Part shown: positions 1 through 64,000 of the stretch, one piece after another
Position numbering within the stretch: the stretch's first letter is position 1
Layout: each line of letters starts with the position of its first letter
Assembly: GCA_028287505.1 (NCBI GenBank)
Contig: JAQBPN010000087.1
Coordinates: 1 to 64,000 of the forward strand
Length of the DNA stretch: 64,000 bases
Direction of reading: 5' to 3'
Origin: Fibrobacterota bacterium
Lineage (GTDB): Bacteria > Fibrobacterota > Fibrobacteria > UBA11236
Position numbers and translations under genes: made by a program
Notes under the pieces: generated by a model
Told to the model about the DNA's origin: nothing
Database searches by the model: none
The model's input: the letters and a program-made list of their open reading frames with translations, nothing else

Positions 1-1507
1 CGTGGTTCCGGATGGCGCCGGAGGATAGCTCCACCCCGTTGCATACGATGTCGTACTGGAACGCGTTGATCTCCAGGGGGTTCTTGGTAAGCAGCGCTTC
101 CATCCCGCCCTGGGGCATGGAGAACGGGTTGTGCGAGAAGGCGATGCACTTGTTCTCTTCGTCCCATTCGAACATGGGGAAATCCACGATCCAGGCGAAG
201 CGGAACACGTTGTTGTCGATCAGGTCGAGGTCCTTGGCCACCTTCTTGCGGATTTCGCCGGCGATTTTGGCGGCCACGTCTTTCTTGTCGCAGACGAAGA
301 AGACCGCGTCGCCTGCGGCGCCATTGGCGCCGCCAGTCACGCCGCATTGGGCGCGCAGGCTTTCCTGCTGCTCGGGGGTGAGGAACTTCGCCAAAGGCCC
401 CTTGATGGGCGCGGCGGCATCACCCGTCCAGACCAGATAGGCCAGGCCCTTGGAGCCCACGGACTGGGCGAACTCGACCAGTTTGTCGAAGAATGAGCGG
501 GGCTTGTCGGCGATGTTCTTGACGGGAATGGCGCGCACGACCATGCCGGCGGCGACCCCGTTCTTGAAGGCCTGGAACCCGGACTCGGCGAACAAGGCGC
601 TCACGTCGCGGATTTCGATCGGGATGCGCAGATCGGGTTTGTCCGAACCGTACTTGAGCATGGAATCGGCGTAAGTGATGCGCTGGAAGGGAATGCCGTC
701 GACCTTCTTCTTGGTGAATTCCACGAAGGTGCCGTGCACGACCTTCTCGACGGCCTCGAACACGTCGTCCTGGGTCACGAAGGACATTTCGATATCGAGC
801 TGATAGAATTCGCCGGGCGAACGATCCGCGCGGGCGTCCTCATCGCGGAAGCAGGGAGCGATCTGGAAATAGCGATCGAAACCGGCCACCATCAGCAGTT
901 GCTTGAACTGCTGGGGCGCCTGGGGCAGGGCGTAGAAGCGCCCGGGATGGATGCGGCTGGGCACCAGGTAATCGCGCGCGCCTTCCGGCGAGCTGCTGGT
1001 GAGGATGGGCGTCTGGAATTCCATGAAGCCGCCGTCGGTCATGCGGCGGCGGAGGCTGGAAATCACCTGCTGCCGCAGGATGATGTTCTTGTGCAATTTG
1101 TCCCGACGCAGATCCAGAAATCGGTATTTGAGCCTCAGGTCCTCGGGGCTCTCTTCTTTTCCATCGACCAGGATGGGCAATTGCTCGGCCATGGACTGCA
1201 CGGTCATTTCCTGGACCACGATTTCGATCTCGCCGGTGGGCATGGAAGGATTGACGGTGCCTTCACCGCGGGCGATGACCTTGCCAGTGATGGTAATGAC
1301 GCTCTCATAGCGAAGCCGGGTCGCCTGATCGAAAAAGGGCCGCTCAGGATGGAATACCACCTGGGAAATGCCGTAATGATCCCGCAAATCGATGAACAGG
1401 AAGTGGCCGTGATCGCGGCGCCGGAATACCCAACCGGAGAGCCGGACGGTGTCGCCGACGTTGGATTTCCTCAATTCACCGCAAGTATGAGAACGATATG
1501 GATGCAT
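1..1507 (-). CDS. aspS: Aspartyl-tRNA synthetase, N-terminal 502 codons (partial)
   Basis: Charges tRNA-Asp with aspartate in the cytoplasm. The minus-strand frame stays open from an ATG at 1507 to the left edge, so the C-terminus is outside the window. Translation starts [15 protein letters not shown] and continues into the OB-fold anticodon-binding domain (about residues 1-110, with [10 protein letters not shown] and FIDLRDHYG). The class II catalytic core follows, with motif 2 visible as [16 protein letters not shown] near residue 210. Residues of about 290-420 match the GAD insertion that marks bacterial-type AspRS (about 590 aa in full). The visible end [12 protein letters not shown] is typical of the family. 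It appears monocistronic at its 5' end, with a promoter at 1625-1653. All plus-strand open frames between 12 and 1609 are shadows of this gene. Confidence 0.95.
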
Positions 1508-1624
1508 AGCCCTTTTTCCCGGAAATTCCGTACCCGCTTCTTGGAAACGGGTCCGCTTTGGCCAATCCGCGCCATTATGGCCGGTGCCCGAGCCTTGAAA
1601 TCAGTTTGAAAATACAGGTTGGTA

Positions 1625-1653
1625 ATTATAGTAGAATAACGGGCATGCCCCAA
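1625..1653 (-). promoter_or_regulatory. Putative sigma70-type promoter of aspS
   Basis: On the minus strand a perfect TATAAT (1625-1630) lies 17 bp downstream of TTGGGG (1648-1653). The predicted transcription start is near 1618, about 110 nt before the aspS ATG. The -35 box sits inside one arm of the inverted repeat at 1648-1678, which could affect its use. The -10 match is excellent and the -35 is moderate. Confidence 0.5.
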
Positions 1654-1678
1654 TCCCGGGCGCTACAAGGGATTGGGG
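1648..1678. terminator. Perfect 10-bp inverted repeat, hairpin or operator
   Basis: CCCCAATCCC and GGGATTGGGG are separated by 11 nt. On the plus strand a short T-run follows 11 nt later, too far for a textbook intrinsic terminator, and no plus-strand gene lies upstream. Because it overlaps the -35 box of the aspS promoter, an operator or attenuator role is equally possible. Confidence 0.35.
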
Positions 1679-1805
1679 GGAATGGCCCTTTTTAATTAAA
1701 TTGGACGGATTCCCCATGCGGACTAAACCCCATCCCTACATTACTGCCATTCCGGGACAACGCGCTCACAGCCGTGTCCTCTCCCTGCGCGCTCTCCGCC
1801 AACTC

Positions 1806-1850
1806 TGCGGCCATCGCCCCTGCGGCCATCGCCCCTGCGGCCATCGCCCC
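1806..1850. repeat. Three tandem copies of a 15-bp unit
   Basis: TGCGGCCATCGCCCC is repeated three times without mismatch just upstream of the CNNM-family gene. A partial fourth start (TGCGG) follows. The unit is a multiple of three and gives an Ala-Met-Ala-Ala-Gly type repeat in a minus-strand frame, but that frame has no other sign of coding. The rest of 1508-1889 holds only the aspS promoter and the inverted repeat. Confidence 0.8.
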
Positions 1851-1889
1851 TGCGGGCAGCGCGCCTAAGGTGCGCCCCTCCTCCCTCCC

Positions 1890-3245
1890 ATGAACGGCAT
1901 AGGCTTCGAACTTTTCTTCATTTTCGTTCTCATCCTGGCGAACGGTGTCTTCGCCATGACCGAAATCGCCGTCGTCTCGGCCCGCAAGGCGCGCTTGCAG
2001 CAATGGGCCAACGAAGGCAACCAGCGCGCGCAGAACGCGCTCGATCTGGCCAACTCGCCCAACCGCTTCCTGGCCACGATCCAGGTGGTCATAACGTTGA
2101 TCACTTTGCTGACCGGCGCCTATGGAGGCAGTACCATCGCGGAGAAGGTCGCGTCCCATCTTGAGGGGTTCCCGTTCCTGTCCGAGTACCGCCAGCGCAT
2201 CGGACTCACCCTGGTGGTATTCTTCGTCGGATTCCTCCAGGTGATTTTCGGAGAACTGGTCCCCAAGACCGTGGCCCTCAACCATGCCGAGAAAATCGCC
2301 GCCCTGGCCGCATGGCCCATGCAGATCATCTCCCGCATCGCCTATCCCGCCGTGTCCCTGCTCGGGATCATCACCGATTTCATCCTGCGCGTCATGGGAA
2401 GCAAACCTTCCAGCGAGCCCCCGGTCACGGGCGACGAGATCAACGTGATGATCGCCCAGGGCACGGAAGCCGGCGTGTTCCAGGAATCCCAGCAGGACAT
2501 GGTGGAAAGCGTGATCGAGCTCAACGAGCGCCGCATCAACAGCATCATGACCCCGCGTCCGGACATCGTCTGGCTGGACGTGGAAGCCCCTTTCGAGGAG
2601 AACCGGGAGAAGATCCTGGGAAGTTCCTATTCCCGTTTTCCCGTGTGCCGCGACGGACTGGACGACGTGCTGGGAATCATCCATACCAAGGACATGCTGG
2701 CGGACTGCATCTCCGGAAAAGCCATCGACCTGCAGGGGCACACGCGCCGGGCCCTGACGATTCCGGAAACCATCCCCGTTCTGAAATCGTTGGAGTCCTT
2801 CAAGGAATCCGGAATCCATATCGCCCTGGTCATCGACGAATACGGAAGCCTGCAGGGATTGGTCACCTTGAACGACATCATGGAAGCCATCGTGGGCGAC
2901 ATCGACACCCACGATCAGAAGGAAGAGAAGCCGGGCGCCATCCAGCGCGAGGACGGTTCATGGCTGGTGGACGGCATGCAGCCCATCGAGGACTTCAAGG
3001 AACTGATGGAGATCGACCATCTCCCCGAAGAGGATACGGACACCTATCAGACCCTGGGCGGATTCGTGATGATGAAGCTGGGCCGCATCCCCAAGGCCGG
3101 CGAACATTTCCACCAGGACGATGTGCGCTACGAAGTGATGGATATGGACGGGAACCGGGTGGACAAGGTCCTGGTCAAGAAGGAAGCGGAGCCTGATCCT
3201 GAGGAGCGATCCCGGAATCCTTCTTCTCCGCAGACTCGGGAATAA
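1890..3245 (+). CDS. CNNM/CorC-type hemolysin-family membrane protein
   Basis: A 451-residue inner-membrane protein of the HlyC/CorC (CNNM) family, whose members are implicated in Mg2+/Co2+ transport. Residues of about 5-180 form the DUF21 domain with four hydrophobic segments and the family signatures FAMTEIAVVSARKARLQ and FGELVPKTVALNHAEK. Residues of about 205-330 hold a CBS pair (SIMTPRPDIVWLDVE; HIALVIDEYGSLQGLVTLNDIMEAIVGD). A C-terminal CorC/HlyC domain (about 345-435) follows, with DGMQPIEDF and TYQTLGGFVM. Start: the ATG shown fits the family N-terminus. The last 71 bp overlap the 3' end of the convergent FapA-like gene. No flanking transport gene indicates the substrate, so the ion is not assigned. 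Confidence 0.9.
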   Translation: MNGIGFELFFIFVLILANGVFAMTEIAVVSARKARLQQWANEGNQRAQNALDLANSPNRFLATIQVVITLITLLTGAYGGSTIAEKVASHLEGFPFLSEYRQRIGLTLVVFFVGFLQVIFGELVPKTVALNHAEKIAALAAWPMQIISRIAYPAVSLLGIITDFILRVMGSKPSSEPPVTGDEINVMIAQGTEAGVFQESQQDMVESVIELNERRINSIMTPRPDIVWLDVEAPFEENREKILGSSYSRFPVCRDGLDDVLGIIHTKDMLADCISGKAIDLQGHTRRALTIPETIPVLKSLESFKESGIHIALVIDEYGSLQGLVTLNDIMEAIVGDIDTHDQKEEKPGAIQREDGSWLVDGMQPIEDFKELMEIDHLPEEDTDTYQTLGGFVMMKLGRIPKAGEHFHQDDVRYEVMDMDGNRVDKVLVKKEAEPDPEERSRNPSSPQTRE

Positions 3246-4716
3246 GCGAGCGGGACACCAGTCCGGTGGGGGCCCACAGCCATTCCTTTTTCACGTCGCC
3301 TTCTTCGAGCTCGCGCATGTGGCCGTAAAGCTCAAGCACTCCGCCCCACACCACTTTCTCAGTCACCGCGAACTTGCCCACGTGCTTGGGCGCCGCGTTC
3401 ATGACTGAGTTCAGCCTTTCCTTTTCGGCTTCGATATCCTTCTCCGCCTTCTTGATGGCGGAATAGGCCTCCACCACGGCTTTGAGTTCCGCCTTGGACC
3501 GGTCGGACATGGTGGCTCCGTGCCGGGCCATCATCACCTTCATGCCCTTGAGCTTTATTTCGATGGGAGTCAGCTTGCCTTCCAGCTCCGCCTTCAGATG
3601 TTCGATTTCCTTCAAGCGCAGCTTGGCGGCCTCCGCCTCCTTGTCCAGGATGCGGATATGGGTATGGCAGCCTTCCCCGCCCAGTACGGCGATGGAAACC
3701 TCTCCGTAAGCCTTGATGTCGCCGCCCACCACCGAGCAGCCGACCTTGTCCGCCTTGAATGCGGTGGCCGTCACCTGACAGCTGCGCAGGCCCTTTTCGG
3801 CTACCACCGTCCCGCCTTCGCATTCCAGCCTGATGTCCTGGGCGCTTTGCACGTGGATGGCGGTCTTGGCGGCGATGAGGCCTTTTCCGTGGCCGTAGAC
3901 GCCCGACTTGATCTTGACTCCGGCTCCATGGGAGATCACCTGCGCGCCCTCGACGGTGCCTTCCACGGTGATGTTGCCTTCCGCTTCCACGATGAACCCG
4001 TCGGTCACGTTGCCCATCACCTGGATGTCTCCCAGGTAATGCAGGTTCCCGGTGTGGAAGTCCACGTCGCCCTTGAGCACGTAGGTCACGCCCACGCAGA
4101 CCGCGCCGGCCTGATGGTAGACGTAGCCGCTCACCAGCGCTTGCAGTTCCAGGCCGTCGGCGCTGACCGCGGTGTTGGCTCCCAGCTTGAATTGGATATC
4201 CTTGGCGGGTTGGGCCGGCTGGAGCTTTCCGAAAATGTCCATGCCTTCCGTTCCCTGCACGGCCGGGGTTTTCAACGCCAGCACGTCGCCCTTCTTGACC
4301 TGATGGATGTTGTCGACGTTCTTGTAGTCGGCCTTGCCGTCCTTGCCCACCACCGGTTTCAGATCCGTATCGATTTTGATCTTCTCCTGGATGCTGGCGT
4401 CGCGGCTGGGCTTGGGCGGATTCCCCTGGGCGATGATCTGCCCGCGATCATATTGTTTGCCCGCGATCATGCGATCGACGGCGGCCCAATCCACGCCGTT
4501 GACCACTTGCAGTTCCTGGAGTTTTTTGGCGACATCGTCGCGCGTAAGATTGATGCCGGAAAGCGCGATGGTGCTCTTGATGGTCAGGGTGGCTCGCTGG
4601 GGTTCGGCCTTGATTTCAAGATAATCGGAAGGACTGCCTACGGTTGTAGGAGCAATCATGGCCCCCGGAGTTGGATTTTCTCCCGAGGGCTTTCCGTCCT
4701 TGGAAACCTCGGCCAT
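3175..4716 (-). CDS. FapA/DUF342-family polymer-forming protein
   Basis: A 513-residue cytosolic protein of the FapA (DUF342) family. An N-terminal domain (about 35-150) is followed by a long right-handed beta-helix-like region (about 150-370) with regular hydrophobic and glycine repeats such as GNITVEGTVEGAQV and GDIKAYGEVSIAVLGGEG. A charged coiled coil (about 370-440) has the family motif ILDKEAEAAKLRLKEIEHLKAE. In other bacteria FapA-type proteins are linked to flagellar assembly or to membrane-anchored signalling. No flagellar or chemotaxis genes lie here, so the role is open. The ATG at 4716 lies about 7 nt downstream of a good -10 box, which would make a leaderless mRNA. The 3' end overlaps the convergent CNNM gene by 71 bp. 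Confidence 0.85.
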   Translation of the reverse strand: MAEVSKDGKPSGENPTPGAMIAPTTVGSPSDYLEIKAEPQRATLTIKSTIALSGINLTRDDVAKKLQELQVVNGVDWAAVDRMIAGKQYDRGQIIAQGNPPKPSRDASIQEKIKIDTDLKPVVGKDGKADYKNVDNIHQVKKGDVLALKTPAVQGTEGMDIFGKLQPAQPAKDIQFKLGANTAVSADGLELQALVSGYVYHQAGAVCVGVTYVLKGDVDFHTGNLHYLGDIQVMGNVTDGFIVEAEGNITVEGTVEGAQVISHGAGVKIKSGVYGHGKGLIAAKTAIHVQSAQDIRLECEGGTVVAEKGLRSCQVTATAFKADKVGCSVVGGDIKAYGEVSIAVLGGEGCHTHIRILDKEAEAAKLRLKEIEHLKAELEGKLTPIEIKLKGMKVMMARHGATMSDRSKAELKAVVEAYSAIKKAEKDIEAEKERLNSVMNAAPKHVGKFAVTEKVVWGGVLELYGHMRELEEGDVKKEWLWAPTGLVSRSLIPESAEKKDSGIAPQDQAPLPS

Positions 4717-4722
4717 GCTACT

Positions 4723-4752
4723 AGTATATGACCTTACGCGAAATTACGACAA
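4723..4752 (-). promoter_or_regulatory. Putative promoter of the FapA-like gene, nearly leaderless
   Basis: Minus-strand TTGTCG (4747-4752) and TATACT (4723-4728) are separated by 18 bp. The expected transcription start falls on or next to the ATG at 4716, and no Shine-Dalgarno sequence lies between. Either the mRNA is leaderless, or an upstream promoter (for example TAAAAT near 4807-4812) supplies a leader. Confidence 0.45.
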
Positions 4753-4779
4753 TCCCTTAATTCTAACCCCGTGGTAAGC

Positions 4780-4796
4780 ATCACATTTATTGTGAT
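4780..4796. promoter_or_regulatory. 17-bp palindrome ATCACA-N5-TGTGAT
   Basis: It lies between lpxB and the FapA-like gene, about 30 bp upstream of the putative -35 box. The half-sites are inverted relative to a CRP site (TGTGA-N6-TCACA), so CRP is not implied. It could be an operator or a weak hairpin after lpxB. Confidence 0.3.
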
Positions 4797-4828
4797 TAAA
4801 GTGCTATTTTACCCGGATTTTAGCGTTT

Positions 4829-5998
4829 TCAAGACTTTTTGGAAGCCTTGGCCTCGGGCGCCCGTACCTGCCAGGATACCTGCAAAAGCCCGGCACAGGC
4901 CTCCACCGCAACTTGAGCCCCTGTCGCGGGCCCCATCCGTTCGGCCAGCTTTTCCAGGCAACGCCCCCAACCCGGAGCATGGTCCCGCCTCTTTTCCAGC
5001 TCCAGAAAGCGCGCGGGATCCGGACCCGGCGCGGTGCCCGCCCATTCCGGAAACATGTCTTCTCCGGAGAGAAGATTGGGCAGGGCGAGGCGCGAATCTC
5101 CCAACGCCCGGCGTCCCAAAGCCAACGTCAAGGGATCGACTATTGCCAGCACCAGGGTGGGCACGCGATGGAGCGCCAATTCCAGGGTGATGGTTCCGGG
5201 AAACGCGATGGCATGGCGCGTCTCCGCGAAGATGCTTTCCTTGTCGGTGCAAAGACGCAACCTTGCGGCGAAACGCCCATCGGCATGGGTAGCAAGAATC
5301 TCGCGGGCCGCGCTCGCGAGATGGACGGGAACGAGCACGGCCACTTTTCCGCCGCCGGCTTCCGGGAAACGTCCGACGCGATCCAACAGGTCCAGCCAGA
5401 CGGGAAGATTGCGCCGCAGCACGGGCAGACGGCTCCCCGGGCAAAGCAGCAGCAGATTTTTTTCCCGGCCCGGCGCGGTCTCCGGCGCGGCCAGGAAATG
5501 CCCCGCGGTGACGCGGGAAGCCGCCGCGGCGAATGATTCCATTTCGAAGGGAAAGAGGGCGTGGACGTGGCAACCCTGCAAGGCCGCGGCCGCTCGCCGG
5601 ATTTTCCGGGCCGGATTGCGATAGGCCCAGGCCTGGGGCGGCGCCACGAAACACACCGGAACGCCCAGGTTACGCGCCTTCCGGGCCAGGCGCAGATTCA
5701 ATCCCGGATAATCGACCAGCAGGACCAGGTGGGGACGGAAACGCCGCATTTCCCTTACCGCCGCCCGATACATCCGCACCGCGAACAGGGTGTTCCGGAT
5801 CACGTCCCAGGCCCCGCTGAAGGCCGTATCGGCGATGGGAAAAAGGGCTTGGAGCCCGCAGGCTTCCGCCGCGGCCCCGCCCAGCCCGCGCAGTTCCGAA
5901 CCGGGAAAGCGCTCCAGCAAGGGCTCGAGGATTTCTCCCAGGATCCGATCGCCGGACACCTCCCCCGCGGACACGAAAATCCTAGGGCCGCCGGTCAC
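4829..5998 (-). CDS. lpxB: Lipid-A-disaccharide synthase
   Basis: Joins UDP-2,3-diacylglucosamine to lipid X to make the lipid A disaccharide at the cytoplasmic face of the inner membrane. The 389-residue product has the family landmarks in order: FVSAGEVSGD (8-17), GLGGAAAEACG, VDYPGLNLRLARKARNLGVPV (the family's VDxPxFN block), PPQAWAYR, LLLCPGSR and FPGTITLELAL. The start is GTG at 5998, three nt after the stop of the HAD gene, so the two are probably cotranscribed. Its presence indicates an LPS-bearing outer membrane. The C-terminal 40 residues are divergent and Ala-rich. lpxA, lpxC and lpxD are not in the window. Confidence 0.93.
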   Translation of the reverse strand: MTGGPRIFVSAGEVSGDRILGEILEPLLERFPGSELRGLGGAAAEACGLQALFPIADTAFSGAWDVIRNTLFAVRMYRAAVREMRRFRPHLVLLVDYPGLNLRLARKARNLGVPVCFVAPPQAWAYRNPARKIRRAAAALQGCHVHALFPFEMESFAAAASRVTAGHFLAAPETAPGREKNLLLLCPGSRLPVLRRNLPVWLDLLDRVGRFPEAGGGKVAVLVPVHLASAAREILATHADGRFAARLRLCTDKESIFAETRHAIAFPGTITLELALHRVPTLVLAIVDPLTLALGRRALGDSRLALPNLLSGEDMFPEWAGTAPGPDPARFLELEKRRDHAPGWGRCLEKLAERMGPATGAQVAVEACAGLLQVSWQVRAPEAKASKKS

Positions 5999-6001
5999 GT
6001 C

Positions 6002-6736
6002 TCATGCCAGGGTTTCCGGATCAATATCCGTGAGGGACGTCACCACGCGATCGAATTCGTCTCCAATCACGGGCGAGGCGGTGTGGGGCGCGATCCAGAT
6101 CGTCGTCCAGCCCCGTTCCCGCGCGGATTCCAGGTTGTCGGGCCTATCGTCCGCGAAATGGATGTCGATGTCCCGGCCGTGACGCGAGCGCAGATGCGCA
6201 TCGACCTTGGCGTATGCTTGCGGATTGGGCTTGCCTTCCCAATCCATGAAGGCGATGTCGAAAATCCCGTCCAGGCGCGGGCCTTTGAACCCTTCCGCCC
6301 CGGACGCTCCGTCCACCGCATCGGCCAGATCCGCCATCTCCGCCGCCAACGCCTCCGGCAGCATGGCCCCCAGGCCCATCGCCCTAAGGCCGCGCACGGC
6401 CCAGTCCATGCGCGCGTTGGTGAAGATGTAGAAGGGATGAGGCAGCCGGGTCAGCCAGGCTTGCAATTGCGGGTCGGGCGGCGGCAGGTGGACCGCCTCG
6501 ATGGCGTGGATGAAATCGCAATAATGCCCGCGATCCACTCCGTGCAATTCCTCCAGCCCCTTCAGCGTGGTCCCGTATTCGTCCCACAACCGCACGCGCA
6601 GCGCATCGGCCTCATCGGAGGTGAATCCCAGGAAGGTGCGGATATAGAGATTGATGCGGTCGTCCACGGCGCGCAAAGTGGACAACGTGGACGGATAGAG
6701 CGTGTGATCGTAATCGAGCAGCAGGATTTTCTTCAC
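6002..6736 (-). CDS. HAD-superfamily hydrolase, pyrimidine 5'-nucleotidase-like
   Basis: A 244-residue HAD hydrolase that probably dephosphorylates a small phosphometabolite. Motif I is LLLDYDHTLYP (5-15, nucleophile Asp and second Asp), motif II is FYIFTNARMDW (Thr/Asn), the Lys is in WEGKPNPQAY, and motif III is IHFADDRPDNLESARERGW. The DxDxTLYP signature and helical cap fit the pyrimidine 5'-nucleotidase/SDT1 group. Start: GTG at 6736 overlaps the stop of the upstream Nudix gene by four bases (GTGA), a translational-coupling arrangement. A longer reading from 6904 would add 56 low-quality residues inside the Nudix gene. lpxB follows after three bases. Confidence 0.85.
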   Translation of the reverse strand: MKKILLLDYDHTLYPSTLSTLRAVDDRINLYIRTFLGFTSDEADALRVRLWDEYGTTLKGLEELHGVDRGHYCDFIHAIEAVHLPPPDPQLQAWLTRLPHPFYIFTNARMDWAVRGLRAMGLGAMLPEALAAEMADLADAVDGASGAEGFKGPRLDGIFDIAFMDWEGKPNPQAYAKVDAHLRSRHGRDIDIHFADDRPDNLESARERGWTTIWIAPHTASPVIGDEFDRVVTSLTDIDPETLA

Positions 6737-7287
6737 GGCAGGGCGGACTCCCAGAATTTTTCCAACACCCCGTAGGTGAACCCCCAGATGGCGCCGTCGC
6801 CCGTGCCCACGCGGATGCAGGGGAACGTGAGATCCGGATGGGAAAGGCTCATGGCCGCGTGAAGGCGATTGGCGGGGTCCCGGAGATAGCTTTGCGCCAG
6901 CCAATGGAACTCGGCGATTTCCAGGCTGGCCAAGGCCAGAACCGGCTTTTCCGGGAGCTCGAACAGGAAAGGGGCCACCTCCATGGGGCGGCCCATATGG
7001 ACTCCGGCCACGGCCATGGCCAAGGGCCGGACCAGGTGGCCGGGCTCCAGAACAATGCCGGTTTCCTCGAAGGTTTCGCGAATGCAGGTTTCCAGGAGAT
7101 CCTTGTCACCCTTTTCCCAACGACCGCCCGGCAAGGCGAAATGCCCGGACCAGGGGTCTTGGGGATTGGCCGCACGCCTCAAAAGCAGGTATTCCGGGTC
7201 CTGGCCCCGGGTCCGGATCAAAGCAACGGCGGCTTGAGGCGGATTGGCCCCGGCTTTGGGGGAATCGGAAGGGTTTATGAATGACAT
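6733..7287 (-). CDS. Nudix hydrolase, CoA pyrophosphatase-like
   Basis: A 184-residue Nudix enzyme that probably cleaves a nucleoside diphosphate linked to another group. The Nudix box is complete: GGRWEKGDKDLLETCIRETFEETGIV (about 63-88) contains GX5EX7REUXEEXGU. The preceding LLLRRAANPQDPWSGHFALPGG and the following VAPFLFEL resemble the NUDT7/8 (YeaB) CoA pyrophosphatase group. I chose the ATG at 7287, which begins MSFINPSDSPKAG; the open frame extends to 7416 but through low-complexity sequence. It is the first gene of the Nudix-HAD-lpxB operon and diverges from rlmN across about 115 bp. Confidence 0.85.
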   Translation of the reverse strand: MSFINPSDSPKAGANPPQAAVALIRTRGQDPEYLLLRRAANPQDPWSGHFALPGGRWEKGDKDLLETCIRETFEETGIVLEPGHLVRPLAMAVAGVHMGRPMEVAPFLFELPEKPVLALASLEIAEFHWLAQSYLRDPANRLHAAMSLSHPDLTFPCIRVGTGDGAIWGFTYGVLEKFWESALP

Positions 7288-7401
7288 GGTCCATTCATAA
7301 ACTATAAATATGCCTCCGCCCCCCGATTTTATTTGGGTTCCAGGGCTTCCAGGCCCGGGATTCAGGCCGGATATTACAATTTTTGCTAAATTGAATCCCG
7401 C

Positions 7402-8445
7402 ATGACCAAGTCGCACATCCTAGGCTCGAGCCTGCCTGAACTGGAGACGCTCGTCGTCTCCTTGGGGGAGCCCGCATTCAGGGCCCGCCAAATCCATAAC
7501 TGGATGTTCCGCAATCTGGAAACCGACTTCGCCAAAATGACCAACCTGCCCAAGCCGTTGCAGGAAAAACTGGAAGCCGCCGCCACCTGTTCGGTGCTCA
7601 AGGTCAAAGCCACCCAGGTTTCCACGGACGGCACCACCAAGTGGGTTTTCGAAACCCATGACGGCCACTTCTTCGAAACCGTGCTCATCCCCACCGAGGA
7701 TCGCCGCTCAATCTGCGTGTCCTCGCAAATCGGCTGCGCCATGGGTTGCACGTTCTGCCGCACCGCCACCATGGGATTCATCCGCAACCTCACCTTGGGG
7801 GAAATCCTCGAGCAGGCCCATTGGGTGAGTCGCCATGTGAAGGAAATGGACGGCGGACGCGTCAGCAACGCCATCTTCATGGGCATGGGCGAGCCGCTTC
7901 TGAATCTGGAGAACGTGGCCCGGGCCTGCGAGATCCTGAACTCCCAGGAAGGCTTCGGCATCGCCAAGGACAAGATCACGGTATCCACCTCCGGCGTGGT
8001 CCCCAAGATCCTGGAATGGGCCGTTCGCGCGCCCGATTTCAAATTGGCCATCAGCCTCAACGGCAGCAACGACACCGTCCGATCGGCATTGATGCCCATC
8101 AACCGGCGCTACAACATCGAGACCCTGCTCGAGACCGCGGACGAATACATCCGTCTCTCCGGACAGAAACTCACCTTCGAATACATTCTCATCCAGGGCA
8201 AAACCTGCACCCCGGAAGCGGCCCGCGAGCTGAAACGCATCGCGTCCCACCGGCACTGCAAAATCAACCTGATCCCGCTGAACCGCGGCAATCCGGACAT
8301 GCAGCCGCCTTCCGACGATGAAATAGCCGAATTCGAACGCATCCTCGCGCAGGGGGATTTTCAAGTCCTGCGCAGGCGGCCCCGGGGGCCCGATATTTAC
8401 GCCGCTTGCGGACAACTGGCCACAGAACAGAAAAAGGTAGCCTGA
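7402..8445 (+). CDS. rlmN: Dual-specificity 23S rRNA/tRNA m2A methyltransferase RlmN
   Basis: A radical-SAM enzyme that methylates C2 of A2503 in 23S rRNA and A37 in some tRNAs. The 347-residue protein has the cluster motif CX3CX2C at C112, C116 and C119 (GCAMGCTFCRTATMGF), then NAIFMGMGEPLLN, ITVSTSGVVPKI and LAISLNGSNDTVR. The second catalytic cysteine is in YAACGQL near residue 336. N-terminal FRARQIHNWMF is typical of the family. It begins at ATG 7402 with a possible -10 (TACAAT) about 25 nt upstream. The stop codon overlaps the next ATG (TGATG), so the two are translationally coupled. Confidence 0.95.
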   Translation: MTKSHILGSSLPELETLVVSLGEPAFRARQIHNWMFRNLETDFAKMTNLPKPLQEKLEAAATCSVLKVKATQVSTDGTTKWVFETHDGHFFETVLIPTEDRRSICVSSQIGCAMGCTFCRTATMGFIRNLTLGEILEQAHWVSRHVKEMDGGRVSNAIFMGMGEPLLNLENVARACEILNSQEGFGIAKDKITVSTSGVVPKILEWAVRAPDFKLAISLNGSNDTVRSALMPINRRYNIETLLETADEYIRLSGQKLTFEYILIQGKTCTPEAARELKRIASHRHCKINLIPLNRGNPDMQPPSDDEIAEFERILAQGDFQVLRRRPRGPDIYAACGQLATEQKKVA

Positions 8446-9059
8446 TGCTGACTCAAAACCTGCCGGAATACTGGGAAGACTTGTACAAAGCGAAGAAGGA
8501 CGCATGGTGGGACACCGGTAAGGTAAGTCCCATCCTGGAGGAATTCTTCAAGAGTCCATCGTGCCCGAAGACCGGCCGCGTGCTGGTTCCCGGCGCCGGC
8601 CGCGGCTATGACGCCGCCGCCTGGGCGGCCCGCGGACACGAAACCCTGGCGGTGGATTTCTCCGGAACCGCCTACACGGCTCTCACCGCCCTCTCCGAAA
8701 AGCAACGCAAGCTCTCGGTCCTGAACATCGATCTGTTCGAACTCTCTCCCAAGAGCACCGAACCCTTCGACATCATTTTCGAATACTGCTGCTTCAACTC
8801 CATCCATCCCGGGCGCCGCGACGAATACTTCGAAGTCTGGGACAAGATGCTCACCCCCAACGGAATCGTGGTGGCGGCTTTCTACCCCCTCATCCGCACC
8901 ACCTCCCTGGACGGTCCGCCCCATCCCACCTCCGAAGGCGAGCTGATGGCCCGCCTGGACGGCGTCTTCGACATGGCCGAGAAAATCGTCCCCAAGAAGA
9001 GCCTGAAGGAACGCGTAGGCAAGGAAGAAATCTGGATCCTGAAAAAGGCCAAGCATTGA
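8445..9059 (+). CDS. SAM-dependent methyltransferase, thiopurine methyltransferase-like
   Basis: A 204-residue class I methyltransferase. It has WEDLYKAKKDAWWDTGKVSPILEEF at the N-terminus, motif I VLVPGAGRGYDAAAWAARGH (about 47-66), motif II AVDFSGTA, and IIFEYCCFNSIHPGRRDEYF. This pattern matches the TPMT/YwqL-like family (WxxxY..P.W..G....VPGCGRG..V), whose substrates include thiols, halides or thiopurines; the substrate here is not known. The ATG at 8445 overlaps the rlmN stop by one base. Two hairpins follow. Confidence 0.85.
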   Translation: MLTQNLPEYWEDLYKAKKDAWWDTGKVSPILEEFFKSPSCPKTGRVLVPGAGRGYDAAAWAARGHETLAVDFSGTAYTALTALSEKQRKLSVLNIDLFELSPKSTEPFDIIFEYCCFNSIHPGRRDEYFEVWDKMLTPNGIVVAAFYPLIRTTSLDGPPHPTSEGELMARLDGVFDMAEKIVPKKSLKERVGKEEIWILKKAKH

Positions 9060-9065
9060 TTCCCA

Positions 9066-9146
9066 GGGTAGCACAAGTGCTACCCGTACCTTCCAAGATA
9101 CCCAGTCTCCCCGAAGCCCCGCAATCCAAGGGCGCTTCGGGGACGG
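9066..9146 (+). terminator. Two hairpins after the rlmN operon
   Basis: GGGTAGCA-CAAG-TGCTACCC (9066-9085) is an 8-bp stem with a tetraloop starting 7 nt after the stop codon. CCCCGAAGC...GCTTCGGGG (about 9111-9146) is a second 9-bp stem. Neither has a strong U-tract, so they may be Rho-assisted or mRNA-stabilising. I see nothing coding in the remainder of 9060-9378. Confidence 0.5.
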
Positions 9147-9378
9147 CCTGCCCCCTCCGCCCTTCCTCCTCTATCTTCTCCAACGCCCCAAATCCCCCCA
9201 TTCTTTCCGCCAAAGTCCTTTGGGTTTTTCCCTCATAGCCTAAACATCCCAACTTCCTAAAACCCTGGGCTAAGACATTGGTTTTACTCTAGATGCCACC
9301 CCCCAGCTGGACCCCCTCCGTACGTAGCCGAACGCCACAGGTTGTGGTACTCTTTTCATTAAGGAGGCACTAGAAACG

Positions 9379-9981
9379 ATGGCTTACTTCTCCGCTAAAT
9401 CCACTTGGCTCAGTCTGGTCGACGGCGCAGGCAACCCCGGCGCCGAGGCCCGCAAACCCGAATCCGCCACCCCCCTGGATGGCCTGGCCCTCTCCTTCGA
9501 GGACTTCCGCCCCTGCTTTCCCGCCGAAGGACAGGGCATCGGATCCGATTCGACCGCGACCAAGGACGGCGTCACCGACAGCGCCGAAGACCTGGACTAC
9601 CTGCGCATCACCCTGGAACTGCGCCACCGCCTCTTCTTCCACTTCAAGGAATGGGAGTTCGGCCCGGCCCTGCTGGAGGATCATCTCCGGCTGGCCCAGG
9701 CCCAGACCGATCCCGAAGAGGCGCTCGCGCATTACTGCCAGGCCCGTCACGTATCCGTTACCCTGGTCGACAAACATGACCAACCCTCCTACCGCCTGGC
9801 CTGGATCGAGGCCGACCGCGTCATCGCGGAAATCCACGACCTGATCGGGAATGTGGAGAGCTGTGCGGTGTATGCCAAAGAGGGCTTGGAGGCGATCAAG
9901 CGGGGGAAGTTTCCGTCCTCCCTGGATATGCGCATCACCAAGCTTACGGTGCGGTTTTTGAATCTTCTCGGGCGTGCATGA
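9379..9981 (+). CDS. Conserved-type hypothetical cytosolic protein, 200 aa
   Basis: I do not recognise the family. The product is acidic and mostly helical after residue 70 (LDYLRITLELRHRLFFHFKEWEFGPALLEDHLRLAQ and IEADRVIAEIHDLIGNVESCAVYAKEGLEAI), without a signal peptide or membrane segment. The first 65 residues are probably disordered. A strong Shine-Dalgarno (AAGGAGG) lies about 12 nt before the ATG, which fixes the start. The gene stands alone, 4 bp before a long foldback repeat. Helical spacing hints at a TPR-like or four-helix fold, but that is only an impression. Confidence 0.7.
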   Translation: MAYFSAKSTWLSLVDGAGNPGAEARKPESATPLDGLALSFEDFRPCFPAEGQGIGSDSTATKDGVTDSAEDLDYLRITLELRHRLFFHFKEWEFGPALLEDHLRLAQAQTDPEEALAHYCQARHVSVTLVDKHDQPSYRLAWIEADRVIAEIHDLIGNVESCAVYAKEGLEAIKRGKFPSSLDMRITKLTVRFLNLLGRA

Positions 9982-9984
9982 CCC

Positions 9985-10219
9985 GGTCCCATGGGGGCGG
10001 GCGCCCGCACGCGCTGACGGCTCCGCCCTCCAGCTAATCGAAGCGCGGGGTCTGCCGGCCGAGCAGACGACTCCCTGATGGTCCGCGCGTGGGAGCGCAC
10101 ATGCCGGTCTCCTGACGTCAGACACCCGCAGAGTGCGCTCCGCTTCCACCCAGGGCTGCCCGGCCACGCTTCCGGACTCCGCCTGATTCGCGCGTGCGGG
10201 CGCCCGCCCCCACGGGACC
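9985..10219. repeat. 235-bp foldback element with 30-bp arms
   Basis: The arm at 9985-10014 is the reverse complement of 10190-10219 with one mismatch in 30 bp; both contain GGGCGGGCGCCCGC. Inside lie further complementary segments (GTGGGAGCGCAC near 10089 and GTGCGCTCC near 10134) and the perfect palindrome CTGACGTCAG (about 10112-10121). It starts 4 bp after a stop codon. It could be a large terminator, a MITE-like foldback or a structured RNA. Confidence 0.75.
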
Positions 10220-10455
10220 CCGCCAGATGCTCCGGGGAGATACAGAAGCCGCGCGGTCAACCGGGGAGGCGAAGTCCATGCAAAGCCGATACGGCCCAGC
10301 CTGACCGGGTCGAAACCAAGACAGGCATCGACCGCGGCAGGTTTTCATCGGGTCTGCGAGTCCCAACAGCGAACCCTACCGCAACCTTACAGCCCAGAAC
10401 CGGCCCACTCCACCTTCACCCCGCGCTCACCCCGCGCCCCCCGAAGTCTACGCCC

Positions 10456-10660
10456 CAACCTCACCGCGCACCGATCGCCCCCAGCGGTCTGAGCCGCGTG
10501 GGCACAAAAGCCCGCGCCTCCAAAGTCATTGATCCAACCTCACCGCGCACAGTTCGCCCCGCGGACTGTGCCGCGTGGGTTACAACCGCCCCACCCCCGA
10601 AGTCATCGTCCAACCCAAAGCGCGCACGGTCCGCCCCGCGGACGGTGCCGCCGCGCCTCC
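10456..10660. repeat. Three imperfect about 77-bp tandem repeats, each with a hairpin
   Basis: Units begin with CAACC at 10456, 10535 and 10611, and each is preceded by a variant of CGAAGTCATCGTC. Within each unit a GC-rich hairpin occurs: CACAGTTCGCCCCGCGGACTG in the second and CGGTCCGCCCCGCGGACGG in the third, with a poorer version in the first. The hairpin arms change together while the CGCCCCGCG centre is kept. The long plus-strand frames across 10078-11587 look non-coding (Pro/Arg/Thr-rich, no ribosome-binding site). Confidence 0.65.
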
Positions 10661-10843
10661 CAGACAAGCAGGGAACCTGCCGACCCGGAGGTCCCAACGA
10701 CCCAGCCCAATCCTCCCAGGCGGCCTACGCCCCCCTCAGTCGAAAGCACGGTGATGTCTACGCAGACAATCGGCCACACCGCCGCCGCTACAAAGGTCGT
10801 CCGGGTTCCTCCGGCCTCTTGGTCACCAGGTATACGACCGCAC

Positions 10844-11102
10844 GGTCGCGCGGGTCCGGGGTTCCCGGGCCTATCAGGCGGAATCGGAAGGAAAGCCCGC
10901 GAAGTCCAGACCGCGGTTTGCGGGGCCGAACGGCACGGGCGCAAGCGAGCGCCTGCGAGACCCCGCTTGCGAGAGCCGCCCATCGCGAGCGAAGCGCAGA
11001 AGACTAATAACGTTGGGTCCGGCCGTTCGGCCGGAAGACTCGGAGGTTCGAAAGCAAACCCGATGAAGCCGTCAGGCCCGGGAACCCCGGACCCGCGCGA
11101 CC
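10844..11102. repeat. 259-bp foldback element with perfect 29-bp arms
   Basis: The arm at 10844-10872 (GGTCGCGCGGGTCCGGGG...) is perfectly complementary to 11074-11102. Its interior holds TCCGGCCGTTCGGCCGGA (about 11021-11038) and other self-complementary runs. It ends 11 bp from the secDF stop codon, mirroring the position of the first foldback next to the gene on the left. So the 1.1 kb between two convergent genes consists almost wholly of structured repeats. Confidence 0.75.
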
Positions 11103-11112
11103 TTGAGACCGC

Positions 11113-13806
11113 CTACTTCTTGGCAGCCATCGCCGGACGAACCCGGCGCCTATCCCACCAGACAACGAAGGGACAGGCCACGGCAATCGTGGAATACGTC
11201 CCGACCACGACGCCAATGACCATCGCCACGCTGAAATCGCGCACCGACGAAGCCCCCATCACCGCCAGAATCACCACGGTGAACAACACCGTCAAATGCG
11301 TGATAATCGAACGGCTCAGGCACTGGTTGTTGGCGCTGTTCACCCGCGACGCGAAGCTCTCCTTGGAACTGGCCACGCCGGTCAGTTCGCGGATGCGGTC
11401 GAAGATGATGATCGAATCGTTCAGCGAATACCCGATGATGGTCAGGATGGCCGCCACGAAATCGAGGGAGATTTCCATCCCGAACAAGGCGAACAATCCC
11501 AGGGTGATCAGACTGTCATGGATCAGCCCGAGCACGCCGCCCACGCCGAAGCCGAGGCCGTTGCGTCCGAAGCGGAACCAGATGTAGAGCACGATCAACA
11601 CCAGGGCCGAAAGGATGGAAAGCACCGCGGACTTGCGCAGGTCCTTGCCCACCGAGGGACCGACCGTATCTTCGCCTTCGATCGTGGATCCCGCCACCGC
11701 ACGGGCGATAATGCCCCGGGAGGCGGTGTCTTCAGCCACCTTGGGAAGGAAAACCAGCAAGCGGTTCTCGTTGATTGCGCCCAGGGTCTGGACACGCGGG
11801 GCTTCGAGACCGGCGGATTCGATTTCCCTGCGGACTTTTTCGATGTCGGGCTTCTGGTCGAACTTGACGCGGTAGACATGGCCGCCGGTGAAGTCGATGC
11901 CGAAATGCAGGCCCTTCACGGCGATGGCGCCCAAGGCCAGCACCAGGATGACGATGGAAAGGCCCACGTAGTACTTGGCCAGGGGAATGACCTTGATGTC
12001 CACTTCATGGAACCAATTGATGCCCTTGCCGATGGAAAGCTGCTTCACGTCGCGGCCGGCGAGGATGTAGTCGAATACCAGGCGGGTGACGATGATGGCC
12101 GTGTACATGGAAGCGCCCAGGCCGACCATGAGGGTCAGACCGAAACCCTTGATGGGGCCGACGCCGATGTAATACAGGATGGCGGCGGTTCCGAAGGTGG
12201 TCACGTTGGAATCGAAAATGGCGCTGAAGGCTTTCTTGTATCCCGCGTCGATGGCGGCGCGCACGCTGCGGCCCGCCCGCAATTCTTCCCGGATGCGCTC
12301 GAAAATCAGCACGTTGGAGTCCACGGCCATACCGATGGTGAGCACAATGCCGGCGATGCCGGGCAGGGTCAGGGTGGCGTGGAATGCGCCCAACACGGCG
12401 AAGAGGATGATCATGTTGAGAAGCAGGGCGAGATTGGCGATCAGGCCGGCGCCCCTATAGTAGAGCGCCATGAAGCCGGCGACCAGGGCCAAGGCGATCA
12501 AGGCGGCCATCAGGCCCTTGTGGATGTTGTCTTCGCCCAGGGTGGGTCCCACCGAGCGCAACTCTGCGATTTTCATGGGGGCGGGCAGGGAGCCGGCGCG
12601 CAGGGTAATCGCAAGCTGGTTGGCTTCTTTCATGTCCCCGATACCGGTGATGGAAGCCTGTCCGTTGGGGATGGCGCCCTGGATGACGGGGGCCGAATAG
12701 ACCACGGAGTCCAGAACGATGGCCAGCTGTTTGCCGATATTGGCGCTGGTGATGCGCCGGAACTCTTTGGGTCCGATGCCTTTGAAGCTGAGGCTTACCG
12801 CCACTTCGCCCGAATTCAAACCGCCGCCTTCGCGCCTGGGTTTTGCATCGGCGATGTTGGCTCCGGTCATTTCCGGGCGGTGCTTGAGGAGATACAGGCG
12901 GCGGATTTTGGTCTGACCGCCTTCCAGGGTCTCGATGTCCCGGCCCCACAGGAACTGGTAGCGGCTGGGGATGAGGGCCTGGATGTCCGGATCCTCGAGA
13001 ATGGCCTTGGCCTTGCCGACGTTCTCAGCCTTGACGGCCAGATCGCGGCCCATGGGCACGAGCAGGGATCCGAAGGGACGGTTCTTGTAGAATTCGGAAG
13101 CGGATTCCGCGGAGGTATCCGCGGCGCCGAGAGCGCTCTTGGTGGAATCCGCCTTTTTGGCGCTATCGCTGGCGGATGCCAGGAGGCCGGTGGAGTCCTT
13201 GGCCGCGGCCTTGGAAGTGTCCTTGCCGACCACGCGGCCGAAAATGTCCTGGACGGCCTGGGCGGTATCGCTTGCGGGACCGGCGCCTTTTTCGGGTTTA
13301 CCGCCGGAACGGCGGTTGAGGAAGGCGTCAATCTTGTCCAAAACGGGCTTGAACTCGGTCCCTTCAGGGATCAGTTTGAACTCCAGGAGGGCGGTGGCGC
13401 CGATGAGGCGGCGCGCGTCATCGGCGCCCATGCCGGCCAGATCGGCCACGATGCGGTTATCCCCGGAGCGGGTAATGAGAGGTTCGCTCAATCCGTACTG
13501 ATCCACGCGGTTCCGGAGGATTTCCAGGGAACGGTCCATCACGTCCTTCTGGGCTTCCTTGTCCAGCTTCTCCTTATTCACCTCGACGATGATATGGGTG
13601 CCGCCGGCCAGATCCAAACCAAGGTTGATGGCTTTGGATGCCGTATTTGGATGGTCTTTCTTGAAAATTTCCCGTTCCCGCTTCTCGAGGGGCAGGTTGG
13701 CGTCGTTGCTCTTGGAAAAGACCTGGATGCTTGGCCAGAGGCTGACGCCGCACAGCGCCAGGATGATGAGCAACAGAACTGTGCGTAATCCGGTATCCCT
13801 TTTCAT
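11113..13806 (-). CDS. secDF: Fused protein translocase subunit SecDF
   Basis: The accessory part of the Sec translocon, which uses proton-motive force to help pull exported proteins across the inner membrane. The 897-residue product fuses SecD (about 1-590) to SecF (about 600-897). SecD landmarks: one N-terminal membrane helix, LGLDLAGGTHIIVEVNKEKL, the periplasmic P1 region, IAGIVLTIGMAVDSNVLIFERIREELRAG. SecF landmarks: FGIDFTGGHVYRVKF and IIGYSLNDSIIIFDRIRE. A linker of about 90 residues rich in Ala, Ser and Lys (residues about 175-265) interrupts P1. Start ATG at 13806. The gene is alone, with no yajC neighbour. The load of exported proteins here fits a need for it. Confidence 0.95.
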   Translation of the reverse strand: MKRDTGLRTVLLLIILALCGVSLWPSIQVFSKSNDANLPLEKREREIFKKDHPNTASKAINLGLDLAGGTHIIVEVNKEKLDKEAQKDVMDRSLEILRNRVDQYGLSEPLITRSGDNRIVADLAGMGADDARRLIGATALLEFKLIPEGTEFKPVLDKIDAFLNRRSGGKPEKGAGPASDTAQAVQDIFGRVVGKDTSKAAAKDSTGLLASASDSAKKADSTKSALGAADTSAESASEFYKNRPFGSLLVPMGRDLAVKAENVGKAKAILEDPDIQALIPSRYQFLWGRDIETLEGGQTKIRRLYLLKHRPEMTGANIADAKPRREGGGLNSGEVAVSLSFKGIGPKEFRRITSANIGKQLAIVLDSVVYSAPVIQGAIPNGQASITGIGDMKEANQLAITLRAGSLPAPMKIAELRSVGPTLGEDNIHKGLMAALIALALVAGFMALYYRGAGLIANLALLLNMIILFAVLGAFHATLTLPGIAGIVLTIGMAVDSNVLIFERIREELRAGRSVRAAIDAGYKKAFSAIFDSNVTTFGTAAILYYIGVGPIKGFGLTLMVGLGASMYTAIIVTRLVFDYILAGRDVKQLSIGKGINWFHEVDIKVIPLAKYYVGLSIVILVLALGAIAVKGLHFGIDFTGGHVYRVKFDQKPDIEKVRREIESAGLEAPRVQTLGAINENRLLVFLPKVAEDTASRGIIARAVAGSTIEGEDTVGPSVGKDLRKSAVLSILSALVLIVLYIWFRFGRNGLGFGVGGVLGLIHDSLITLGLFALFGMEISLDFVAAILTIIGYSLNDSIIIFDRIRELTGVASSKESFASRVNSANNQCLSRSIITHLTVLFTVVILAVMGASSVRDFSVAMVIGVVVGTYSTIAVACPFVVWWDRRRVRPAMAAKK

Positions 13807-14012
13807 GGATCTTGTGAACCCTTCATCTCAAAAATCGTTGGAACGAACCGTCGTACCTGGGATGGTTTCCCTGGGCTAAGTCGTTGAAAAAAGCTGCCCC
13901 AATATAGAAAAGGTGGCCCGGAGAAGGGAGGGCGGGAGGGGTAATGAGCAAAACGATGGGACCGGGCTGCCCGGTCTATCCCCAATCACGGTAACCGGCA
14001 GGGAGGTTCGGA

Positions 14013-14711
14013 CTAAACGGTTTTGGGCCGGTAGGACTGCAGGAGAAGCTTGAATTCCGGATTCTGGCGCAATCCTTCCAGATCCGGATCGCGAAGCACC
14101 CATTCAAAGTCGGAGAATCCTTTGCACAGGGCCATTTCCATGGCGGCCAAGGCCTGCTCCCTTTTGGCCAGCAACGAATAGTAGCACGCCAGATCGTAAT
14201 AGGCGGCGGTGCAATCCGCATCCAGGAGCACGGCCTTCTTGCAGGCTGCGACGCTCTCTTCCAGACGACCGGGCTTTTTCAGAAGGGATCCCAGCAGGAT
14301 ATAGCCGGGGGCGAAGCGGGGGTTCAGTTCCAGGGCGCGGCGGCAATGGGTTTCCGCTTCCGGGAAGCGTTCCAGGCTTTTATAGACGCCTGACAGGCAA
14401 TAGTGGGCGTCGAAGGTATCATGCCCGCAATCCATGGCCTGGCGGAAACACTCCACCGCATCTTCATACAGATAGGCGTCCGCGAATTCCAGGCCCCGGT
14501 CGAAGAGCCATTTCCCTTCCTGGGACAGGCGTTCGGGAGCTTCGCCATCGGAGCCGAGATCGAGGGATTTTTCGAGGATGTTCATGGCGGCGGAGATTTT
14601 CCCGGCCCTCAGCAGGAGGTCGGAAAGTTCGCGATAGAGAGCCTTGCCGTCCTGGGAGGATTTGATCTTCTCTCTCAAGACGCAGACCTTTTCCCTTAAC
14701 AAATCTTCCAT
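14013..14711 (-). CDS. Tetratricopeptide-repeat protein
   Basis: A 232-residue protein of helical TPR units, probably a cytosolic scaffold. Repeats are visible as AYLYEDAVECFRQAMDCGHDTFDAHYCLSGVYKSLERFPEAETHCRRALELNPRFAPGYILLGSLLKKPGRLEESVAACKKAVLLDADCTAAYYDLACYYSLLAKREQALAAMEMAL in shortened form: the A-x6-Y and P-x-F positions recur every 34 residues from about 80 to 215. The ATG at 14711 (MEDLLREKV) is the likely start; the frame runs to 14933 but into sequence without TPR character. There is no signal peptide. The partner is unknown and the neighbours are exported proteins on the same strand. Confidence 0.75.
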   Translation of the reverse strand: MEDLLREKVCVLREKIKSSQDGKALYRELSDLLLRAGKISAAMNILEKSLDLGSDGEAPERLSQEGKWLFDRGLEFADAYLYEDAVECFRQAMDCGHDTFDAHYCLSGVYKSLERFPEAETHCRRALELNPRFAPGYILLGSLLKKPGRLEESVAACKKAVLLDADCTAAYYDLACYYSLLAKREQALAAMEMALCKGFSDFEWVLRDPDLEGLRQNPEFKLLLQSYRPKTV

Positions 14712-14850
14712 ATGCCCCGGGGATGTCCTGTTGTCCACAAAATATAATGTTGGGTCGGCCCTGCAGGGTGGTAAATCGCCAGCCACCCTGGGGTTTCTAT
14801 GGTCAAGAACCGAAAGTGTCCGGTTCTCCTCCATTTTCAGCGTTTCCGGC

Positions 14851-15933
14851 CTATTCAGGCACCAGGTAGCCGAACAGACCGTGGCTTTCCTCGGCCGGAC
14901 CGGCCGTGAAGTAGAGGCGCCCCCCCGCTCCATAGAGCCCGCCGCCGCTGGTCAGGTACAAGGCCCAAAGTCCATCGATCTGGATGGGATGGCCGGTTGG
15001 GTCCAATACCTGGCCCAGGAAGCCGCCTTGGGAGTCGTAGACGTGGATGAGCCCGTCCCCGAAATTACCGATGAAAATGCCGTTCTCGAACGGACCGAAG
15101 GTTCCGGGAATGGAGACGATGGCCCAGGGAGAATTGAGGCGATCATTGGAAAGGAAGCGGCGCTTCAGCACTCCGTTCGTCCCGAACACGTCCACGTATC
15201 CGGCCCCCGGTCCCGCGGAATCGTCCTCATTGTCCGGACCCTTGAGGCGCGCATAGGCGACGAAGAGTTCGGAACCGATCAGGGCGACATTGAAGGGAGC
15301 GAAGTCGGCGGGCATGGCCGTGTCCGCGAAAAGACGCGTGGTATCGCGATGGAATTGGGCGTCGAACACGTCCACCTGCCGGCCTTTGAAATTGGCGACA
15401 TAGAGGAAGTTTTTTCCGCTGTCCTGGGCCAAAGCGATGCCTTTATACACCGCTTCCGAATCGGATCGGTCAGCCACGATTTTCGCCGTGGCCCCCGCAT
15501 TCCAGGCGCTCAGGGATCCGTCCTCCCCGGCGAAAATGAACAGGGCTTTTCCGGTCCCGTCCGGCATCGGGAAATCCGCGGTGCCGTTGAAGACCATGCC
15601 GGTGGGCGCACCCACCGGATCCTTGGCGCCCGGAACGGAGACGGCAGCGCCTGCGGAACTGCCGTCGGCGTTGTAAATGGTGGTCTTTCCGGTATGGTTG
15701 TCGGCCACCCAAAGCAAACCGGTGGGCCCGGCGGCGATGCCCCAGGGATTCACCAGGTTGGCGTCCCGGAACTGGGCCGGGAAGATGGAACTGTCGGAGA
15801 TCAGGTTCACTTGCCGGAAGCTGGTTCCGGAATTGCCCCCGTTGTCATAGGTGTTGCAACCCGCGAGAATCAGGGCGGGGACGGCGAGAGATGCGAAGAT
15901 ACGGAAATTTCGGATAGATCGGATGCCAGGCAT
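14851..15933 (-). CDS. TIGR03118-family beta-propeller lipoprotein
   Basis: A 360-residue exported protein of the TIGR03118 type. The N-terminus MPGIRSIRNFRIFASLAVPALILAGC carries a lipobox (LAGC), so the mature protein is probably lipid-anchored at about Cys26. The body has NHL/propeller-like blades: NLVNPWGIAAGPTGLLWVADN, LYVANFKGRQVDVFD, NSPWAIVSIPG and FIGNFGDGLIHVYDSQGG. These are hallmarks of the family, whose function is not known. Start ATG at 15933 is fixed by AGGAGG 6 nt upstream; the frame continues to 15999 without a better start. It is transcribed away from the giant multidomain gene with about 155 bp between. Confidence 0.8.
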   Translation of the reverse strand: MPGIRSIRNFRIFASLAVPALILAGCNTYDNGGNSGTSFRQVNLISDSSIFPAQFRDANLVNPWGIAAGPTGLLWVADNHTGKTTIYNADGSSAGAAVSVPGAKDPVGAPTGMVFNGTADFPMPDGTGKALFIFAGEDGSLSAWNAGATAKIVADRSDSEAVYKGIALAQDSGKNFLYVANFKGRQVDVFDAQFHRDTTRLFADTAMPADFAPFNVALIGSELFVAYARLKGPDNEDDSAGPGAGYVDVFGTNGVLKRRFLSNDRLNSPWAIVSIPGTFGPFENGIFIGNFGDGLIHVYDSQGGFLGQVLDPTGHPIQIDGLWALYLTSGGGLYGAGGRLYFTAGPAEESHGLFGYLVPE

Positions 15934-16087
15934 GGGTTCCTCCTGCGGCTCGAAAGGGAAAAGACTGGCGGGACTTGAATAAGAAAACCTTTCCGCCAAG
16001 GAATCGCAAAGGTTTTATGGGACGCGAATTGGCATGATTCCGTAGCCGGGATCACGTTGATATTGACATTTAGGCAGGGAGGCGGCT

Positions 16088-19000
16088 TCAGCGGAGGGCG
16101 CTGAATTTTTCCACGCGATGCGCCGACCAATCCGCGCCGCGCGCGTCGATCCCGATCAGGTAGACGCCCTGCGCGGGCGCTTCCCGGCCCGGTCCCAAAG
16201 CGGGCCAACCCCAGGCGTGGCGCCCGGGAGCCAGTTCGAGGCCGCGCAATCCGCCCGCCTCTTTTCCATCGGGAGACCAGATGCGCACATCCACCCGGGC
16301 GGAAACCGGCAACATCAGGGTCAGCTCCAGGCCGCCGGCGACCGCGCGCAAGGACGAAGAGAATCCGCCCGCCTCCACCCTGCCCCGCGTCAGATCGGAA
16401 ACTTCGGCCAGGGCCTCGGCCGTGCCGGCGTAGATCCTCAGGGTGTCGTCCCCGGTAACAGGCACGCTACTCCCCGTGTTCAGGCGGTATTTCACGCCGC
16501 GGGAAGGCGAGACCGCCCAGAATTGGAAACCCGGCGGCAGCTTTGCGGCGTCCACTTCCATGCGGTAACCTTGCGGTTTCCCTTGGGCCATCAGGGTCCA
16601 GGACATGGCCCGCGTGGCCTGCCAGGCGACATAGTCCGTGGCCAGGGCCTTCCCCTCCCGGGAAAGCCAGGTTTCTCCGCCCCCGCCATTTCCTTTTTCC
16701 CGGGGAGGCGGCAGCCATTCATCTTCCACGCCCAGGCCCGTTTTCGCGAATCCGGCCGCGCCCAGCTCCAAAGGCGAACCTTCCCCCATCTTCAGGACCA
16801 GGCTCAAGCCTCCGGTCGCGGAAGCCTTGGCGCCCGCAGTCGCGGCCGCGGAAGCGCGCGCGGCTCCGGGCCCCACCCGTACCATGGTGTCCAGGCCGGC
16901 GTACCATACGTAATACCCCTCCCAGGGACGCAGGGAGTCCGGCCGGGTATAGGCGGTTCCATCGAAGCCGCGCAGGCCCTTCAAGGGCGAGCGCAGGTAA
17001 CTGTCCCCATCCTTGGGTGAAATCGGCCAGGCCATGGGCCGGAAGGCGGGGCAGGTGACGGTGTTCCAACCTTGCTTCAGGGTGATGGGGAAAAGGCCGT
17101 CCGTATCGGATTCGGAAGTGCGGCCGGGAGGGAAGGACAGGCTGGCCGCGCCCGCTTCGGACGCCAGCCAGAATCCCCGGCCGGCCGGCAAGGTGTCCCG
17201 GTCCTGCAGCAGCTCATAAGCGCCTTTGGCGCCGGAGGAAGTGCGCCATACGGCGCCGTATAATTTTCCCGGACCGGTGAGCGCGGTGAGCTGCGTCAGG
17301 GAAAGCGGATCGTGGGAGAAGTAAGGCAACCCGGCCAGCTTCCATTGCAATCCCGGTTTCAGATCCAGCGACGCGGAGACTCCGGCCAGGGTCCTGGACA
17401 GGGTGAATACGCGGCCGGCCTGGCGCGGAAATTCGGAGAGGTTCACCGCGTCCGTGGCCTGGAAGCGCGCCTCCAGCGGAGTTGAAGATTCTCCGGGAAG
17501 CCGGAAGGCGAATTTCATGATCTCTCCGGAAGATCCGCCCCACCATCCCAGACTGTCATGCCCGCCGTTCCAGACGTGCAGCTTGCATTGGAGGTTGGAG
17601 ACATTGTCCTCCATCACGAAATAAGCGTATAGGGAATCCGCTCCGTGCACCTCGGTGCCGGCAAAGCGGATGCGGGGCGGTAGGGTATCGCGGCCCCAGA
17701 AATAGCTGCCCGCCGAAGGGATCCACAGCAATCCGTCCTTGGGAGGCATCCAGTGGAATCTTCCTTCGCCGTCCATGAGATACAGGGAGATGCCGTCCAT
17801 GGCCGTGCCCGTCAATTGCAGGCCGGGAAAGGCCGCCAAGCTGTCGGTGGTGGCTACGTTGAACAAGGGGCCGAACCTGTCGAAACCGCGGGGAGGCGGA
17901 TTCCACGTGAGACCGGCAGTGACCAGCACGGGAACCTTGCTGTCCTGGACGGGGTAGCTGATGATATGGGTGGGATCGACATTGGTAAACCGGCCGGGAT
18001 TGAGCGTGTCGCCGCCGGAACCGGGTGAGGTACGCACCTCGTAGGCCGCGGTCAGGGTTGCGCTGGGAGTGCCGTTGCGATAGGCCTTGGCTTTGATCAC
18101 CGTGTTCTTCTCCAGAAGGATCGAGGATTGCACCGCATGCGTCGTGCCCGCGGTGGAATCCGGCTCGCTTCCATCCAGGGTGTAAAAGATCCGGGTATTG
18201 TCCGCGGCGCAGGTGAGCTGCACGAGCAGGCTGCCTTCATAAGGGCCGGCAGGAGGAGCGGCCGTAGGCGCGGGCGTGGGGGTGACGGCCTGCGTGCCGA
18301 AGGTCAGCACCTTGGAATCCGGCCGCTGGGTTTCGTAAGCAAGCTTGATCCAACCGGCATCCCTATTCAACGCCAACACCTGCACGGCGTCAATGCTCCC
18401 GTAGAAACCGGATCCGTAGGTGTTGTCGGATTTCCGCAAGGCTCCTATGCCCAATGCCCCCCCTGCCAAGGGAAGGATGTTTCCGGACAAGGCTGCGACC
18501 TGAACTCCATCCGTGTAGAGCTGGAAATTGGTCCCGTCGCAGACTGCGGAGATGAAATGCCATTTGTCATCGCCGATATCCACGCCCTGGGTGGAGTATA
18601 AAGCCCCCGATACGCTCCTGGTCCAGAGGTTGAGTTGGCCGTCCTTGGAAACGACGCGGAAGTCCCCGACGCCGGAAGCGCCGGTCTGCATGCCCATCAA
18701 GGCGGGTTCCAATTCGCCGGATGCTTTTTGCGCCGCCATATTTTCCCTGGCCCACATGGAAATTGTGAAGGCCTGCAAGGAGCCCGTAGCGGCAGGGGCC
18801 AATCCCACGTGCCCGCTGCCCGCCAGGTCGAACCCGGTGGCTATGACGCCCGGCCGTCCGCCGGTCACTCCGCCTACGGCCCCCATGTACCCGTTACCGG
18901 AGGCGTCCGCCGCGTCGCCGGAGCTTTCATCGAATTGCCACACGCCCCGATAGCCGGCCGCGGAAGCGAATACGGCGGCCCCGTTCGACGCGGCCTTGGC

Positions 19001-20689
19001 GGTGAGCTTGCCCCAATACATGGTGAGATAATCCTGGTCGCTGTTCCCGTCCACTTTCGGGACGCGCACCCAGATCTCCGCCAGCTTCAAGGTGGTATTC
19101 CACCGTTCAATCACAAAGGGCAAGGCGGTACCATCCGCATCGGCAAAGCGCAGATCCTTGCCGGAGGCATCCGCATTGGAGAAATCCATGTGGGAAGCGT
19201 CCAGGCGGATGAGCAAGGGGAAATTTTCCACATTGCCGGGAACGGCCGCACCGGTGGTGGCGGTGTTGAAAAATATTTTCTGGGAATGGCCCCAGAGGGC
19301 GTAGTTTTCCGGGACGGACAGACGGGCGGAAATGCTGAACAAGGTGTCCTTGCCGTCGGTGAGGCGGCATCGATAGGTTCCGGCATCGGCCAGGGTCACG
19401 GAGGCGAACGTGATCACGGCGGCTTTGGCCGACGCCAACGGAGCCCCGTCCTTGTACCATTGGTAGGCAATCGGGAGGTCGGAAACCGCGTCCACCTGGA
19501 AGAAAACGGGTAGGCCTTCCGCCGATACCCTCAGGCTGTCCGGTTGCGACTTGATGGCCAGTTTGACGGGAGGTTCGTATTCCCAGGTGATCAGGTTGCC
19601 GTCCGGTCTTTGGATCTCATAGTTCAGCTTCATCCAGTCCGCACTGTGGAAGGTGTTCGACAATTCCGGCTCGTCGAGGATGCCGGTGTAGTAGGGGTCG
19701 GAGGACCAGTTCGATTTGCCGAGGTAGTTCTTGGTGCGCGCCAGGTTCGAGATCGGTTGTGACAGACTGCCCTCCGCAACCTTGACACCGTTCTTGTAGA
19801 TCACGGCCGTGTTTTTCGCCCCGGTGACGGATGAGTTCGCCGTGATCGTGACTCCCAATTGCACCCATTTCCGGGAATCCACGACGTCCGTTGCCACCAA
19901 TTCGAGGTCCCACGCCGAGCCGGCGTAGATATGCAAAGCCAGGTTTCTTCCGGTCCCGTCCCTGGCCAGGAGGATATTGTCCGCGGCGGGCCCGTTTCCG
20001 ATATCCAGGAACCGCTCGTAGGCTCCGGCCGCGGTGGCATAGACCCAGACCGTATAGGTAAGACCCGCACGGAAATCCGCGAAACCGGCGCCCAAATCCA
20101 GATAATCACCGTTCGTCTGTCCGTCCAGGCTGTCGGCCATGCCGATGACCCCTGCGCTCCGCTCATCTCCATCGTAATTCTTGGGACTGGCGTGGTTGCC
20201 GCCGCCTACGGAGTTTACCCGCGTCTGCTGGCTGCCCTCCCCCAGATGCCACACTCCGGCGAACCCATTGCCGGCGGGGAATACCTTGGATCCGTCCGAC
20301 AGATAACCCGCGCCGGCCTTGCCCCAGTAGGCTACCACATAGTCCGCGCTGCTGTTGGCGTCCACTTGGGGCACTCGCACCCAGATCTCGGCCTTGCCCG
20401 CCACCGGGTCCCACCTGTCGATCTGAAAATCCAGATGGGTCCCGTCCGCATCGGCGAAGCGCAGATCGGATCCGGACGCCAGGCTTTGCGTCAGGATTCT
20501 GGCCTGGCCCGGGACGGAAGAGGAAATCCGGATCAGGACCGGAACGTTCTGCATGGACAGGTTGGTGACGTTGGCGCCGGTGGCGGTAGTATTGAAATGG
20601 ATCTTGGCGGAGTGGGTCCAGGTGGAATAGTCTTCCTGGGCAAACGGGATTCCGGTCAGGATCAGGACTGCCCCGATCCAGCCTTGCAT
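16088..20689 (-). CDS. Giant secreted multidomain protein (DUF2341, LamG, Ig, chitobiase-like)
   Basis: A 1533-residue exported protein that probably binds or processes carbohydrate at the cell surface. In order: signal peptide (MQGWIGAVLILTGIPFAQ); DUF2341 (about 25-125, DLRFADADGTHLDFQIDRWD); LamG/concanavalin-like domain (about 140-330); Ig-like domain (about 390-450, QWYKDGAPL...GTYRCRLTDG); a second DUF2341 and LamG pair (about 465-770); a chitobiase C-terminal-like repeat (TRIFYTLDGSEPDS, about 815-860); a long beta-rich region; and a C-terminal FlgD/T9SS-like tail (VDVRIWSPDGKEAGGLRGLE). No catalytic domain is evident. The ATG at 20689 is the only start that yields a clean signal peptide. 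It is divergent from the gene at 20968. Confidence 0.85.
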   Translation of the reverse strand: MQGWIGAVLILTGIPFAQEDYSTWTHSAKIHFNTTATGANVTNLSMQNVPVLIRISSSVPGQARILTQSLASGSDLRFADADGTHLDFQIDRWDPVAGKAEIWVRVPQVDANSSADYVVAYWGKAGAGYLSDGSKVFPAGNGFAGVWHLGEGSQQTRVNSVGGGNHASPKNYDGDERSAGVIGMADSLDGQTNGDYLDLGAGFADFRAGLTYTVWVYATAAGAYERFLDIGNGPAADNILLARDGTGRNLALHIYAGSAWDLELVATDVVDSRKWVQLGVTITANSSVTGAKNTAVIYKNGVKVAEGSLSQPISNLARTKNYLGKSNWSSDPYYTGILDEPELSNTFHSADWMKLNYEIQRPDGNLITWEYEPPVKLAIKSQPDSLRVSAEGLPVFFQVDAVSDLPIAYQWYKDGAPLASAKAAVITFASVTLADAGTYRCRLTDGKDTLFSISARLSVPENYALWGHSQKIFFNTATTGAAVPGNVENFPLLIRLDASHMDFSNADASGKDLRFADADGTALPFVIERWNTTLKLAEIWVRVPKVDGNSDQDYLTMYWGKLTAKAASNGAAVFASAAGYRGVWQFDESSGDAADASGNGYMGAVGGVTGGRPGVIATGFDLAGSGHVGLAPAATGSLQAFTISMWARENMAAQKASGELEPALMGMQTGASGVGDFRVVSKDGQLNLWTRSVSGALYSTQGVDIGDDKWHFISAVCDGTNFQLYTDGVQVAALSGNILPLAGGALGIGALRKSDNTYGSGFYGSIDAVQVLALNRDAGWIKLAYETQRPDSKVLTFGTQAVTPTPAPTAAPPAGPYEGSLLVQLTCAADNTRIFYTLDGSEPDSTAGTTHAVQSSILLEKNTVIKAKAYRNGTPSATLTAAYEVRTSPGSGGDTLNPGRFTNVDPTHIISYPVQDSKVPVLVTAGLTWNPPPRGFDRFGPLFNVATTDSLAAFPGLQLTGTAMDGISLYLMDGEGRFHWMPPKDGLLWIPSAGSYFWGRDTLPPRIRFAGTEVHGADSLYAYFVMEDNVSNLQCKLHVWNGGHDSLGWWGGSSGEIMKFAFRLPGESSTPLEARFQATDAVNLSEFPRQAGRVFTLSRTLAGVSASLDLKPGLQWKLAGLPYFSHDPLSLTQLTALTGPGKLYGAVWRTSSGAKGAYELLQDRDTLPAGRGFWLASEAGAASLSFPPGRTSESDTDGLFPITLKQGWNTVTCPAFRPMAWPISPKDGDSYLRSPLKGLRGFDGTAYTRPDSLRPWEGYYVWYAGLDTMVRVGPGAARASAAATAGAKASATGGLSLVLKMGEGSPLELGAAGFAKTGLGVEDEWLPPPREKGNGGGGETWLSREGKALATDYVAWQATRAMSWTLMAQGKPQGYRMEVDAAKLPPGFQFWAVSPSRGVKYRLNTGSSVPVTGDDTLRIYAGTAEALAEVSDLTRGRVEAGGFSSSLRAVAGGLELTLMLPVSARVDVRIWSPDGKEAGGLRGLELAPGRHAWGWPALGPGREAPAQGVYLIGIDARGADWSAHRVEKFSALR

Positions 20690-20967
20690 GGTCTTTCCGA
20701 TGCCGCGTTTCGTTTCGATGCAACACCCCGGCCCGCGTACCGCAAAAGGTACGGAGGCATTTCCAAGCAATTATAGGGGCTGGAAGCCCCCAAATAAGGG
20801 GAAAAATCGACAACCGGAATCCGGGAATATCCGCTCCGATCCCCGTTGTCCGGAGACAACGGATCCGCCTCGCAGAACCCTGGAAATCGCCGGTTTCGGG
20901 CGCGGCAGGCATATATTCAGGACGTCACACAGGAATACGGCCCCGGGGGCCTGAACCAGGAGCGGTT

Positions 20968-22323
20968 ATGAACGACCTCATCAATACTGAATCCGGCCGG
21001 AAAAAGAGCTGGAAAACGACCTTTTTGGTCCTGCTTGCCTCGCTGGCGCCAAGCGGGTTTGCCCTGGAGATCCATGAGTGGGGAACGTTCACCACCCTGA
21101 ACTCCAGCACCGGAAACGGATTGTCCGGCCTCTTTGTGGATGCCTCCCGCCTGCCGGCGTTCGTGCACGGCCTCCCCTATTTCAACTACGACCCCGTCTC
21201 GGGCTGGGCTTCCCCGGACAAACTCCGGAACGTGACCGTGAAAATGGAAACCCCGGTTCTCTACTTCTACAGCGACAAGGAAGTGGACGTGGACGTGAAA
21301 GTGAAGTTCCAGGGCGGGACCATCAGCCAATGGTATCCGCAATGTTACGACTGCGAAGCCAATCCGTCGGCCGCCTCCGTGGACTTCGCCAAGGAGCCAT
21401 ACCAGGGACATATCGCCTGGAAGGCCAAGGTACTGGCCCCGGGATCCAATCTGCCTTACACCACCACCGCTTTGGGCGGCGAAACCGGGGAATGGACCGC
21501 GCCCCGCAGCACTCTGGCCAACCAATTGCGCGGCCAGCAGGGCGAAATCGAAAAGTTCCTGTTCTACCGGGGCCTGGGGAATTTCACGTCCGCGCTGCAG
21601 ATTTCCTTCAAGAATCCGGGCACCCTGGTTTTACGGAACACCGGGGACGAGGATATTCCCTGGGTGATGATTTACGATCGCCAGGGAGACCTCAGCTATC
21701 CCGCCAGCATCTGGTTCCAAGGCCCGCTCAAGGCGCATGCGAACATCGAGGCGGGAAAATCGACCGATGACTTCCCGAGCTACGGCCCGGGCACGGCCGC
21801 CATGGACAGCCTCTACAACCATCTGGTGGTCGCGGGCCTTTCCACGCAAGAGGCGCGCGCCTTGCTGAACACCTGGTACAACGGCTACTTCATCGAAGGC
21901 GGTCTCAAGGCCTTCTGGATCCTGCCGCGCGCCCAGGTGGATCGGATCCTGCCTTTGGAAATCACTCCCATGCCGGACAAAATCGTCCGCGTAATCGTGG
22001 GCCGCAGTGAAATCCTGTCCCCGGCCTTCGAAGAAACCCTCTACAAGGCCAAGGCCGATGACAGCCTGGACGCGAAATACGGCACGGACAAATATTTCCT
22101 GGCCTACCATGATTTCCTGGCCAAGGGAAAGGATTGGCATCTGGCCACCGCTCTTGATCAAAGCCAATCCCGATCCCCCGCAAGCGACGGGGCGCGAAAC
22201 GCATGGAATGGTTTCGGCCAACGCGGCCGGGCCTCTCCGTGGTTTTCCCGGACCGGTGAAGCCGGTGGCTTCGTCGACTTGCGCGGACGCGCCGTCCGGC
22301 CCGCCTCACACCCCGTGAGATAA
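20968..22323 (+). CDS. Exported protein of unknown function, 451 aa
   Basis: Begins with a charged stretch and a signal peptide (about 14-32, WKTTFLVLLASLAPSGFA). The mature start EIHEWGTFTTLNSSTGNGLSGL resembles uncharacterised exported proteins that share the HEWGTFT motif, but I cannot name a function. Other visible blocks are VTVKMETPVLYFYSDKEVDVDVKV (beta-strands) and FIEGGLKAFWILPRAQVDRILPLEITP. Two cysteines at QCYDCEANP could form a disulfide. The start has AGGAG about 8 nt upstream. The C-terminal 60 residues are low complexity and Arg/Ser-rich. Confidence 0.7.
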   Translation: MNDLINTESGRKKSWKTTFLVLLASLAPSGFALEIHEWGTFTTLNSSTGNGLSGLFVDASRLPAFVHGLPYFNYDPVSGWASPDKLRNVTVKMETPVLYFYSDKEVDVDVKVKFQGGTISQWYPQCYDCEANPSAASVDFAKEPYQGHIAWKAKVLAPGSNLPYTTTALGGETGEWTAPRSTLANQLRGQQGEIEKFLFYRGLGNFTSALQISFKNPGTLVLRNTGDEDIPWVMIYDRQGDLSYPASIWFQGPLKAHANIEAGKSTDDFPSYGPGTAAMDSLYNHLVVAGLSTQEARALLNTWYNGYFIEGGLKAFWILPRAQVDRILPLEITPMPDKIVRVIVGRSEILSPAFEETLYKAKADDSLDAKYGTDKYFLAYHDFLAKGKDWHLATALDQSQSRSPASDGARNAWNGFGQRGRASPWFSRTGEAGGFVDLRGRAVRPASHPVR

Positions 22324-22498
22324 GCGGAATGGCTGCTGCCCGGGCCTTTCGTCAGGGCGCCCGCCTTAACCAAATCGGATCGTATGTGGAGTTTGAAGGC
22401 GGCGCGCCAACTCCCCAAACATCCCCTCGCATTCCCGGAAATAATCCTAAAGAACGGACGGATTCTGCCGATATCCTGAACAGGAGAGAATCCGGATC

Positions 22499-22990
22499 AT
22501 GATGGACCTGAGCCCAATCGCAAACGCCATCAAATCGGTGCAAGCCCCGCCCCCGCAGGCCCAGCCTTCGATCGCGGAGGAAATGAAGCCGGTTCCCCAG
22601 GCGGAGATAGATCATGCGGTGCCTGCGCTTCCCGCCAAGGGAGGCGAACCGGGCTTGGGCAAACATCTGGATCTCTACGATACCGAAGTGGCCCGCAACT
22701 TCCCGCCGCAGAGCGAGGCCAAACCCGAAACCGCCTCGCCGCACGTGGCCTCCCAGTTGGCGGCCCATAACGTTTCACCCAAGCAGGCTCCGCCGGCGGA
22801 ACTCACACCGGATCAGCCCAAGGCCGACGCGCCTAAAAAGGAAAAGCGCGCGGTCAGAACCCGATCCAAGCTGCTGGGGTACAAGACCGGTCTTCCCCAG
22901 CCGACCACGGATCCAATCCATCTCGACCTGCCGTTCCTGAAGCCCTTGGGCGGAAAAGCCCTGGGCCGATCCATCGACGCCCGCATTTGA
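22499..22990 (+). CDS. Pro/Ala-rich hypothetical protein, 163 aa
   Basis: No family recognised. The protein has no signal peptide or membrane segment and is mostly disordered, with many Pro, Ala, Lys and Glu residues; only the C-terminal part (KLLGYKTGLPQPTTDPIHLDLPFLKPLGGKALG in pieces) looks conserved. AGGAGAG precedes the ATG by about 9 nt, and a second ATG follows at once. Codon use matches the neighbouring genes, which argues that it is real. The stretches 22324-22498 and 22991-23047 show nothing else. Confidence 0.55.
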   Translation: MMDLSPIANAIKSVQAPPPQAQPSIAEEMKPVPQAEIDHAVPALPAKGGEPGLGKHLDLYDTEVARNFPPQSEAKPETASPHVASQLAAHNVSPKQAPPAELTPDQPKADAPKKEKRAVRTRSKLLGYKTGLPQPTTDPIHLDLPFLKPLGGKALGRSIDARI

Positions 22991-23047
22991 TCGATCCCGT
23001 TCCCGGATATTGGTCTCCCGACTCCTGATATTGGTATCATCAGGGCG

Positions 23048-23863
23048 ATGCCGCTCTCAAGCCTTAAAAAGAGTCTCTTCCGCATCTCCGGGCCCGGCGC
23101 TTATCGCCTTCTCCATGCGGGATGGTTTTTCCTGCGCCTGATGCGCGCGCTGCGATCCAAAGCGTACGCGACGGCCTTTTTCGGGAATGACGTGATCGCC
23201 TTTTCCGGAAAGCTGCGTCCGGGCTTCCTGGTGTTGGACATCGGGGCATTCCTGGGCGGGTCCACGGCGCTCTTCGCGAGGGCGGTGGGAAAATCGGGCC
23301 GCGTAATCGCCTTCGAACCGGTCCATCACCGCTTCCTGGCATTCCTGTTGCGCGCCCTGCGCCTGACCCAGGCGCGCGTGGAGCCCATCGCTCTCGCCGG
23401 GGAGAACGGCCGGACCGAACTGGTCATTCCCATCCATCACGGCGTGCCGCTCTATTCCCAGGCGGGTTTCGCCGAGTCCTATTCCGCCGCTTTGCAACCC
23501 GGTTCCGGCTATTCGTTCCAACGGCTGCCCACCGTCCTGATGCGCCTGGACGATTTCCTGGCGCGGCAATCCCTGGCGCCGGAAGACGTCTCCGCGGTCA
23601 AGATCGACGTGGAAGGATCGGAAATGGCGCTCTTCGCCGGGGGGGAGGATTTCTTCCGGCGCTTCCGCGGACCCATGCTCTGCGAATTCTGGTTCGCGGA
23701 GATGCCGCCGCCGGGCTGGGTCTGGCTCAGGGAGAAGGGGTATTCCTGCCGTTACCTCGACCGCCAGGGCCGATGGGTGGCCGCGGACACGCCGGAAGCG
23801 CTCGCCGAAGTCTGCCGCGGGGAAACCTACGGCAATTTCTTCTGGGAAAAAACCCCGGGCTAA
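23048..23863 (+). CDS. FkbM-family SAM-dependent methyltransferase
   Basis: A 271-residue methyltransferase of the FkbM type, which usually O-methylates sugars or polyketides. Motif I is LDIGAFLGGSTALFARAVG (about 66-84), followed by GRVIAFEPVHHRF (acidic post-I) and the family signature VKIDVEGSEMALFAGGEDF (about 187-205). An N-terminal amphipathic or hydrophobic segment (about 15-35) may contact the membrane. It has no glycan-biosynthesis neighbours, so the substrate is open. The 3' end overlaps the convergent downstream gene by 4 bp. Confidence 0.8.
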   Translation: MPLSSLKKSLFRISGPGAYRLLHAGWFFLRLMRALRSKAYATAFFGNDVIAFSGKLRPGFLVLDIGAFLGGSTALFARAVGKSGRVIAFEPVHHRFLAFLLRALRLTQARVEPIALAGENGRTELVIPIHHGVPLYSQAGFAESYSAALQPGSGYSFQRLPTVLMRLDDFLARQSLAPEDVSAVKIDVEGSEMALFAGGEDFFRRFRGPMLCEFWFAEMPPPGWVWLREKGYSCRYLDRQGRWVAADTPEALAEVCRGETYGNFFWEKTPG

Positions 23864-24378
23864 TCCGCCTTGGTCAGATCAGCGTCCATCCCGCCTTTGA
23901 TGCGGGAAAGCCAAAGCGTCAGTTTGCCGAAGCGGGCCAGCATCTTGGCCTCGGGCATGCTGATGCCCTCCGTGCAGGAAAAACAATTCTCGCAATGCAG
24001 GGTGAGGGAATCCGACCAGATGGTGAATGCGTAGGCGTCCTTGCTGGTACAGACATAGCGCTTGTGTCCCTTCCAGGTGCGGGTCATGGTCATGAGCATG
24101 TCCGCCGTGTCCCGTTCGCCCGCGGAGAGGGCGCGTTTCCGCACGGCGCCGTCGAAGCCGTTCTCGTCATCCGGTTCCAGCGCCCCGGCGGTGGGATCCA
24201 ATTTCAGGATGCCCACGGAATCCCGGGTCAAGGCCATCTGGCATTCCGACTTTTCGTCCTGGAATTTGAGCGAGACCTTGAGAGGGCCCTCGGCGACCCA
24301 GGGTTGGGCGCGTTCTTCGGCCAATGCGGAACCGGCGGTTGCGCCCAGAAAGGCCAACAGGAAAAGTATATGCGACAA
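23860..24378 (-). CDS. Small exported hypothetical protein, TTG start
   Basis: A 172-residue protein with a clean signal peptide (SHILFLLAFLGATAGSALA) and four cysteines in the mature part (SECQM, YVCTS, CENCFSC). No family is recognised. I chose TTG at 24378 because GGGAG lies about 6 nt upstream and the signal peptide starts there; the longer frame to 24477 puts charged sequence before it. CENCFSC looks like a metal- or disulfide-binding knuckle. It converges on the FkbM gene with a 4-bp overlap. Confidence 0.65.
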   Translation of the reverse strand: MSHILFLLAFLGATAGSALAEERAQPWVAEGPLKVSLKFQDEKSECQMALTRDSVGILKLDPTAGALEPDDENGFDGAVRKRALSAGERDTADMLMTMTRTWKGHKRYVCTSKDAYAFTIWSDSLTLHCENCFSCTEGISMPEAKMLARFGKLTLWLSRIKGGMDADLTKAD

Positions 24379-24568
24379 CGGGTAGTCTCCCTTGCGAACC
24401 GGCTTCCCTTGCCGACGCCTCAAAGCTACCCTTTTTCCGCGAATTCCGGCTACCGGAGGGGAAGCATGTGATGGCAATCACTAAGATCCAATGGGTTAGT
24501 ACGGTTGTTCCCGAAAATGCAATCCCGGTCCGAAGGCTGAATCCGGCCGTGGACGGTATGTTTGCCCC

Positions 24569-25456
24569 ATGCATACGTCGGTAAAACTCCTTTTTCTGTG
24601 CGCGGCGGCGGGCATCGCCCGGCAGGCCTCGGCCGCGACCGCAATCCAGGCGGTTACGCACGCTTGCCGGCCTATTGCCGATGAGATCAAGATCGACGGG
24701 GTTCTGGACGAACCCCAATGGCAGGGGCTGGACACCTTGCGCCTGATGCTGAACAACGCGCCCGCCGGCGGCAAGCCGACCGTGGAGACCAAGGTCCTGA
24801 CCGCGTGGAGCCAGACCCGGCTTTACGTCGCCTATATCGTCAGCGCCAAGAACGTCAAGAATACCACGACCCAGCACGATGCGGATGCCATGTATTCGCA
24901 GGACGTGGTGGAGATGTTCATCGATCCGGACGGGGACGGGAAGAACTACTTCGAGTTGGAGTGGAATTGCCTGAATACGTCGCTGGATTTCTTCTTTACG
25001 GCGCCCTTGCAGGGACAGGACAAGAGTTGGGCGCCGCAGGGAATGCAGAACGCGGTAAAGGTGCACGGCACCGCCAATAACCCGGTCGACGTGGATACGG
25101 GGATGGTGGTGGAAATCTCCCTGCCCTGGGCCGCCTTCAAGCAATGGTCGAAAGGATCGATGCCTCCCAAGGCGGGCGATTCCCTCGCCTTGAATTTCTA
25201 CCGGATCAATTACATCACCCCCAGCACTCCGGAATTGATCTCCTGGGCGCCAACGGGGGCGGCGGACTTCCACCGGCCCGACAAGTTCGGCGCGTTGATC
25301 TTCTCGTCGCAACCCGTAACCTCCCTGTTTCCCAAGCCGGACCCGCGTCGGCACGCTTCCGCGGGCGGCTTCCCGGCCCCGGCCCGGCGCGTCGATGGGC
25401 GCCGATCCCCATCCGATGGCTGGGGTAAGGTTTGGCTTTTTCAGGTTGCCCCCTGA
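24569..25456 (+). CDS. Secreted protein with CBM9-like carbohydrate-binding domain
   Basis: A 295-residue exported protein. A signal peptide (about 1-21, ending ARQASA) is followed by a carbohydrate-binding family 9-like domain (about 32-250): IKIDGVLDEPQWQGLDTL, TKVLTAWSQTRLYVAYIV, DVVEMFIDPDGDGKNYFELEWN, VVEISLPWAAF and DSLALNFYRINY. These are the standard CBM9_2 landmarks. Known relatives bind plant polysaccharides or accompany glycoside hydrolases. The last 45 residues are Arg/Pro-rich and may be a poorly conserved tail. The Shine-Dalgarno is weak. Confidence 0.8.
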   Translation: MHTSVKLLFLCAAAGIARQASAATAIQAVTHACRPIADEIKIDGVLDEPQWQGLDTLRLMLNNAPAGGKPTVETKVLTAWSQTRLYVAYIVSAKNVKNTTTQHDADAMYSQDVVEMFIDPDGDGKNYFELEWNCLNTSLDFFFTAPLQGQDKSWAPQGMQNAVKVHGTANNPVDVDTGMVVEISLPWAAFKQWSKGSMPPKAGDSLALNFYRINYITPSTPELISWAPTGAADFHRPDKFGALIFSSQPVTSLFPKPDPRRHASAGGFPAPARRVDGRRSPSDGWGKVWLFQVAP

Positions 25457-25536
25457 TTCGGGGACGATTCCCGGCGCCGATCCCGTTTCGCTTTATTTGA
25501 TTTGACAAAACCTCCCCAAAATGGTGTATTTCAGCC

Positions 25537-26559
25537 ATGATAAAACTTTATTCCGCTTCCGCCTGCCTGGGCCTTCTGACCGCGGCCGCATTGTGCCTGC
25601 CCCAATCTTCAGCGGCCGCCAAGCTGGAAGACGTGGTGCGGGCATTCGAAAAGAACAAAGACTACGTGCAGCCCATCGCCACCATTTTCGGATCGACCAC
25701 CAACTCCGGCTGGTACCAGTCCTCGGCGGTTCCCGCCACCTTCTCTTTTTACGTGGGCCTTCCCTTGAACCTGAGCCTGATCGCCGATGCCGATCGATCC
25801 TTCAAGGGGACATGGACGGACAACGGGTGCAAGCAGTATCACAAGAACAATCCCACCGGAACGCAGACCTGCAAGGAAACCACCTCCTACACGGCGCCCA
25901 CGCTTTTCGGTTCCGGCAAGGGGCCGGTATTGGATTCATCCGCCTATTCCCCCACCACCAACAGCATCGCCGGGACCTTCCACGTCCCGCAGAACGACGG
26001 CAATGCCAATGCCGCTTCGTTCAACTGGTTCCCGTTCGGGGAACCCCAGATCGGTTTTTCCTACTACAATACGGAATTGAAGCTGCGCTACTTCACCCTG
26101 CCCTTGGACGTGGTATCCGTAAGCCTGCCCGGCATCGGCATCCAGCATGATCTTTCCTCGTTCCTGCCTCCTCTGCCCGTTTCCCTGTCCGTGGCCGCCA
26201 ACTGGACGTGGCTCAGCGGGGAGTGGAAACCCGGCGGCAAGGTGGACGGCAAGGTGACCCTGAACGGCACCTCCGCGTTCTACGGGGTACTGGGCGGCTA
26301 CACGTACTCCAGATGGCTTGAGGTCTTCCTGGAAACCGGTTGGGAAACCGCCTCTCTTAAGACCGGCGGGGATTTGGTCATCCATAACGATTCCGGGGAT
26401 GAACTCGTACGACCCGGATTGACCCTGGAAGGCCGCAACGGATTCCGCGCCTCCTTGAACATCGCCTTCCATTTCGGATATGATGCGGTATTGGGGCAGA
26501 ACCTGGGAGCCAACTTCGGCAACCAAGTGGGCGTGTTGGCCTATCGCTACAAGAAATGA
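25537..26559 (+). CDS. Exported beta-barrel-like protein (DUF6588-like)
   Basis: A 340-residue protein with a signal peptide (SASACLGLLTAAALCLPQSSAAA). The C-terminal two-thirds alternate hydrophobic and polar residues with many Gly, Tyr and Trp, and the sequence ends in ...VLAYRYKK, which suggests an outer-membrane barrel. SLPGIGIQHDLSSFLPPLPVSLSVAANWTWL resembles DUF6588 proteins; this is recalled similarity without a search. Start ATG follows an AT-rich leader. The next gene, a lipoprotein, begins 87 bp downstream on the same strand and may share the mRNA. Two GC-rich hairpins lie between them (about 26577-26613). Confidence 0.65.
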   Translation: MIKLYSASACLGLLTAAALCLPQSSAAAKLEDVVRAFEKNKDYVQPIATIFGSTTNSGWYQSSAVPATFSFYVGLPLNLSLIADADRSFKGTWTDNGCKQYHKNNPTGTQTCKETTSYTAPTLFGSGKGPVLDSSAYSPTTNSIAGTFHVPQNDGNANAASFNWFPFGEPQIGFSYYNTELKLRYFTLPLDVVSVSLPGIGIQHDLSSFLPPLPVSLSVAANWTWLSGEWKPGGKVDGKVTLNGTSAFYGVLGGYTYSRWLEVFLETGWETASLKTGGDLVIHNDSGDELVRPGLTLEGRNGFRASLNIAFHFGYDAVLGQNLGANFGNQVGVLAYRYKK

Positions 26560-26645
26560 TGCGGCGGAGTCGCCAGAGGCGGCTGGAACCGCCTGAGGCG
26601 GCCGGAACGGCCGGTGTATCGGAAAATTCACGAGAGGAATCGGCA

Positions 26646-27284
26646 ATGACACTTTCACTATCCGCAAAATCGCGCACCGCCCTGGGACTCTGCGGCCTCT
26701 TGGCCGCCCTGTCGATGCTGGGAGCCTGCGCCCTGAAAGAGACCGCCGAGGACAGCGACACCGCCGGCGTGGTGGTGAACGTCGACGATTCCTCCAACGT
26801 GGTGCTCACCTTCGACGATTCTTCGCGAACGGTGTTCAAGGACTCCGGCTCCTTCAACCTGGATGAGATCCGCCAGAAAATGTCGGACAAGGGATTGGAT
26901 CCGGACTCCATCCAGATCACGGGCATCGCCGTCACCTACGACAGCACCACCAGGGACTTCATCACCGCAAACGAAGGGGTGAAATTCTTCCTGAGGATCT
27001 ACCTCCGCGAAGAAGGCACCGGAGAGCGGAAGCTGGCCCTGGAAACCCTGGAAAACGACATCGACGAGTTCAAGGCCCTGGCCTTTGATCCGAATATGGC
27101 CGTCCTGGAACTCGGCAAGCACATCTTCGGCAATCCCGAGGGATTTCCGGATTTGCTCAAGGCCGTCAAGGATTCCAATATCCACTCCGCCTGGGTCATC
27201 GCCGAGTTGACCGTGCCGGGGAAAATCAAGAAGACCGGCACCCTGAAGATCAACATGGTGGTTACGGTAGCGGGTAAAGTCTAG
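26646..27284 (+). CDS. Lipoprotein of unknown function, 212 aa
   Basis: The N-terminus ends in a lipobox (LSMLGAC, Cys near residue 30), so the product is probably a lipoprotein. The mature region shows alternating strands and a helix (SGSFNLDEIRQKMSDKGLDPDSIQITGIAVTYD in pieces) and a final beta-hairpin (KKTGTLKINMVVTVAGKV). It resembles FCB-group lipoproteins, but I cannot assign a family. The ATG at 26646 follows GAGAGGAA. It probably forms a unit with the barrel-like gene upstream. Confidence 0.65.
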   Translation: MTLSLSAKSRTALGLCGLLAALSMLGACALKETAEDSDTAGVVVNVDDSSNVVLTFDDSSRTVFKDSGSFNLDEIRQKMSDKGLDPDSIQITGIAVTYDSTTRDFITANEGVKFFLRIYLREEGTGERKLALETLENDIDEFKALAFDPNMAVLELGKHIFGNPEGFPDLLKAVKDSNIHSAWVIAELTVPGKIKKTGTLKINMVVTVAGKV

Positions 27285-27298
27285 CAGGATCCGGCGAG

Positions 27299-27314
27299 GC
27301 GGCGGGAGCCGCCC
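27299..27314. terminator. Hairpin GGCGGC-GGGA-GCCGCC between convergent genes
   Basis: A 6-bp GC stem with a GGGA tetraloop lies 15 bp after the lipoprotein stop and 20 bp from the stop of the convergent acetyltransferase. The outer bases (GGATCCGG/CCGGAGC) may lengthen it. It has no U-tract. Confidence 0.4.
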
Positions 27315-27333
27315 GTATCCGGAGCTATCGGAA

Positions 27334-27912
27334 TCAGGCGCCGCCCGGGCCGCGCCAATCCTTCTCCAAGAGCGCGTACAGGTACTCGTCGCACCATTCG
27401 CCCTTCACGAAGCAATTGTGGACCATGTGGCCTTCCCGCCGCATGCCCAGCTTCTCCATCATCTTCCAGGAATTCTCGTTGCGCGTGTCCGCCACCGCCC
27501 AGATGCGGTAGGCGCCCAGGCTCCACAGATATCCGATCAGGCCGATAACGGCCTCTTTGCCGTAGCCTTTTCCGTGGAAGCTCCGGTTGAAGTGGAAGCC
27601 GATTTCGGCCTGGCGCTGGATGTCATCGTTCATCTTGAAAGAGATGTTGCCGATGACCTTGCCCCCATCCTTCAGCTCCACGGCGAATTCGTTCCACACG
27701 CCGCAGGTGCCGGGCGCCACCGCCCCCTGGATCTCCAGGTCCTGGCGGGTGTCTTCCAGATCGTACGGATCCCAGAACTCGTACTTGGCGACTTCGGGGT
27801 CGGATAGAATTTCGTGGGCGTCGACAAGGTCCTTGGCCAGAAAGCGGCGGATGATCATCCTTGGGGTTTCGTACATCGTTTCAGAGCGCATGGCGGTCCC
27901 GGCCGATCCCAA
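27334..27912 (-). CDS. GNAT-family N-acetyltransferase (RimJ/RimL type)
   Basis: A 192-residue acetyl-CoA-dependent transferase of the Acetyltransf_3 group. TPRMIIRRFLAKDLVDAHEILSDPEVAKYEFWDPYD is the typical N-terminus. The acetyl-CoA-binding signature is GFHFNRSFHGKGYGKEAVIGLIGYLW, followed by RIWAVADTRNENSWKMMEKLGMRREGHM. I placed the start at TTG 27912 because a strong GGAAGGGGG lies about 5 nt upstream; ATG 27891 or 27876 are alternatives that lack such a site. The substrate is unknown (protein N-terminus or small amine). Confidence 0.85.
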   Translation of the reverse strand: MGSAGTAMRSETMYETPRMIIRRFLAKDLVDAHEILSDPEVAKYEFWDPYDLEDTRQDLEIQGAVAPGTCGVWNEFAVELKDGGKVIGNISFKMNDDIQRQAEIGFHFNRSFHGKGYGKEAVIGLIGYLWSLGAYRIWAVADTRNENSWKMMEKLGMRREGHMVHNCFVKGEWCDEYLYALLEKDWRGPGGA

Positions 27913-28063
27913 GAATTCCCCCTTCCAAATGGAGGGTGTCCGGGCAAAAGGTATAAAAATGCTCCCGCGTTTAAAAAAGCGAACAGGCTCCCCGCATTCT
28001 CCTTTCTCCGGATGCGCACCGGGCGGTTAGTTTCAGGGCGTCGCACAACCTCAAGAGGAACCC

Positions 28064-29278
28064 ATGTTCAAATCCATCCCTGCCCTGATCCTGGCGGCGG
28101 CCGCTTGGGCCGGCGCCCAGTTGCCCGTCGCTCCCACCCTCGCCTACCCCGCGGACAAAGGCGTCAATGTCGCCACCGCCGTTTCCTTGAAATGGAAAAA
28201 GGTCGCCACTGCAACAGGTTACGAGGCGCAGGTGGCAAGCGAGGCCACGTTCGCCGCGCCTCTCATGGACGATTCAACTTTGACCGATACCCTGTATCAT
28301 GTGAGCCATCTGGCGGACACGACGGTTTACTATTGGCGCGCGCGCGCCAAAAACGCCGGCGGCTATGGACCCTACTCCAAGGCCCGCAGCTTCACCACCA
28401 CGCCGCCCCTGGGGGCCGGACCCATCCTCGTCTCGCCGGAAGTCTCGGCGATGGACGTGGCGCTGGAACCCACCCTGAAGTGGAACGTCTTCGGGGACGC
28501 CAAGACCTATGGGCTTCAGATCTCCCTCGCGAGCAATTTCTCCAGCCTGCTGTTCAACGATACCTCTATCGCGGACACGCTTCTCAAGGTGACGGGCGCG
28601 GGCCTGATCAAGGGCACGACGTATTACTGGCACGTGCGCGCCAATACCTCGCCGGTGAAAACGGCCTGGACCAAAGGCTCCTTCACCACCGTGATGGATG
28701 CGCCCACGGACGCGGTCACGCTGGGATCGCCGTTGGATGGCGCCGTGGACCAGCCCATCCCCGCCGAGTTCCTCTGGAACGCCGTGGACCGGGCGAGCGG
28801 ATACATTTTCCAACTCTCGACCGGCGCGGACTTCTCGACCCTGGTGAAGACCGACTCCGTGCAGTTCGGATTCGCCACCGCGGACGGACTGACGGCCAAC
28901 ACCACGTATTACTGGCGCGTGAAAGCGACGAATTCGACGGGAGCGGCGCCTTATTCCGCGGTGCGCAGTTTCAAAACCGGTTCCGGAACCGCGGCCGTCC
29001 CGGGTCCGACCCGGGAACGGAGCATTTCCCTGCGCGCCTTCCCGGCGGCGGGCGGAAGAGGCGGCGTGGACGTGGAGTTCTCCCTGGCCGCTCCGGCCCA
29101 CGTGCGGATTGTGGGATACAGCGCGTTGGGCGGAGCCGCGGAGGTTTTGGCCGAGGGAAAGCTGGACGCGGGCGCCCATCGGGCTTCGGGTCTTGCCGGG
29201 CGGCGCGGGGCCGGCGTGTGGTTCATCGAAATGCGGACGCAGGGAAGCCGGCTGGTCCGCAAGGTTCTGATACCCTGA
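28064..29278 (+). CDS. Secreted protein with three FN3 domains and C-terminal sorting-like tail
   Basis: A 404-residue exported protein. Signal peptide MFKSIPALILAAAAWAGAQ, then three fibronectin type III domains (about 20-113, 116-212, 220-305), each closing with a TYYWRVRA-like strand: TVYYWRARAKNAGG, TTYYWHVRANTS, TTYYWRVKATNS. The last about 85 residues (VDVEFSLAAPAHVRIVGYSALGG...VWFIEMRTQG) resemble FlgD/T9SS-type C-terminal domains used for export or anchoring in FCB bacteria. No catalytic domain is present, so it is probably a surface or adhesive protein. AGAGGAA precedes the ATG. Confidence 0.8.
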   Translation: MFKSIPALILAAAAWAGAQLPVAPTLAYPADKGVNVATAVSLKWKKVATATGYEAQVASEATFAAPLMDDSTLTDTLYHVSHLADTTVYYWRARAKNAGGYGPYSKARSFTTTPPLGAGPILVSPEVSAMDVALEPTLKWNVFGDAKTYGLQISLASNFSSLLFNDTSIADTLLKVTGAGLIKGTTYYWHVRANTSPVKTAWTKGSFTTVMDAPTDAVTLGSPLDGAVDQPIPAEFLWNAVDRASGYIFQLSTGADFSTLVKTDSVQFGFATADGLTANTTYYWRVKATNSTGAAPYSAVRSFKTGSGTAAVPGPTRERSISLRAFPAAGGRGGVDVEFSLAAPAHVRIVGYSALGGAAEVLAEGKLDAGAHRASGLAGRRGAGVWFIEMRTQGSRLVRKVLIP

Positions 29279-29293
29279 GACGAAACCCGTAGG

Positions 29294-30115
29294 TTACTGG
29301 GCCGGAGGGAGAGGTGCTCTCGCCGCGCCCAGCATATGCAAGGATTCCGCCTGCTGAGCGTACGCGATCAGCGACGCGTTCTCCCGGCGCAGGCCCTCTT
29401 TCATTTCCAGCTTCACCGTTCCGGAACCCTGCGCATCCAAGCGCACGGTCCGGAAATCCCGCACAACGTTTTCGTGCTTCAGAGTGCGCCCTCCGTTTTC
29501 GCCGCGCTTCACCGGTACGCTCAATCCCTTCTCCACCAGCGCGATATTGAGAAGGTCCCCTTCCCTGTGCCCGGTCACCCGGTATCGGATCTCCAAGGCC
29601 TTTCCGTCCCCGCGCTCCGACTCCAATGCGATCGCCGCCGAGGCCGACTGTCCCAAGGCCGACCCGATGGTTTTCCGGGCCGTGCCTCCCTGGGAGCCGA
29701 CGAACTCCTCCTTGCCGTTCACGATCATCTGCGGCGTGTAAACGCGGCCGCCCAAGGCGCGCGCATAACGCTCCTGGCGTTCGCTGAACTCGGTGCGGCT
29801 GAAGGGATCCGCCCATCCCAGGTAATTCCAGTAGTCCACGTGGAATGAGAGAGTGAACACGCTCTTGCCGTCCCGTTCGGATTCGGCCGCCAACTCCGAC
29901 AGCAACTTGTCCGCGGGCGGACAGCTGGAGCAGCCTTCGGAGGTGAAGAGTTCGACCACGGCGAAGGAAGCGGGAGCCCGGGAAGCGGGCATGGACGGAT
30001 TCGGGGAAGCGGTTGCCGCGGCTGCCGGGACGGCTGCGCCGGTCGCGGCGGTCGCGGAAAACGCCGCAGCAACGCCAAGAAGGGATAAGAATCCGAATCG
30101 TTTCGATCCGCCCAT
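29294..30115 (-). CDS. DUF1223 thioredoxin-fold exported protein
   Basis: A 273-residue exported protein of the DUF1223 family. A signal peptide (about 5-30, RFGFLSLLGVAAAFSATAATGA) precedes an Ala/Pro linker and the domain with ELFTSEGCSSCPPADKLL, a CSSC thioredoxin-like redox motif. FHVDYWNYLGWADPFS and YTPQMIVNGKEEFVGS are also family signatures. Function is not established; a periplasmic thiol-redox role is inferred from CXXC. The ATG at 30115 was preferred over the far upstream start at 30241, which adds sequence without a signal. It converges on the FN3 gene with 15 bp between. Confidence 0.85.
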   Translation of the reverse strand: MGGSKRFGFLSLLGVAAAFSATAATGAAVPAAAATASPNPSMPASRAPASFAVVELFTSEGCSSCPPADKLLSELAAESERDGKSVFTLSFHVDYWNYLGWADPFSRTEFSERQERYARALGGRVYTPQMIVNGKEEFVGSQGGTARKTIGSALGQSASAAIALESERGDGKALEIRYRVTGHREGDLLNIALVEKGLSVPVKRGENGGRTLKHENVVRDFRTVRLDAQGSGTVKLEMKEGLRRENASLIAYAQQAESLHMLGAARAPLPPAQ

Positions 30116-30312
30116 GGAAACTCCGCCTTCCCCATCCTTTCGGGAGGGGTTCCGGAGGATAAGTCCAGGGAAAGAGGCCGCCGTTACAGGGACGGGGGGA
30201 TTCCGGATCCGGAAGAAGGAATTCCGAACCAATACTTGCAAACGGGAGAATGTGGCCTATAATAGGGGTTGGATTCCATGGGAATTGGAAGTCCGATACC
30301 CAAGGGGGGAAC

Positions 30313-31815
30313 ATGCCAATCAGAATCGTCGGCGGACCCGTCTCTTTCCGGTGGCTGACTGTCCTGGCGCTTGTCCTGGCCCATGGCCCGGGGCTGGCGG
30401 CCAATTACGAGGTGGGACCCGCCCGCGCCGACAAAACCTTCCAGACCGTCCTGGCGAAATTGAACCCCGGCGACACCGTTTTCGTGGACGGGGGCGCGAC
30501 CTATCCCGCCGTCGCCTTTTCCCGGGCCGGAACCAAAGCCGCTCCCATCGTGATCCTCGGCCGGCGCGCGGACGGCAAACGCCCCGTGATTTCCGGCGGC
30601 GCCAATACCGTCCATTTCAAATCCGATGATCCGTACAAAACCGGCGCGGACCATATGGTATTCCAGGGCTTCGAAGTCACGGGCGGAACTTCGCGGTGCA
30701 TCTATCACCAGGCGGACGACATCACCATCCGCGACGTGGCCGTGCACGATTGTTCCTCCCATGGGATACTGGGCGGCGACCTGGGCTCGGGCTCATTGCT
30801 GCTGGAGTACACGGAAGTCTGGAATTGCGGCCTGGGCGACCACTTGCACCAGATCTACATGTCCACGGACGAGGTCAACCATCCGGGCAGCGTGTTCCGC
30901 ATGCAGCATTGCTACGTGCACGACGCCAAAGGCGGCAACAACGTGAAGTCGCGCTCGGAGCGGAATGAAATCTATTACAACTGGATCGAAGGCGCCTACT
31001 ACCACGAACTCGAGTTGATCGGTTCCGATCCCGGCGGCGTGGACGACGGTTGGACGCCCCGTCTCAAGCGGGAGGACGCGGACGTGGTGGGAAACGTGTT
31101 CTGGAAGCGGCGCACCGCCGCCGCCAACGACAGCAATTTCTCCGTGTTCCGCATCGGCGGGGACGGCACCGGGGAGTCCCATGGACGTTACCGGTTCACG
31201 GACAATACGATCATCGCCGGCACCGGAGCGGTGTTCCGCTGCTTCGACAGCCTGGAAAGCGTGGAGATGCACAACAACGTCTTCCATCGGCCCGGTGGCG
31301 GGCTGAACCTGATGCGCGTGGCGGAGGCGGCCTGGACGCAAGGCCATGCGGTGATCGCCGGAAACGGCAATTGGATCACCACCGGCGCGGCCAACGTCCC
31401 CGCGGAATGGAAGGGTACCCTGCAAGGTACGGATCCGGGGTTCGCGGATTTTTCCGGCAAGGACTTGCGGCCCCTGGCGGGAAGCCCCCTGGCGAACGCC
31501 GCCGCCACATCCACCCCGGGGCCGGCCGGTTTCGATTTCCCCAATCCCCTTTTCCCTCCCGCCTATTGCCCGCCTTTCCACGCGGCCGCGCAAACCCCGG
31601 TCATCAGGCCCTCCCAGGGAGCATTGGACATCGGGGCCTATGAGGTTGGAACGGCGGCGGCCATCAGGCCGGACCGGTCGGCCCGCTCCGACGGGCCCGT
31701 GACCAGGGCGGCTTTATTGCGCTCAGGCGGCCGCGTGCTCGCCAGAAGGGCGGCGGAAGACGGTTCCGAATCGCTCCACTCCCTGGTCGGACGTAGGGCG
31801 GATCCGGAGCCTTGA
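30313..31815 (+). CDS. Exported right-handed beta-helix protein
   Basis: A 500-residue exported protein with a signal peptide (about 8-29). It has repeats typical of parallel beta-helix enzymes: HMVFQGFEVTGG, ITIRDVAVHDCSSHGILGGD, SLLLEYTEVWNCG, FRMQHCYVHDAKGGNNVKSRSERNEIYYNWIEG. The N-terminal VGPARADKTFQTVLAKLNPGDTVFVDGGATYP is the usual start of such folds in polysaccharide lyases and periplasmic CASH proteins. GALDIGAYE near residue 445 is a frequent terminal motif. No catalytic triad is certain. The ATG at 30313 follows AAGGGGGGAA. Confidence 0.8.
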   Translation: MPIRIVGGPVSFRWLTVLALVLAHGPGLAANYEVGPARADKTFQTVLAKLNPGDTVFVDGGATYPAVAFSRAGTKAAPIVILGRRADGKRPVISGGANTVHFKSDDPYKTGADHMVFQGFEVTGGTSRCIYHQADDITIRDVAVHDCSSHGILGGDLGSGSLLLEYTEVWNCGLGDHLHQIYMSTDEVNHPGSVFRMQHCYVHDAKGGNNVKSRSERNEIYYNWIEGAYYHELELIGSDPGGVDDGWTPRLKREDADVVGNVFWKRRTAAANDSNFSVFRIGGDGTGESHGRYRFTDNTIIAGTGAVFRCFDSLESVEMHNNVFHRPGGGLNLMRVAEAAWTQGHAVIAGNGNWITTGAANVPAEWKGTLQGTDPGFADFSGKDLRPLAGSPLANAAATSTPGPAGFDFPNPLFPPAYCPPFHAAAQTPVIRPSQGALDIGAYEVGTAAAIRPDRSARSDGPVTRAALLRSGGRVLARRAAEDGSESLHSLVGRRADPEP

Positions 31816-31819
31816 GTGT

Positions 31820-32797
31820 TCAGGCGGGCGGTCGCCTTTGCCGTCCGATGATTTCCCGGACGGCCGCCGGCCATTCGGGATATTCGAAGCGGAACCCTTC
31901 CCGCATCAGGCGGGCGGGCATGGCATAACGGCTTTTCAGGGTCAATTCCGATTCCGTGCGGATCACGAAAGCCGCCGCAGCCATCATCCACCGCGTGGCT
32001 GGAAGCCCGATAGGCATTCCCCAGGCCGCCCTCAAGGCGGCCATGAATTGCTTCTGGGGCAGCGGGTTCGGCGCGGTGATATTCACCGGACCCTCGATGT
32101 CTTCCCGTTCCAGAAGAAAAAAAACTGCGCGGATGAAATCGTCGCCGTGGATCCACGAGATGATTTGCCTGCCGTCCGCAATGGTCCCGCCCAACCCGAG
32201 GCGCGTGAGCGTAAGGAGGATATTGAAGATTCCGCCGCGTCCGGGATTCAGGACGATCGCCGAGCGCATGGCCACCTTGCGGGTCTTGGGAGTGTCCGCG
32301 TCCCGTTGCGCTTTTTCCCAGGCCTTGCCGATGGCGACGCTGAAATCCCAACTGCGGGGTACGTCCGGCTCATCCCCGCCGAAACGCCCCGTGGCCTCAT
32401 CGTGGGGCGCATCGAACCGATGGGCGTAAATGGCCGCCGTGCTCATTTGCAGCCATACCTTGGGCGGCGAGGCGGCCAGCCGGATGGCCTCACCCACAAC
32501 CCGAGTAGAATCCACCCTCGAATCCATCATCAGACGCTTGTTGGCTTCCGTATGCCGGCAATTGACGCTGCGTCCCGCCAGATTGATCACGGCGTCCGCC
32601 CCGTCCATTTCATTGGCCCACTCCCCCAGGGTGCGGCCGTCCCAAGGCAGGTTCCGCGCGGAACCCTTCCCTGCGGCGCCTGTGGGCGCTGCTTGGGAGC
32701 CACGACTGAGCACCACGACTTCATGTCCCTTGGCCAGCAATGCGGGAACCAGGATTTTGCCGACCTGCCCCGTTCCTCCCGGAATGACGATTTTCAT
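31820..32797 (-). CDS. TIGR01777-family NAD(P)-dependent epimerase/oxidoreductase
   Basis: A 325-residue extended-SDR protein. The Rossmann glycine motif is IPGGTGQVGKILVPALLAKGHEVVVLSR (about 4-31). DAVINLAGRSVNCRHTEANKRLMMDSRVDSTRVVGEAI is the diagnostic block of TIGR01777, and a DUF1731-like tail (LMREGFRFEYPEWPAAVREI) ends the protein. Members are linked with cell division or are uncharacterised reductases. The ATG at 32797 has GGAAAGAAGG upstream; the frame reaches 32866 without a better start. The promoter region is shared with the divergent TetR gene and holds a palindromic operator, so repression by that regulator is likely. Confidence 0.88.
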   Translation of the reverse strand: MKIVIPGGTGQVGKILVPALLAKGHEVVVLSRGSQAAPTGAAGKGSARNLPWDGRTLGEWANEMDGADAVINLAGRSVNCRHTEANKRLMMDSRVDSTRVVGEAIRLAASPPKVWLQMSTAAIYAHRFDAPHDEATGRFGGDEPDVPRSWDFSVAIGKAWEKAQRDADTPKTRKVAMRSAIVLNPGRGGIFNILLTLTRLGLGGTIADGRQIISWIHGDDFIRAVFFLLEREDIEGPVNITAPNPLPQKQFMAALRAAWGMPIGLPATRWMMAAAAFVIRTESELTLKSRYAMPARLMREGFRFEYPEWPAAVREIIGRQRRPPA

Positions 32798-32859
32798 GGT
32801 TGCCTTCTTTCCGGTCCGTCCTCCCTTGATTAAGGAAGCCGCATCCGTTATATTTATAG

Positions 32860-32871
32860 TAAACATGTTTA
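32860..32871. promoter_or_regulatory. Palindromic operator TAAACATGTTTA between divergent genes
   Basis: A perfect 12-bp palindrome lies 7 bp before the TetR-family ATG at 32878 and within the 80-bp region shared with the TIGR01777 gene. Size, symmetry and position are typical of a TetR-family autoregulatory operator. The T/A-rich run TATATTTATAGT next to it may hold the -10 boxes. Confidence 0.6.
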
Positions 32872-32877
32872 TCTAAA

Positions 32878-33705
32878 ATGGCAAGACGGAAACCGGGGGA
32901 AAAAAGCATGGACCAGGGAAATTTGGGATCGGACCCGGAAAAGGCTTCGGGAGCACCGGAACGGCCCGTCGATATCCCACCTCGGTCACGGGGCCGTCCC
33001 AAAGGGAGAACACTCCAGGGTCAGGCCTCCCGGGAAGATATCTATAAGGCGGCTATCGGACTCATCGCGGCCAGCGGCTTCGAAGCCACCACCTTACGGG
33101 ACATCGCCCGGGAAGCGGGAGTGAGCCCCGGTCTCTTATACAAATACTTCCCCGGAAAACGCGCGGTGGTGCTGGCGCTTTACGACGACCTCTCGGCCAA
33201 ATACGCGGCCAAGGCCGCCCAGATGCCCAAAGGGAATTGGCGCGCCCGCTACCTGTTCGCTTTGCAGACCAGCCTGGACGTGTTGCGGCCGCAGCGGAAA
33301 ACCCTAGAGGCCCTGATTCCGGTGATGGTCGGCAACGGCGGCGAAGGTTTGTTCGCGCCCGCTACCGCCGGAAGCCGCGGCCGCGTACAACCGGTTTTCC
33401 ACCAGGCGGTGGGGATGGCAATCGACGCACCCAAAGCCCCGGACGCGATTTCCCTGGGCCGCCTCCTCTACCTCTCCCATCTGGGCATCATCCTCATGTG
33501 GTTGCTTGACAAAAGTCCGAAACAGCGGGCCACCGCCGCTTTCATTACCTTGCTGGGTACGGCTCTTCCCTTGGCCGCCATTGCGCTCAAGCTGAAATCC
33601 GTGCGATCGGTAATGCGCGGAGCGGATGCTCTTTTCCAGGATGTTCTTTTCGGGGAGGCGGGCGATCCGCTTTTCGCTCCGGAGAGGGAAGCCGTAAGCC
33701 GATAA
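32878..33705 (+). CDS. TetR-family transcriptional regulator
   Basis: A 275-residue regulator. The DNA-binding domain (about 55-105) reads ASREDIYKAAIGLIAASGFEATTLRDIAREAGVSPGLLYKYFPGKRAVVLALYDDL, which is a complete TetR_N helix-turn-helix. An unusual basic, disordered N-terminal extension of about 45 residues precedes it (RSRGRPKGRT is AT-hook-like). The C-terminal ligand domain is helical; the ligand is unknown. An internal ATG at 32908 could be the true start and would shorten the extension. It probably represses itself and the divergent TIGR01777 gene through TAAACATGTTTA. Confidence 0.88.
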   Translation: MARRKPGEKSMDQGNLGSDPEKASGAPERPVDIPPRSRGRPKGRTLQGQASREDIYKAAIGLIAASGFEATTLRDIAREAGVSPGLLYKYFPGKRAVVLALYDDLSAKYAAKAAQMPKGNWRARYLFALQTSLDVLRPQRKTLEALIPVMVGNGGEGLFAPATAGSRGRVQPVFHQAVGMAIDAPKAPDAISLGRLLYLSHLGIILMWLLDKSPKQRATAAFITLLGTALPLAAIALKLKSVRSVMRGADALFQDVLFGEAGDPLFAPEREAVSR

Positions 33706-33721
33706 GCCCGCGTCAGCCAGG

Positions 33722-34306
33722 CTAGGGATAAAGTTTTTCTTTTTTCTCCAGCATGGCGATGAATTCGCGGATGCGCCTGGCCTTGGTCTCGGGCTTTTTG
33801 GCCGTCTGGATGCGCCACAGGATGGCGTAGCGGTTGGCGCCATTGAGGGTAGCGAAAAAAGCGGTGGCGGCTTTGCTCTTGTCCAACTCGACCTGGAACT
33901 CCGGAGAGACGGCCGCACCCTTGGGAGAGTCGTAAGCCGCCTCCCATTGCCCGCCCTGTTTGGCGCGCTCCACCGCGGCGGCTCCTGCCGACATCATGCG
34001 GCCCGTCTTGACCAGTTTGGCCACCCGGTCCCGGTTGATTTTGGACCAGATGCTGCGGGGACCCCGGGGAGAAAATCTCTGGAGCCAAGCGCTATCGCTC
34101 TCACCGGATTTCTGGCCGTCTATCCACCCGTAACAAAGTGCGGTTTCCACCGCCTCATCGTAGGAAACCGTGGCGGTTCCGGTGGCTTTCTTCGGGAGGC
34201 GGATCCAGAGGCCGGTGGATTTGGCGTGGTTTTTCTTTAGCCATGCGGACCAGTCCTTGTCGCTTTTGAACGCGAGAACGGGTAGACCGCTTTTGGAAAC
34301 CTGCAT
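33722..34306 (-). CDS. YdeI/OmpD-associated family protein
   Basis: A 194-residue cytosolic protein of the YdeI (Bacteriocin-protection/OmpD-associated) family. Signatures: WSAWLKKNHAKSTGLWIRLPKK (about 19-40), SYDEAVETALCYGWIDGQKS and RFSPRGPRSIWSKINRDRV. The C-terminal half has SPEFQVELDKSKAATAFFATLNGANRYAILWRI and a basic tail. The molecular function is not established. Start ATG at 34306 gives the canonical N-terminus. It is transcribed in the same direction as the zinc-ribbon gene next to it, with one base between coding ends. Confidence 0.85.
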   Translation of the reverse strand: MQVSKSGLPVLAFKSDKDWSAWLKKNHAKSTGLWIRLPKKATGTATVSYDEAVETALCYGWIDGQKSGESDSAWLQRFSPRGPRSIWSKINRDRVAKLVKTGRMMSAGAAAVERAKQGGQWEAAYDSPKGAAVSPEFQVELDKSKAATAFFATLNGANRYAILWRIQTAKKPETKARRIREFIAMLEKKEKLYP

Positions 34307-34307
34307 T

Positions 34308-34721
34308 TCAATTCTTCCAGGTGTTGCCGCAGTCCAGGCAACGGTATTCGATGGTTCCGGCGAACATCGATTTGACCTTACCGATGATCGTATTTCCCCC
34401 CTCCGCCCTCGTAATGCTCTTCTCCTCGATCTTTTTGGAATGACAGGCCGAACAATAGATCTTACCATCCCCGATCTCTTCGCCCAGGGTCACAATCTCC
34501 TCATCCACCGACATGTCCGCGGACAAAGCCTCCTTGGCGGTTTCCAAGTCCTCGCGTTTGACCATCAAACGGATCCCGCCGACGGCATTGTTGTAATAGC
34601 CGTCTATCTTTCCGTTGAACAGCTCCGAGTCGATCCCAAGCCCGGTCAGGATGCTCTTGGCCAGTTCGGCCTGAATGAGATGGGAGTAATTACCCGCTTG
34701 GACCATGTCCGCTTCGCTCAT
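34308..34721 (-). CDS. DUF2007-like protein with C-terminal zinc ribbon
   Basis: A 137-residue cytosolic protein. Residues of about 15-70 (LIQAELAKSILTGLGIDSELFN...GGIRLMVKREDLETAKEAL) match the DUF2007 (putative signal-transducing) domain, and the C-terminal half has paired CXXC knuckles (YCSACHSKKI and YRCLDCGNTW) that would bind zinc. Start ATG at 34721 is fixed by CCAGGAGG upstream. It is probably cotranscribed with the YdeI-like gene, whose start is 2 bp after its stop codon. Confidence 0.8.
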   Translation of the reverse strand: MSEADMVQAGNYSHLIQAELAKSILTGLGIDSELFNGKIDGYYNNAVGGIRLMVKREDLETAKEALSADMSVDEEIVTLGEEIGDGKIYCSACHSKKIEEKSITRAEGGNTIIGKVKSMFAGTIEYRCLDCGNTWKN

Positions 34722-34777
34722 ATTGAATCCTCCTGGCTGGTTTCCGGGGCGCTTTTTATACCTTCTTGAATACCAAA

Positions 34778-36244
34778 ATGCGCCTGCTTTTCCCAATCCT
34801 TTTCCTGCCCATCGCCCTGATGGCCGATCCGGCCCAACGGTTGGCCGAAAACCTGCACGGTGAATCCCTGGACCTGCTGGCGGCCCATCCAGGCCAGAGC
34901 GCGGCCGTCACCTTGGAGCGGGGCGAACTCTCCCTGTTGTCCCGCGCGTGGCTGGCGGACCATGCCGCCCGCACCTTGGACGTGCAGTACTTCATCTGGA
35001 CCGCCGACAATGTGGGCCGCCTGGCCATGGCTTCCCTGCTCGATGCGGCCGACCGCGGGGTCAAGGTCCGGGTGCTGGTGGACGACTTCCTCCTGGAAAC
35101 CCCGGCGGAAATGCTCACGGCCATGGACGGCCATCCCAATTTCGAAATCCGCATCTACAATCCCAATACCAATACGGGCGTCGGCTTCTGGAGAAGATAT
35201 TGGAATCTGGCCACGGGGTTCCGGGCCGTGAACCAGCGCATGCACAACAAGGCTCTGATCGTGGACGGGATGTTCGCCGTTACCGGCGGCAGGAACCTGG
35301 CCGATGAATATTTCGACTTCCACCATGAGTTCGATTTCCGGGACCGGGACCTCCTGGTGGGCGGACCGGTGGTGGACCAGATGGATTCCACGTTCGACAC
35401 CTACTGGAACGCGCCCCTGGCCCGCCCCGTGAAAGACCTGCTGCCGCCGCTTGACCAGGCCAGGCAGCAAGCCGTCCGCGATTCCATCCATGCCTATGCC
35501 CTGGATTCAAGCAACTTCGATCCCGCGGCGCGACTGGCCCTGAAAAACATTCCCGAGACGTTCGGAGCCCTGCTCCAGGAATTGGCTTGGGGTCCGGCGC
35601 GGTTCGTGGCGGACGCGCCGGGAAAGAACGACGGCAAGCAAGGCTTGGCGGGAGGCGGAGCGACCACGCGGTTCCTGGCGGACCTGTTGCGATCGGCGCG
35701 AAAGCGCATCACCATCCAATCGCCTTATCTCATCCCGGACGATTCCACGCTCGCCCTGTTCAAGGCATTGACCGCCCGGGGCGTGGAGGTGCGCATCAGC
35801 ACCAATTCCATGGCGAACAACGACAACTTGAAAGCCGTCAGCGGGTACATCAACCGTCGCAAGGCCCTGCTGGCCGCGGGGGTAAAGGTGTTCGAGTTCA
35901 AGCCCCAGCCCGGCATCCAGAAGAATCTCCAGCAACGGTACGGCAAGTTCAAGAAGTTGCAGCCCATTTTCGTCATCCATGCCAAGACCCTCGTTGTCGA
36001 CGGGAACAAGGTATTCATCGGCACCTTCAACCTGGATCCGCGCAGCATGAACCTGAACACGGAATCCGGCGTGCTACTGGAGCATGCCGGCATCGCCGGA
36101 CAGGTGGAGCGCGCGATTGAACGGGATATGGAACCGGAAAACAGCTGGGACGCATCCAAGGAAACCGGAGATTCCCACGCGCCCCTTTCCAGACGGATCA
36201 AGACATGGTTCTGGGGGCGTCTGCCCATCGAATCCGTACTGTAA
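34778..36244 (+). CDS. Exported phospholipase D/cardiolipin synthase-like protein
   Basis: A 488-residue protein of the PLD superfamily with two HKD motifs: HNKALIVDG (first, about residue 152) and HAKTLVVDGNKVFIGTFNLDPRS (second, about 400). The N-terminal RLLFPILFLPIALMADP is a signal peptide, so it acts in or beyond the periplasm. TLDVQYFIWTADNVGRLAMASLLDAADRGVKVRVLVDD is shared with cardiolipin synthase and YmdC-like proteins; either phospholipid synthesis or degradation is possible. No strong ribosome-binding site is visible; a TTG at 34766 is an alternative start. Confidence 0.88.
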   Translation: MRLLFPILFLPIALMADPAQRLAENLHGESLDLLAAHPGQSAAVTLERGELSLLSRAWLADHAARTLDVQYFIWTADNVGRLAMASLLDAADRGVKVRVLVDDFLLETPAEMLTAMDGHPNFEIRIYNPNTNTGVGFWRRYWNLATGFRAVNQRMHNKALIVDGMFAVTGGRNLADEYFDFHHEFDFRDRDLLVGGPVVDQMDSTFDTYWNAPLARPVKDLLPPLDQARQQAVRDSIHAYALDSSNFDPAARLALKNIPETFGALLQELAWGPARFVADAPGKNDGKQGLAGGGATTRFLADLLRSARKRITIQSPYLIPDDSTLALFKALTARGVEVRISTNSMANNDNLKAVSGYINRRKALLAAGVKVFEFKPQPGIQKNLQQRYGKFKKLQPIFVIHAKTLVVDGNKVFIGTFNLDPRSMNLNTESGVLLEHAGIAGQVERAIERDMEPENSWDASKETGDSHAPLSRRIKTWFWGRLPIESVL

Positions 36245-36381
36245 CCTGCAGGTAAACCCGGCCGACCTCCCGGAAAGAGCCGAATCCTCCTAATCCGGCC
36301 GGTTTCGCGATTAATATTCGCTATTGCCCCGCCCCTTCGCAAAGCGTACGTTGGGGGCATGTCAATTCGAAAGGAATTACC

Positions 36382-36909
36382 ATGAACAAGCAATTTTCAT
36401 TTTCCGCCGCTATCCTGGCCTTGGCCACCGGCCTTACTTTCAACGTCGCCAAAGCCCAGAGCACGGCGGTCCACGAGACCAACCAGATCAAGAAGGACAG
36501 CGTCGACATCAAGAATGACCGCAAGGACATCAAGCATGCCGAAAACGACCTGAAGGCCGACAAGAAAAGCCTCAAGGCCGATAAGAAGGATGCGAGCGCC
36601 AGCCATGAAAACCGCGAAGCCGCCCAGGCCGATTTGAACAAGTCCAGCAATGACGGCTCGAGCAACCATGAAGTGACCAAGGACGAGGTGGCCCTTGCCA
36701 AGGCCAAGCACACCGAAGCCGTGGATAAGAAGGAAGTCCGCGCCGACAAGGCCGCGATCAAGGACGACAAGGCCAACATCAATCGCGATGAAAAGGATCT
36801 GAAGCGGGACAAAAAGGATCAGAAGGACAACAAGGCCGACCTGAAGCGCGAGAAGAAGGAAGCCAAGGAAGAAGCCGCCGACAAGAAGGCCGACAACCCC
36901 GGCCACTAG
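36382..36909 (+). CDS. Exported Lys/Asp-rich coiled-coil protein
   Basis: A 175-residue exported protein with signal peptide FSFSAAILALATGLTFNVAKA. The mature part consists almost only of Lys, Asp, Glu, Ala and Asn in near-heptad repeats: KKDSVDIKNDRKDIKHAE, DKKSLKADKKDAS, DKKEVRADKAAIKDDKANI, KDLKRDKKDQKDNKADLKREK. It is probably a long charged periplasmic coiled coil. No family function is known to me. AAAGGAA precedes the ATG and a strong intrinsic terminator follows, so it forms its own unit. A stress- or ion-related role would be a guess. Confidence 0.75.
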   Translation: MNKQFSFSAAILALATGLTFNVAKAQSTAVHETNQIKKDSVDIKNDRKDIKHAENDLKADKKSLKADKKDASASHENREAAQADLNKSSNDGSSNHEVTKDEVALAKAKHTEAVDKKEVRADKAAIKDDKANINRDEKDLKRDKKDQKDNKADLKREKKEAKEEAADKKADNPGH

Positions 36910-36942
36910 CCTTTAACCGCACCGGCACTTCCGTGCGCACTA

Positions 36943-36970
36943 AGCGCTGGGGCTTTTCCCCGGCGCTTTT
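36943..36970 (+). terminator. Intrinsic terminator after the coiled-coil gene
   Basis: AGCGCTGGGG...CCCCGGCGCT forms a near-perfect 10-bp stem with a loop CTTTT and a TTTT tail, 34 nt after the stop codon. Confidence 0.75.
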
Positions 36971-37144
36971 CCGTTTCATCCCCCGTGTTTCAAGGCTCTT
37001 TACCGCTTTTTGAGGCCCTCCGGACCTTGCCGCCCAGACTTGTCCGGGCCGGGAAGGATGCAATCGCCCGGGATTGCTAAGTTATCCCTCCTCGGGTCGA
37101 TAAGCCCGAAGCCTGCCAGCCTTTCCAGTTTCAAGGAGTGAACC

Positions 37145-37321
37145 ATGGGCCAGAACAACCCCGGCGATAAGCCATCGAAAAGCGCCAAGGGCGAATCGAA
37201 GCCGGCGAAAAAGGATAAACAATCCATCGACCCCGCGCAGCGCGGACCGGGCGGTTTTAATCGATCCCAACTAAGGGGAAAGGCTCCGATTTTCCGGACC
37301 CTGAAAAAATCCGGGCGCTGA
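37145..37321 (+). CDS. Small basic hypothetical protein, 58 aa
   Basis: A short gene with a good Shine-Dalgarno (AAGGAG, 6 nt before the ATG). The product starts MGQNNPGDKPSKSAKGESKP and ends RTLKKSGR; it is Lys/Ser/Gly-rich, disordered and very basic, without signal peptide. No family is recognised. It may be a nucleic-acid-binding or general stress peptide, as such small basic proteins often are, but this is a guess. The ribosome-binding site and the length of the frame in GC-rich sequence support it as real. Confidence 0.55.
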   Translation: MGQNNPGDKPSKSAKGESKPAKKDKQSIDPAQRGPGGFNRSQLRGKAPIFRTLKKSGR

Positions 37322-37355
37322 GGCGGTCCGGACTTCCGATTTCATTCCGCCCCGG

Positions 37356-38138
37356 CTAGTGGGCTTTGTCCGTTCTCAAGACCACCGTCCCGCCAATGAA
37401 ATCGTGCACGGCCCGGCTCCTTTTGTTCATCCGCATGGACACGAATTCGCTGAGGTACCAGGCCAGGATCAGATACGTGTCCCATTTGATCATGACATGG
37501 AGCTTTCCCACCGCCTTGGTGATTTGCCAGTAAGATTGCCCATCGAAAACCTCCGGGGGCATGGCGCGGATGATGATCATATAATTGACCAATAAAATCA
37601 GGCACAGCAAGGTGTCCCCGCCCGCCCGCCTGAAGCCGCTCCAGTAGTCGGCCGGACTCCCGTCGTTTTTGAAGACTTTTATCTTCATCGCCATTTTTCC
37701 CAGGGTCTGGCCATAGTGGCCGATCATCAAGACCGCATAGGGAATGCCCATGACATAGGTCATTATCTTGCACGCTTCAAACCGGGTTTTCGTCCAGTGA
37801 TGGAAAAAATATAACGACACCGTCAGAGGCGCGAAGATGAGGCCGTCGATGAGACCGGCCCTGACCCGCAGCTTCATCGTCGCGAACTCCAAGCCGTTTT
37901 CGTGGAACCGCGCTTCCTTGGAAATTGCCGCCTGGCTATCCTGTTTGGAAAAAGGCTTCCGGATCCACTTCCACAGCGTCCATTCCAGGACAAGGCCAAG
38001 CACCAAGAAAATAGCCCCTCCCATTTTCGCCTTGGAGGTAGGCAGAATACAAACCAGAACAATCATGCATAACGAATTTGCGACCAAGAGGGGTACGCCG
38101 AGAATCAACGCACACCACTTCCAGATTTTGGATTTCAC
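37356..38138 (-). CDS. RDD-family integral membrane protein
   Basis: A 260-residue membrane protein. It has two hydrophobic N-terminal segments (CALILGVPLLVANSLCMIVLV; IFLVLGLVLEWTLW), then an RDD domain: RVRAGLIDGLIFAPLTVSLYF, GQTLGKMAMKIKVFKNDG and a final RAVHDFIGGTVV. RDD domains occur in transporters and in uncharacterised membrane proteins. I prefer the GTG at 38138 (VKSKIWKW) because AAAGGA lies about 7 nt upstream; the open frame runs to a GTG at 38195 with no such site. It diverges from the SGNH hydrolase gene. Confidence 0.8.
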   Translation of the reverse strand: MKSKIWKWCALILGVPLLVANSLCMIVLVCILPTSKAKMGGAIFLVLGLVLEWTLWKWIRKPFSKQDSQAAISKEARFHENGLEFATMKLRVRAGLIDGLIFAPLTVSLYFFHHWTKTRFEACKIMTYVMGIPYAVLMIGHYGQTLGKMAMKIKVFKNDGSPADYWSGFRRAGGDTLLCLILLVNYMIIIRAMPPEVFDGQSYWQITKAVGKLHVMIKWDTYLILAWYLSEFVSMRMNKRSRAVHDFIGGTVVLRTDKAH

Positions 38139-38285
38139 GGACCGATCCTTTTGAGCGCGACTCGACCAATAGGTAAAAAATCCCCGCGAAATCACCAGAT
38201 ATCATGGAATTCCCCCGATTCCGCAATTTCCTGCGGCGCCGGAAGCGGGAATGGGTGTAAGTTTCAGCCGAAGATAGGGGACGGC

Positions 38286-39098
38286 ATGTTGAAAGGTTTG
38301 CTATCGGCCGCGGCGATGTTGGCGGCTTTCGCGCATGCCGAGAAGGTGGTGGTCATCATCGGCTCGTCCACCGCCGCGGGAACGGGCGCATCCACTTACG
38401 ACAGCGCCTTCGCGGGGAGATACGCCCATTACCTTCCCACCCTGAACCCGGCCTGGAAACTGGTCAATCTGGCCGTGGGCGGTTATACCACCTTCCAACT
38501 GATGCCCACCGGCTCCAAGACTCCCGCCAATCGTCCCGCCCCCGACACCGCCCACAACGTTTCCAAGGCCCTGAGCCTGCATCCCGATGTCATGCTCCTG
38601 GCCCTGGCCAGCAACGACATCGCCGCAGGCTACGCTACCAATGAATACCAGGACAACTACGATACCCTGAAAGCCCGCGCCGAAGCCGCCGGCATCAAAG
38701 TCTGGATCAGCTCCCCGGTGCCGCGCTCCGCCCTGGACTCCGCCAGCCGGCAACGGCTTCTCGCCCTGCGCACGCGCGTCCTCTCCCGTTACGCTCCCCG
38801 GGCCATCGACTTCTACGACAGCCTGGGCACTCCGGATGGCAGCTATTACCCCGGGTTCAACTCCGGGGACGGAATCCATACCAACAACCGAGGCCACAAA
38901 ATCCTTTTCGACCGGGTGGTGGCGGCCAACATGACGGCCGCTCCCGTGGTTTCCGTGATTGCGGAAAGAGGGAAATTATCCCTGAGGCTCGAGACCCTGG
39001 GCCGCAAGGGCGGCGCTATGGTGGTGCAGGACGGATTGGGCGCAGGACTCTGGCGTGATCTTAATGGGAGATTTGCGGCGGGAACCTACGGTCCCTGA
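38286..39098 (+). CDS. Exported SGNH/GDSL-family hydrolase
   Basis: A 270-residue exported esterase or acetylhydrolase-like protein. Signal peptide LLSAAAMLAAFAHA; block I VVIIGSSTAAGTGAS (nucleophile Ser); block II around VNLAVGGYT (Gly); block III LALASNDIAAGYA (Asn); block V GDGIHTNNRGH (Asp-x-x-His). All four SGNH positions are present. In secreted carbohydrate-active sets such enzymes often deacetylate xylan or other glycans, but the substrate is not shown here. The final 45 residues form a short C-terminal tail. It is a single gene. Confidence 0.85.
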   Translation: MLKGLLSAAAMLAAFAHAEKVVVIIGSSTAAGTGASTYDSAFAGRYAHYLPTLNPAWKLVNLAVGGYTTFQLMPTGSKTPANRPAPDTAHNVSKALSLHPDVMLLALASNDIAAGYATNEYQDNYDTLKARAEAAGIKVWISSPVPRSALDSASRQRLLALRTRVLSRYAPRAIDFYDSLGTPDGSYYPGFNSGDGIHTNNRGHKILFDRVVAANMTAAPVVSVIAERGKLSLRLETLGRKGGAMVVQDGLGAGLWRDLNGRFAAGTYGP

Positions 39099-39120
39099 AA
39101 CCGAGGCTCTTCGGGCCTTA

Positions 39121-39609
39121 TCATTTTCCGATGCTCACGACCCAAAGCAACGCCTCTGTCCGATGATGGATTGTGATGCCATGGAACAGCGTGCCTTTCA
39201 GCCGGGTTTCTTTCGAGATTGATTTCTCGGCCATCTCGCGAAGCGTATCGTTCGGGACCACGAGCTGGATATCCTGGATCGAACCCACCGGATCCATATT
39301 GGGATCGTTGATATCCCCGCTTCCGCTTCCATTAATGCAGATCGGCCCCGACATCCGGAGCATCCATTGAGGATCCTTCTCATCGCCTTTAAGGGTGTCT
39401 TCGTATTCCGGTTTTCCGGGAAAGACTTTCATGTAAACCGTTCCAACAAACTCGACGGTATCCGGCTCGAATTCCAGACACTTCGGAACCGCATCCGTCT
39501 TCGCGGGCAAAGTGCGGCTGCTCGATCCTTTCCGGGATTTGAAGGTATCCAGACATGAGGTGAATACCAGCGTGACCGCAAGGAGGCCAATCCCGATGTT
39601 CCGCCGCAT
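39121..39609 (-). CDS. DUF4431-like lipoprotein
   Basis: A 162-residue lipoprotein: MRRNIGIGLLAVTLVFTSC gives a lipobox with Cys19. The C-terminal GSIQDIQLVVPNDTL...RLKGTLFHGITIHHRTEALLWVVSI fits DUF4431, a domain of unknown function with the HHRT/HHHT core. Before it is CLEFEPDTVEFVGTVYMKVFPG. The longer frame to 39720 has no signal. Gene order (two lipoproteins then a membrane protein, same strand) suggests one unit, though 76 bp separate it from the next. Confidence 0.7.
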   Translation of the reverse strand: MRRNIGIGLLAVTLVFTSCLDTFKSRKGSSSRTLPAKTDAVPKCLEFEPDTVEFVGTVYMKVFPGKPEYEDTLKGDEKDPQWMLRMSGPICINGSGSGDINDPNMDPVGSIQDIQLVVPNDTLREMAEKSISKETRLKGTLFHGITIHHRTEALLWVVSIGK

Positions 39610-39685
39610 TCCTATCGAACCCGGATCAGATAATCTTCCGCGGCTTCCGTGGTGTCGAAGACCTTTAAAAGAATCGCGCCTTGCA

Positions 39686-40192
39686 TTATCTGCTGCTGAA
39701 GTAGAGGAAAGAAACCACAAAAGAGGCCACTCCCGCGATGGTACCGATCACAATCTGGCTCATCCTATCGCTGTGTTCCCTTTTCGAGACCAAGTCCTCC
39801 GAGTACCTGTCCGGCTCCTTCAACGCGACGGCCGAATCCCCGGTCTTGTAGAAATCGCCTTTCACCCTGTAGCAGGAGCTCAAAAAATCCGGCCGGCTCT
39901 CGCTCCGGATCACGAAAACGTCCGCGCCCAGCTCGCAGGCCTCGGAATTGATGATGCCCATGATATCGTCTTCTCCGCAGCCCACGGACATTCCCTTGTC
40001 GTAGACTTTCAGGGATCCCAGCTTCTTCCAGGTTTCCTTCACTCCCGCTTCCTTCTCCTGGGAGATGGAGACCTTACAGTCCGCCGGCTGCATCTCCTGC
40101 GGTTTATCATACCCAATCCTGCTGATACCCGGAGCGCAGGCGGCCAGCGCCAATGGCAGGAGGCAAACCAGCTTTTTAACCGATCCGTTCAT
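39686..40192 (-). CDS. Lipoprotein with C-terminal membrane segment, unknown function
   Basis: A 168-residue protein: MNGSVKKLVCLLPLALAAC is a lipoprotein signal (Cys19). The mature part includes SVGCGEDDIMGIINSEACELGADVFVI (two cysteines) and ends with a hydrophobic segment (IVIGTIAGVASFVVSFLYF). The middle resembles small FCB lipoproteins that sense or bind ligands, but no family is named. The ATG overlaps the stop of the DUF1361-like gene by four bases (ATGA), indicating translational coupling. Confidence 0.65.
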   Translation of the reverse strand: MNGSVKKLVCLLPLALAACAPGISRIGYDKPQEMQPADCKVSISQEKEAGVKETWKKLGSLKVYDKGMSVGCGEDDIMGIINSEACELGADVFVIRSESRPDFLSSCYRVKGDFYKTGDSAVALKEPDRYSEDLVSKREHSDRMSQIVIGTIAGVASFVVSFLYFSSR

Positions 40193-40623
40193 TGGCTTCT
40201 CTTTATCATTTTGATGGTCCAGAACATCATATTCAGCAGGGCGCCCATGAATAGGGTAACACCCCAGGTACGGGAATGCGAAAACGGGTTCAAGACCAGA
40301 TCGAACCACATGGGTATCGACCTTCTCTCTTGAAGATGGAACAGATCCGTCAGGATGTATGGGGAATTGGGGAAAAACAGAATCCAGGCGAGAATCATGG
40401 CCGCCATCGCGGCTCTGTTCTTCCGGAGCCCGCTCTTCAATACCACGAACGTGCTGGCCGCCCAAGGAAGAAAAGCCAGGAACAGGTTCCAATTCAGGAA
40501 GAGGAACAATCTGGAATGAGTCACGGAATACCGGAACACGGAAAGGGCGAAGCAGAACACCGCCATGCCCGCAAGCAGCAGCGTCAACTCAAGCCGACCG
40601 GCTCTTTTGAGTTCTTCTATCAT
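40189..40623 (-). CDS. DUF1361-like membrane protein, shorter than the family
   Basis: A 144-residue integral membrane protein. LFLFLNWNLFLAFLPWAAS, MILAWILFFPNSPYILTDLFHL and IPMWFDLVLN are the signatures of DUF1361. Family members I know are about 200-230 residues, with more membrane helices after the FPNSPY...WFDL region; here the frame ends after one more helix. Either the gene is truncated at its 3' end and overlaps the lipoprotein start, or this is a short form. No frameshifted continuation is obvious downstream. Confidence 0.65.
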   Translation of the reverse strand: MIEELKRAGRLELTLLLAGMAVFCFALSVFRYSVTHSRLFLFLNWNLFLAFLPWAASTFVVLKSGLRKNRAAMAAMILAWILFFPNSPYILTDLFHLQERRSIPMWFDLVLNPFSHSRTWGVTLFMGALLNMMFWTIKMIKRSQ

Positions 40624-40692
40624 TTTGAGCGCGAAATGAAATGTAACGGCCGAAGCCGACTATTTCAAGTGGGGCCGGCCGGAAAGGCGGAT

Positions 40693-41289
40693 TCATTCCC
40701 CCTTGTTCACCAACACCCGCTCGATCCGGCGATCCGGAACCAGCCACATGATGGCAACCGCCACGTAGATCGCGCCGGAAATCCACGTGCTCAGGAAAGC
40801 CGCGGGAACCGCGATGAGGTAGAGAATCAGCGACGCGTTTCCCTTCCTATCCCCTTTCAACTTGTCCCCCAGGGCGGCCGCCAGCTCCGATTCCTTTCCA
40901 TGATGGTGGACCAGGGCGCGTGCCAGGATGGTGAAGGCGATGGCGGAGCAAAGCAGAATCACCCCGTAAAGGGAAACCGGCAACGCGGCGAAATGGTTTT
41001 CGCCCATCCAGCTCGTGACGAAGGGAACCAGGGAAAGCCAGAACAGAAGATGCGCGTTGGCCCATAGGATGCGCCCGTTGACGTTCTTGGCCGCCTGGAA
41101 CAGATGATGGTGGTTGTTCCAATAGATGCAAAGGAACACGAAGCTGAGCACATAGCTGAGGAACACGGGGATAAGCGGACGGAGCGCCGCGACATCGTGC
41201 CCGTGGGGGGCCCTCATTTCCAGAACCATGATGGTGATGATGACGGCGATTATGCCGTCGCTGAACGCTTCCAACCGGCCCTTGCCCAT
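40693..41289 (-). CDS. TMEM175-like (DUF1211) potassium-channel family protein
   Basis: A 198-residue membrane protein with the family's pore motif in helix 1: RLEAFSDGIIAVIITIMVLEM (5-25, FSDG). Another conserved block is FLCIYWNNHHHLFQ, followed by four more hydrophobic segments. Bacterial relatives of lysosomal TMEM175 are K+ channels with low selectivity; prokaryotic forms have six helices, as here. AAGGAG lies 7 nt before the ATG. Confidence 0.85.
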   Translation of the reverse strand: MGKGRLEAFSDGIIAVIITIMVLEMRAPHGHDVAALRPLIPVFLSYVLSFVFLCIYWNNHHHLFQAAKNVNGRILWANAHLLFWLSLVPFVTSWMGENHFAALPVSLYGVILLCSAIAFTILARALVHHHGKESELAAALGDKLKGDRKGNASLILYLIAVPAAFLSTWISGAIYVAVAIMWLVPDRRIERVLVNKGE

Positions 41290-41352
41290 AGTAGACTCCT
41301 TGGCGTATCAGGCCAAGTTAACAATCGCCGGGGAGGAAGCGGCGAGGGAGGC

Positions 41353-42060
41353 TTAATCCGGATACTCGTCGGACCCCAGCACCCAGATGAATCCCTGCAG
41401 ATCGATCATATCCTTAGGCTTAAGATCCTTCATGTCCCGCCTCACTTTTTCGGCGAATCCCAGGGCGCCGGCATAGGTCTCAAAATCGGGCCGGGACCGG
41501 TATCTGAAGTCGTATCCGTATCGCTCCGCAGCCAAGCGGGTCACGGTGGGTTTGAGGAAGAAATGTCTGTCCGGCTGGGCGATGAAACCGAATACGGTGG
41601 CCACGGGCCAGGTCAGGACCCGGGTCTGCTTCCGGGGCAATCGTCCCACGGTGTCGATCCAATGGGCGAATTTCTTTTCCGGAGTTCCCGGCCCATGCAG
41701 GAAGTCATACAGGCCCTTGGCGAACAAACGCGCGCCTTCGGGGGATTTGATGGCATCGCGAACGGCCATCTTTTCGAAAGAGAACAGGAGGTTGGTCCGG
41801 GACTCGATGCGCACGGCCGCGGCCGCGATCTCCGGGTAGCGGCCTTTTTTCAGCAGCGACCGGAACGCCTCAGGATTGAGCCGCTCTTCCCACTTGACGT
41901 GGGCGGCCTCTTTGTATCCCCGCTCCAGCTTGTCATAGTCCGGATCCTGGAAACCGCCGGGATAGTAGGTCAAGAACTTCCGGCGGCAACGCTTGACGCG
42001 GGCGACAAGAGAGTTGGCATGGGAACGAGATGGCTGATGATCCGATTTACCGATAATCAT
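41353..42060 (-). CDS. Conserved-type hypothetical protein, 235 aa
   Basis: No named family. The protein is soluble, basic and helical, with no signal peptide. Visible features are CRRKFLTYYPGGFQDPDYDKLERGYKEAAHVKWEERLNPEAF in pieces and TWPVATVFGFIAQPDRHFFLKPTVTRLAAERYG, a pattern that looks well conserved (HFFLKPTVT). I cannot assign a role. It is divergent from the cystathionine gamma-synthase-like gene. Confidence 0.65.
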   Translation of the reverse strand: MIIGKSDHQPSRSHANSLVARVKRCRRKFLTYYPGGFQDPDYDKLERGYKEAAHVKWEERLNPEAFRSLLKKGRYPEIAAAAVRIESRTNLLFSFEKMAVRDAIKSPEGARLFAKGLYDFLHGPGTPEKKFAHWIDTVGRLPRKQTRVLTWPVATVFGFIAQPDRHFFLKPTVTRLAAERYGYDFRYRSRPDFETYAGALGFAEKVRRDMKDLKPKDMIDLQGFIWVLGSDEYPD

Positions 42061-42221
42061 GGCGTCAAACCCTATAAAAACAATATACGGTTTTGCCGGC
42101 AGGCTGCGGCAATCGGATAGACTACCCTCCTCCGAAGATTATTTCGATTTTCACCTTTGGACGGGTCCTTATGATAAGATCGGACATCCGGGCAGGAATC
42201 ACCCGGAATGCGGAGGCAGGA

Positions 42222-43517
42222 ATGGCCAGAGACAAGAACAAACCCAATCACGGCAGGAAGCTGAAACCGGAAAGCCAGATGATGAGCTACGGCTATCGTC
42301 CGGAATGGTCCGAGGGAGCCATCAAGTGCCCGGTGTTCCAGACATCCACCTTCGTCTTCCGCTCCGCGGAGCAGGGCAAGGCCTTCTTCGAAGTCGCCTA
42401 CGGCATCCGCCAGCCCCGTCCCGACGAAAAGAGCGGCCTCATCTACAGCCGCATCAACAACCCCGACCTGGAAATCCTGGAAGACCGTCTCACCCTCTGG
42501 GACGAGGCCGAAGACTGCGCCGTATTCGAAAGCGGCATGGGCGCCATCACCACCGCCTTCCTGGAATTCCTCAAGCCCGGCGATTTGATCCTGACCAGCG
42601 CGCCCCTCTACGGCGGCACCGATCATTTCCTCACCACCTTCCTCCCCAAAATCGGCATCGAAGTCATGGAGTTCCAACCCCGGCAGGAAGAAGCCGATAT
42701 CATCCGCCAACTGGAAGCCTCCGGCAAACAGGACCGCCTGGCCATGGTTTACATCGAGACGCCGGCCAATCCGACCAACGCCCTGATCGACATCGGCGCC
42801 TGCAAAGCGATAGCGGACAAGTACTCCACGAAGGACAAGCGCGTGCTTGTGGCCGTGGACAATACCTATATGGGCCCGCTTTGGCAGCATCCCCTCAAGC
42901 ACGGGGCGGACCTGGTGCTTTATTCAGCCACCAAATACATAGGCGGCCATAGCGACGTGATCGCCGGAGCCTGCCTGGGGAGCATGGAACTGATCCACCG
43001 CATCAAGGTGCTGCGGACCTTCCTGGGCAACATGGCGGGCCCCTGGACCGGTTGGCTGCTGTTGCGCAGTCTGGAAACCCTCAAGGTGCGCATGGAACAG
43101 CAAGCCGCCAACGCGGAGAAGGTGGCCGCCTGGCTCACCAAGCATCCCAAGGTGGAAAAGGTCTATTACCTGGGTTTGCTGACGCCGGAGGACGGGCAGC
43201 AATACCGTATTTACAAGAAACAACACAACTCCCCCGGGGCGATGATGTCCTTCGACATCAAGGGCGGCGGCGATGCGGCCGGAGACGAGCGCAAGGCATT
43301 CCAGTTCCTGAACCGGTTGAAGCTGATCAAACTGGCTGTGAGCCTGGGGAGCACGGAATCCCTGGCGGAGCATCCGGCCACCATGACCCATATCGGGGTG
43401 GAAGAGCATCACCGGGCGCTCATGAACATCACGGCCAAGCTGGTGCGGCTCTCGGTGGGGGTGGAGGACTACGAGGATATCATCTGGGATATCGAGCAGG
43501 CGTTGGAAGCCTTATAG
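42222..43517 (+). CDS. Cystathionine gamma-synthase family PLP-dependent enzyme
   Basis: A 431-residue fold-type I PLP enzyme of sulfur amino-acid metabolism. The PLP lysine is in LVLYSATKYIGGHSDVIAG (Lys about 233). Other landmarks: YSRINNPDLEILEDRLTLWDEAEDCAVFESGMGAI, IYIETPANPTN (here VYIETPANPTNALIDI) and VSLGSTESLAEHPATMTH. It could be a cystathionine gamma-synthase, beta-lyase or methionine gamma-lyase; the exact reaction is not decided by these motifs. I chose ATG 42222 (MARDKNK) because GGAGG precedes it closely; the frame extends to 42171 or further. It has no sulfur-pathway neighbours. Confidence 0.88.
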   Translation: MARDKNKPNHGRKLKPESQMMSYGYRPEWSEGAIKCPVFQTSTFVFRSAEQGKAFFEVAYGIRQPRPDEKSGLIYSRINNPDLEILEDRLTLWDEAEDCAVFESGMGAITTAFLEFLKPGDLILTSAPLYGGTDHFLTTFLPKIGIEVMEFQPRQEEADIIRQLEASGKQDRLAMVYIETPANPTNALIDIGACKAIADKYSTKDKRVLVAVDNTYMGPLWQHPLKHGADLVLYSATKYIGGHSDVIAGACLGSMELIHRIKVLRTFLGNMAGPWTGWLLLRSLETLKVRMEQQAANAEKVAAWLTKHPKVEKVYYLGLLTPEDGQQYRIYKKQHNSPGAMMSFDIKGGGDAAGDERKAFQFLNRLKLIKLAVSLGSTESLAEHPATMTHIGVEEHHRALMNITAKLVRLSVGVEDYEDIIWDIEQALEAL

Positions 43518-43535
43518 GTCGATAAAAATCCGGCG

Positions 43536-43955
43536 TTACTGCTTGGTGAAAACCACGCTGAGGTGATTGGTGCCCGAGGAACTCAGCGTCCACTTGTTTC
43601 CGGTGATGTTGATGTCAGCGGTATCAGTGGGAATGACGCAGGCAGCCGGCTGCAGGGTTCCGGCGTTATCCGCCATCTGGCACTTGGTCCCGGTGTTGAT
43701 GACCTTATCGCCCTCGACGCTCCACGTGCCTTCCCGGACGGCCAGAATTTTGCTCAGATTCGTCGTCACATTCTTGAACGTCTTGTCCGAATTGATGTTA
43801 AGGGTCACTTCCGCCGATCCAATCGCGCCCACCCAGACGCCTACGATGGCATTCTCCTGGGTAGTCAGGCCGGCCCCGTCGTTGCTCGAGGTAGTGCAGG
43901 CGGCAATCCACAGCCCGCAGACTAAAGTTCCAAGGATAAGTTTCGAAATGCCCAT
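43536..43955 (-). CDS. Small lipoprotein, lipocalin-like beta protein
   Basis: A 139-residue lipoprotein with signal KLILGTLVCGLWIAAC (Cys20). The mature part starts with a Thr/Ser linker and then IVGVWVGAIGSAEVTLNINSDKTFKNVTT...REGTWSVEGDKVINTG, the G-x-W and alternating strand pattern of lipocalin-like (DUF5640-type) domains. AGGAGG lies 6 nt before the ATG at 43955. It sits just upstream of the recombinase gene on the opposite strand and is the last chromosomal gene before the cassette array. Confidence 0.7.
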   Translation of the reverse strand: MGISKLILGTLVCGLWIAACTTSSNDGAGLTTQENAIVGVWVGAIGSAEVTLNINSDKTFKNVTTNLSKILAVREGTWSVEGDKVINTGTKCQMADNAGTLQPAACVIPTDTADINITGNKWTLSSSGTNHLSVVFTKQ

Positions 43956-44264
43956 GGCGACCTCCTGGTTTCCAAAAAATTAAACAAAGCAGCCTTGCTA
44001 CGGCAAGCGAGAACGCGGAAATACGATGGCTTTCGACCCTTCCATCCCGGGTCAAATTCTGTCCCGGCTGCCGGCTTACTTTTGGAACTCCCCATTTCCT
44101 GGAGTCCCATGTATCCCCAACCCCAATCCCTTTCGCACCCATCCCGATTCGCTGAACCCGGCCCAACCGCGCTCCTTCCTTCCCGAAACCCGGTCATTCC
44201 CCACCCTATTGCGGACGCCCCATTCATCCGGCCGCCGCACCGTTCCAGCGCCTCCCCGACCCCG
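43956..44264 (+). other. Region between lipoprotein gene and recombinase ATG
   Basis: The recombinase frame stays open back to 43995, and ATG 44109 is an alternative start, but the extra 52-90 residues (Pro/Ser/His-rich) do not resemble an integrase N-terminus. I see no clear promoter. No attI-like site lies on this side. Confidence 0.4.
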
Positions 44265-45170
44265 ATGGATTGGAACAGGTATTGGCTCGATCGGTTGACC
44301 CGCGAATTGGCCCAGCGGAACTTCGCCGCCTCCACCCGGGACAATTACACCGCCGCCCTGAAGGCATTCCTCACCGCCCATCCCGGAACCCCTTCGCGCC
44401 TCGGCCCCGATGCCATCGGGCGATACCTTCTGCAATGCAAGGAAGACCGTAGCCTGGGCGCCTCGACGGTGAACCTGATTCTGGCCGCACTCGTTTTCTT
44501 CTATCAACATGTCCTCAAGGCCCCCCATTGCATTGCAGGGATTCCGCGGCTGAAGGAAGACAAGAAACTGCCCAGCGTACTCGGCGTCACCAAGGTCAAA
44601 GACTTGCTGGAAAGCCTGGCCAATGAAAAACACCGGATGATGCTGTCCTTGGCCTACGGATGCGGTTTGCGCGTCTCCGAAGTCGTCAGCATGAAATGGA
44701 CGGATTTGGACTTCGATCGGAGTGTGCTTTATGTCCGTTTGGGCAAGGGACGTAAAGACAGGGTTGTGATGTTGCCCACCAGCCTGGTTGAGGATTTGAA
44801 CGGGTACAGGCAACGGAATCAACCAATCACGTACCTCTTTGAATCCCATCTGGCTGGAAAGCCTTTGTCAAAGAGGACGGTTCAGGCGGTATTCGAGAAG
44901 GCGTGCGAGAAGGCGGGGATAGTACATAAGGGCGGGATCCATTCCTTGCGACATTCGTTTGCGACACATTTGTTGGAGGCGGGGACGGATTTACGGTTCA
45001 TCCAGTCCATGCTGGGGCATAGCAGTTCGAAGACGACGGAGAGGTACACGCATGTTACGACTGGGAATGTCCGGCGGGTGGTGAGTCCTTTGGACCGGTT
45101 GAGGGCGGGGGGTGTAGGGGGTGTAGGGGGTGGGAGGGGGGTGGGGTGCGCGGCAACGGTTCTAGGGTGA
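44265..45170 (+). CDS. Tyrosine recombinase next to an attC-like array
   Basis: A 301-residue tyrosine recombinase that probably moves the downstream cassettes. SAM-like core-binding domain (about 8-90: RELAQRNFAASTRDNYTAALKAFL) and catalytic domain with the full set of residues: Arg136 (GCGLRVSE), Lys in GKGRKD (160-165), His226/Arg229 (HSLRH), His252 (LGHSS) and Tyr261 (TERYTHV). The end VVSPLDRL resembles IntI (SPLD). However, between MLPTSL and the AFEKA-like helix it lacks the roughly 30-residue segment, including the I2 helix, that distinguishes IntI from XerC/D. So it is an IntI-like but not canonical integron integrase. The 22-residue Gly-rich tail is odd. The gene points into the array. 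The start at MDWNRYW is chosen by homology. Confidence 0.9.
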   Translation: MDWNRYWLDRLTRELAQRNFAASTRDNYTAALKAFLTAHPGTPSRLGPDAIGRYLLQCKEDRSLGASTVNLILAALVFFYQHVLKAPHCIAGIPRLKEDKKLPSVLGVTKVKDLLESLANEKHRMMLSLAYGCGLRVSEVVSMKWTDLDFDRSVLYVRLGKGRKDRVVMLPTSLVEDLNGYRQRNQPITYLFESHLAGKPLSKRTVQAVFEKACEKAGIVHKGGIHSLRHSFATHLLEAGTDLRFIQSMLGHSSSKTTERYTHVTTGNVRRVVSPLDRLRAGGVGGVGGGRGVGCAATVLG

Positions 45171-45191
45171 AGGAAATGCTCACCCTAGAAC
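45159..45191 (+). terminator. Perfect 12-bp hairpin overlapping the recombinase stop codon
   Basis: GTTCTAGGGTGA and TCACCCTAGAAC are separated by 9 nt. The left arm contains the TGA stop of the recombinase. No U-tract follows. It may terminate transcription, but because the attI-like core starts 3 bp later it may also be part of the recombination site. A G-rich run (about 45107-45146, repeated GGGGTGTAG) precedes it. Confidence 0.6.
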
Positions 45192-45193
45192 TA

Positions 45194-45207
45194 GTTGTGA
45201 GCAATAC
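45194..45207 (+). other. attI-like core site
   Basis: GTTGTGAGCAATAC follows the hairpin. It matches the right end of the attC-like site at 54480 (GTTGTGAACAATTA) at 11 of 14 positions, and the common form GTTRTGNNCAAT of several other sites. It lies between the recombinase and the first cassette, where attI is expected. Crossover would be predicted between G45194 and T45195. The AT-rich leader at 45208-45397 shows no clear promoter for the cassettes. Confidence 0.6.
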
Positions 45208-45397
45208 AGAAACGGGGCTTCACTCGCTTCCGCTCGTTCCGCAACGCAACCGCCAACGTCCTGTTTGGCGGGAAGAATATCTCGATATGCAAAGTCATTT
45301 GTTCATATTATAAATTCAGCGTAATTTTTTTGTTGAAAATGTTCGTATATCAATGGTCAGCGAAACAAATATTTCATAAAAAGGAATTCTAAAGAAT

Positions 45398-46234
45398 ATG
45401 CTTATTGAAAGTGCATTTCTTAAGCTCCCGGAGCTTTTGCTTTCAAGCCACAATCATAGAGGAAATGTTGAAGCCATGGTTGTTCATCATCTTGTGACTG
45501 GGCTTCAAATGGAACTCAACTCAAGATCCATTCCGTTTGCTTACAATCATATCACCGTTGAGGTGCCGTACCCCAAACAGAGTCGCATAGGAAGCGTATT
45601 TCGGGCTGACCTCTTGTTTGATTCGAACGGAAGCATACCTAGCATCGCCCGTCTAGATCAATATGGGTTTAAGGAAAAGCAATGGGTTGAAGCCAAGGGC
45701 TATTTTTCAAAAGGTAAGACTACTCCGGCAACAACTCAAAATATTGGAAGAGTGATAAAGGATATCATAAGACTCTGTCTTCTTCCAGAAGAGTTGCAAG
45801 GCGGAATCAGGCAGAACGGTAGGTATGTTCTTCTAGTATTTGATAAGCATCCAGGCAAGTACCTTGCATACTCTAACCGCGAGTGGCTTCGACGGATTTT
45901 CGAGGATCGGACACCATCAATTAAGATTAATTTGGAATCAGAAAAAACTTCGCTGATCCAATCAATAGTTGGACAGAGCAATTTAAATTCGCAGATGGAG
46001 CTTTCACTGTCTATTCTTCATTTTGAGCCTTCAACAGAGATTCCTTTTCCTGTGTATTGGGGGTATTTACTAAGAATAGACAAGTTCTCAATATCAATAA
46101 ATAATAAAGTTATAACATCTAGCGGAGAGGTTCAGGAACGATGGGATCGGGATAAGGTTTTGGCTTTGGAAGCGGTAAGAAATGAGTTTGCAAATTTGTT
46201 AGGCAAAGATGAGGGAGATATTCCCGTGGTGTAA
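45398..46234 (+). CDS. Cassette 1: possible PD-(D/E)XK nuclease-fold protein
   Basis: A 278-residue soluble protein of unknown family. D71 in FRADLLFD followed by E98 and K100 in WVEAKGYF gives the spacing D-x26-ExK, as in PD-(D/E)XK nucleases; an upstream Glu (NVEAMVVHHL, 23-32) fits too. The C-terminal half (QMELSLSILHFEP...FPVYWGYLLRIDKFSISI) is beta-rich. A restriction- or repair-like nuclease is inferred, and integron cassettes often carry such genes, but this would need structure prediction. It is the first cassette, so the one best placed for expression. AAGGA precedes the ATG. AT-rich compared with the chromosome. Confidence 0.7.
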   Translation: MLIESAFLKLPELLLSSHNHRGNVEAMVVHHLVTGLQMELNSRSIPFAYNHITVEVPYPKQSRIGSVFRADLLFDSNGSIPSIARLDQYGFKEKQWVEAKGYFSKGKTTPATTQNIGRVIKDIIRLCLLPEELQGGIRQNGRYVLLVFDKHPGKYLAYSNREWLRRIFEDRTPSIKINLESEKTSLIQSIVGQSNLNSQMELSLSILHFEPSTEIPFPVYWGYLLRIDKFSISINNKVITSSGEVQERWDRDKVLALEAVRNEFANLLGKDEGDIPVV

Positions 46235-46374
46235 GAATTACTCATAGTGACCCGTGATTACAAACGAATAAAATATTTGATTCGGTATTTGGGCTTAGCA
46301 GGAACAAATAGGAGAAAACTACTTCCCTCGCCCGTCCATGGGCTCGGGTCAACCAAGACCCGTTTCTGTACAGC

Positions 46375-46667
46375 TCACAACGAGCCCCAGTAGGGGCCCA
46401 GGGGGCATGCTCCGCATTGCCGGGCCGCAAATGGCCTGGAAAGGCTGCGCGGCAATTCAGAATCCGCTTCGTGCGCTAACTGCGGAGCAGGTCTTTGCAG
46501 TTGGTCTTCGTTAGCACCTCAGCGGTTCTTCATTGCACGCTGCGGGCGCTCGCTCCGGGGGTTAGAGAACCCCACTCTGCTCACGTCCTCGCGTAGCACG
46601 CAAGTCTTTCGCCTTGGTCTCTTCTTCGGCCTTCCCAGGCCACTTCCTACTAGGGCGAACGTTGATG
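46375..46667 (+). repeat. Giant attC-like site A (293 bp)
   Basis: Left box TCACAAC (46375-46381), right box GTTGATG (46661-46667). Outer arms AACGAGCCCCAGTAGG and CCTACTAGGGCGAACGTT pair with small gaps. Inner arms TGGCCTGGAAAGGC and GCCTTCCCAGGCCA also pair. The right half contains the conserved 70-bp core (CATTGCACGCTGCGGGCGCT ... CACGTCCTCGCGTAGC). Confidence 0.75.
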
Positions 46668-46965
46668 TGCAATTGTCGGGGGCTACTCCATCCCAGCGGG
46701 CTTCGTCCGTGGTTCCCAGGACGAAATCACGCTGTAGGTATTCCCCTCTTGGGCCTGGATGACTGCTCGCAGGCGAGCCAGGCCCAAGAGGGGAATACCC
46801 GTAATATCATCCTTCTGTCAATTCCGGTCTGTGGATGATATTACGGGGATGGAGTGCCAACGGTCACGTTAAGCTTTGCGTGGGCACTCCGTGCCACAAC
46901 AGCTTAACGGTACCGCCAATCCCGCCAACTCGGCAGGCCGCTACGCATCTGCCGCCCTTCGGGGC
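46668..46965 (+). other. Cassette 2: no gene, nested palindromes
   Basis: I find no credible gene. Outer arms GGCTACTCCATCCC (46681-46694) and GGGATGGAGTGCC (46846-46858) enclose two perfect hairpins: a 22-bp stem (46737-46758 with 46778-46799, starting GGTATTCCCC) and a 15-bp stem (46798-46812 with 46833-46847, CCCGTAATATCATCC). A third, CGTTAAGCT (46867-46875) with AGCTTAACG (46901-46909), contains GTTAAGC and GCTTAAC, exact integron core-box consensus sequences, around an inner GGCAC-TCC-GTGCC hairpin. Possible roles are a structured RNA, remnants of attC sites, or a foldback element. Confidence 0.7.
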
Positions 46966-47241
46966 ACTCAACAAGGTCCATTAAGCTTCGCCGGGATTTC
47001 CAATCCCGCTCCGGGGCTCCGCCCAAATGGCCTTTGGAAGCATCCCGGCAATTCAGGCAAAGCCTCGACTTCACTGACTGACTTCGAGGTCCAATCTGAT
47101 AGTCTACGTCAGTTCGTCTCTGCTTACCTTCATTGCACGTGGCGGGCGCTCGTTACGGGGGCGTATCGCCCCACTCCGCTCGCGTCCTCACGTATCGGGA
47201 TTGTTTCCAAAGGCCACTTCATAATGGACCTACCGTTGCGC
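46966..47241 (+). repeat. Giant attC-like site B (276 bp)
   Basis: Left box ACTCAAC (46966-46972), right box GTTGCGC (47235-47241). Outer arms CAACAAGGTCCATTAAG and ATAATGGACCTACCGTTG pair. Inner arms TGGCCTTTGGAAGCA and GTTTCCAAAGGCCA pair. The conserved core lies at about 47126-47200. The downstream leader (GAAATGGGCCTCGAAAAG ... ATTTTTTGGGGGCGGGAA) is shared with the leaders after sites E and F. Confidence 0.8.
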
Positions 47242-47396
47242 GAAATGGGCCTCGAAAAGTGGCCCGTTGGGCCAAAGATTTGAGAGTATTTTTTGGGGGC
47301 GGGAAGAGAAGCTTTTTTGAAGACGAAGAGATCCGGAGATACGAGATCGGAAATGAAGACGCGAAATCGGAATTGGATCAAGAGATTGGAATAAAA

Positions 47397-48056
47397 ATGA
47401 ATCCAAACGATGAAAAACGAGTAATGGTTCTTCGGTTCTTGTACGACACGAGGGCTATGCGCTACGTAGAACATGTACAACGGAATAACCCCTACGTGCT
47501 CGTGAATCAATTTGTGGGATTGGATGCTGGGCAGGCCCGGAATGTACTCCAATACTTAGAAGGAAAGGGCCTTGTCCAAATTGAAGTAACCGATGTCGTA
47601 CAGCTAAAGCAAAACGAAAAGGGTCTGGCTAACGACCTTCAAACGAAGAAATTTTACCGCATTACGGCTACTGGGGAAGAATTTATTGAAGAGCGGAAAA
47701 AGGAGGCGTCGATATTTCGTCAAAAAATTGAAAGTGAGGCAAGTATGAACATAACAAACATTGGTGGTGTAACTGTTGTTGGAAACAATAACATCGTTAA
47801 CGCGAAATTTGGTGACACCTACGAAAAATTGGAGAATTTCAAAAAGGCCGTACTTTCGAGTAACGGCCTTTCTACCGAAGAGAAAATAAACTGCTCATCG
47901 GATATAGAGACAATTCAAAAGCAGCTTTCAAAGACCAGCCCCTCCAAAGAAATTGTTCGTTTGGCTTGGTCCGCAATTGAAGCGAGCGTAGTGCTACACG
48001 ATTTTGGTTCGGTAGTTTCGGAACTTGGAAAACAAATCCATGGAATGTTTACTTAG
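47397..48056 (+). CDS. Cassette 3: winged-helix protein with NNIV-type beta segment
   Basis: A 219-residue soluble protein. The N-terminal 105 residues look like a winged helix-turn-helix (FLYDTRAMRYVEHVQRNNPYVLVNQFVGLDAGQARNVLQYLEGKGLVQIEV..., in which KKFYRITATGEEFIEE is the wing). Then residues 117-137 read MNITNIGGVTVVGNNNIVNAK, a motif I have seen in hypothetical proteins of mobile and defence-like loci, and a helical C-terminus follows. The frame is open from 47133, but the region before 47397 belongs to site B and its leader. The ATG at 47397 has GGAATAAAA before it. No function is known. Confidence 0.7.
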   Translation: MNPNDEKRVMVLRFLYDTRAMRYVEHVQRNNPYVLVNQFVGLDAGQARNVLQYLEGKGLVQIEVTDVVQLKQNEKGLANDLQTKKFYRITATGEEFIEERKKEASIFRQKIESEASMNITNIGGVTVVGNNNIVNAKFGDTYEKLENFKKAVLSSNGLSTEEKINCSSDIETIQKQLSKTSPSKEIVRLAWSAIEASVVLHDFGSVVSELGKQIHGMFT

Positions 48057-48146
48057 GAAATGTAAAACGGAAATTTCGACCGAATTCGAATCGGATCAAT
48101 ACATCGGAATGAAATACCAAAGGGACAGGGATGGAAAAAACGGGCC

Positions 48147-48270
48147 GCATAACCATCGAGTCGAACGGACAGCTGCGGCCGTCATGTCCTTTGCGAATCA
48201 GGGTCAAAACGTTTTGGTCTTAACGCAAAGGTCCCGCCGGCCGGTCTTGCCGCTCACTCGCGAGTTATAC
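48147..48270 (+). repeat. Classical-size attC site C (124 bp)
   Basis: Left box GCATAAC (48147-48153), right box GTTATAC (48264-48270). Arms CCGCATAACCATCGAGT and ACTCGCGAGTTATACGG pair around the boxes; inner arms GTCCTTTGCG and CGCAAAGGTCC pair. Size and boxes are those of a normal chromosomal-integron attC. Confidence 0.8.
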
Positions 48271-48283
48271 GGCCGGAATTAAA

Positions 48284-49066
48284 ATGATAAAATATATTGA
48301 GTTCTTGTTTGACGCAGATATAGATCCCGATTTGAAAGGCTTGATTAATGGAGCTGAAATCAAGATCGAAAGGCGTGAAGTAAAGAAGGAACAAAAATAC
48401 CTAGTTGTTCGATTCAATAAAAAGGTTCCTTACTCAGGCCATAAAATAAAGTCGATTCGACAAATTGTCGAATCAGATCTTATCTATCGGTCATTGATGC
48501 TGGATGAGCCATTCAGGCTTAGTTTGAATAAATTCGAATTCGAACACAACGGGCTCCCCCAAGAAATATTTATGGGGAAAAACTTTGCTTTAAATGGATT
48601 TAACCAGAAAAAGGTTCTACGCGACGAAAAAGGGAAAACTTATTTCAATTTTAAGCACGCTTATAAAAAGAAAAAAGAATACACAGATGCCATCCGATTT
48701 CTGATCAAAAAAGAAAACGTGTTTCGATACGTCGTTCGAAGCTATAACTATGGGCAACTCGATCAAGACAACGAGTTCTTTTACCTTTACCAAATAAACG
48801 AGGCTCTAAAAACCTATTTCCATCCAAAGGAGCCATGGAGGAAGCTTGATATTGGTAAGAAGAGGTGGGACGCGATTTCGAGAATAACCAATAACCCGAA
48901 ATTTATGCAGTCAAGACACCGAGGTGCAGCACTTGGAGGAAAAAAGCCTGCCCCTGGAACAACAATACGAAAGATAAGGAAAGTGGCACGGGAATCAATC
49001 TTTAAATTCATGAATCATCTGCTAAAGAAGCATAGTTTGGATGTTCTACTGAATCGGAAACAATGA
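48284..49066 (+). CDS. Cassette 4, first gene: hypothetical, 260 aa
   Basis: A basic, soluble protein (many Lys and Arg) with no recognised family. Notable segments: the lysine-rich FNFKHAYKKKKEYTDAIRFLIKK (in pieces), LYQINEALKTYF, ISRITNNPKFMQSRHRGAALGGKKPAPGTT. The last part has a basic, RHRG-containing loop that may bind nucleic acid. It begins 14 bp after site C, so its ribosome-binding site is short (GGAATTAAA). The stop overlaps the next start by 4 bp (ATGA), so the two genes are coupled and probably act together. AT-rich (near 37 percent GC by eye). Confidence 0.65.
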   Translation: MIKYIEFLFDADIDPDLKGLINGAEIKIERREVKKEQKYLVVRFNKKVPYSGHKIKSIRQIVESDLIYRSLMLDEPFRLSLNKFEFEHNGLPQEIFMGKNFALNGFNQKKVLRDEKGKTYFNFKHAYKKKKEYTDAIRFLIKKENVFRYVVRSYNYGQLDQDNEFFYLYQINEALKTYFHPKEPWRKLDIGKKRWDAISRITNNPKFMQSRHRGAALGGKKPAPGTTIRKIRKVARESIFKFMNHLLKKHSLDVLLNRKQ

Positions 49067-49689
49067 ACGAATTAATAAAAGTTCTTCTCGAAATTATTGG
49101 CGGCACCTCTGCATTTCTCGGAGCAGTCTACTTTTTGTCTAAAAGATTAATAGGTCACATGTTCGAAAAGGACTTGGAAAAGCACAAGTCAGAACTTCAC
49201 TTCAGCACTTCGATCGAAATGGAAAAAATAAGGCATCAGAATGAAACCATGATTACGGAATACAAGGAAAAGATTTCCTTGTTGGCGAATAATCGATTTG
49301 AGGCTATCAAAATCATTTCACAAAAAATGATCGAAGTTTGGGCATCGGTTGAACAGGCAACACTGATTTTGAGGCCTGTCAGGGATGGGGAAACTGATCA
49401 GCAACGATCTACAAAGGAAATTACTGAATTACGAAATAAACTCGGAGATCTACTAAAAGAATTTCTCAAATACGAAATCTTTTTTCCGAATGAATTCTCA
49501 GAAAAGATCCTCGATTTCAGAAGCAAACTCGATACCTTTGCTTCTGTTTACGGTCGTTCAGTCATTCACTCATACGATGAGGATTCTTATTCAAGGGCCT
49601 ACGAAGCATTTTGCGAAAAGGTTCGCCCAGCCGTCGATAAAATTAAGGAATTAAGAGGAGAACTAAGAAAACTTATCGGTGTAGAATAG
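49063..49689 (+). CDS. Cassette 4, second gene: membrane-anchored coiled-coil protein
   Basis: A 208-residue protein with one N-terminal membrane segment (LLEIIGGTSAFLGAVYFL, about 8-25), then a basic/acidic coiled coil (KDLEKHKSELHFSTSIEMEKIRHQNETMITEYKEKISLLANNRFEAIK) and a helical C-terminal domain. It has the architecture of small membrane effectors found in defence-like two-gene units, but that is only a pattern, not an assignment. Its ATG overlaps the preceding stop (ATGA). Confidence 0.65.
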   Translation: MNELIKVLLEIIGGTSAFLGAVYFLSKRLIGHMFEKDLEKHKSELHFSTSIEMEKIRHQNETMITEYKEKISLLANNRFEAIKIISQKMIEVWASVEQATLILRPVRDGETDQQRSTKEITELRNKLGDLLKEFLKYEIFFPNEFSEKILDFRSKLDTFASVYGRSVIHSYDEDSYSRAYEAFCEKVRPAVDKIKELRGELRKLIGVE

Positions 49690-49827
49690 GACGGAAGAGG
49701 TATGTAACTCCGAAAATATCCTCTCAAAATGAGGGGTTCCAAAATAAAATGGTCCGCTGCCCATCTTCGACCTTAACGTACGACAAGATTTGAAGACCGC
49801 CCCCAAAGAAATGCCGAGGCCCACATC

Positions 49828-50102
49828 GCGCAACAACCCAAAGGGCGCTTCGTTCGTGACTCCGCACTCACTTCGGGGCTTCGCCCAAATTGGTTTTGGA
49901 GCTGGTCCGGCAATTCAAACTGGGATTCGGCTGCACTGACTTCCGCTGTGTTCTTCGCCATCGGTCTACGTCAGTTTGACTCATCCCGTTTTCATTGCTT
50001 GCTGTGGTCGCTCATTCCGGGGGGCATAGGCCCCACTCCATTCGCGTCCTCGCAAATCGGTCCAGCTCCAAAACCAACTTCGCCCTTCGGGCGACGTTGC
50101 AT
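49828..50102 (+). repeat. Giant attC-like site D (275 bp)
   Basis: Left box GCGCAAC (49828-49834), right box GTTGCAT (50096-50102). Outer arms GCAACAACCCAAAGGGCG and CGCCCTTCGGGCGACGTTGC pair; inner arms TTGGTTTTGGAGCTGG and CCAGCTCCAAAACCAA pair perfectly over 16 bp. The tail before it (CCGCCCCCAAAGAAATGCCGAGG...) is shared with the tails of F, H and K. Apart from this site, 49690-50205 holds no gene that I can see. Confidence 0.8.
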
Positions 50103-50205
50103 AAAATTAAAAGCCCCCAGACATTAAGATGCGCGATAAGAGGAAGATGAATAGTTAGACTTTAGCATAGAGTCAAAAAAAATTCGAAAACGGAATAGAT
50201 TAAAT

Positions 50206-51222
50206 ATGAAATTGGTAAGATTTGCAATCATAAATCTTTTCGATACGAATGAAGCAAAACCTATTGAGATCGAAATAAATGGTTCTCGAGTCATTTTGAA
50301 CCCAGCTACGGATGAGGGGCAAAAAGGGGTGTCCTATCTTGCAGTGGCCAAATACCACCTTTCGAAACCGCTTACCCTCGATGAAATTGGGAGAATTTTA
50401 ATTCCAGAAGAAGAAAAGGGAAAGTGCGAATACGCCATCGAGTCAATCGCCGACATCCTATCTGTTTTCGGATCGAGCCGAAGGTCATTATTATCGCCCA
50501 CTCCCTGTGCGGCCATCGAGTTTGAGTCGGAAACAGAGAAGGAATTTTTAAAGTCGACAAAAGGAATAAAAGTCAATCAAAAGCAATATTCGACTTCAAA
50601 ATTCATATTTCCCTTCGAATCCCAATACATCAACGCAATAACCGATCGCCTAGGTGGAGTCGCGCTACTTGCTGAAGTTAACACGGAGGGCGAGGCTGGA
50701 AAATATCGGGATCTTGTAAGGTTCTTCGAATTTGCGTTCAATAGACCGTTTACCCAGTTGGATAAAATTATTCACTCATTTCTTGCACCAATGCCGTATG
50801 GCTATGAAAGGAAGGAAATTAAAGAATGGATTTCTTTTAGACACGCGGCGAGTCACGCTGACCTTCAAAAAACTCAGGGGTTTGCTGTAACTAGCGATGT
50901 TCGCGATTTCTTGATGAGAATGGAACAGGCGGCTTTGGATACTCTTTTCAATAAAAAAGAGTGGCACAATGCTTCAACTCTTCGCCGCGATATTTGGAGG
51001 CCACAAGTGTGGTCAAAATCCGCCAAGGGAGACTTGTCGATAATTCAGGGATCAAAGGATGTATCAATATTCTTCCGAACCTATGACGATCTGGGCTCAT
51101 ATCCACGAAACTTAAAGGCGTCTGTTTCACCTATCAGTGAGAATTGGTATTGCCACTTTTATATGGATCCAAATGCTCCTAAAAATCCTGGTTCGATTCA
51201 GGCCATTTCATTGGGTGCTTAG
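50206..51222 (+). CDS. Cassette 5: HEPN-like (RX4H) protein, 338 aa
   Basis: A soluble protein with a beta-rich N-terminal half and a helical part. ISFRHAASHADL (209-220) carries R212-x4-H217, the catalytic RX4-6H signature of HEPN ribonucleases, within a helix-rich region (LDKIIHSFLAP to FLMRMEQAALDTLF). The C-terminal 90 residues are beta-rich. An RNase or Apea-type HEPN is inferred from the motif; I also considered MauJ-like proteins on vague resemblance. A Shine-Dalgarno sequence is weak (ACGGAATAGA). It sits alone in its cassette. Confidence 0.65.
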   Translation: MKLVRFAIINLFDTNEAKPIEIEINGSRVILNPATDEGQKGVSYLAVAKYHLSKPLTLDEIGRILIPEEEKGKCEYAIESIADILSVFGSSRRSLLSPTPCAAIEFESETEKEFLKSTKGIKVNQKQYSTSKFIFPFESQYINAITDRLGGVALLAEVNTEGEAGKYRDLVRFFEFAFNRPFTQLDKIIHSFLAPMPYGYERKEIKEWISFRHAASHADLQKTQGFAVTSDVRDFLMRMEQAALDTLFNKKEWHNASTLRRDIWRPQVWSKSAKGDLSIIQGSKDVSIFFRTYDDLGSYPRNLKASVSPISENWYCHFYMDPNAPKNPGSIQAISLGA

Positions 51223-51272
51223 ACTAATGGGCGCGCATAAGGAATAATTGAATAAGAGGGGCTTTTAACTTC

Positions 51273-51533
51273 ATGCAACAACGCCAAGGCGGCATCTTCG
51301 CACTTTTCAGTGCACTTCGGGGGCTTCGCCCAAACGGCTTTTCAGGTTGGCTTGGCCGTTCAGTCAGAGTTTCGAGCGGCGCGAACTTCGCTTGGCGTCT
51401 ATCGCTTGCTCTCAACTCGTCTTCACGGCATGCTGCGGGCGCGCGCTTCAGGGCACTTACGACCCACTCCGCGCACGTCCTCGCATTTCAGTCCTAACCT
51501 GAAAAGCCGCTCCAGCCTTGGCCAACGTTGGGC
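51273..51533 (+). repeat. Giant attC-like site E (261 bp)
   Basis: Left box ATGCAAC (51273-51279), right box GTTGGGC (51527-51533), a perfect GTTRRRY. Outer arms CAACAACGCCAAGGC and GCCTTGGCCAACGTTG pair; inner arms CGGCTTTTCAGGTT and AACCTGAAAAGCCG pair perfectly. It resembles F closely (about nine-tenths over the middle by eye), so one is a recent copy of the other or both of a common source. Confidence 0.8.
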
Positions 51534-51706
51534 AACATGGGCCTCGAATAAAGGCACCTGCGGTGCTAAACGGGAAGTATTTTTTGGGCGCGAAGAAAAG
51601 GTAAAAGGACAAGGAACAAGAATTAAAGACCGAAGAATAAATAAAGTCATGAAAGACCACCACATAAAATGGTCGAAATAGTACTGCATAGAAATCGTTT
51701 TATTAC

Positions 51707-52684
51707 TTATGCAAATATCCTTTTGAGTTTCGAGAAAAATCCGGGCGCCGCTACTTGCAAAGGTAGATCTATCGATAACTGCTTTTTTGCAAGAAATGCC
51801 CAATGCATGGGATGTCTGCTTTCAAAAATTTCCCCCTCAATCAGCTTCCGTTTATGCTGAATCAGTGCCCTACTTACGTCAAAAACAAGTGCGACACCCG
51901 TTAGCGCAGTTGCAAGGGAAGCCCGTTCACCAGGTGATCCAAGTTGAGAAACAGTCACTCCAAGCGCCCCAGCACAAGCCGTTCTTAAGACATTTTGAGA
52001 ATTCAATACCACATCCCACGAAGCTGCACGAGCTTCAAATCCGTGTTGCTTGCGCTTAGATTCATACTCGTATAACAAGGATGCAATATGATCTTGTAGT
52101 TGGCCGGAAGTCATATTGGAGCAGTTCCTAAAAAGGAAATCTCTCATTCTGACAAAAGCATCGCGTGCAGATTGGTCCTCCCGGAATGAAAAGATTTGTT
52201 CCCAAGAACACCCCGAGGCATCCACAAGGTTTAAATTAGTTAGCTGAACCAATACGGATTGTGCAGGTTTCGATATTTTCCGAAACTTTGTACTGCTTTT
52301 TTCAGGATTATAATCTGATAAAACTTCGGAAAGGACTAATTCTGAACTAGCCGAAATGTTACACCGAGAGGATGCATAGTACATCATTTGCTCGCGAGGA
52401 TCGGATAGTCGCGGCCCGCTAAAATCCAATTTGGAAATTCTCAGATTCAACTCGTCGGCAGATAAGTTTTTAAACATCCCCATAATATCCTCAAAAAAAT
52501 CTCGGTAATCTGAGGCTGATTCGGTAAGAATGGTGCTGACTTTTTCCTCGTCGCAATCCAGAAGTTCTTCCGTTTCTAATATGTGTTCTGGACGCCCTGG
52601 CAGAGGATAGATTTTGTCGAAGTAAAGAGCAGCCCCTTTAGGGCTTGCAATTACCGTAGCTTCTCTTTTATTCAAAGAATTCAT
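51707..52684 (-). CDS. Cassette 6: inverted gene, hypothetical, 325 aa
   Basis: The only minus-strand gene in the array. The soluble protein starts MNSLNKREATVIASPKGAALYFDKIYPLPGRPE and is helical in the middle; a hydrophobic stretch (GERASLATALTGVALVFDVSRAL) near the C-terminus may be buried or membrane-associated. The opening ALYFDKIYPL weakly suggests DUF6236-type proteins; unconfirmed. GGAGG about 9 nt before the ATG fixes the start. Being antisense to the array, it must have its own promoter, probably in 52685-52967. The cassette is bounded by near-inverted leader and tail repeats (see findings). Confidence 0.7.
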   Translation of the reverse strand: MNSLNKREATVIASPKGAALYFDKIYPLPGRPEHILETEELLDCDEEKVSTILTESASDYRDFFEDIMGMFKNLSADELNLRISKLDFSGPRLSDPREQMMYYASSRCNISASSELVLSEVLSDYNPEKSSTKFRKISKPAQSVLVQLTNLNLVDASGCSWEQIFSFREDQSARDAFVRMRDFLFRNCSNMTSGQLQDHIASLLYEYESKRKQHGFEARAASWDVVLNSQNVLRTACAGALGVTVSQLGSPGERASLATALTGVALVFDVSRALIQHKRKLIEGEIFESRHPMHWAFLAKKQLSIDLPLQVAAPGFFSKLKRIFA

Positions 52685-52967
52685 ATTTAATTTCCTCCGC
52701 AGATAGGTAGCTCATTGCTTAGATTAATTATTTGGATTACCACAACCACGTAGAATAGGCTTCCAAGTGCAGTAAAAAAATCGTCCGTGCTTCCATATGG
52801 CCTAAAAGTTAGCAACCAGTGCATTTTTCAAAGTCTATTTTGGTTGTCCAGCCAAACTCGGCGGCAACCTTCAAATTCTGTAAGGTCGCGCAAATACGGC
52901 CTTTTTATCTCGAGGTATTGTCCAAGTGAGAAAAAGAGCGCCCCAAAAAAATGCAGAGGCCCACGTC
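52685..52967. other. Upstream region of the inverted cassette gene
   Basis: AT-rich non-coding region of about 280 bp that presumably contains the promoter of the minus-strand gene. It ends in the tail GCGCCCCAAAAAAATGCAGA next to site F. No other feature is seen. Confidence 0.4.
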
Positions 52968-53229
52968 GCCCAACAACGCCCAGGCTGCCTTCGCGCACTT
53001 TCCAGTGTGCTCCGGGGCTCCGCCCAAACGGCTTTCAGGCTGGTCTGGCCGTTCAGGTTGAGTTTCGAGCGGCGCGAACTTCGCTTGGCGCCTACGTCCG
53101 CTTGCTCTCAACTCGTCTTCACGGCATGCTGCAGGCGCGCGCTCCGGGGCACTTACGACCCACTCCGCGCGCGTCCTCGCATTTCAGTCCTAACCTGAAA
53201 ATCCGCTTCAGCCTTGGCTGACGTTGGGC
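52968..53229 (+). repeat. Giant attC-like site F (262 bp)
   Basis: Left box GCCCAAC (52968-52974), right box GTTGGGC (53223-53229): perfect, mutually complementary integron boxes. Outer arms GCCCAACAACGCCCAGGCTG and CAGCCTTGGCTGACGTTGGG pair. Inner arms CGGCTTTCAGG and CCTGAAAATCCG pair. Middle nearly identical to site E. The downstream leader (GAAATGGGACCTCGAAG...ATTTTTTGGGGGCGGAAA) is shared with B and E. Confidence 0.85.
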
Positions 53230-53299
53230 GAAATGGGACCTCGAAGTGTGGTCGCTGGCCAAAGTTAAAGGTTATTTTTTGGGGGCGGAAAACCAAGAA

Positions 53300-53818
53300 A
53301 TGAAAAGAATTTCAATTGTTGGAACAAGCGGCTCGGGTAAAACAACGCTGGCAAAGGCGCTGTCCAAAACCTTACGCCTCTCGCACTATGAATTAGATGG
53401 ACTAAATTGGCTTCCTAATTGGAAACAACGAAGCTCCGAAGAGTTCACGAAATTGGTTGAGGAAAAAATTAGCGAAGATCATTGGGTAATCGAAGGAAAC
53501 TACCCTGGCGTGAGGGACAAAGTTTGGAGCCGGGCAACAACTATAATCTGGATCAATCTTCCCTTTCGAGTCGTATTTACAAGAATGGTCATAAGAATAT
53601 TTAAGAGACGGATTACAAACGAAGTGCTTTGGAGCGGAAACAAAGAGACGTTAGCCAAGCACTTTTTCACAAAAGATTCGATGCTTCTTTGGGTCATCAA
53701 GACTTTTCCGAAAAAGAAAAGAGAGTATCGTAGTCTCTTCAAAGACCAGAGATTTAACCACCTGGAAAAAATTGAATTGAGAAGCCAATCCGAAGTTGAT
53801 TCGTTTTTGAACAAATGA
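53300..53818 (+). CDS. Cassette 7: P-loop nucleoside/adenylate kinase-like protein
   Basis: A 172-residue P-loop NTPase. Walker A GTSGSGKTTLAKAL (8-21); YELDGLNWLPNWKQRSSEEF; WVIEGNYPGVRDKVWSRATTIIWINLPF contains the second motif. This series matches the FlaR/topology modulation protein and adenylate kinase-like family common in chromosomes and cassettes. The substrate is not known. The frame is open from 53246, but the ATG at 53300 gives the canonical MKRISIVG start. It lies between giant site F and classical site G. Confidence 0.85.
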   Translation: MKRISIVGTSGSGKTTLAKALSKTLRLSHYELDGLNWLPNWKQRSSEEFTKLVEEKISEDHWVIEGNYPGVRDKVWSRATTIIWINLPFRVVFTRMVIRIFKRRITNEVLWSGNKETLAKHFFTKDSMLLWVIKTFPKKKREYRSLFKDQRFNHLEKIELRSQSEVDSFLNK

Positions 53819-53824
53819 AGAGCC

Positions 53825-53935
53825 GTATAACTAGTCCATTCCAATTGACTGCGTCGGGCTGTCACGCCGCTTGCTTACGCAACCGTCGCACCGGTGACGC
53901 TCCGGCTTTGCTCGCAATTGAATGGATTGTTATAC
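53825..53935 (+). repeat. Classical attC site G (111 bp)
   Basis: Left box GTATAAC (53825-53831) and right box GTTATAC (53929-53935) are perfectly complementary. Arms GTATAACTAGTCCATTC and GAATGGATTGTTATAC pair with one small asymmetry, as expected of attC, where extrahelical bases set strand choice. It matches ordinary chromosomal-integron attC in size and boxes and starts 6 bp after the stop codon. Confidence 0.88.
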
Positions 53936-53962
53936 GGACATAAAACATAAAAGGAAAAAACT

Positions 53963-54214
53963 ATGACTTTCCAAGCCTATCTAGATAACATCAAAACTAA
54001 AACAGGCAAAACGCCAGAAGATTTTAAGACTCTGGCAGACAAAAAGGGGTTGCTGAAACCCGGTATAAAAGCCGGAGAAATTGTTGCATGGTTGAAAAAG
54101 GAATATGATCTCGGACATGGTCACGCCATGGCAATCTATGCCGTCTTCAAGTCTGAAGGATATGTTTCGTCTCCGGACAAAAAGACCAAACCAAAGACCG
54201 CCTCCAAAAAATAA
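53963..54214 (+). CDS. Cassette 8: DUF4287-domain protein
   Basis: An 83-residue soluble protein. TFQAYLDNIKTKTGKTPEDFKTLADKKGL and IVAWLKKEYDLGHGHAMAIYAVFK are the two halves of the DUF4287 domain, which is common in many bacteria and has no firm function. The C-terminal tail is Lys-rich. AAGGA precedes the ATG by about 10 nt. It is a small cassette of the size typical of integrons (site G to H, about 550 bp). Confidence 0.88.
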   Translation: MTFQAYLDNIKTKTGKTPEDFKTLADKKGLLKPGIKAGEIVAWLKKEYDLGHGHAMAIYAVFKSEGYVSSPDKKTKPKTASKK

Positions 54215-54231
54215 GAGATCGACCCACATTC

Positions 54232-54486
54232 GCCCAACAGCCTCCATGGCGCGTCGTTCGCTCGTCAATAGATCCGTCCCACTGCTCGCTCGGGCTTGGC
54301 AATTCGGAGAAAGTCTCGACTCTAACTTTCTTCGTAATCTTCACGGGTGGACTTCGTTAGTGTCTCAACTTGTCCTCATTGCACGCTGCGGGCATAGCTT
54401 TCGAGGCTATAGCGCCCACTCAAGCCCCGTCCTCGCGTATCAAGGCTGTCGCGAAAACCCACTTCGCCATGGCGCGAACGTTGTGA
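54232..54486 (+). repeat. Giant attC-like site H (255 bp)
   Basis: Left box GCCCAAC (54232-54238, perfect), right box GTTGTGA (54480-54486). Outer arms GCCTCCATGGCGCG and CGCCATGGCGCGAACGTT pair. The conserved core is present (CATTGCACGCTGCGGGC...CCGTCCTCGCGTATC), with a divergent centre. Its right end is the closest relative of the attI-like core at 45194. Confidence 0.75.
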
Positions 54487-54631
54487 ACAATTATTTCCAC
54501 GCAAAACAAATTCCAAGACTTCCCCCCAAAAAAATCCTTGAAATAAATCATAAAATTGGAATGGGAAAGTTGAATTCTGATGGATATCGACCTTGCGCTG
54601 CATCCGGATTTTTCAATACATACCGTCTACG

Positions 54632-54660
54632 GCACCACGCAAAATGGTGCTGTTTTTGTT
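54632..54660 (+). terminator. Hairpin GCACCA...TGGTGC with T-rich tail
   Basis: GCACCA (54632-54637) and TGGTGC (54645-54650) are followed by TGTTTTTGTT. It resembles an intrinsic terminator and lies about 90 bp before the small exported gene at 54743. A near copy lies before the related gene at 58732. Confidence 0.5.
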
Positions 54661-54742
54661 CAAAATTGCTCGTATCTTCCCTCAAGAAGAGCCGATAAAA
54701 TTATTTGTACCCGGCTTTTCATAAACGTTAAAGGAGAATACC

Positions 54743-55057
54743 ATGTCCTTCATGAAAATATTGTCGCTTATCTCTGTGCTTTCCGTAAGTAGTTTTGCTG
54801 ACAGATGGGTTACCCCTGCAACCATAAAAATGGTACGCGTTCAATCCAGCGGGCTTGCCTTTTTCCGAATCAATGAAACGTCGTTATCGACAAATTATTA
54901 TAGGTTCGACGCAACAACTACTGCTGGTAAGGCTATTTTGGCGGATTTGCTCACTGCAAAATCCTCGCAGCAACAGATTCAATTTTATGAAACATCTTTG
55001 GTGTCAGGGACTTCCAATCAATATAATTTCGACAACTTTACGCTCGGAATCGATTAG
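54743..55057 (+). CDS. Cassette 9, first gene: small exported protein, 104 aa
   Basis: Signal peptide (about 4-19, MKILSLISVLSVSSFA), then a single beta-rich domain: TIKMVRVQSSGLAFFRINETS, YYRFDATTTAGKAILADLLTAKSSQQQIQFYETS. The pattern x-G-K-A-x-L-x-x-L-L-T-A-K, followed by a strand, occurs in a broad group of small exported proteins (OB-fold-like, some related to AB5-toxin B subunits). The gene at 58732 encodes a likely relative, and both share an upstream hairpin. AAAGGAGAA lies 6 nt before the ATG. Confidence 0.75.
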   Translation: MSFMKILSLISVLSVSSFADRWVTPATIKMVRVQSSGLAFFRINETSLSTNYYRFDATTTAGKAILADLLTAKSSQQQIQFYETSLVSGTSNQYNFDNFTLGID

Positions 55058-55159
55058 GCATTTTTCCGGCAGGTTAACGCCTTTCTAAAATTTTAGAATT
55101 CCCCGTATTCAATTGATAGGCATATTTTTGAAAATTCCAAGAGGTAAGGAACTAAGAAC

Positions 55160-56359
55160 ATGAAGCCATTCAAATTAGTCGTCGCTCTGATTGGAGGCAT
55201 AATATGCTCTTCGATTGGAGATGTTATCTTGGGAAATCCGACTTTAATCGCTTCGAATGCGAATCTACCGAGAGATTCCGACCCCGCTTATGTAGATGGC
55301 GGGCTTTTAATCGATGCTTCTTTTGCAACAGTCAAAAGAGACGCCAACAACATGAATTTTTATGTATCCGAATACAAAGGAATGAAAAAATTTTATGGGC
55401 CCATCACTAGCCCTTTCCAAACCTTGGAATGGTCTAGAACCGAGCGGCAGCTTTTTCCTAATGATCCAAGTTTTATATCCGGTAATTTTGGCAAAAGAAT
55501 TTGGATTCCTAACATGTACCAATTGACAAATGGGGATATTCTGGGGTTTGCCCATATTGAGGACTACCATACCTGCAAGCACTACGCCTGTGCAGGAACC
55601 GATCCAACTGATATCCCAACTAATTTCACTTACCGGGTCGGGCTGGCTTATTCGAAAGATGCAGGCCTGACCTGGAAATACACGGGGGATATTATCAAGC
55701 CATCCCTAAGTGGTGGACAAGGAACCAATGTCGGAGGAGTACCCTATTTAGTCGTTGGAAACTATTTTTATGTCTATTATAACGACTATCCTAACATGAC
55801 GAGTTCGGTTGCGCGCGCTCTCATTACCGATGTGGTAACCGCATCGCAAACATGCTCGCAATCGCCGTATACGAATTGCCCACAGGTATCCTGGAAGAAA
55901 TTCAATGATAATAATATGGCAAATTCAGGATTTAACGAAAACGCATTGACAGGAGTTGGTTCCAATATCGTTCCTCTACTACCGGGCTCCACCAATTCGC
56001 ATGGTAATTTTCACTCCGATGCGATGTATTCAAGTGTCTTAAAGAAATATTTTATAACCGTTCAAATGGTAGATGGTGGTGGCGTTCCAATTTCCCTGAA
56101 CCTATATTCCTCTCAAGATGGAATAAATTGGGGTAATATGATCGTTATTGATAGTACTGCCAATAGGTGGTCTCCTTACTCTTCCTTTGTGGGCTTGACT
56201 AATGGAAGCAACGATTGCAGAACTTTAGGGAGTACATCTTATTTAATGTATCCTCGATCCGGATGGCATGATAATGATTACTATATACAGGATTTGTATA
56301 CCAGAAAACTTTCGCTATCAACTGATATTACGCCTTCCGTTGGCTTTTTGGCTCAATAG
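55160..56359 (+). CDS. Cassette 9, second gene: exported sialidase-like beta-propeller protein
   Basis: A 399-residue exported protein. Signal peptide KPFKLVVALIGGIICSSIG, then repeats of propeller type with Asp-box-like motifs: YSKDAGLTWKYTGDI (S-x-D-x-G-x-T-W) and SSQDGINWGNMIVID. An overall layout like exo-sialidases or BNR-repeat glycan-binding proteins is inferred; catalytic residues are not identified. GAGGTAAGGA precedes the ATG. Two cysteine pairs (YHTCKHYACAG; TCSQSPYTNCPQ) are in the middle. It is long for a cassette gene and shares its cassette with the small exported protein before it. Confidence 0.75.
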   Translation: MKPFKLVVALIGGIICSSIGDVILGNPTLIASNANLPRDSDPAYVDGGLLIDASFATVKRDANNMNFYVSEYKGMKKFYGPITSPFQTLEWSRTERQLFPNDPSFISGNFGKRIWIPNMYQLTNGDILGFAHIEDYHTCKHYACAGTDPTDIPTNFTYRVGLAYSKDAGLTWKYTGDIIKPSLSGGQGTNVGGVPYLVVGNYFYVYYNDYPNMTSSVARALITDVVTASQTCSQSPYTNCPQVSWKKFNDNNMANSGFNENALTGVGSNIVPLLPGSTNSHGNFHSDAMYSSVLKKYFITVQMVDGGGVPISLNLYSSQDGINWGNMIVIDSTANRWSPYSSFVGLTNGSNDCRTLGSTSYLMYPRSGWHDNDYYIQDLYTRKLSLSTDITPSVGFLAQ

Positions 56360-56688
56360 AAAAATAGGGTCTTCGGACGATCGAGTGGATGAAAATTTAA
56401 GTTCAAGTTTCGTTCGTGAAATGATTTGGGCTAAGAAGTCACGGTTTCCGGATAGTGGACGTTGATTGAAGCTATTCTTGCGCATGAATGGCCTTAAGGA
56501 TCGTACGACAAACGGACCTTCCCATTTGGTACCATGGAAAATTTGTGTTCCGGTAAAGTTGGACCATGCATCGTTGCTATTTGACCTCTGGAGGTATGCG
56601 CCTTGGGTTTTTTAAAATCAACCGAGGGGGGGCAGAGAAGAGCGTGGAAATAACTCGGCGCGCATTTCATGCTCTTGGCCTACGGCGG
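56360..56688 (+). other. Non-coding tail of cassette 9
   Basis: No gene is seen. Its last 40 bp (CTTGGCCTACGGCGGTCACAAC) resemble the tail before site J (CTTGGCCTGCGGCGAGCATAAC). Confidence 0.5.
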
Positions 56689-56946
56689 TCACAACAAGTC
56701 CCATGAGGGGCTGGGCGTACCGCCCGCCCCAAATTGGCTCTGGGGCCTGAGCGGCAATTCGGACTAAGCCTCGGCTGCACTGACTTTCTCTGAAATCTTT
56801 TCCTGTAGGCTACGTCAGTTTGCCTCTGCTTTTCCTCATTACTTGCTGCGGGCGCGCGCTTCGGGATCGGCACGTCCCACTCCGCGCACGTCCTCGCAAA
56901 TCGCGCATAGCCCCAGAGCCAACTTCTCCATGGGCCAACGTTATGC
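56689..56946 (+). repeat. Giant attC-like site I (258 bp)
   Basis: Left box TCACAAC (56689-56695), right box GTTATGC (56940-56946). Inner arms TTGGCTCTGGGGC and GCCCCAGAGCCAA pair perfectly over 13 bp. The conserved core is at about 56836-56905 (TCATTACTTGCTGCGGGCGC...CACGTCCTCGCAAATCGC). Confidence 0.8.
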
Positions 56947-57382
56947 TCAATTACCCCCCGCACAAGACAATTGCGAAATTCTAAATCCGCCCGCCAAGAA
57001 GAAGAAACGCCCCCTGGAAACAAGAAAACCCGTCCGCCAAAATCAAAACAAAAGCCCTCCCGCAATACAATAAGTGGCGCCTTTCGGCGCATGGATAAAG
57101 GGCCTCGCAGTAGCGCGGCAAAAATGCCTCTTCGGCAGGCAATTGCTGGAAACGAAATTCGCCCACAGCCTCTCGAAGGAAAGCAAATGCTGCTGGAAAA
57201 TCAGGTAAAGCGCCGTCTTTTCAGATTTGCGTTAGGCATAGCCATGTCCGGCGGCCGGGATTCCGGCTGCGCATATCCCCAAGGCTTCCACAAGTGGCCT
57301 TGGACGACTTCAGGGCCGCAATGCATGACCGGGGTCACATTCCAGCGTTGAAAGTATCCCGGCTATCATTTAAATTTCGCCC
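56947..57382 (+). other. Leader of cassette 10, no gene
   Basis: No credible gene. It contains GCGCCTTTCGGCGC (about 57077-57090), a hairpin, and a lone GTTAGGC (57231-57237) that fits the right-box consensus but has no visible partner. The GC-rich end of the region continues into the reductase gene, so it was probably acquired together with it. Confidence 0.5.
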
Positions 57383-57940
57383 ATGGGACTCCTGACCTTC
57401 AGCATCAACGTCACCCTGGATGGCTGCGTCGACCACAAGGAAGGGATCGCCGACGACGAGACGCACGCCTTCTTCATCCGCCTCATGGACGAGAGCGGGG
57501 CCATGCTGTGGGGCCGCACCACATACGAAATGATGGAAAGCTACTGGCCGGCCGTCGCCCGCGGCGACGAGGATGCGCCGCCGGCGATGCGCGAGTGGGC
57601 AATCAAGCTGGAGGTCAAGCCGAAGTACGTGGTGTCGTCGACGCGCAAGGACTTCCCGTGGACCAACAGCCACCACATTGTCGGCGATCTGCGCACCGGC
57701 GTTCAAAAGCTCAAGGACGCGACCCCGGCCGGCGTGCTGCTTGGCAGCGGCAAGCTCGCGACCGAGCTCGACCGGCTCGATCTGATCGACGAGTACAAAA
57801 TCCTCGTCCACCCCAGGATCGCCGGCCACGGCCCGACGCTGTACCAGGGCGGGCTGCCGAGCACACTGCAGCTCGAGCTCATCTCGGCCAATCCGCTCCG
57901 CTGTGGCGCGGTGGCGATGCACTACCGGCGCGCGCGCTGA
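57383..57940 (+). CDS. Cassette 10: RibD-C/dihydrofolate-reductase family protein
   Basis: A 185-residue cytosolic reductase-like protein: LLTFSINVTLDGCVDH (5-20), MLWGRTTYEMMESYWP, YVVSSTRKDFPW, VLLGSGKLATELDRLDLIDEYKILVHPRIAGHG. These match the RibD C-terminal/DHFR-like family (YwjB/YyaP type); the substrate is not known and trimethoprim resistance is not implied. GC content is clearly higher than in the other cassette genes (about 63 percent) and codon use is like that of a high-GC proteobacterium, pointing to a different donor. No good ribosome-binding site is visible. Confidence 0.85.
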   Translation: MGLLTFSINVTLDGCVDHKEGIADDETHAFFIRLMDESGAMLWGRTTYEMMESYWPAVARGDEDAPPAMREWAIKLEVKPKYVVSSTRKDFPWTNSHHIVGDLRTGVQKLKDATPAGVLLGSGKLATELDRLDLIDEYKILVHPRIAGHGPTLYQGGLPSTLQLELISANPLRCGAVAMHYRRAR

Positions 57941-58048
57941 TTCAGAGGAGGTCCATCGCGGCCAGTTCGAGGATCGCGTGGCCAGGCCCGTGCTGAATTC
58001 GGTGTGGATGTCATTTCAAATCCTGTAAAAAGCTACACAACGTTTGCA

Positions 58049-58074
58049 GCGCGAAATGCTTTTGCACTTCGCGC
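58049..58074 (+). terminator. Hairpin after the RibD-like gene
   Basis: GCGCGAAATGC-TTTT-GCACTTCGCGC, an 11-bp stem with one mismatch, lies about 110 bp after the stop. Another, AGCGCC-TTTC-GGCGCT, is at about 58126-58141. Both could end transcription before the next cassette. Nothing else is seen in 57941-58240. Confidence 0.5.
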
Positions 58075-58240
58075 ATGCGGTAAAAAATAAAAGTATTGAA
58101 AAATTGCGGTCTTCAAACATGAGTGAGCGCCTTTCGGCGCTGAGGAAAAAAGCGGGCGGGCGGGAAATACAAACACATCCGGTCTTTTCTTCGTGTGCGG
58201 GGTAACTCTGCGAGCCGTTCCGGCCCTTGGCCTGCGGCGA

Positions 58241-58511
58241 GCATAACAAGCGCCACGAAGGCCGGTTGCAAGCACCCGGCGCAAATGGCCTTCGCAGAGT
58301 GCACGGCCGTTCGCTCTAAGCTTCGGGCTGGCGCTGACTCTTTTACTTGTCTATCCAAGGGTTCACTGCAAAAGCGTTAGCTGGCCCTCAGCTTGAGCTC
58401 ACGGCACGCTGTGGGCGTTCGCTCCCGGGGACGGTAGCGCCCCACTCCGCTCACGTCCTCGCGTATCGCGCATCCCTTCTCAGGCCACTTCCTACTGGGC
58501 GAACGTTATGT
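58241..58511 (+). repeat. Giant attC-like site J (271 bp)
   Basis: Left box GCATAAC (58241-58247), right box GTTATGT (58505-58511). Outer arms CATAACAAGCGCC and GGGCGAACGTTATG pair; the inner arms are only partly paired. The conserved core is at about 58400-58475 (GCACGCTGTGGGCG...CACGTCCTCGCGTATCGC). Confidence 0.75.
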
Positions 58512-58596
58512 GCAAGTTTGGGGACTGGTTGCGATGTGGAACATATAAATGAACATGCCGGAAGGAATGAAAGTAAAGCCCATCTTTGAATCGAAC

Positions 58597-58615
58597 GCAC
58601 CATTCAAAATGGTGC
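58597..58615 (+). terminator. Hairpin GCACCAT-TCAAA-ATGGTGC
   Basis: A 7-bp stem with a TCAAA loop, followed by TTGTTTAATAAAAT. It lies 116 bp before the small exported gene at 58732 and is a near copy of the hairpin at 54632. Confidence 0.5.
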
Positions 58616-58731
58616 TTGTTTAATAAAATATGTTGGGTATCTTACGGAATGAATGAAGTCAAGCTTCGTTCCATAGGCCTTAGGCCTTGAGCTGTTTTGC
58701 TTTAACACTGTTTCATTTGAAAGGATATACC

Positions 58732-59064
58732 ATGCGTAAAAAGATTTTCTTCACCTTTGCATTGATTTTATCGGCAGCGACTTCCTCATTTTCGGGCGGG
58801 ACGTGTACCGCAAAAATCGGTTCCATTTTTACTGAAGGCTATAATACCGGTTGGCCGGGGGATGTAATCATTACCGTTAAATCCACCTCTGCACTCTGTA
58901 ACGGTGGGAATTTTGTTATTGAAAATGCGCAAGCTGGAAAGGCAACCGTTCTTTCCAATGCTTTGGCTGCAGCGGCACAAGGTAAAGACGTTTCAATCAA
59001 CTGGCTAGATGCACAGAAGAAAGATGTTTACGCCAAGATTCAGTGGTTCTCGGTGGTTTATTAG
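58732..59064 (+). CDS. Cassette 11, gene 1: small exported protein, 110 aa
   Basis: Signal peptide KIFFTFALILSAATSSFSGG, then a single domain: CTAKIGSIFTEGYNTGWPGDVIITVKS, CNGGNFVIENAQAGKATVLSNALAAAAQGKDVSINWLDA. Two cysteines probably form a disulfide. The G-K-A-T-x-L-x-x-A-L-A-A-A-x-x-G-K-x-V pattern links it to the 54743 protein and to a broad group of small exported OB-fold-like proteins. The ATG at 58732 has AAAGGATA before it; the longer TTG frame is not needed. A good intrinsic terminator follows. Confidence 0.75.
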   Translation: MRKKIFFTFALILSAATSSFSGGTCTAKIGSIFTEGYNTGWPGDVIITVKSTSALCNGGNFVIENAQAGKATVLSNALAAAAQGKDVSINWLDAQKKDVYAKIQWFSVVY

Positions 59065-59077
59065 GATTTTAGGAGAC

Positions 59078-59127
59078 CACCCCAGTAAAATTCGGATCCT
59101 ATGCGGAATTTTTTGGGGTGATTTTTT
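59078..59127 (+). terminator. Intrinsic terminator after the small exported gene
   Basis: CACCCCA (59078-59084) pairs with TGGGGTG (59114-59120); inner AAAATTC/GGAATTTT bases extend the stem; ATTTTTT follows. It lies 14 nt after the stop codon. Confidence 0.75.
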
Positions 59128-59160
59128 CTCCGTTTTAAAAATATTGAAAAAGGATAGTCA

Positions 59161-59682
59161 ATGAAACCATTAATATTGCTGAGTTTATTCGCATCGATTT
59201 CCTTTTCGCAAACCAGCGAGATTGAAATGATTCAGGATTATTTGAGCAATGACAAAACCTTGGCTCCATTTGCCATAGGTGAATATGAGACAAAATTGGA
59301 AAATACTTTGGGCCCTACCCTTAGGGCCAGGGTTACCGGAAAAAGCAATTTGTTTCGTTTAAATGTCACGGCCATGAAGAATAAAATCGACCACGAATTC
59401 GGGAAAAAGTTTCCAAAAATTGATTTGAGCATCAATTTGTTAAGCGATCAATATGTTCGTAAAATCGAAATCACTGGCGTTGATTCTACTTTGGGGCGCA
59501 TCATTCTCAGAGGGGATGTCAAAGGAATGCCTAATTCCGAAGTCCAGTTGCTTTACTACCAAAACATAATCACAGGCCGGATTTCCCTGGGGGATAATGA
59601 ACACATTATACTTTTGCGGAGTACACCGGATGGCGTGACCGGCAGCTTTGAAGTCAATGCCAAGGACCTGAAGTATGACTAA
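59161..59682 (+). CDS. Cassette 11, gene 2: exported hypothetical protein, 173 aa
   Basis: Signal peptide KPLILLSLFASISFSQ. The mature protein is beta-rich (LGRIILRGDVKGMPNSEVQLLYYQNIITGRISLGDNEHIILLRST) with no family I recognise. AAAGGATAG precedes the ATG. It ends 30 bp before the metzincin gene on the same strand, so the two are probably cotranscribed; it could be a partner, chaperone or inhibitor of the protease, but there is no direct evidence. Confidence 0.7.
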   Translation: MKPLILLSLFASISFSQTSEIEMIQDYLSNDKTLAPFAIGEYETKLENTLGPTLRARVTGKSNLFRLNVTAMKNKIDHEFGKKFPKIDLSINLLSDQYVRKIEITGVDSTLGRIILRGDVKGMPNSEVQLLYYQNIITGRISLGDNEHIILLRSTPDGVTGSFEVNAKDLKYD

Positions 59683-59712
59683 GAATAATGAATCTAAAGA
59701 AAAGAGGGTTCC

Positions 59713-60552
59713 ATGAAAGTCGCCTTACGCTCATGTTTTATTATTGCCTTTGCTACTTTCCTGGAAATGGGGAACGCGCAAACGGTTTCGTCAGCGCTGA
59801 TCATGTATACCGATGATGCGCGTGCCGGGGCTGGAAGCACGACAGCGATTCAGAATGAAATCATAGCATCGGTTAATCAAGGCAATCTTGCCCTCGCCAA
59901 TAGCGGGACAGGAATGACCATTCAGATTGCTGATATGCGTGAAATTTCCGTCGATGAAACTAAATATGGCACATTGTCGGCTCTGAATAATGACCTATCC
60001 AATCCTGCAAGTGCGACGTTCAAAATCGTGCATGATATCAGGAATCAGGTCTCTGCCGATCTTGTTTTTTTGGTTGTGGAAGGAATCGAGGCAAACGGTC
60101 TGGCATTCCAAGTGTGCGGAAGCGGATTGACGTGTGACAATACCTTTGAAAAATACGCATTTGCGAGTGGACAACGTAGCCTTGTAGTCAGCTTTCCCCT
60201 GATGATCCCCCATGAATTCGGTCATGTCATGGGGCTTCGGCATGATAGAACCCGGGATTGTGGATCCGAGGCTACTACCTGCGCGACGGGCGCCTTTCCC
60301 TATAGCTACGGCCATATTGACCCAATTGCTCCTGTCGAATGGGGAACCGTTATGGCAGGCGGAAGACCGTTCGGCCTTGTAAACTACTTTTCCACCCCGA
60401 ACCGCACTCATCCCACCACGGGTCAGCCCTTGGGCATCGCAAACGTAAGCGATGCTTCACGCTCGTTAACGAATGTCGGCTGGATTGTGGCGGATTGGAG
60501 GGTGCCGTTGATAAATCAAACGATTATTACGCCCCTGCTTCTGGAAAATTAG
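59713..60552 (+). CDS. Cassette 11, gene 3: exported metzincin-type zinc metalloprotease
   Basis: A 279-residue exported protease. Signal peptide (about 1-22, ending MGNAQ), then strands and helices ending in the full metzincin zinc motif HEFGHVMGLRHD (H167, E168, H171, H177), with a possible Met-turn at GTVMAGGRP near 212. This belongs to the reprolysin (M12)-like or related secreted families. Two cysteines at RDCGSEATTCATG probably form a disulfide next to the active site. AGAGGG lies 6 nt before the ATG. A secreted protease in a cassette array is unusual and could be degradative or virulence-related. Confidence 0.85.
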   Translation: MKVALRSCFIIAFATFLEMGNAQTVSSALIMYTDDARAGAGSTTAIQNEIIASVNQGNLALANSGTGMTIQIADMREISVDETKYGTLSALNNDLSNPASATFKIVHDIRNQVSADLVFLVVEGIEANGLAFQVCGSGLTCDNTFEKYAFASGQRSLVVSFPLMIPHEFGHVMGLRHDRTRDCGSEATTCATGAFPYSYGHIDPIAPVEWGTVMAGGRPFGLVNYFSTPNRTHPTTGQPLGIANVSDASRSLTNVGWIVADWRVPLINQTIITPLLLEN

Positions 60553-60610
60553 GCTAACAATGAATCCCACTGGCTCAGAACAGCCAAGCTTTCCATGGGC
60601 CTTGTTATAT
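60552..60610 (+). repeat. Possible degenerate classical attC inside cassette 11
   Basis: GGCTAAC (60552-60558) and GTTATAT (60604-60610) bound 59 bp; TAACAA and TTGTTA pair, and CCCACTGG with CCATGGG pair with one mismatch. If real, the 4.9-kb block J-K is two or more cassettes. The boxes deviate from consensus, so this could be chance. The stretch 60611-60952 has no other gene that I see. Confidence 0.35.
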
Positions 60611-60952
60611 ACGTTGTAGACTATGGGGAGCCCACGGATTGGAAATAAATGTTGAATGCAAATCTGGCGGTGTCCTGCCATTTTTGCATATCTATTCACT
60701 GCTTCGGGGCAAATTTGAAAGACCCTCTATATCTATCCAGGGAGTGCCGAGAAGGCACTTAGAAGTTGGGTCACTTCAGCCCGGAAAAGTCGCTTGGAGC
60801 CACTGAACCGCATCATCCGGATGGCCAAAGGATGGGTCCAAAAAATGGATAGTTCAAACTGGGCGCGCCCCGGAGCCAAAAATCCCAAACGCGTAATCCG
60901 CTTACCGGGATTCCCGCGGAACCAGGTTAGGCCTTGCATACGTCCTATCCTT

Positions 60953-61558
60953 ATGCGATTAGTACAACTCTCTGGCATCCTTGCGGCGCTCCTGTGTTCG
61001 GCCTGCGGCATGCAGAAGGATCCTTGTGATGACGGGCGGATGTTCAGCGATGGAAATTGCCATACCGAGGGCGAGAGCGGATACCGTAATCTGGTCTGGG
61101 TGGATTCGGCCACCGGCAGGTCCATGCGCCTGGATACGGCGAGTCACGTCGGCGAGCCATCGCGGTACCAGAATGACGGCAGCATATCGGAATCAAGATC
61201 AGGTTTCTTCCTCGACTCCGCCGCGGACGCGAACGGGTGCCGGCGGGCGGTGACGGCCCGGGACACCGGCTCCTGGCCGATGCGCGGCGGGGACACTTTG
61301 AGATGGTCAGGACTACGCATGCAAGGCTACCGTAAATCGGGTGGGTATCCGGAATGGGAACGGGATAATTCTTGCGGGGACGCGGACCTTCCCGGTGGCT
61401 ATGCTTGGATCACCATAACTGATCTCACTCGTTTCAGCGATGTCGAGGGGTCTAAACACGGTTCGGACTACACTTACGCCCTGGGCTATCGTTGGCCCGC
61501 TGGCCGCGTCGACGGCGAATACCACAGCCGAAGCTATACAGTTAAGAATAATTATTGA
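60953..61558 (+). CDS. Cassette 11, gene 4: lipoprotein of unknown function, 201 aa
   Basis: Lipoprotein signal MRLVQLSGILAALLCSAC (Cys18). The mature part has five further cysteines (DPCDD, GNCH, ANGCRR, NSCGD) and YRNLVWVDSATGRSMRLDTASHVGE. It belongs to no family I know, but the GSISESRSGFFLDS...RWPAGR pattern and end (AGRVDGEYHSRSYTVKN) suggest a small beta domain. GC-rich, so perhaps of more local origin than the genes before it. The frame to 60794 lacks a signal, and ATG 60953 is chosen for the signal peptide. Confidence 0.65.
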   Translation: MRLVQLSGILAALLCSACGMQKDPCDDGRMFSDGNCHTEGESGYRNLVWVDSATGRSMRLDTASHVGEPSRYQNDGSISESRSGFFLDSAADANGCRRAVTARDTGSWPMRGGDTLRWSGLRMQGYRKSGGYPEWERDNSCGDADLPGGYAWITITDLTRFSDVEGSKHGSDYTYALGYRWPAGRVDGEYHSRSYTVKNNY

Positions 61559-61567
61559 CGCAAAAGC

Positions 61568-61592
61568 CACCGAGCCGCTCTGTGCCTCGGTG
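61568..61592 (+). terminator. Hairpin CACCGAG...CTCGGTG after the lipoprotein gene
   Basis: Two complementary 7-bp arms with an 11-nt loop lie 9 nt after the stop. There is no U-tract. Confidence 0.45.
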
Positions 61593-61703
61593 TAAGCTCT
61601 CGCACTGTGGTAGCGTAGCAAGGCCCACATGGCTTTCCTTTTTGACTTGCCAAGTATTTTCTTAACGTGTTTATTCCCAAGAGCGACCAAAAAGGGGAAT
61701 ATC

Positions 61704-63032
61704 ATGCTTAGCTTCACAGCCGCTGCCGTGACCGTAGCCCTTCTTCCCGCCATCGTCCACTCTGCCACCAAGGAAACCTTACAAATCCAGATTGGGAAAG
61801 ATAAGGATATCCTGGACACCGTAACGATCGTGATCGAATATGACAAACCCCCGGAAGTCGCACATCCTAATGGGGTAAAGTGGGCAGATCTGGAAAAGGA
61901 TTCCCTCTGGGAGGATAATAACGGCCGGCATGTTCGTTATAACCACGCCTTTCTTGCTTCCATGGGTTCCCGTAAAGGGTATGGCTCTGATTACATCGAC
62001 TATACAAAGCGCGGAAGTGAGGAACCGGAATATTCCGCAGGCGTGAGTTTTATCTTCCCCGGGGATACTTTAGTGCAATTCAGCTGGGAACCCGTTCATA
62101 TGTATTTTTATCGTCAGATCGTTCCCTACGAAGAAACCGGATTTGTCTCTGGAAGTGAAGTGTATGGACAGGTTTCCCAGTATGTGAAAAGTGGAAGCGA
62201 AAATTTGACCCAAGGTCAATGGGCTCTTCTCCTCACCCGCAAAAAAGAAAGACCCATTGGCGAAACAAAACCGATAGTCTCCCTCAAGGAAACGTTACAC
62301 ATTCAGATAGGCAAGGATGAGGCCATCCTGGATACTGTAGTCCTTTGGATCGATTATGGGAAACCGCCGGAAATCGAGCGTCCTAATGGGGGCAATTGGG
62401 CGGATTTTGAAAAGGATTCCGCTTGGACCGATGACCTCGGTTGGTATGTTCGTTATAACCATGCTTTCTTGGCTTCCATGGGATCCCGGAAGGGGCAAGG
62501 CGGGGATTACGTCTCTTTATCTGCATTCTCCGAACAATTTAATGGTGAGCCGGAATATAGCGCCAATGTGTTCTTCTCCATTCCAGGGGATACAACCCTC
62601 CAGATTTCCTGGGACCCGAACCACATCGTGGAAAAGGCCGAGGCCTATCCCTTCCATAAGAGCGGATTTAAATCTGGAATGGAACAATTTGGAGAAGTTT
62701 CCAAGCGGGTCGGCAGTGGTGGCGAAAATTTGGCCCAAGGTCAATGGGCCAAGCTCCTTATCCGTGAGAATGGGTGGAGTGGCTTTGAAACAACTGGATC
62801 AATGGCTCTGCGCCCGGCCAAACAGGCCGGCCGAACTGATGGGTGGATTGTTCACTTGGCTCCGGGAACCGTGTTGCGGGCCCCGCCCGGGGCCACGGGT
62901 CTGAAGGTCTTGGATGTCCAAGGTCGCCTGCATTGGGAAAGCCGGAACCTGCGGGAAGGGACGCTGGTGATCCTGCCCGGAGAACTGCCCAAGGGAGTCC
63001 TACGGTATTACTGGCAATCCGAGCGTGGCTAG
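61704..63032 (+). CDS. Cassette 11, gene 5: exported protein with a duplicated domain
   Basis: A 442-residue exported protein. Signal peptide LSFTAAAVTVALLPAIVHSA, then two copies of a domain of about 170 residues (about 24-180 and 195-350). Paired motifs: ETLQIQIGKDKDILDTV and ETLHIQIGKDEAILDTV; YNHAFLASMGSRKG in both; VKSGSENLTQGQWALLL and VGSGGENLAQGQWAKLL. The C-terminal 85 residues (LKVLDVQGRLHWESRNLREGTLVILPGELPKGV) resemble FCB sorting or FlgD-like domains. AAGGGGAA precedes the ATG. I do not recognise the family; surface attachment is the likeliest inference. Confidence 0.75.
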   Translation: MLSFTAAAVTVALLPAIVHSATKETLQIQIGKDKDILDTVTIVIEYDKPPEVAHPNGVKWADLEKDSLWEDNNGRHVRYNHAFLASMGSRKGYGSDYIDYTKRGSEEPEYSAGVSFIFPGDTLVQFSWEPVHMYFYRQIVPYEETGFVSGSEVYGQVSQYVKSGSENLTQGQWALLLTRKKERPIGETKPIVSLKETLHIQIGKDEAILDTVVLWIDYGKPPEIERPNGGNWADFEKDSAWTDDLGWYVRYNHAFLASMGSRKGQGGDYVSLSAFSEQFNGEPEYSANVFFSIPGDTTLQISWDPNHIVEKAEAYPFHKSGFKSGMEQFGEVSKRVGSGGENLAQGQWAKLLIRENGWSGFETTGSMALRPAKQAGRTDGWIVHLAPGTVLRAPPGATGLKVLDVQGRLHWESRNLREGTLVILPGELPKGVLRYYWQSERG

Positions 63033-63175
63033 CCCGTCCGACCCCTCCTTTCTTCATTCTGAAAAGTATTTATGGTTGGAAAAACCTTCCACTAAACATT
63101 CAAAATGCATGGAACGTCATTGAGGCCCTGAAAACAAAAAGACCCTCCAAATAAAATAGAGGAGCCAGCAGGATC

Positions 63176-63436
63176 ACCCAACAGCTGCCAGTAGGGAACC
63201 CGCGGACATGCTCCGCATTGCGGGTTCGCAAATGGGTTGCGAGGTCTTCCTGGCAATTCAGCTAAAACTTCGAACGGTTCGAACTTCGCTTGGCGCCTAC
63301 GTCCGCTTGTTCTCCGTTTACCTTCATTACATGCTGCGGGTGCTCATTTCGGAGGCAGTAGCGCCTCACTCCATTCGCATCCCCGCATAGCGGGAATGGC
63401 CTCGCAGCCCACTTCGTACTGGCGCGAACGCTGTGT
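63176..63436 (+). repeat. Giant attC-like site K (261 bp), last in array
   Basis: Left box ACCCAAC (63176-63182, perfect RYYYAAC), right box GCTGTGT (63430-63436), in which the usual GTT is GCT, so it may be inactive. Inner arms TGGGTTGCGAGG and CCTCGCAGCCCA pair. The tail before it (GACCCTCCAAATAAAATAGA) resembles those of D, F and H. The core is GTGCTCATTTCGGAGGCAGT...CATCCCCGCATAGC. 63033-63175 holds only the tail. Confidence 0.75.
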
Positions 63437-63490
63437 TCAATGGGGTGCGGGATGACTGGCTCGCTCTCGCCCGCCATCCCCTCAAAAGAA

Positions 63491-63513
63491 CCGCCGCTCG
63501 TCCTGAGCGGCGG
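63491..63513 (-). terminator. Intrinsic terminator of the right-edge gene
   Basis: CCGCCGCTC and GAGCGGCGG, a perfect 9-bp stem with a 5-nt loop. Read on the minus strand it is followed by TTCTTTTG, as expected for a terminator of the gene ending at 63558. Confidence 0.7.
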
Positions 63514-63557
63514 GAAATTCCAGGGCTTTTCTCTTCCCACGACTCCGCCGTAGTTGG

Positions 63558-64000
63558 TTACGGGGTAACGTCCGGCTCGGCCTGAAGGATCGAAAAGATC
63601 CCCTCCATCCGGGCCGATGCGGTATCGGACTCGTCGCGCACTTCGATGAGGCCTGCTTTGGTCGCCTTATCCTGGGGCGGGGTCCAGAGAAAAACCGGAA
63701 ATCCGTCGCCGCCGGTGTAGTGCTGGGCCAAGGTATCCCAGGCCGCGCCTCCGTTCGAAGAGAAAAGAATCGTCATCGGACCCGGCATCGGATTCTCCCA
63801 TGAGATGGCGTACTCTTTGCCCGCGATCAACGAATCGCCCGGTTTAGGTTGGGTCACGGTGAGCAGGGCCGGAGCCGTGATGCCATGCACCGAGAATGTC
63901 AAGGTGTCCTTCGCCGTGCTCGTGCGCAAAGTGACGTTGACTTCGATCCGATAAATGCCATCCGAGCTGAACGTCACCGAGGACTTGAGGCGCGTGGGAT
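63558..64000 (-). CDS. Exported Ig-like-domain protein, C-terminal part (partial)
   Basis: The minus-strand frame is open through the right edge, so the start lies outside; an internal GTG at 63977 is not the true start. The visible 147 codons end in a beta-sandwich domain: GIYRIEVNVTLRTSTAKDTLTFSV (end of one Ig-like domain) and ITAPALLTVTQPKPGDSLIAGKEYAISWENPMPGPMTILFSSNGGAAWDTLAQHYTGG in pieces (a second, Kre9/KNH-like Ig domain, with the P-x-x-G-D-S-L-x-A-G-x-x-Y-x-I-x-W pattern). It is probably the tail of a large surface protein and lies outside the cassette array. Confidence 0.75.
   Translation of the reverse strand, partial: PTRLKSSVTFSSDGIYRIEVNVTLRTSTAKDTLTFSVHGITAPALLTVTQPKPGDSLIAGKEYAISWENPMPGPMTILFSSNGGAAWDTLAQHYTGGDGFPVFLWTPPQDKATKAGLIEVRDESDTASARMEGIFSILQAEPDVTP

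Follow-up and report, generated by a model that had tools for sequence, protein, structure and literature searches.

The window analysed here, a 64-kb stretch of DNA from a Fibrobacterota bacterium, carries a gene for a 200-aa protein and a convergent secDF fusion gene, between which lie two long foldback elements, termed I2 and I1 (Table 1). The closest relatives of the secDF product come from Fibrobacteres/Fibrobacteria metagenome bins (the best four are 80-90% identical), and the region was compared with five relatives from the same genus (G001-G005; the own genome is referred to as G000). An earlier note, made from the sequence alone, had reported a 30-bp-arm foldback at one stop codon and a perfect 29-bp foldback at the other, and both observations hold: the arms of I2 pair at 29 of 30 positions and begin 3 nt past the stop, while those of I1 pair at 29 of 29 positions, 10 nt from the secDF stop. 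I1 and I2 are the top two foldbacks of the whole window. In 464 kb of the own genome, 16 foldbacks reach a comparable strength versus 0 in a triplet-shuffled control, and a second sample of 332 kb yielded 9 strong foldbacks versus 0 in three shuffles; the strong foldbacks of this genome include several from other repeat families. Covariance models from Rfam gave 0 matches at the gathering threshold in the window and 0 at E<=1 in positions 9950-11140. A search for a hairpin followed by a U-run, typical of intrinsic terminators, behind both the 200-aa gene and secDF returned none, and the region around I1 and I2 contains one weak terminator-like match, within chance level.

Table 1. Genes, foldback elements and repeats of the intergenic region (positions in the window)
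Feature	Position	Strand	Remarks
200-aa ORF	9379..9981	+	without Pfam match; present in 5/5 genus relatives searched
Foldback element I2, 235 bp	9985..10219	+ (sense = +)	downstream of the 200-aa gene; interior is a family member
I2 5' arm, 30 bp	9985..10014	+	3 nt past the stop codon of the 200-aa ORF
I2 interior segment for model R1	10016..10131	+	training member, 54.6 bits
I2 3' arm	10190..10219	+	complementarity 29/30, single A-C mismatch
Spacer separating I2 and I1	10220..10843	.	~105 nt are 84% identical at the same locus of G004
Three tandem repeats, 77-79 nt, with short GC hairpins	10429..10660	.	dispersed copies not found
Foldback element I1, 259 bp	10844..11102	- (sense = -)	downstream of secDF
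I1 3' arm	10844..10872	-	complementarity 29/29
I1 interior segment for model R1	10948..11073	-	training member, 107.7 bits
I1 5' arm (sense), 29 bp	11074..11102	-	10 nt past the secDF stop
secDF fusion gene	11113..13806	-	

The spacer contains three tandem repeats starting at 10429, 10508 and 10585 (spacing 79 and 77; 72% identity to the reference copy), which had been described as a covarying triple repeat of about 77 bp. The repeats exist, but the covariation of their hairpins is weaker than claimed: unit 2 folds with one G-U pair, unit 3 retains one mismatch, and in unit 1 that hairpin is not formed on the + strand. Sequence searches detected no dispersed copies, so the triple repeat is confined to this locus.

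When the whole spacer was used as a query, the I1 interior turned out to have a paralogue on a different contig of the own genome, and short conserved stretches were matched in other places; at the loci of these matches each interior is flanked by its own complementary pair of arms, with a different sequence at each locus. A covariance model (R1) was built from 13 interiors with the arms excluded; since it holds only 3 base pairs, it is close to a plain sequence profile. R1 was run against the own genome and 41 further genomes. Among the 12 in-genus matches outside the training set with E<=0.11, 10 are flanked by complementary arms of at least 22 bp, the remaining two being an armless partial copy (C99b2) and one match in G005. 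One element (C34) was matched at just E=2.06, yet its arms pair at 30 of 30 positions; other weak in-genus matches have no arms (C43, C58:110277, C101, C4, C90, C112, G2C17 and two of G003), and a further weak own-genome match (C58:22536, E 5.1) lies outside the counts. Outside the genus arms were found in 0 of 14 R1 matches, and therefore the family looks confined to this genus.

Altogether, 27 intact elements (arms of at least 22 bp) with a length of 207-301 bp were collected from five Fibrobacterota genomes: 14 from the own genome, 9 from G004, 2 from G002 and one each from G001 and G003, with no element in the 160 kb examined of G005. In samples picked independently of the matches, the own genome yielded 2 elements in 332 kb and G004 yielded 2 in 153 kb. 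Each element consists of arms of 22-33 bp, hypervariable yet complementary, around a semi-conserved interior of 147-253 nt; in three of them the interior holds short inserted hairpins centred on CCANTGG or pieces of a second repeat (C9, L157 3634-3926; C67b, L158 3105-3405; C2, L156 4793-5083). Six elements were found first by their arms: C39a (by arms only; its interior similarity is weak, and it was kept), G4C13b, C20a, C20b, G4C1 and G4C6. The counts leave out two sequences at orthologous or family sites that have lost their long arms (C99a, arms 12/13; G4C50, 13/13), two armless copies (C99b2, L045 18249-18360; G2I1, L014 7754-7871), two members of a second, 172-bp family, inverted repeats of the CGTCGGG type, the window segments 46737-46799 and 49890-50077, as well as L088, L095 and a pair at L045 2942-3171 with one copy of the second family lying inside it. 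A second model, derived from another alignment (A2), was dropped, as that alignment misaligned subfamilies.

I1 and I2 belong to one dispersed foldback family at the level of the genus, of which a literature search found no description. Genome searches with the arm sequences of I1 and I2 returned only self-matches and chance partial matches. The earlier note had counted arms that occur only once among its grounds for refutation, but such a test would mislead, since the arm sequence is particular to each copy. The dispersal also weakens the view that I1 and I2 are two ordinary, oversized bidirectional terminators of purely local significance at a convergent gene pair: they do lie directly behind both stops, where no other terminator was found, but they have no U-run and relatives of their interiors recur at many loci elsewhere, so that we consider this explanation quite unlikely.

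Other repeats and integron-like features of this genome were encountered in the course of the analysis. The second family, a dispersed repeat 172-173 bp long (L045 2970-3141; L055 19719-19891), has conserved outer arms, inner arms that are variable but complementary, and a variable inner hairpin, while repeats of the CGTCGGG type form many inverted pairs in the own genome (L057 10465-10609; L195 467-601; L201 162-280). In the window, the region 43995-64000 resembles an integron-like cassette array, though one whose sites are unusual: an ORF for a tyrosine recombinase (147.9 bits to PF00589; its matches to integron integrases are partial and fall below the cut-off) precedes about 18 kb of ORFs, which mostly gave no Pfam match where tested and are separated by repeats of ~50-230 nt (one in 7 copies). 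At 46737-46799 this region also contains a hairpin with a perfect stem of 22 bp and a loop of 19 nt. A second integrase (G000:C53:3225-4154, L222) scores 380.9 bits, above the integron-integrase cut-off.

The elements were oriented by their interiors, and a stop codon was counted if it lay within 40 nt and if the frame of the gene on the same strand scored best as coding. By this rule the 5' arm starts 3-39 nt past a coding stop in 20 of the 27 elements, versus 0 of 27 on the side of the 3' arm. Transcripts of the upstream genes would thus end in the element in most cases, with the 5' arm first. The seven exceptions are C100, C99b (100 nt away, behind an armless copy), C39a, G4C13a, G2C6, G3C52 and C20b, some of which adjoin a gene start in reversed orientation; an interpretation of C20a and C20b as serving a convergent gene pair was rejected, as the coding score shows that the gene adjoining C20b on its 5' arm side runs in the other direction. 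The polarity toward gene 3' ends, together with the conserved interiors, fits an RNA element acting at the 3' end. In each of the five secDF orthologues that lack the element (L009, L010, L012, L013 and L015) a hairpin with a T-run is found within 330 nt, while among the three secDF genes with an element or its remnant the window and L014 have no T-run terminator and L011 has a terminator inside the element. U-runs are rare in the interiors, with one T5 run inside the 27 elements.

A position behind stop codons, together with the preservation of structure rather than sequence, is also characteristic of integron attC sites, whose core boxes have the consensus RYYYAAC / GTTRRRY, and this genome encodes an integron integrase. 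The possibility that the foldbacks are attC-like recombination sites that remained behind genes is nevertheless very unlikely, as both boxes are present at the ends in 0 of 27 elements and the loci are scattered rather than arrayed.

Elements were found at orthologous sites in at least two species at seven loci. Orthology was established by comparison of the flanks (I1, I2, C2, C9, the set of C99a, G4C13a and G2C6, and G4C13b/G1C118) or, for C67a/G4C1, judged by eye from the upstream sequence; G3C52 was rejected as a further member of the C99a set, as the flank comparison gave no link. This recurrence refutes, for practical purposes, the idea that the foldbacks are an assembly artefact: the named related Fibrobacterota records are indeed metagenome-assembled, all but one explicitly, but the same architecture with conserved interiors occurs at orthologous positions and across five genomes, and we give an artefact next to no weight.

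In the six comparable orthologous pairs the interiors are 72-86% identical (6 to 20 SD above shuffles), while the similarity of the arms is at or near the shuffled level in three pairs (I2/G4I2, z 0.1; G4C13b/G1C118, z 0.1; C9/G4C100b, z 0.9), intermediate in I1/G4I1 (z 2.5) and clear in two (C67a/G4C1, z 4.9; G4C13a/G2C6, z 6.2); C2/G4C50 falls outside this comparison because G4C50 has lost its long arms. The arms differ between copies as well as between orthologous sites, and they remain paired all the same, with 738 of 761 arm pairs across the 27 elements of the Watson-Crick type (3.0% mismatched). In an alignment of six elements (A3), two-sided change affects 18 of 29 pairs and one-sided change 0, a result reached in 0 of 500 shuffles, and 95.7% of the cells are paired versus 76.9% when shuffled and 30-49% when slid. 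In an alignment of three elements (A4), 12 of 28 pairs changed on both sides, again 0 on one side, with 100% paired; the two alignments combined thus contain 30 two-sided changes. As a rough estimate, with interiors differing by ~28%, arms drifting independently would be expected to mismatch in about a quarter of the pairs, compared with the 3.0% seen, a value biased downwards by stem selection (by a score that favours well-matched arms) and by the dropping of decayed copies, and also because several elements were found first by their arms; the elements are, moreover, non-independent.

The same data bear on the alternative that the family represents a MITE-like non-autonomous DNA transposon, with the arms as terminal inverted repeats and copies spread by a transposase. 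Similar interiors dispersed at non-orthologous loci, presence or absence that differs among species, and repeats nested within copies would agree with such an origin. However, the arms are the least conserved part of the element, flanking direct repeats of at least 5 occur in 1 of 27 elements compared with 2.7% in shuffles (chance level), the copies retain orthologous sites and polarity to stop codons, and the Y1 transposase family is absent from five of six genomes, including the two richest in elements. We therefore judge a MITE-like origin to be improbable, and MITE identity was rejected on the two features tested, conserved terminal repeats and target site duplication. The three readings of the earlier note (a structured-RNA locus, a set of MITE-like elements, double terminators) were each right in part: a dispersed family with polarity to gene 3' ends emerged, while conserved terminal repeats and target duplications did not.

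A stronger competitor is a structured RNA, either a 3'-UTR element or an independent ncRNA, whose helices are held by selection and ordinary compensatory mutation, with no special copying. It would account for the orientation toward gene 3' ends, for conserved interior motifs next to variable helices, for the strong covariation in A3 and A4 and for the predicted folds of the sense strand (-126 to -200 kcal/mol in 13 family sequences of varying fragment length, C99a and G4C50 included), but the antisense strand of the elements folds about equally well. If pairing were guarded at the RNA level only, G-U should be the commonest departure from Watson-Crick pairing. The 23 mismatches in the 27 elements, a small sample, comprise 4 G-U (4 of 761 pairs), 6 A-C and 13 others, showing no wobble excess, compared with 25 G-U, 7 A-C and 9 others in terminator-like hairpins of the same genus (n=52, counted under a wobble-blind score; Fisher test for G-U versus the rest p=0.0014, for G-U versus A-C p=0.046). 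Given this scarcity of G-U pairs and the lack of one-sided variation in either alignment, we regard selection alone as a rather unlikely explanation.

The types of arm pairs are also asymmetric: G-C outnumbers C-G by 384 to 251 and T-A outnumbers A-T by 84 to 19, with T-A above A-T in 24 of 27 elements, a tie in 3 and the reverse in 0. The 150 nt downstream of the elements are rich in G on the sense strand (G 0.40, C 0.24) and also in T, and such a regional strand skew could explain part of the asymmetry, as the 5' arm may share it; the 3' arm has the opposite composition, so it is the 3' arm that follows the 5' arm. In the proposal of Monttinen and Loytynoja (PMC8794818), template switching maintains the pairing of stems in a single step and intrastrand switching corrects by the 5' base, so that G-C and U-A should be in excess. 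The foldback family agrees with all three points: paired changes occur without wobble intermediates (30 two-sided and 0 one-sided changes; G-U 4 versus A-C 6), and on the sense strand G-C exceeds C-G and U-A exceeds A-U, both excesses possibly owing in part to the regional skew.

Our preferred interpretation, to which we assign a probability of about one half, is that the elements are giant 3'-end hairpins that serve as a terminator or mRNA-end barrier and whose arms are kept matched by template-switch copying of the DNA. According to this scenario, an element would be transcribed together with the upstream gene and fold into a very stable 3'-end hairpin, which would stop transcription and/or block 3' exonucleases in place of an ordinary intrinsic terminator. 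Replication of the hairpin-forming DNA would switch template, with the 5' arm serving mostly as the source from which the 3' arm is rewritten, and complementarity would be restored at the DNA level, so that the arms could drift while still matched, as the mirrored arm sequences suggest. Inversion of a spacer is another possible outcome of template switching (PMC8604942) and might account for some of the reversed copies; simple inversion would be insufficient for C100 and C99b, because their distance also differs from that of related sites. We also speculate, with little confidence, that these sequences form a new class of element in which the interior alone is inherited as sequence and the matched arms are regenerated by hairpin-primed copying, each copy with its own perfect inverted repeat, and that the same copying may drive the spread.

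To explain how long RNA or DNA stems keep their pairing as they evolve in sequence, the usual answer is two-step compensation via G-U pairs and the alternative is one-step template switching. Multi-copy stems of 22-33 bp with no wobble excess, no one-sided change in two alignments and a strong directional asymmetry of pair types offer a clean natural test case in bacteria. If the 3'-end role is true, the family would be a genus-specific substitute for ordinary terminators.

In comparison with known systems, the elements resemble integron attC sites in being palindromic, in keeping structure amid variable sequence and in lying behind stop codons, and differ from them in the absence of core boxes, the much longer perfect arms and the scattered loci. 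With MITEs they share inverted repeats, dispersal and the lack of credible coding capacity, but their terminal repeats vary between copies and no target duplication is seen. REP/BIME/REPIN sequences are described as dispersed extragenic palindromes, mostly behind genes, for which a role in termination or mRNA stability has been hypothesised (PMC3733652), and the foldback elements are likewise dispersed, extragenic and mostly behind genes; unlike REPs, which are conserved tagged palindromes of 20-40 bp, they extend over 207-301 bp and combine hypervariable arms with a conserved interior. A REP/REPIN identity was rejected, as there is no short conserved palindrome with an unpaired tag, and a search of six genomes for the RAYT/Y1 transposase (PF01797) found it in G001 and not in G000 or G002-G005. 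Like intrinsic terminators and 3'-end stabilising stem-loops, for which the Rho-dependent galM transcripts of E. coli, processed back to a stem-loop, provide an example (PMC9927376), the elements place a stem-loop just past the stop, but their stem is very long, surrounds a structured interior and mostly has no U-run. With template-switch (quasipalindrome) hairpins, for which spacer inversion has been described, they share the mirrored changes of the arms and the excess of G-C and U-A (PMC8794818, PMC8604942); the examples given there are rRNA, microRNA stems and yeast genes, whereas the present case is a multi-copy bacterial intergenic family with arms of 22-33 bp.

Follow-up and report, generated by a model that had tools for sequence, protein, structure and literature searches.

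What does a cassette of an integron-like array carry when it carries no gene? The gene-less members of integron arrays are still poorly explained. The stretch of DNA analysed here (the window, 64,000 nucleotides from contig JAQBPN010000087.1 of a Fibrobacterota bacterium) contains one whose cargo pairs with itself over nearly its whole length, in a four-way junction followed by a single hairpin. The locus raises the question of whether such a fold could arise by chance and, if not, whether it works as RNA, as DNA or as the relic of another element.

An array of cassettes separated by attC-like sites

A profile search with nhmmer placed nine attC-like sites in the window, between 46375 and 63436, and a tenth lies just past it (C85:66743). 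These sites measure 255-293 nt from left to right box and share a consensus fold of 67 pairs, 44 of which are changed on both sides in a compensatory manner in at least one site; the sites are clearly conserved as a fold. In eight of the nine, the better fold is that of the bottom strand, as is also the case in the attC sites of integrons. Each of the six genomes of the genus contains the site core, which is absent from all others among 168 genomes of the phylum. Further attC-like sites were seen on contigs C59, C81 and C46 and in G001-G005.

The start of a cassette tends to complement the sequence that immediately flanks its own site on the left, over up to 27 nt in cassette 1, a length that reaches well beyond the 7-nt boxes. 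Across 13 inter-site intervals from this genome and one relative, none of 5000 permutations reached the observed sum of start/flank matches; one of these intervals spans a skipped site and a site may have been lost from another, and either circumstance would weaken the signal rather than create it. This complementarity fixes the cut at G^TT and thereby defines the units of the array as cassettes.

A cassette without a gene

The cassette of interest and its neighbours are arranged as follows:

45398-46234, plus strand: ORF of cassette 1, the upstream neighbour (ORF list)
46375-46667, plus strand: site A, attC-like, the upstream boundary of the cassette (nhmmer E 3e-58; right box GTTGATG)
46662-46965, no strand assigned: cargo of cassette 2, without a gene, which starts at the G^TT cut in the right box of site A and reaches the left box of site B (ORF list)
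46966-47241, plus strand: site B, attC-like, the gene-less cassette's own site (nhmmer E 8e-73; left box ACTCAAC, right box GTTGCGC)
47397-48056, plus strand: ORF of cassette 3, the downstream neighbour, with a weak match to the candidate defence family PDC-M14B (1.4e-8)

With an att site on either side and its own site at the 3' end, the gene-less cassette spans 574 bp (46662-47235), of which 46662-46965 is cargo and the remainder belongs to site B. We found no plausible ORF in it, the longest ones being fragments that each overlap with a palindrome or a site. A previous, sequence-only reading had proposed that the segment between two att sites is a cassette without a gene, and the profile matches on either side together with the ORF list bear this out; the extent it had given, 46668-46909, is indeed gene-less but too short, the true span running from the cut at 46661^46662 to the left box of site B (46966-46972). 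The segment is the gene-less cargo of a genuine integron-type cassette, in an integron-like gene array of a Fibrobacteria-type bacterium. Judging from the anatomy of the array, recombination at the G^TT cuts would move the cassette as a whole; the match between its own start and end is weak (GTTGATGTGC / GCACTCAAC, score 13) and not above other pairings.

The cargo forms a compact four-way junction

The palindromes of the cargo, which had been described as nested, were found with their arms in the positions originally reported, and are predicted to fold into the following elements, none of which is assigned to a strand:

46673-46928: weak closing stem P0, TTG+CGGG / CCCG+CAA, enclosing all branches
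46681-46858: four-way-junction element, made of the outer stem and hairpins H1, H2 and H3 (palindrome search and DNA fold)
46695-46733: hairpin H1, 39 nt, imperfect, 4+2+7+3 bp
46737-46799: hairpin H2, a 22-bp perfect stem (46737-46758/46778-46799) with a 19-nt loop
46798-46847: hairpin H3, a 15-bp perfect stem (46798-46812/46833-46847) with a 20-nt loop
46861-46915: hairpin H4, separate and 3' of the junction, with GTTAAGC at 46868-46874 and GCTTAAC at 46902-46908

The outer stem consists of 10+3 bp, namely ten perfect pairs (46685-46694/46846-46855) plus GGC/GCC at 46681-46683/46856-46858. Two bases are common to H2 and H3, so that 13 pairs of H3 form alongside H2. No unpaired base is left between H1 and the outer stem, between H2 and H3, or between H3 and the outer stem, and only 3 nt are free at the junction (46734-46736); a junction packed this tightly, without a loose base on three of its sides, is more in keeping with a single evolved unit than with stray palindromes. 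For the excised circle, the prediction is that the cargo closes as one domain beside the attC domain.

The long perfect stems had already been singled out as notable, and our calculations place them far beyond chance. Apart from H2 and H3, the whole 64 kb window contains no perfect hairpin with an arm of at least 13 and a loop of at most 60; a uniform-composition estimate gives an expectation of 2e-7 at 22 bp and of 0.0035 at 15 bp. The lowest-energy 180-nt window of the entire stretch lies at the cargo palindromes. DNA-fold z scores are -11.2 on the plus strand and -11.5 on the minus strand, and RNA-fold z scores on the two strands are -8.9 and -9.1. With a single sequence and no homologue for covariation, it is this improbability, together with the geometry, that suggests selection on the fold.

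H4 carries the two motifs that had been taken for exact att boxes. GTTAAGC and GCTTAAC do fit the generic formula GTTRRRY/RYYYAAC, but none of the nine sites uses either as a box, and with 3 occurrences in the window against an expected 4.1, GTTAAGC shows no enrichment. Their reversed order, GTT...AAC, is confirmed, and since such an inverted repeat is read identically on the opposite strand, neither strand presents it as an attC. The presence of the two motifs would suit the fused att-site remnants that had been suggested, or else a mini-cassette with reversed boxes; the profile found no attC similarity between sites A and B at E<=1e-3, and with the order of the boxes wrong and other boxes in use in the array, we regard this origin as very unlikely.

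The outline of the fold, with an outer inverted repeat, a small stem-loop and long perfect hairpins, also resembles the a1-msr-msd-a2 layout of a retron RNA, which would be copied by a reverse transcriptase, and an AGC follows the first arm (46695-46697). However, there are two long hairpins rather than one, and a search for reverse transcriptase (PF00078) found none in this 98.7% complete genome while detecting its positive controls, which makes a retron-like element the least credible of the explanations weighed here.

A single copy without credible relatives in the sequences searched

The cargo occurs once in the 6.07-Mb genome, a draft of 130 contigs. A search for homologues, which the sequence-only reading had proposed, revealed no credible DNA relative in 60 related genomes or in 168 genomes of the phylum, with nothing outside the window beyond chance matches of 25-27 nt. 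A single-sequence covariance model likewise gave no credible relative in the phylum, recovered only the cargo itself, on both strands, in its own genome, and returned one chance match among 85 loci around related integrases. By similarity or exact words, the methods on which these absences rest, phages held no relative, plasmids gave one 35-nt chance match only, and viral contigs contained none of the exact stem, loop and junction words of the cargo; a search of genome contigs for the H3 hairpin found none either.

These results bear on three further explanations. Identical hairpins scattered through the genome as simple REP elements had been named, together with a missing transcript, as what would refute the earlier reading, and what we found instead is the single copy just described. 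REP and REPIN elements were accordingly set aside, as they require many copies. Like the cargo, REP/REPIN and MITE palindromes are non-coding palindromic DNA, but the cargo differs from them in being single copy and in showing no visible target duplication.

A captured palindromic mobile element, a MITE-like relic in which the outer stem is the terminal inverted repeat and the inner palindromes are the interior, matches the locus in several respects. The 13-bp terminal inverted repeat GGC(T)ACTCCATCCC / GGGATGGAGTGCC delimits 178 bp, as such an element would require, the element is non-coding, and its GC content of 0.585 stands against about 0.41 in the ORFs of the neighbouring cassettes. Yet the flanks, CGG on the left and AAC on the right, show no target-site duplication, and a relic of this kind sits poorly with a single copy in the genome and no credible copy in the 168 phylum genomes, phages or plasmids. 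On balance, we consider capture of a mobile element unlikely.

Since a sequence without relatives has no independent confirmation, and the genome is a 130-contig draft, the palindromes could in principle be an artefact of assembly or amplification. The clean order of site, cassette and site argues against this, as do the three different palindromes with distinct loops, which are unlike a single fold-back chimera, and an artefact is in our view highly improbable.

What the cargo may do

Gene-less cassettes with a regulatory role have been described in other arrays. In Vibrio, most of those tested have promoter activity (PMC11014356), and the ORF-less cassettes of oral Treponema include promoters (PMC6557892). 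The cassette studied here likewise has its own recombination site, lacks an ORF and sits in an array; those cassettes are shown promoters, whereas the present cargo combines an extreme fold with no promoter-like signal, our promoter and terminator scans having found nothing above chance in it, although promoters of this kind are reported to escape prediction in silico (PMC11014356). A text search of the Vibrio study for hairpins, palindromes or secondary structure gave no hits (PMC11014356). A further comparison is with sRNA-Xcc1, an sRNA from a Xanthomonas integron cassette that is cited in PMC6557892: the product of that cassette is an RNA rather than a protein, which could be the case here too, although the present cargo has no known transcript, homologue or target.

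It is indeed possible that the cargo encodes an RNA, as had been suggested. Rfam assigned no family at its curated cutoff (the best match, mir-2041, reached 37.7 bits against a required 70 and is a generic hairpin match), and a tRNA search of the cargo found none. The reading that we tentatively favour, while giving it somewhat less than an even chance, is that of a gene-less cassette with a structured regulatory cargo, which acts in cis on the transcript of the array or is processed from it. This reading draws on the fold beyond chance, the geometry of the junction, the cassette context, the lack of an ORF and the regulatory gene-less cassettes known elsewhere. If the array were read through from upstream, the cargo might separate the genes of cassettes 1 and 3 by a stretch of very stable structure, where it could act in cis as a structured leader or as an insulator that would shield the 3' end of the upstream message and damp read-through; alternatively, it might be processed into a small RNA.

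The strand properties of the fold temper this preference. Folding energies are nearly equal on both strands (-146.0 versus -145.8), so that no sense strand is marked, and only two of about 70 core pairs are G-U, which gives little indication that an RNA has long been under selection. Taken together, the missing strand bias and the near absence of G-U mean that a role at the level of DNA, or a young palindrome, would fit almost as well. The palindromes might act as cruciforms or hairpins in extruded or single-stranded DNA and, for example, help the neighbouring recombination site to fold, stall replication or bind a dimeric protein. Perfect Watson-Crick arms that fold without strand bias, and the single domain predicted beside the attC domain in the excised circle, are in keeping with such a role, as are the att sites of the array, which are folded DNA themselves, and the second attI-like site, a palindrome that is perfect over 19 bp. 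Nevertheless, none of the other cassettes examined has such palindromes, which implies that the array does not need them, and the cargo is without att boxes; we consider a DNA-level function rather unlikely.

Beyond the structured regulatory cargo that we favour, a bolder proposal is that the cassette represents a new class of non-coding mobile cargo, in which a four-way-junction RNA or folded single-stranded DNA is the selected payload, in an array whose integrase lacks a domain thought to be needed for folded-site recombination. We consider this doubtful. A cassette with a perfect multi-branched fold as its cargo would mean that structured non-coding elements, too, are exchanged between arrays.

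An integrase without the additional domain heads the array

The head of the array comprises two features:

44265-45170, plus strand: tyrosine recombinase, closest to integron integrases and without the additional (I2) domain
45154-45200, plus strand: attI-like palindrome at the start of the array, CAACGGTTCTAGGGTGA ... TCACCCTAGAACTAGTTG

The best NCBIfam match of the recombinase is to the integron integrases (TIGR02249), at 206 bits against a cutoff of 265, and its best stretch ends at residue 276. Aligned to the Vibrio enzyme 2a3v, it lacks the counterpart of chain residues 176-242, where the additional domain of IntI lies. This domain is regarded as the feature that distinguishes IntI (PMC9024848) and has been described as the innovation for the recombination of single-stranded, folded sites (PMC7790495). 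The array resembles the IntI/attI/attC system in having an integrase beside a start site, an array of cassettes and foldable AAC...GTT sites, with the bottom strand folding better in most of them. It differs in the length of its sites, about 255-293 nt, and in an integrase without the domain that defines IntI, and by the strict definition, which asks for an integrase with the additional I2 domain, it is, as judged from this alignment, not an integron. The integrase nevertheless adjoins sites that are clearly conserved as folds, and this pairing of an enzyme lacking the additional domain with long, fold-conserved sites gives the array a wider importance. Related integrases were seen in Fibrobacteria, Bacteroidota, Paenibacillus, Treponema, Cloacimonadota and others (L029-L108).

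The attI-like palindrome (TTCTAGGGTGA ... TCACCCTAGAA) exists in two copies, the one in the window and one on contig C59 (L015:4374-4418), where it stands at the start of a second array as a perfect 19-bp hairpin flanked by GCGCAAC and GTTGGGC; no integrase ORF was seen there in the stretch examined. The last interval in the window (58505-63182) is long, at 4.7 kb, and its two ends do not match, so that a site may be lost there. Within an ORF at 61629-63032, a direct repeat of about 230 bp, 75% identical, occupies 61769-61997 and 62285-62513.
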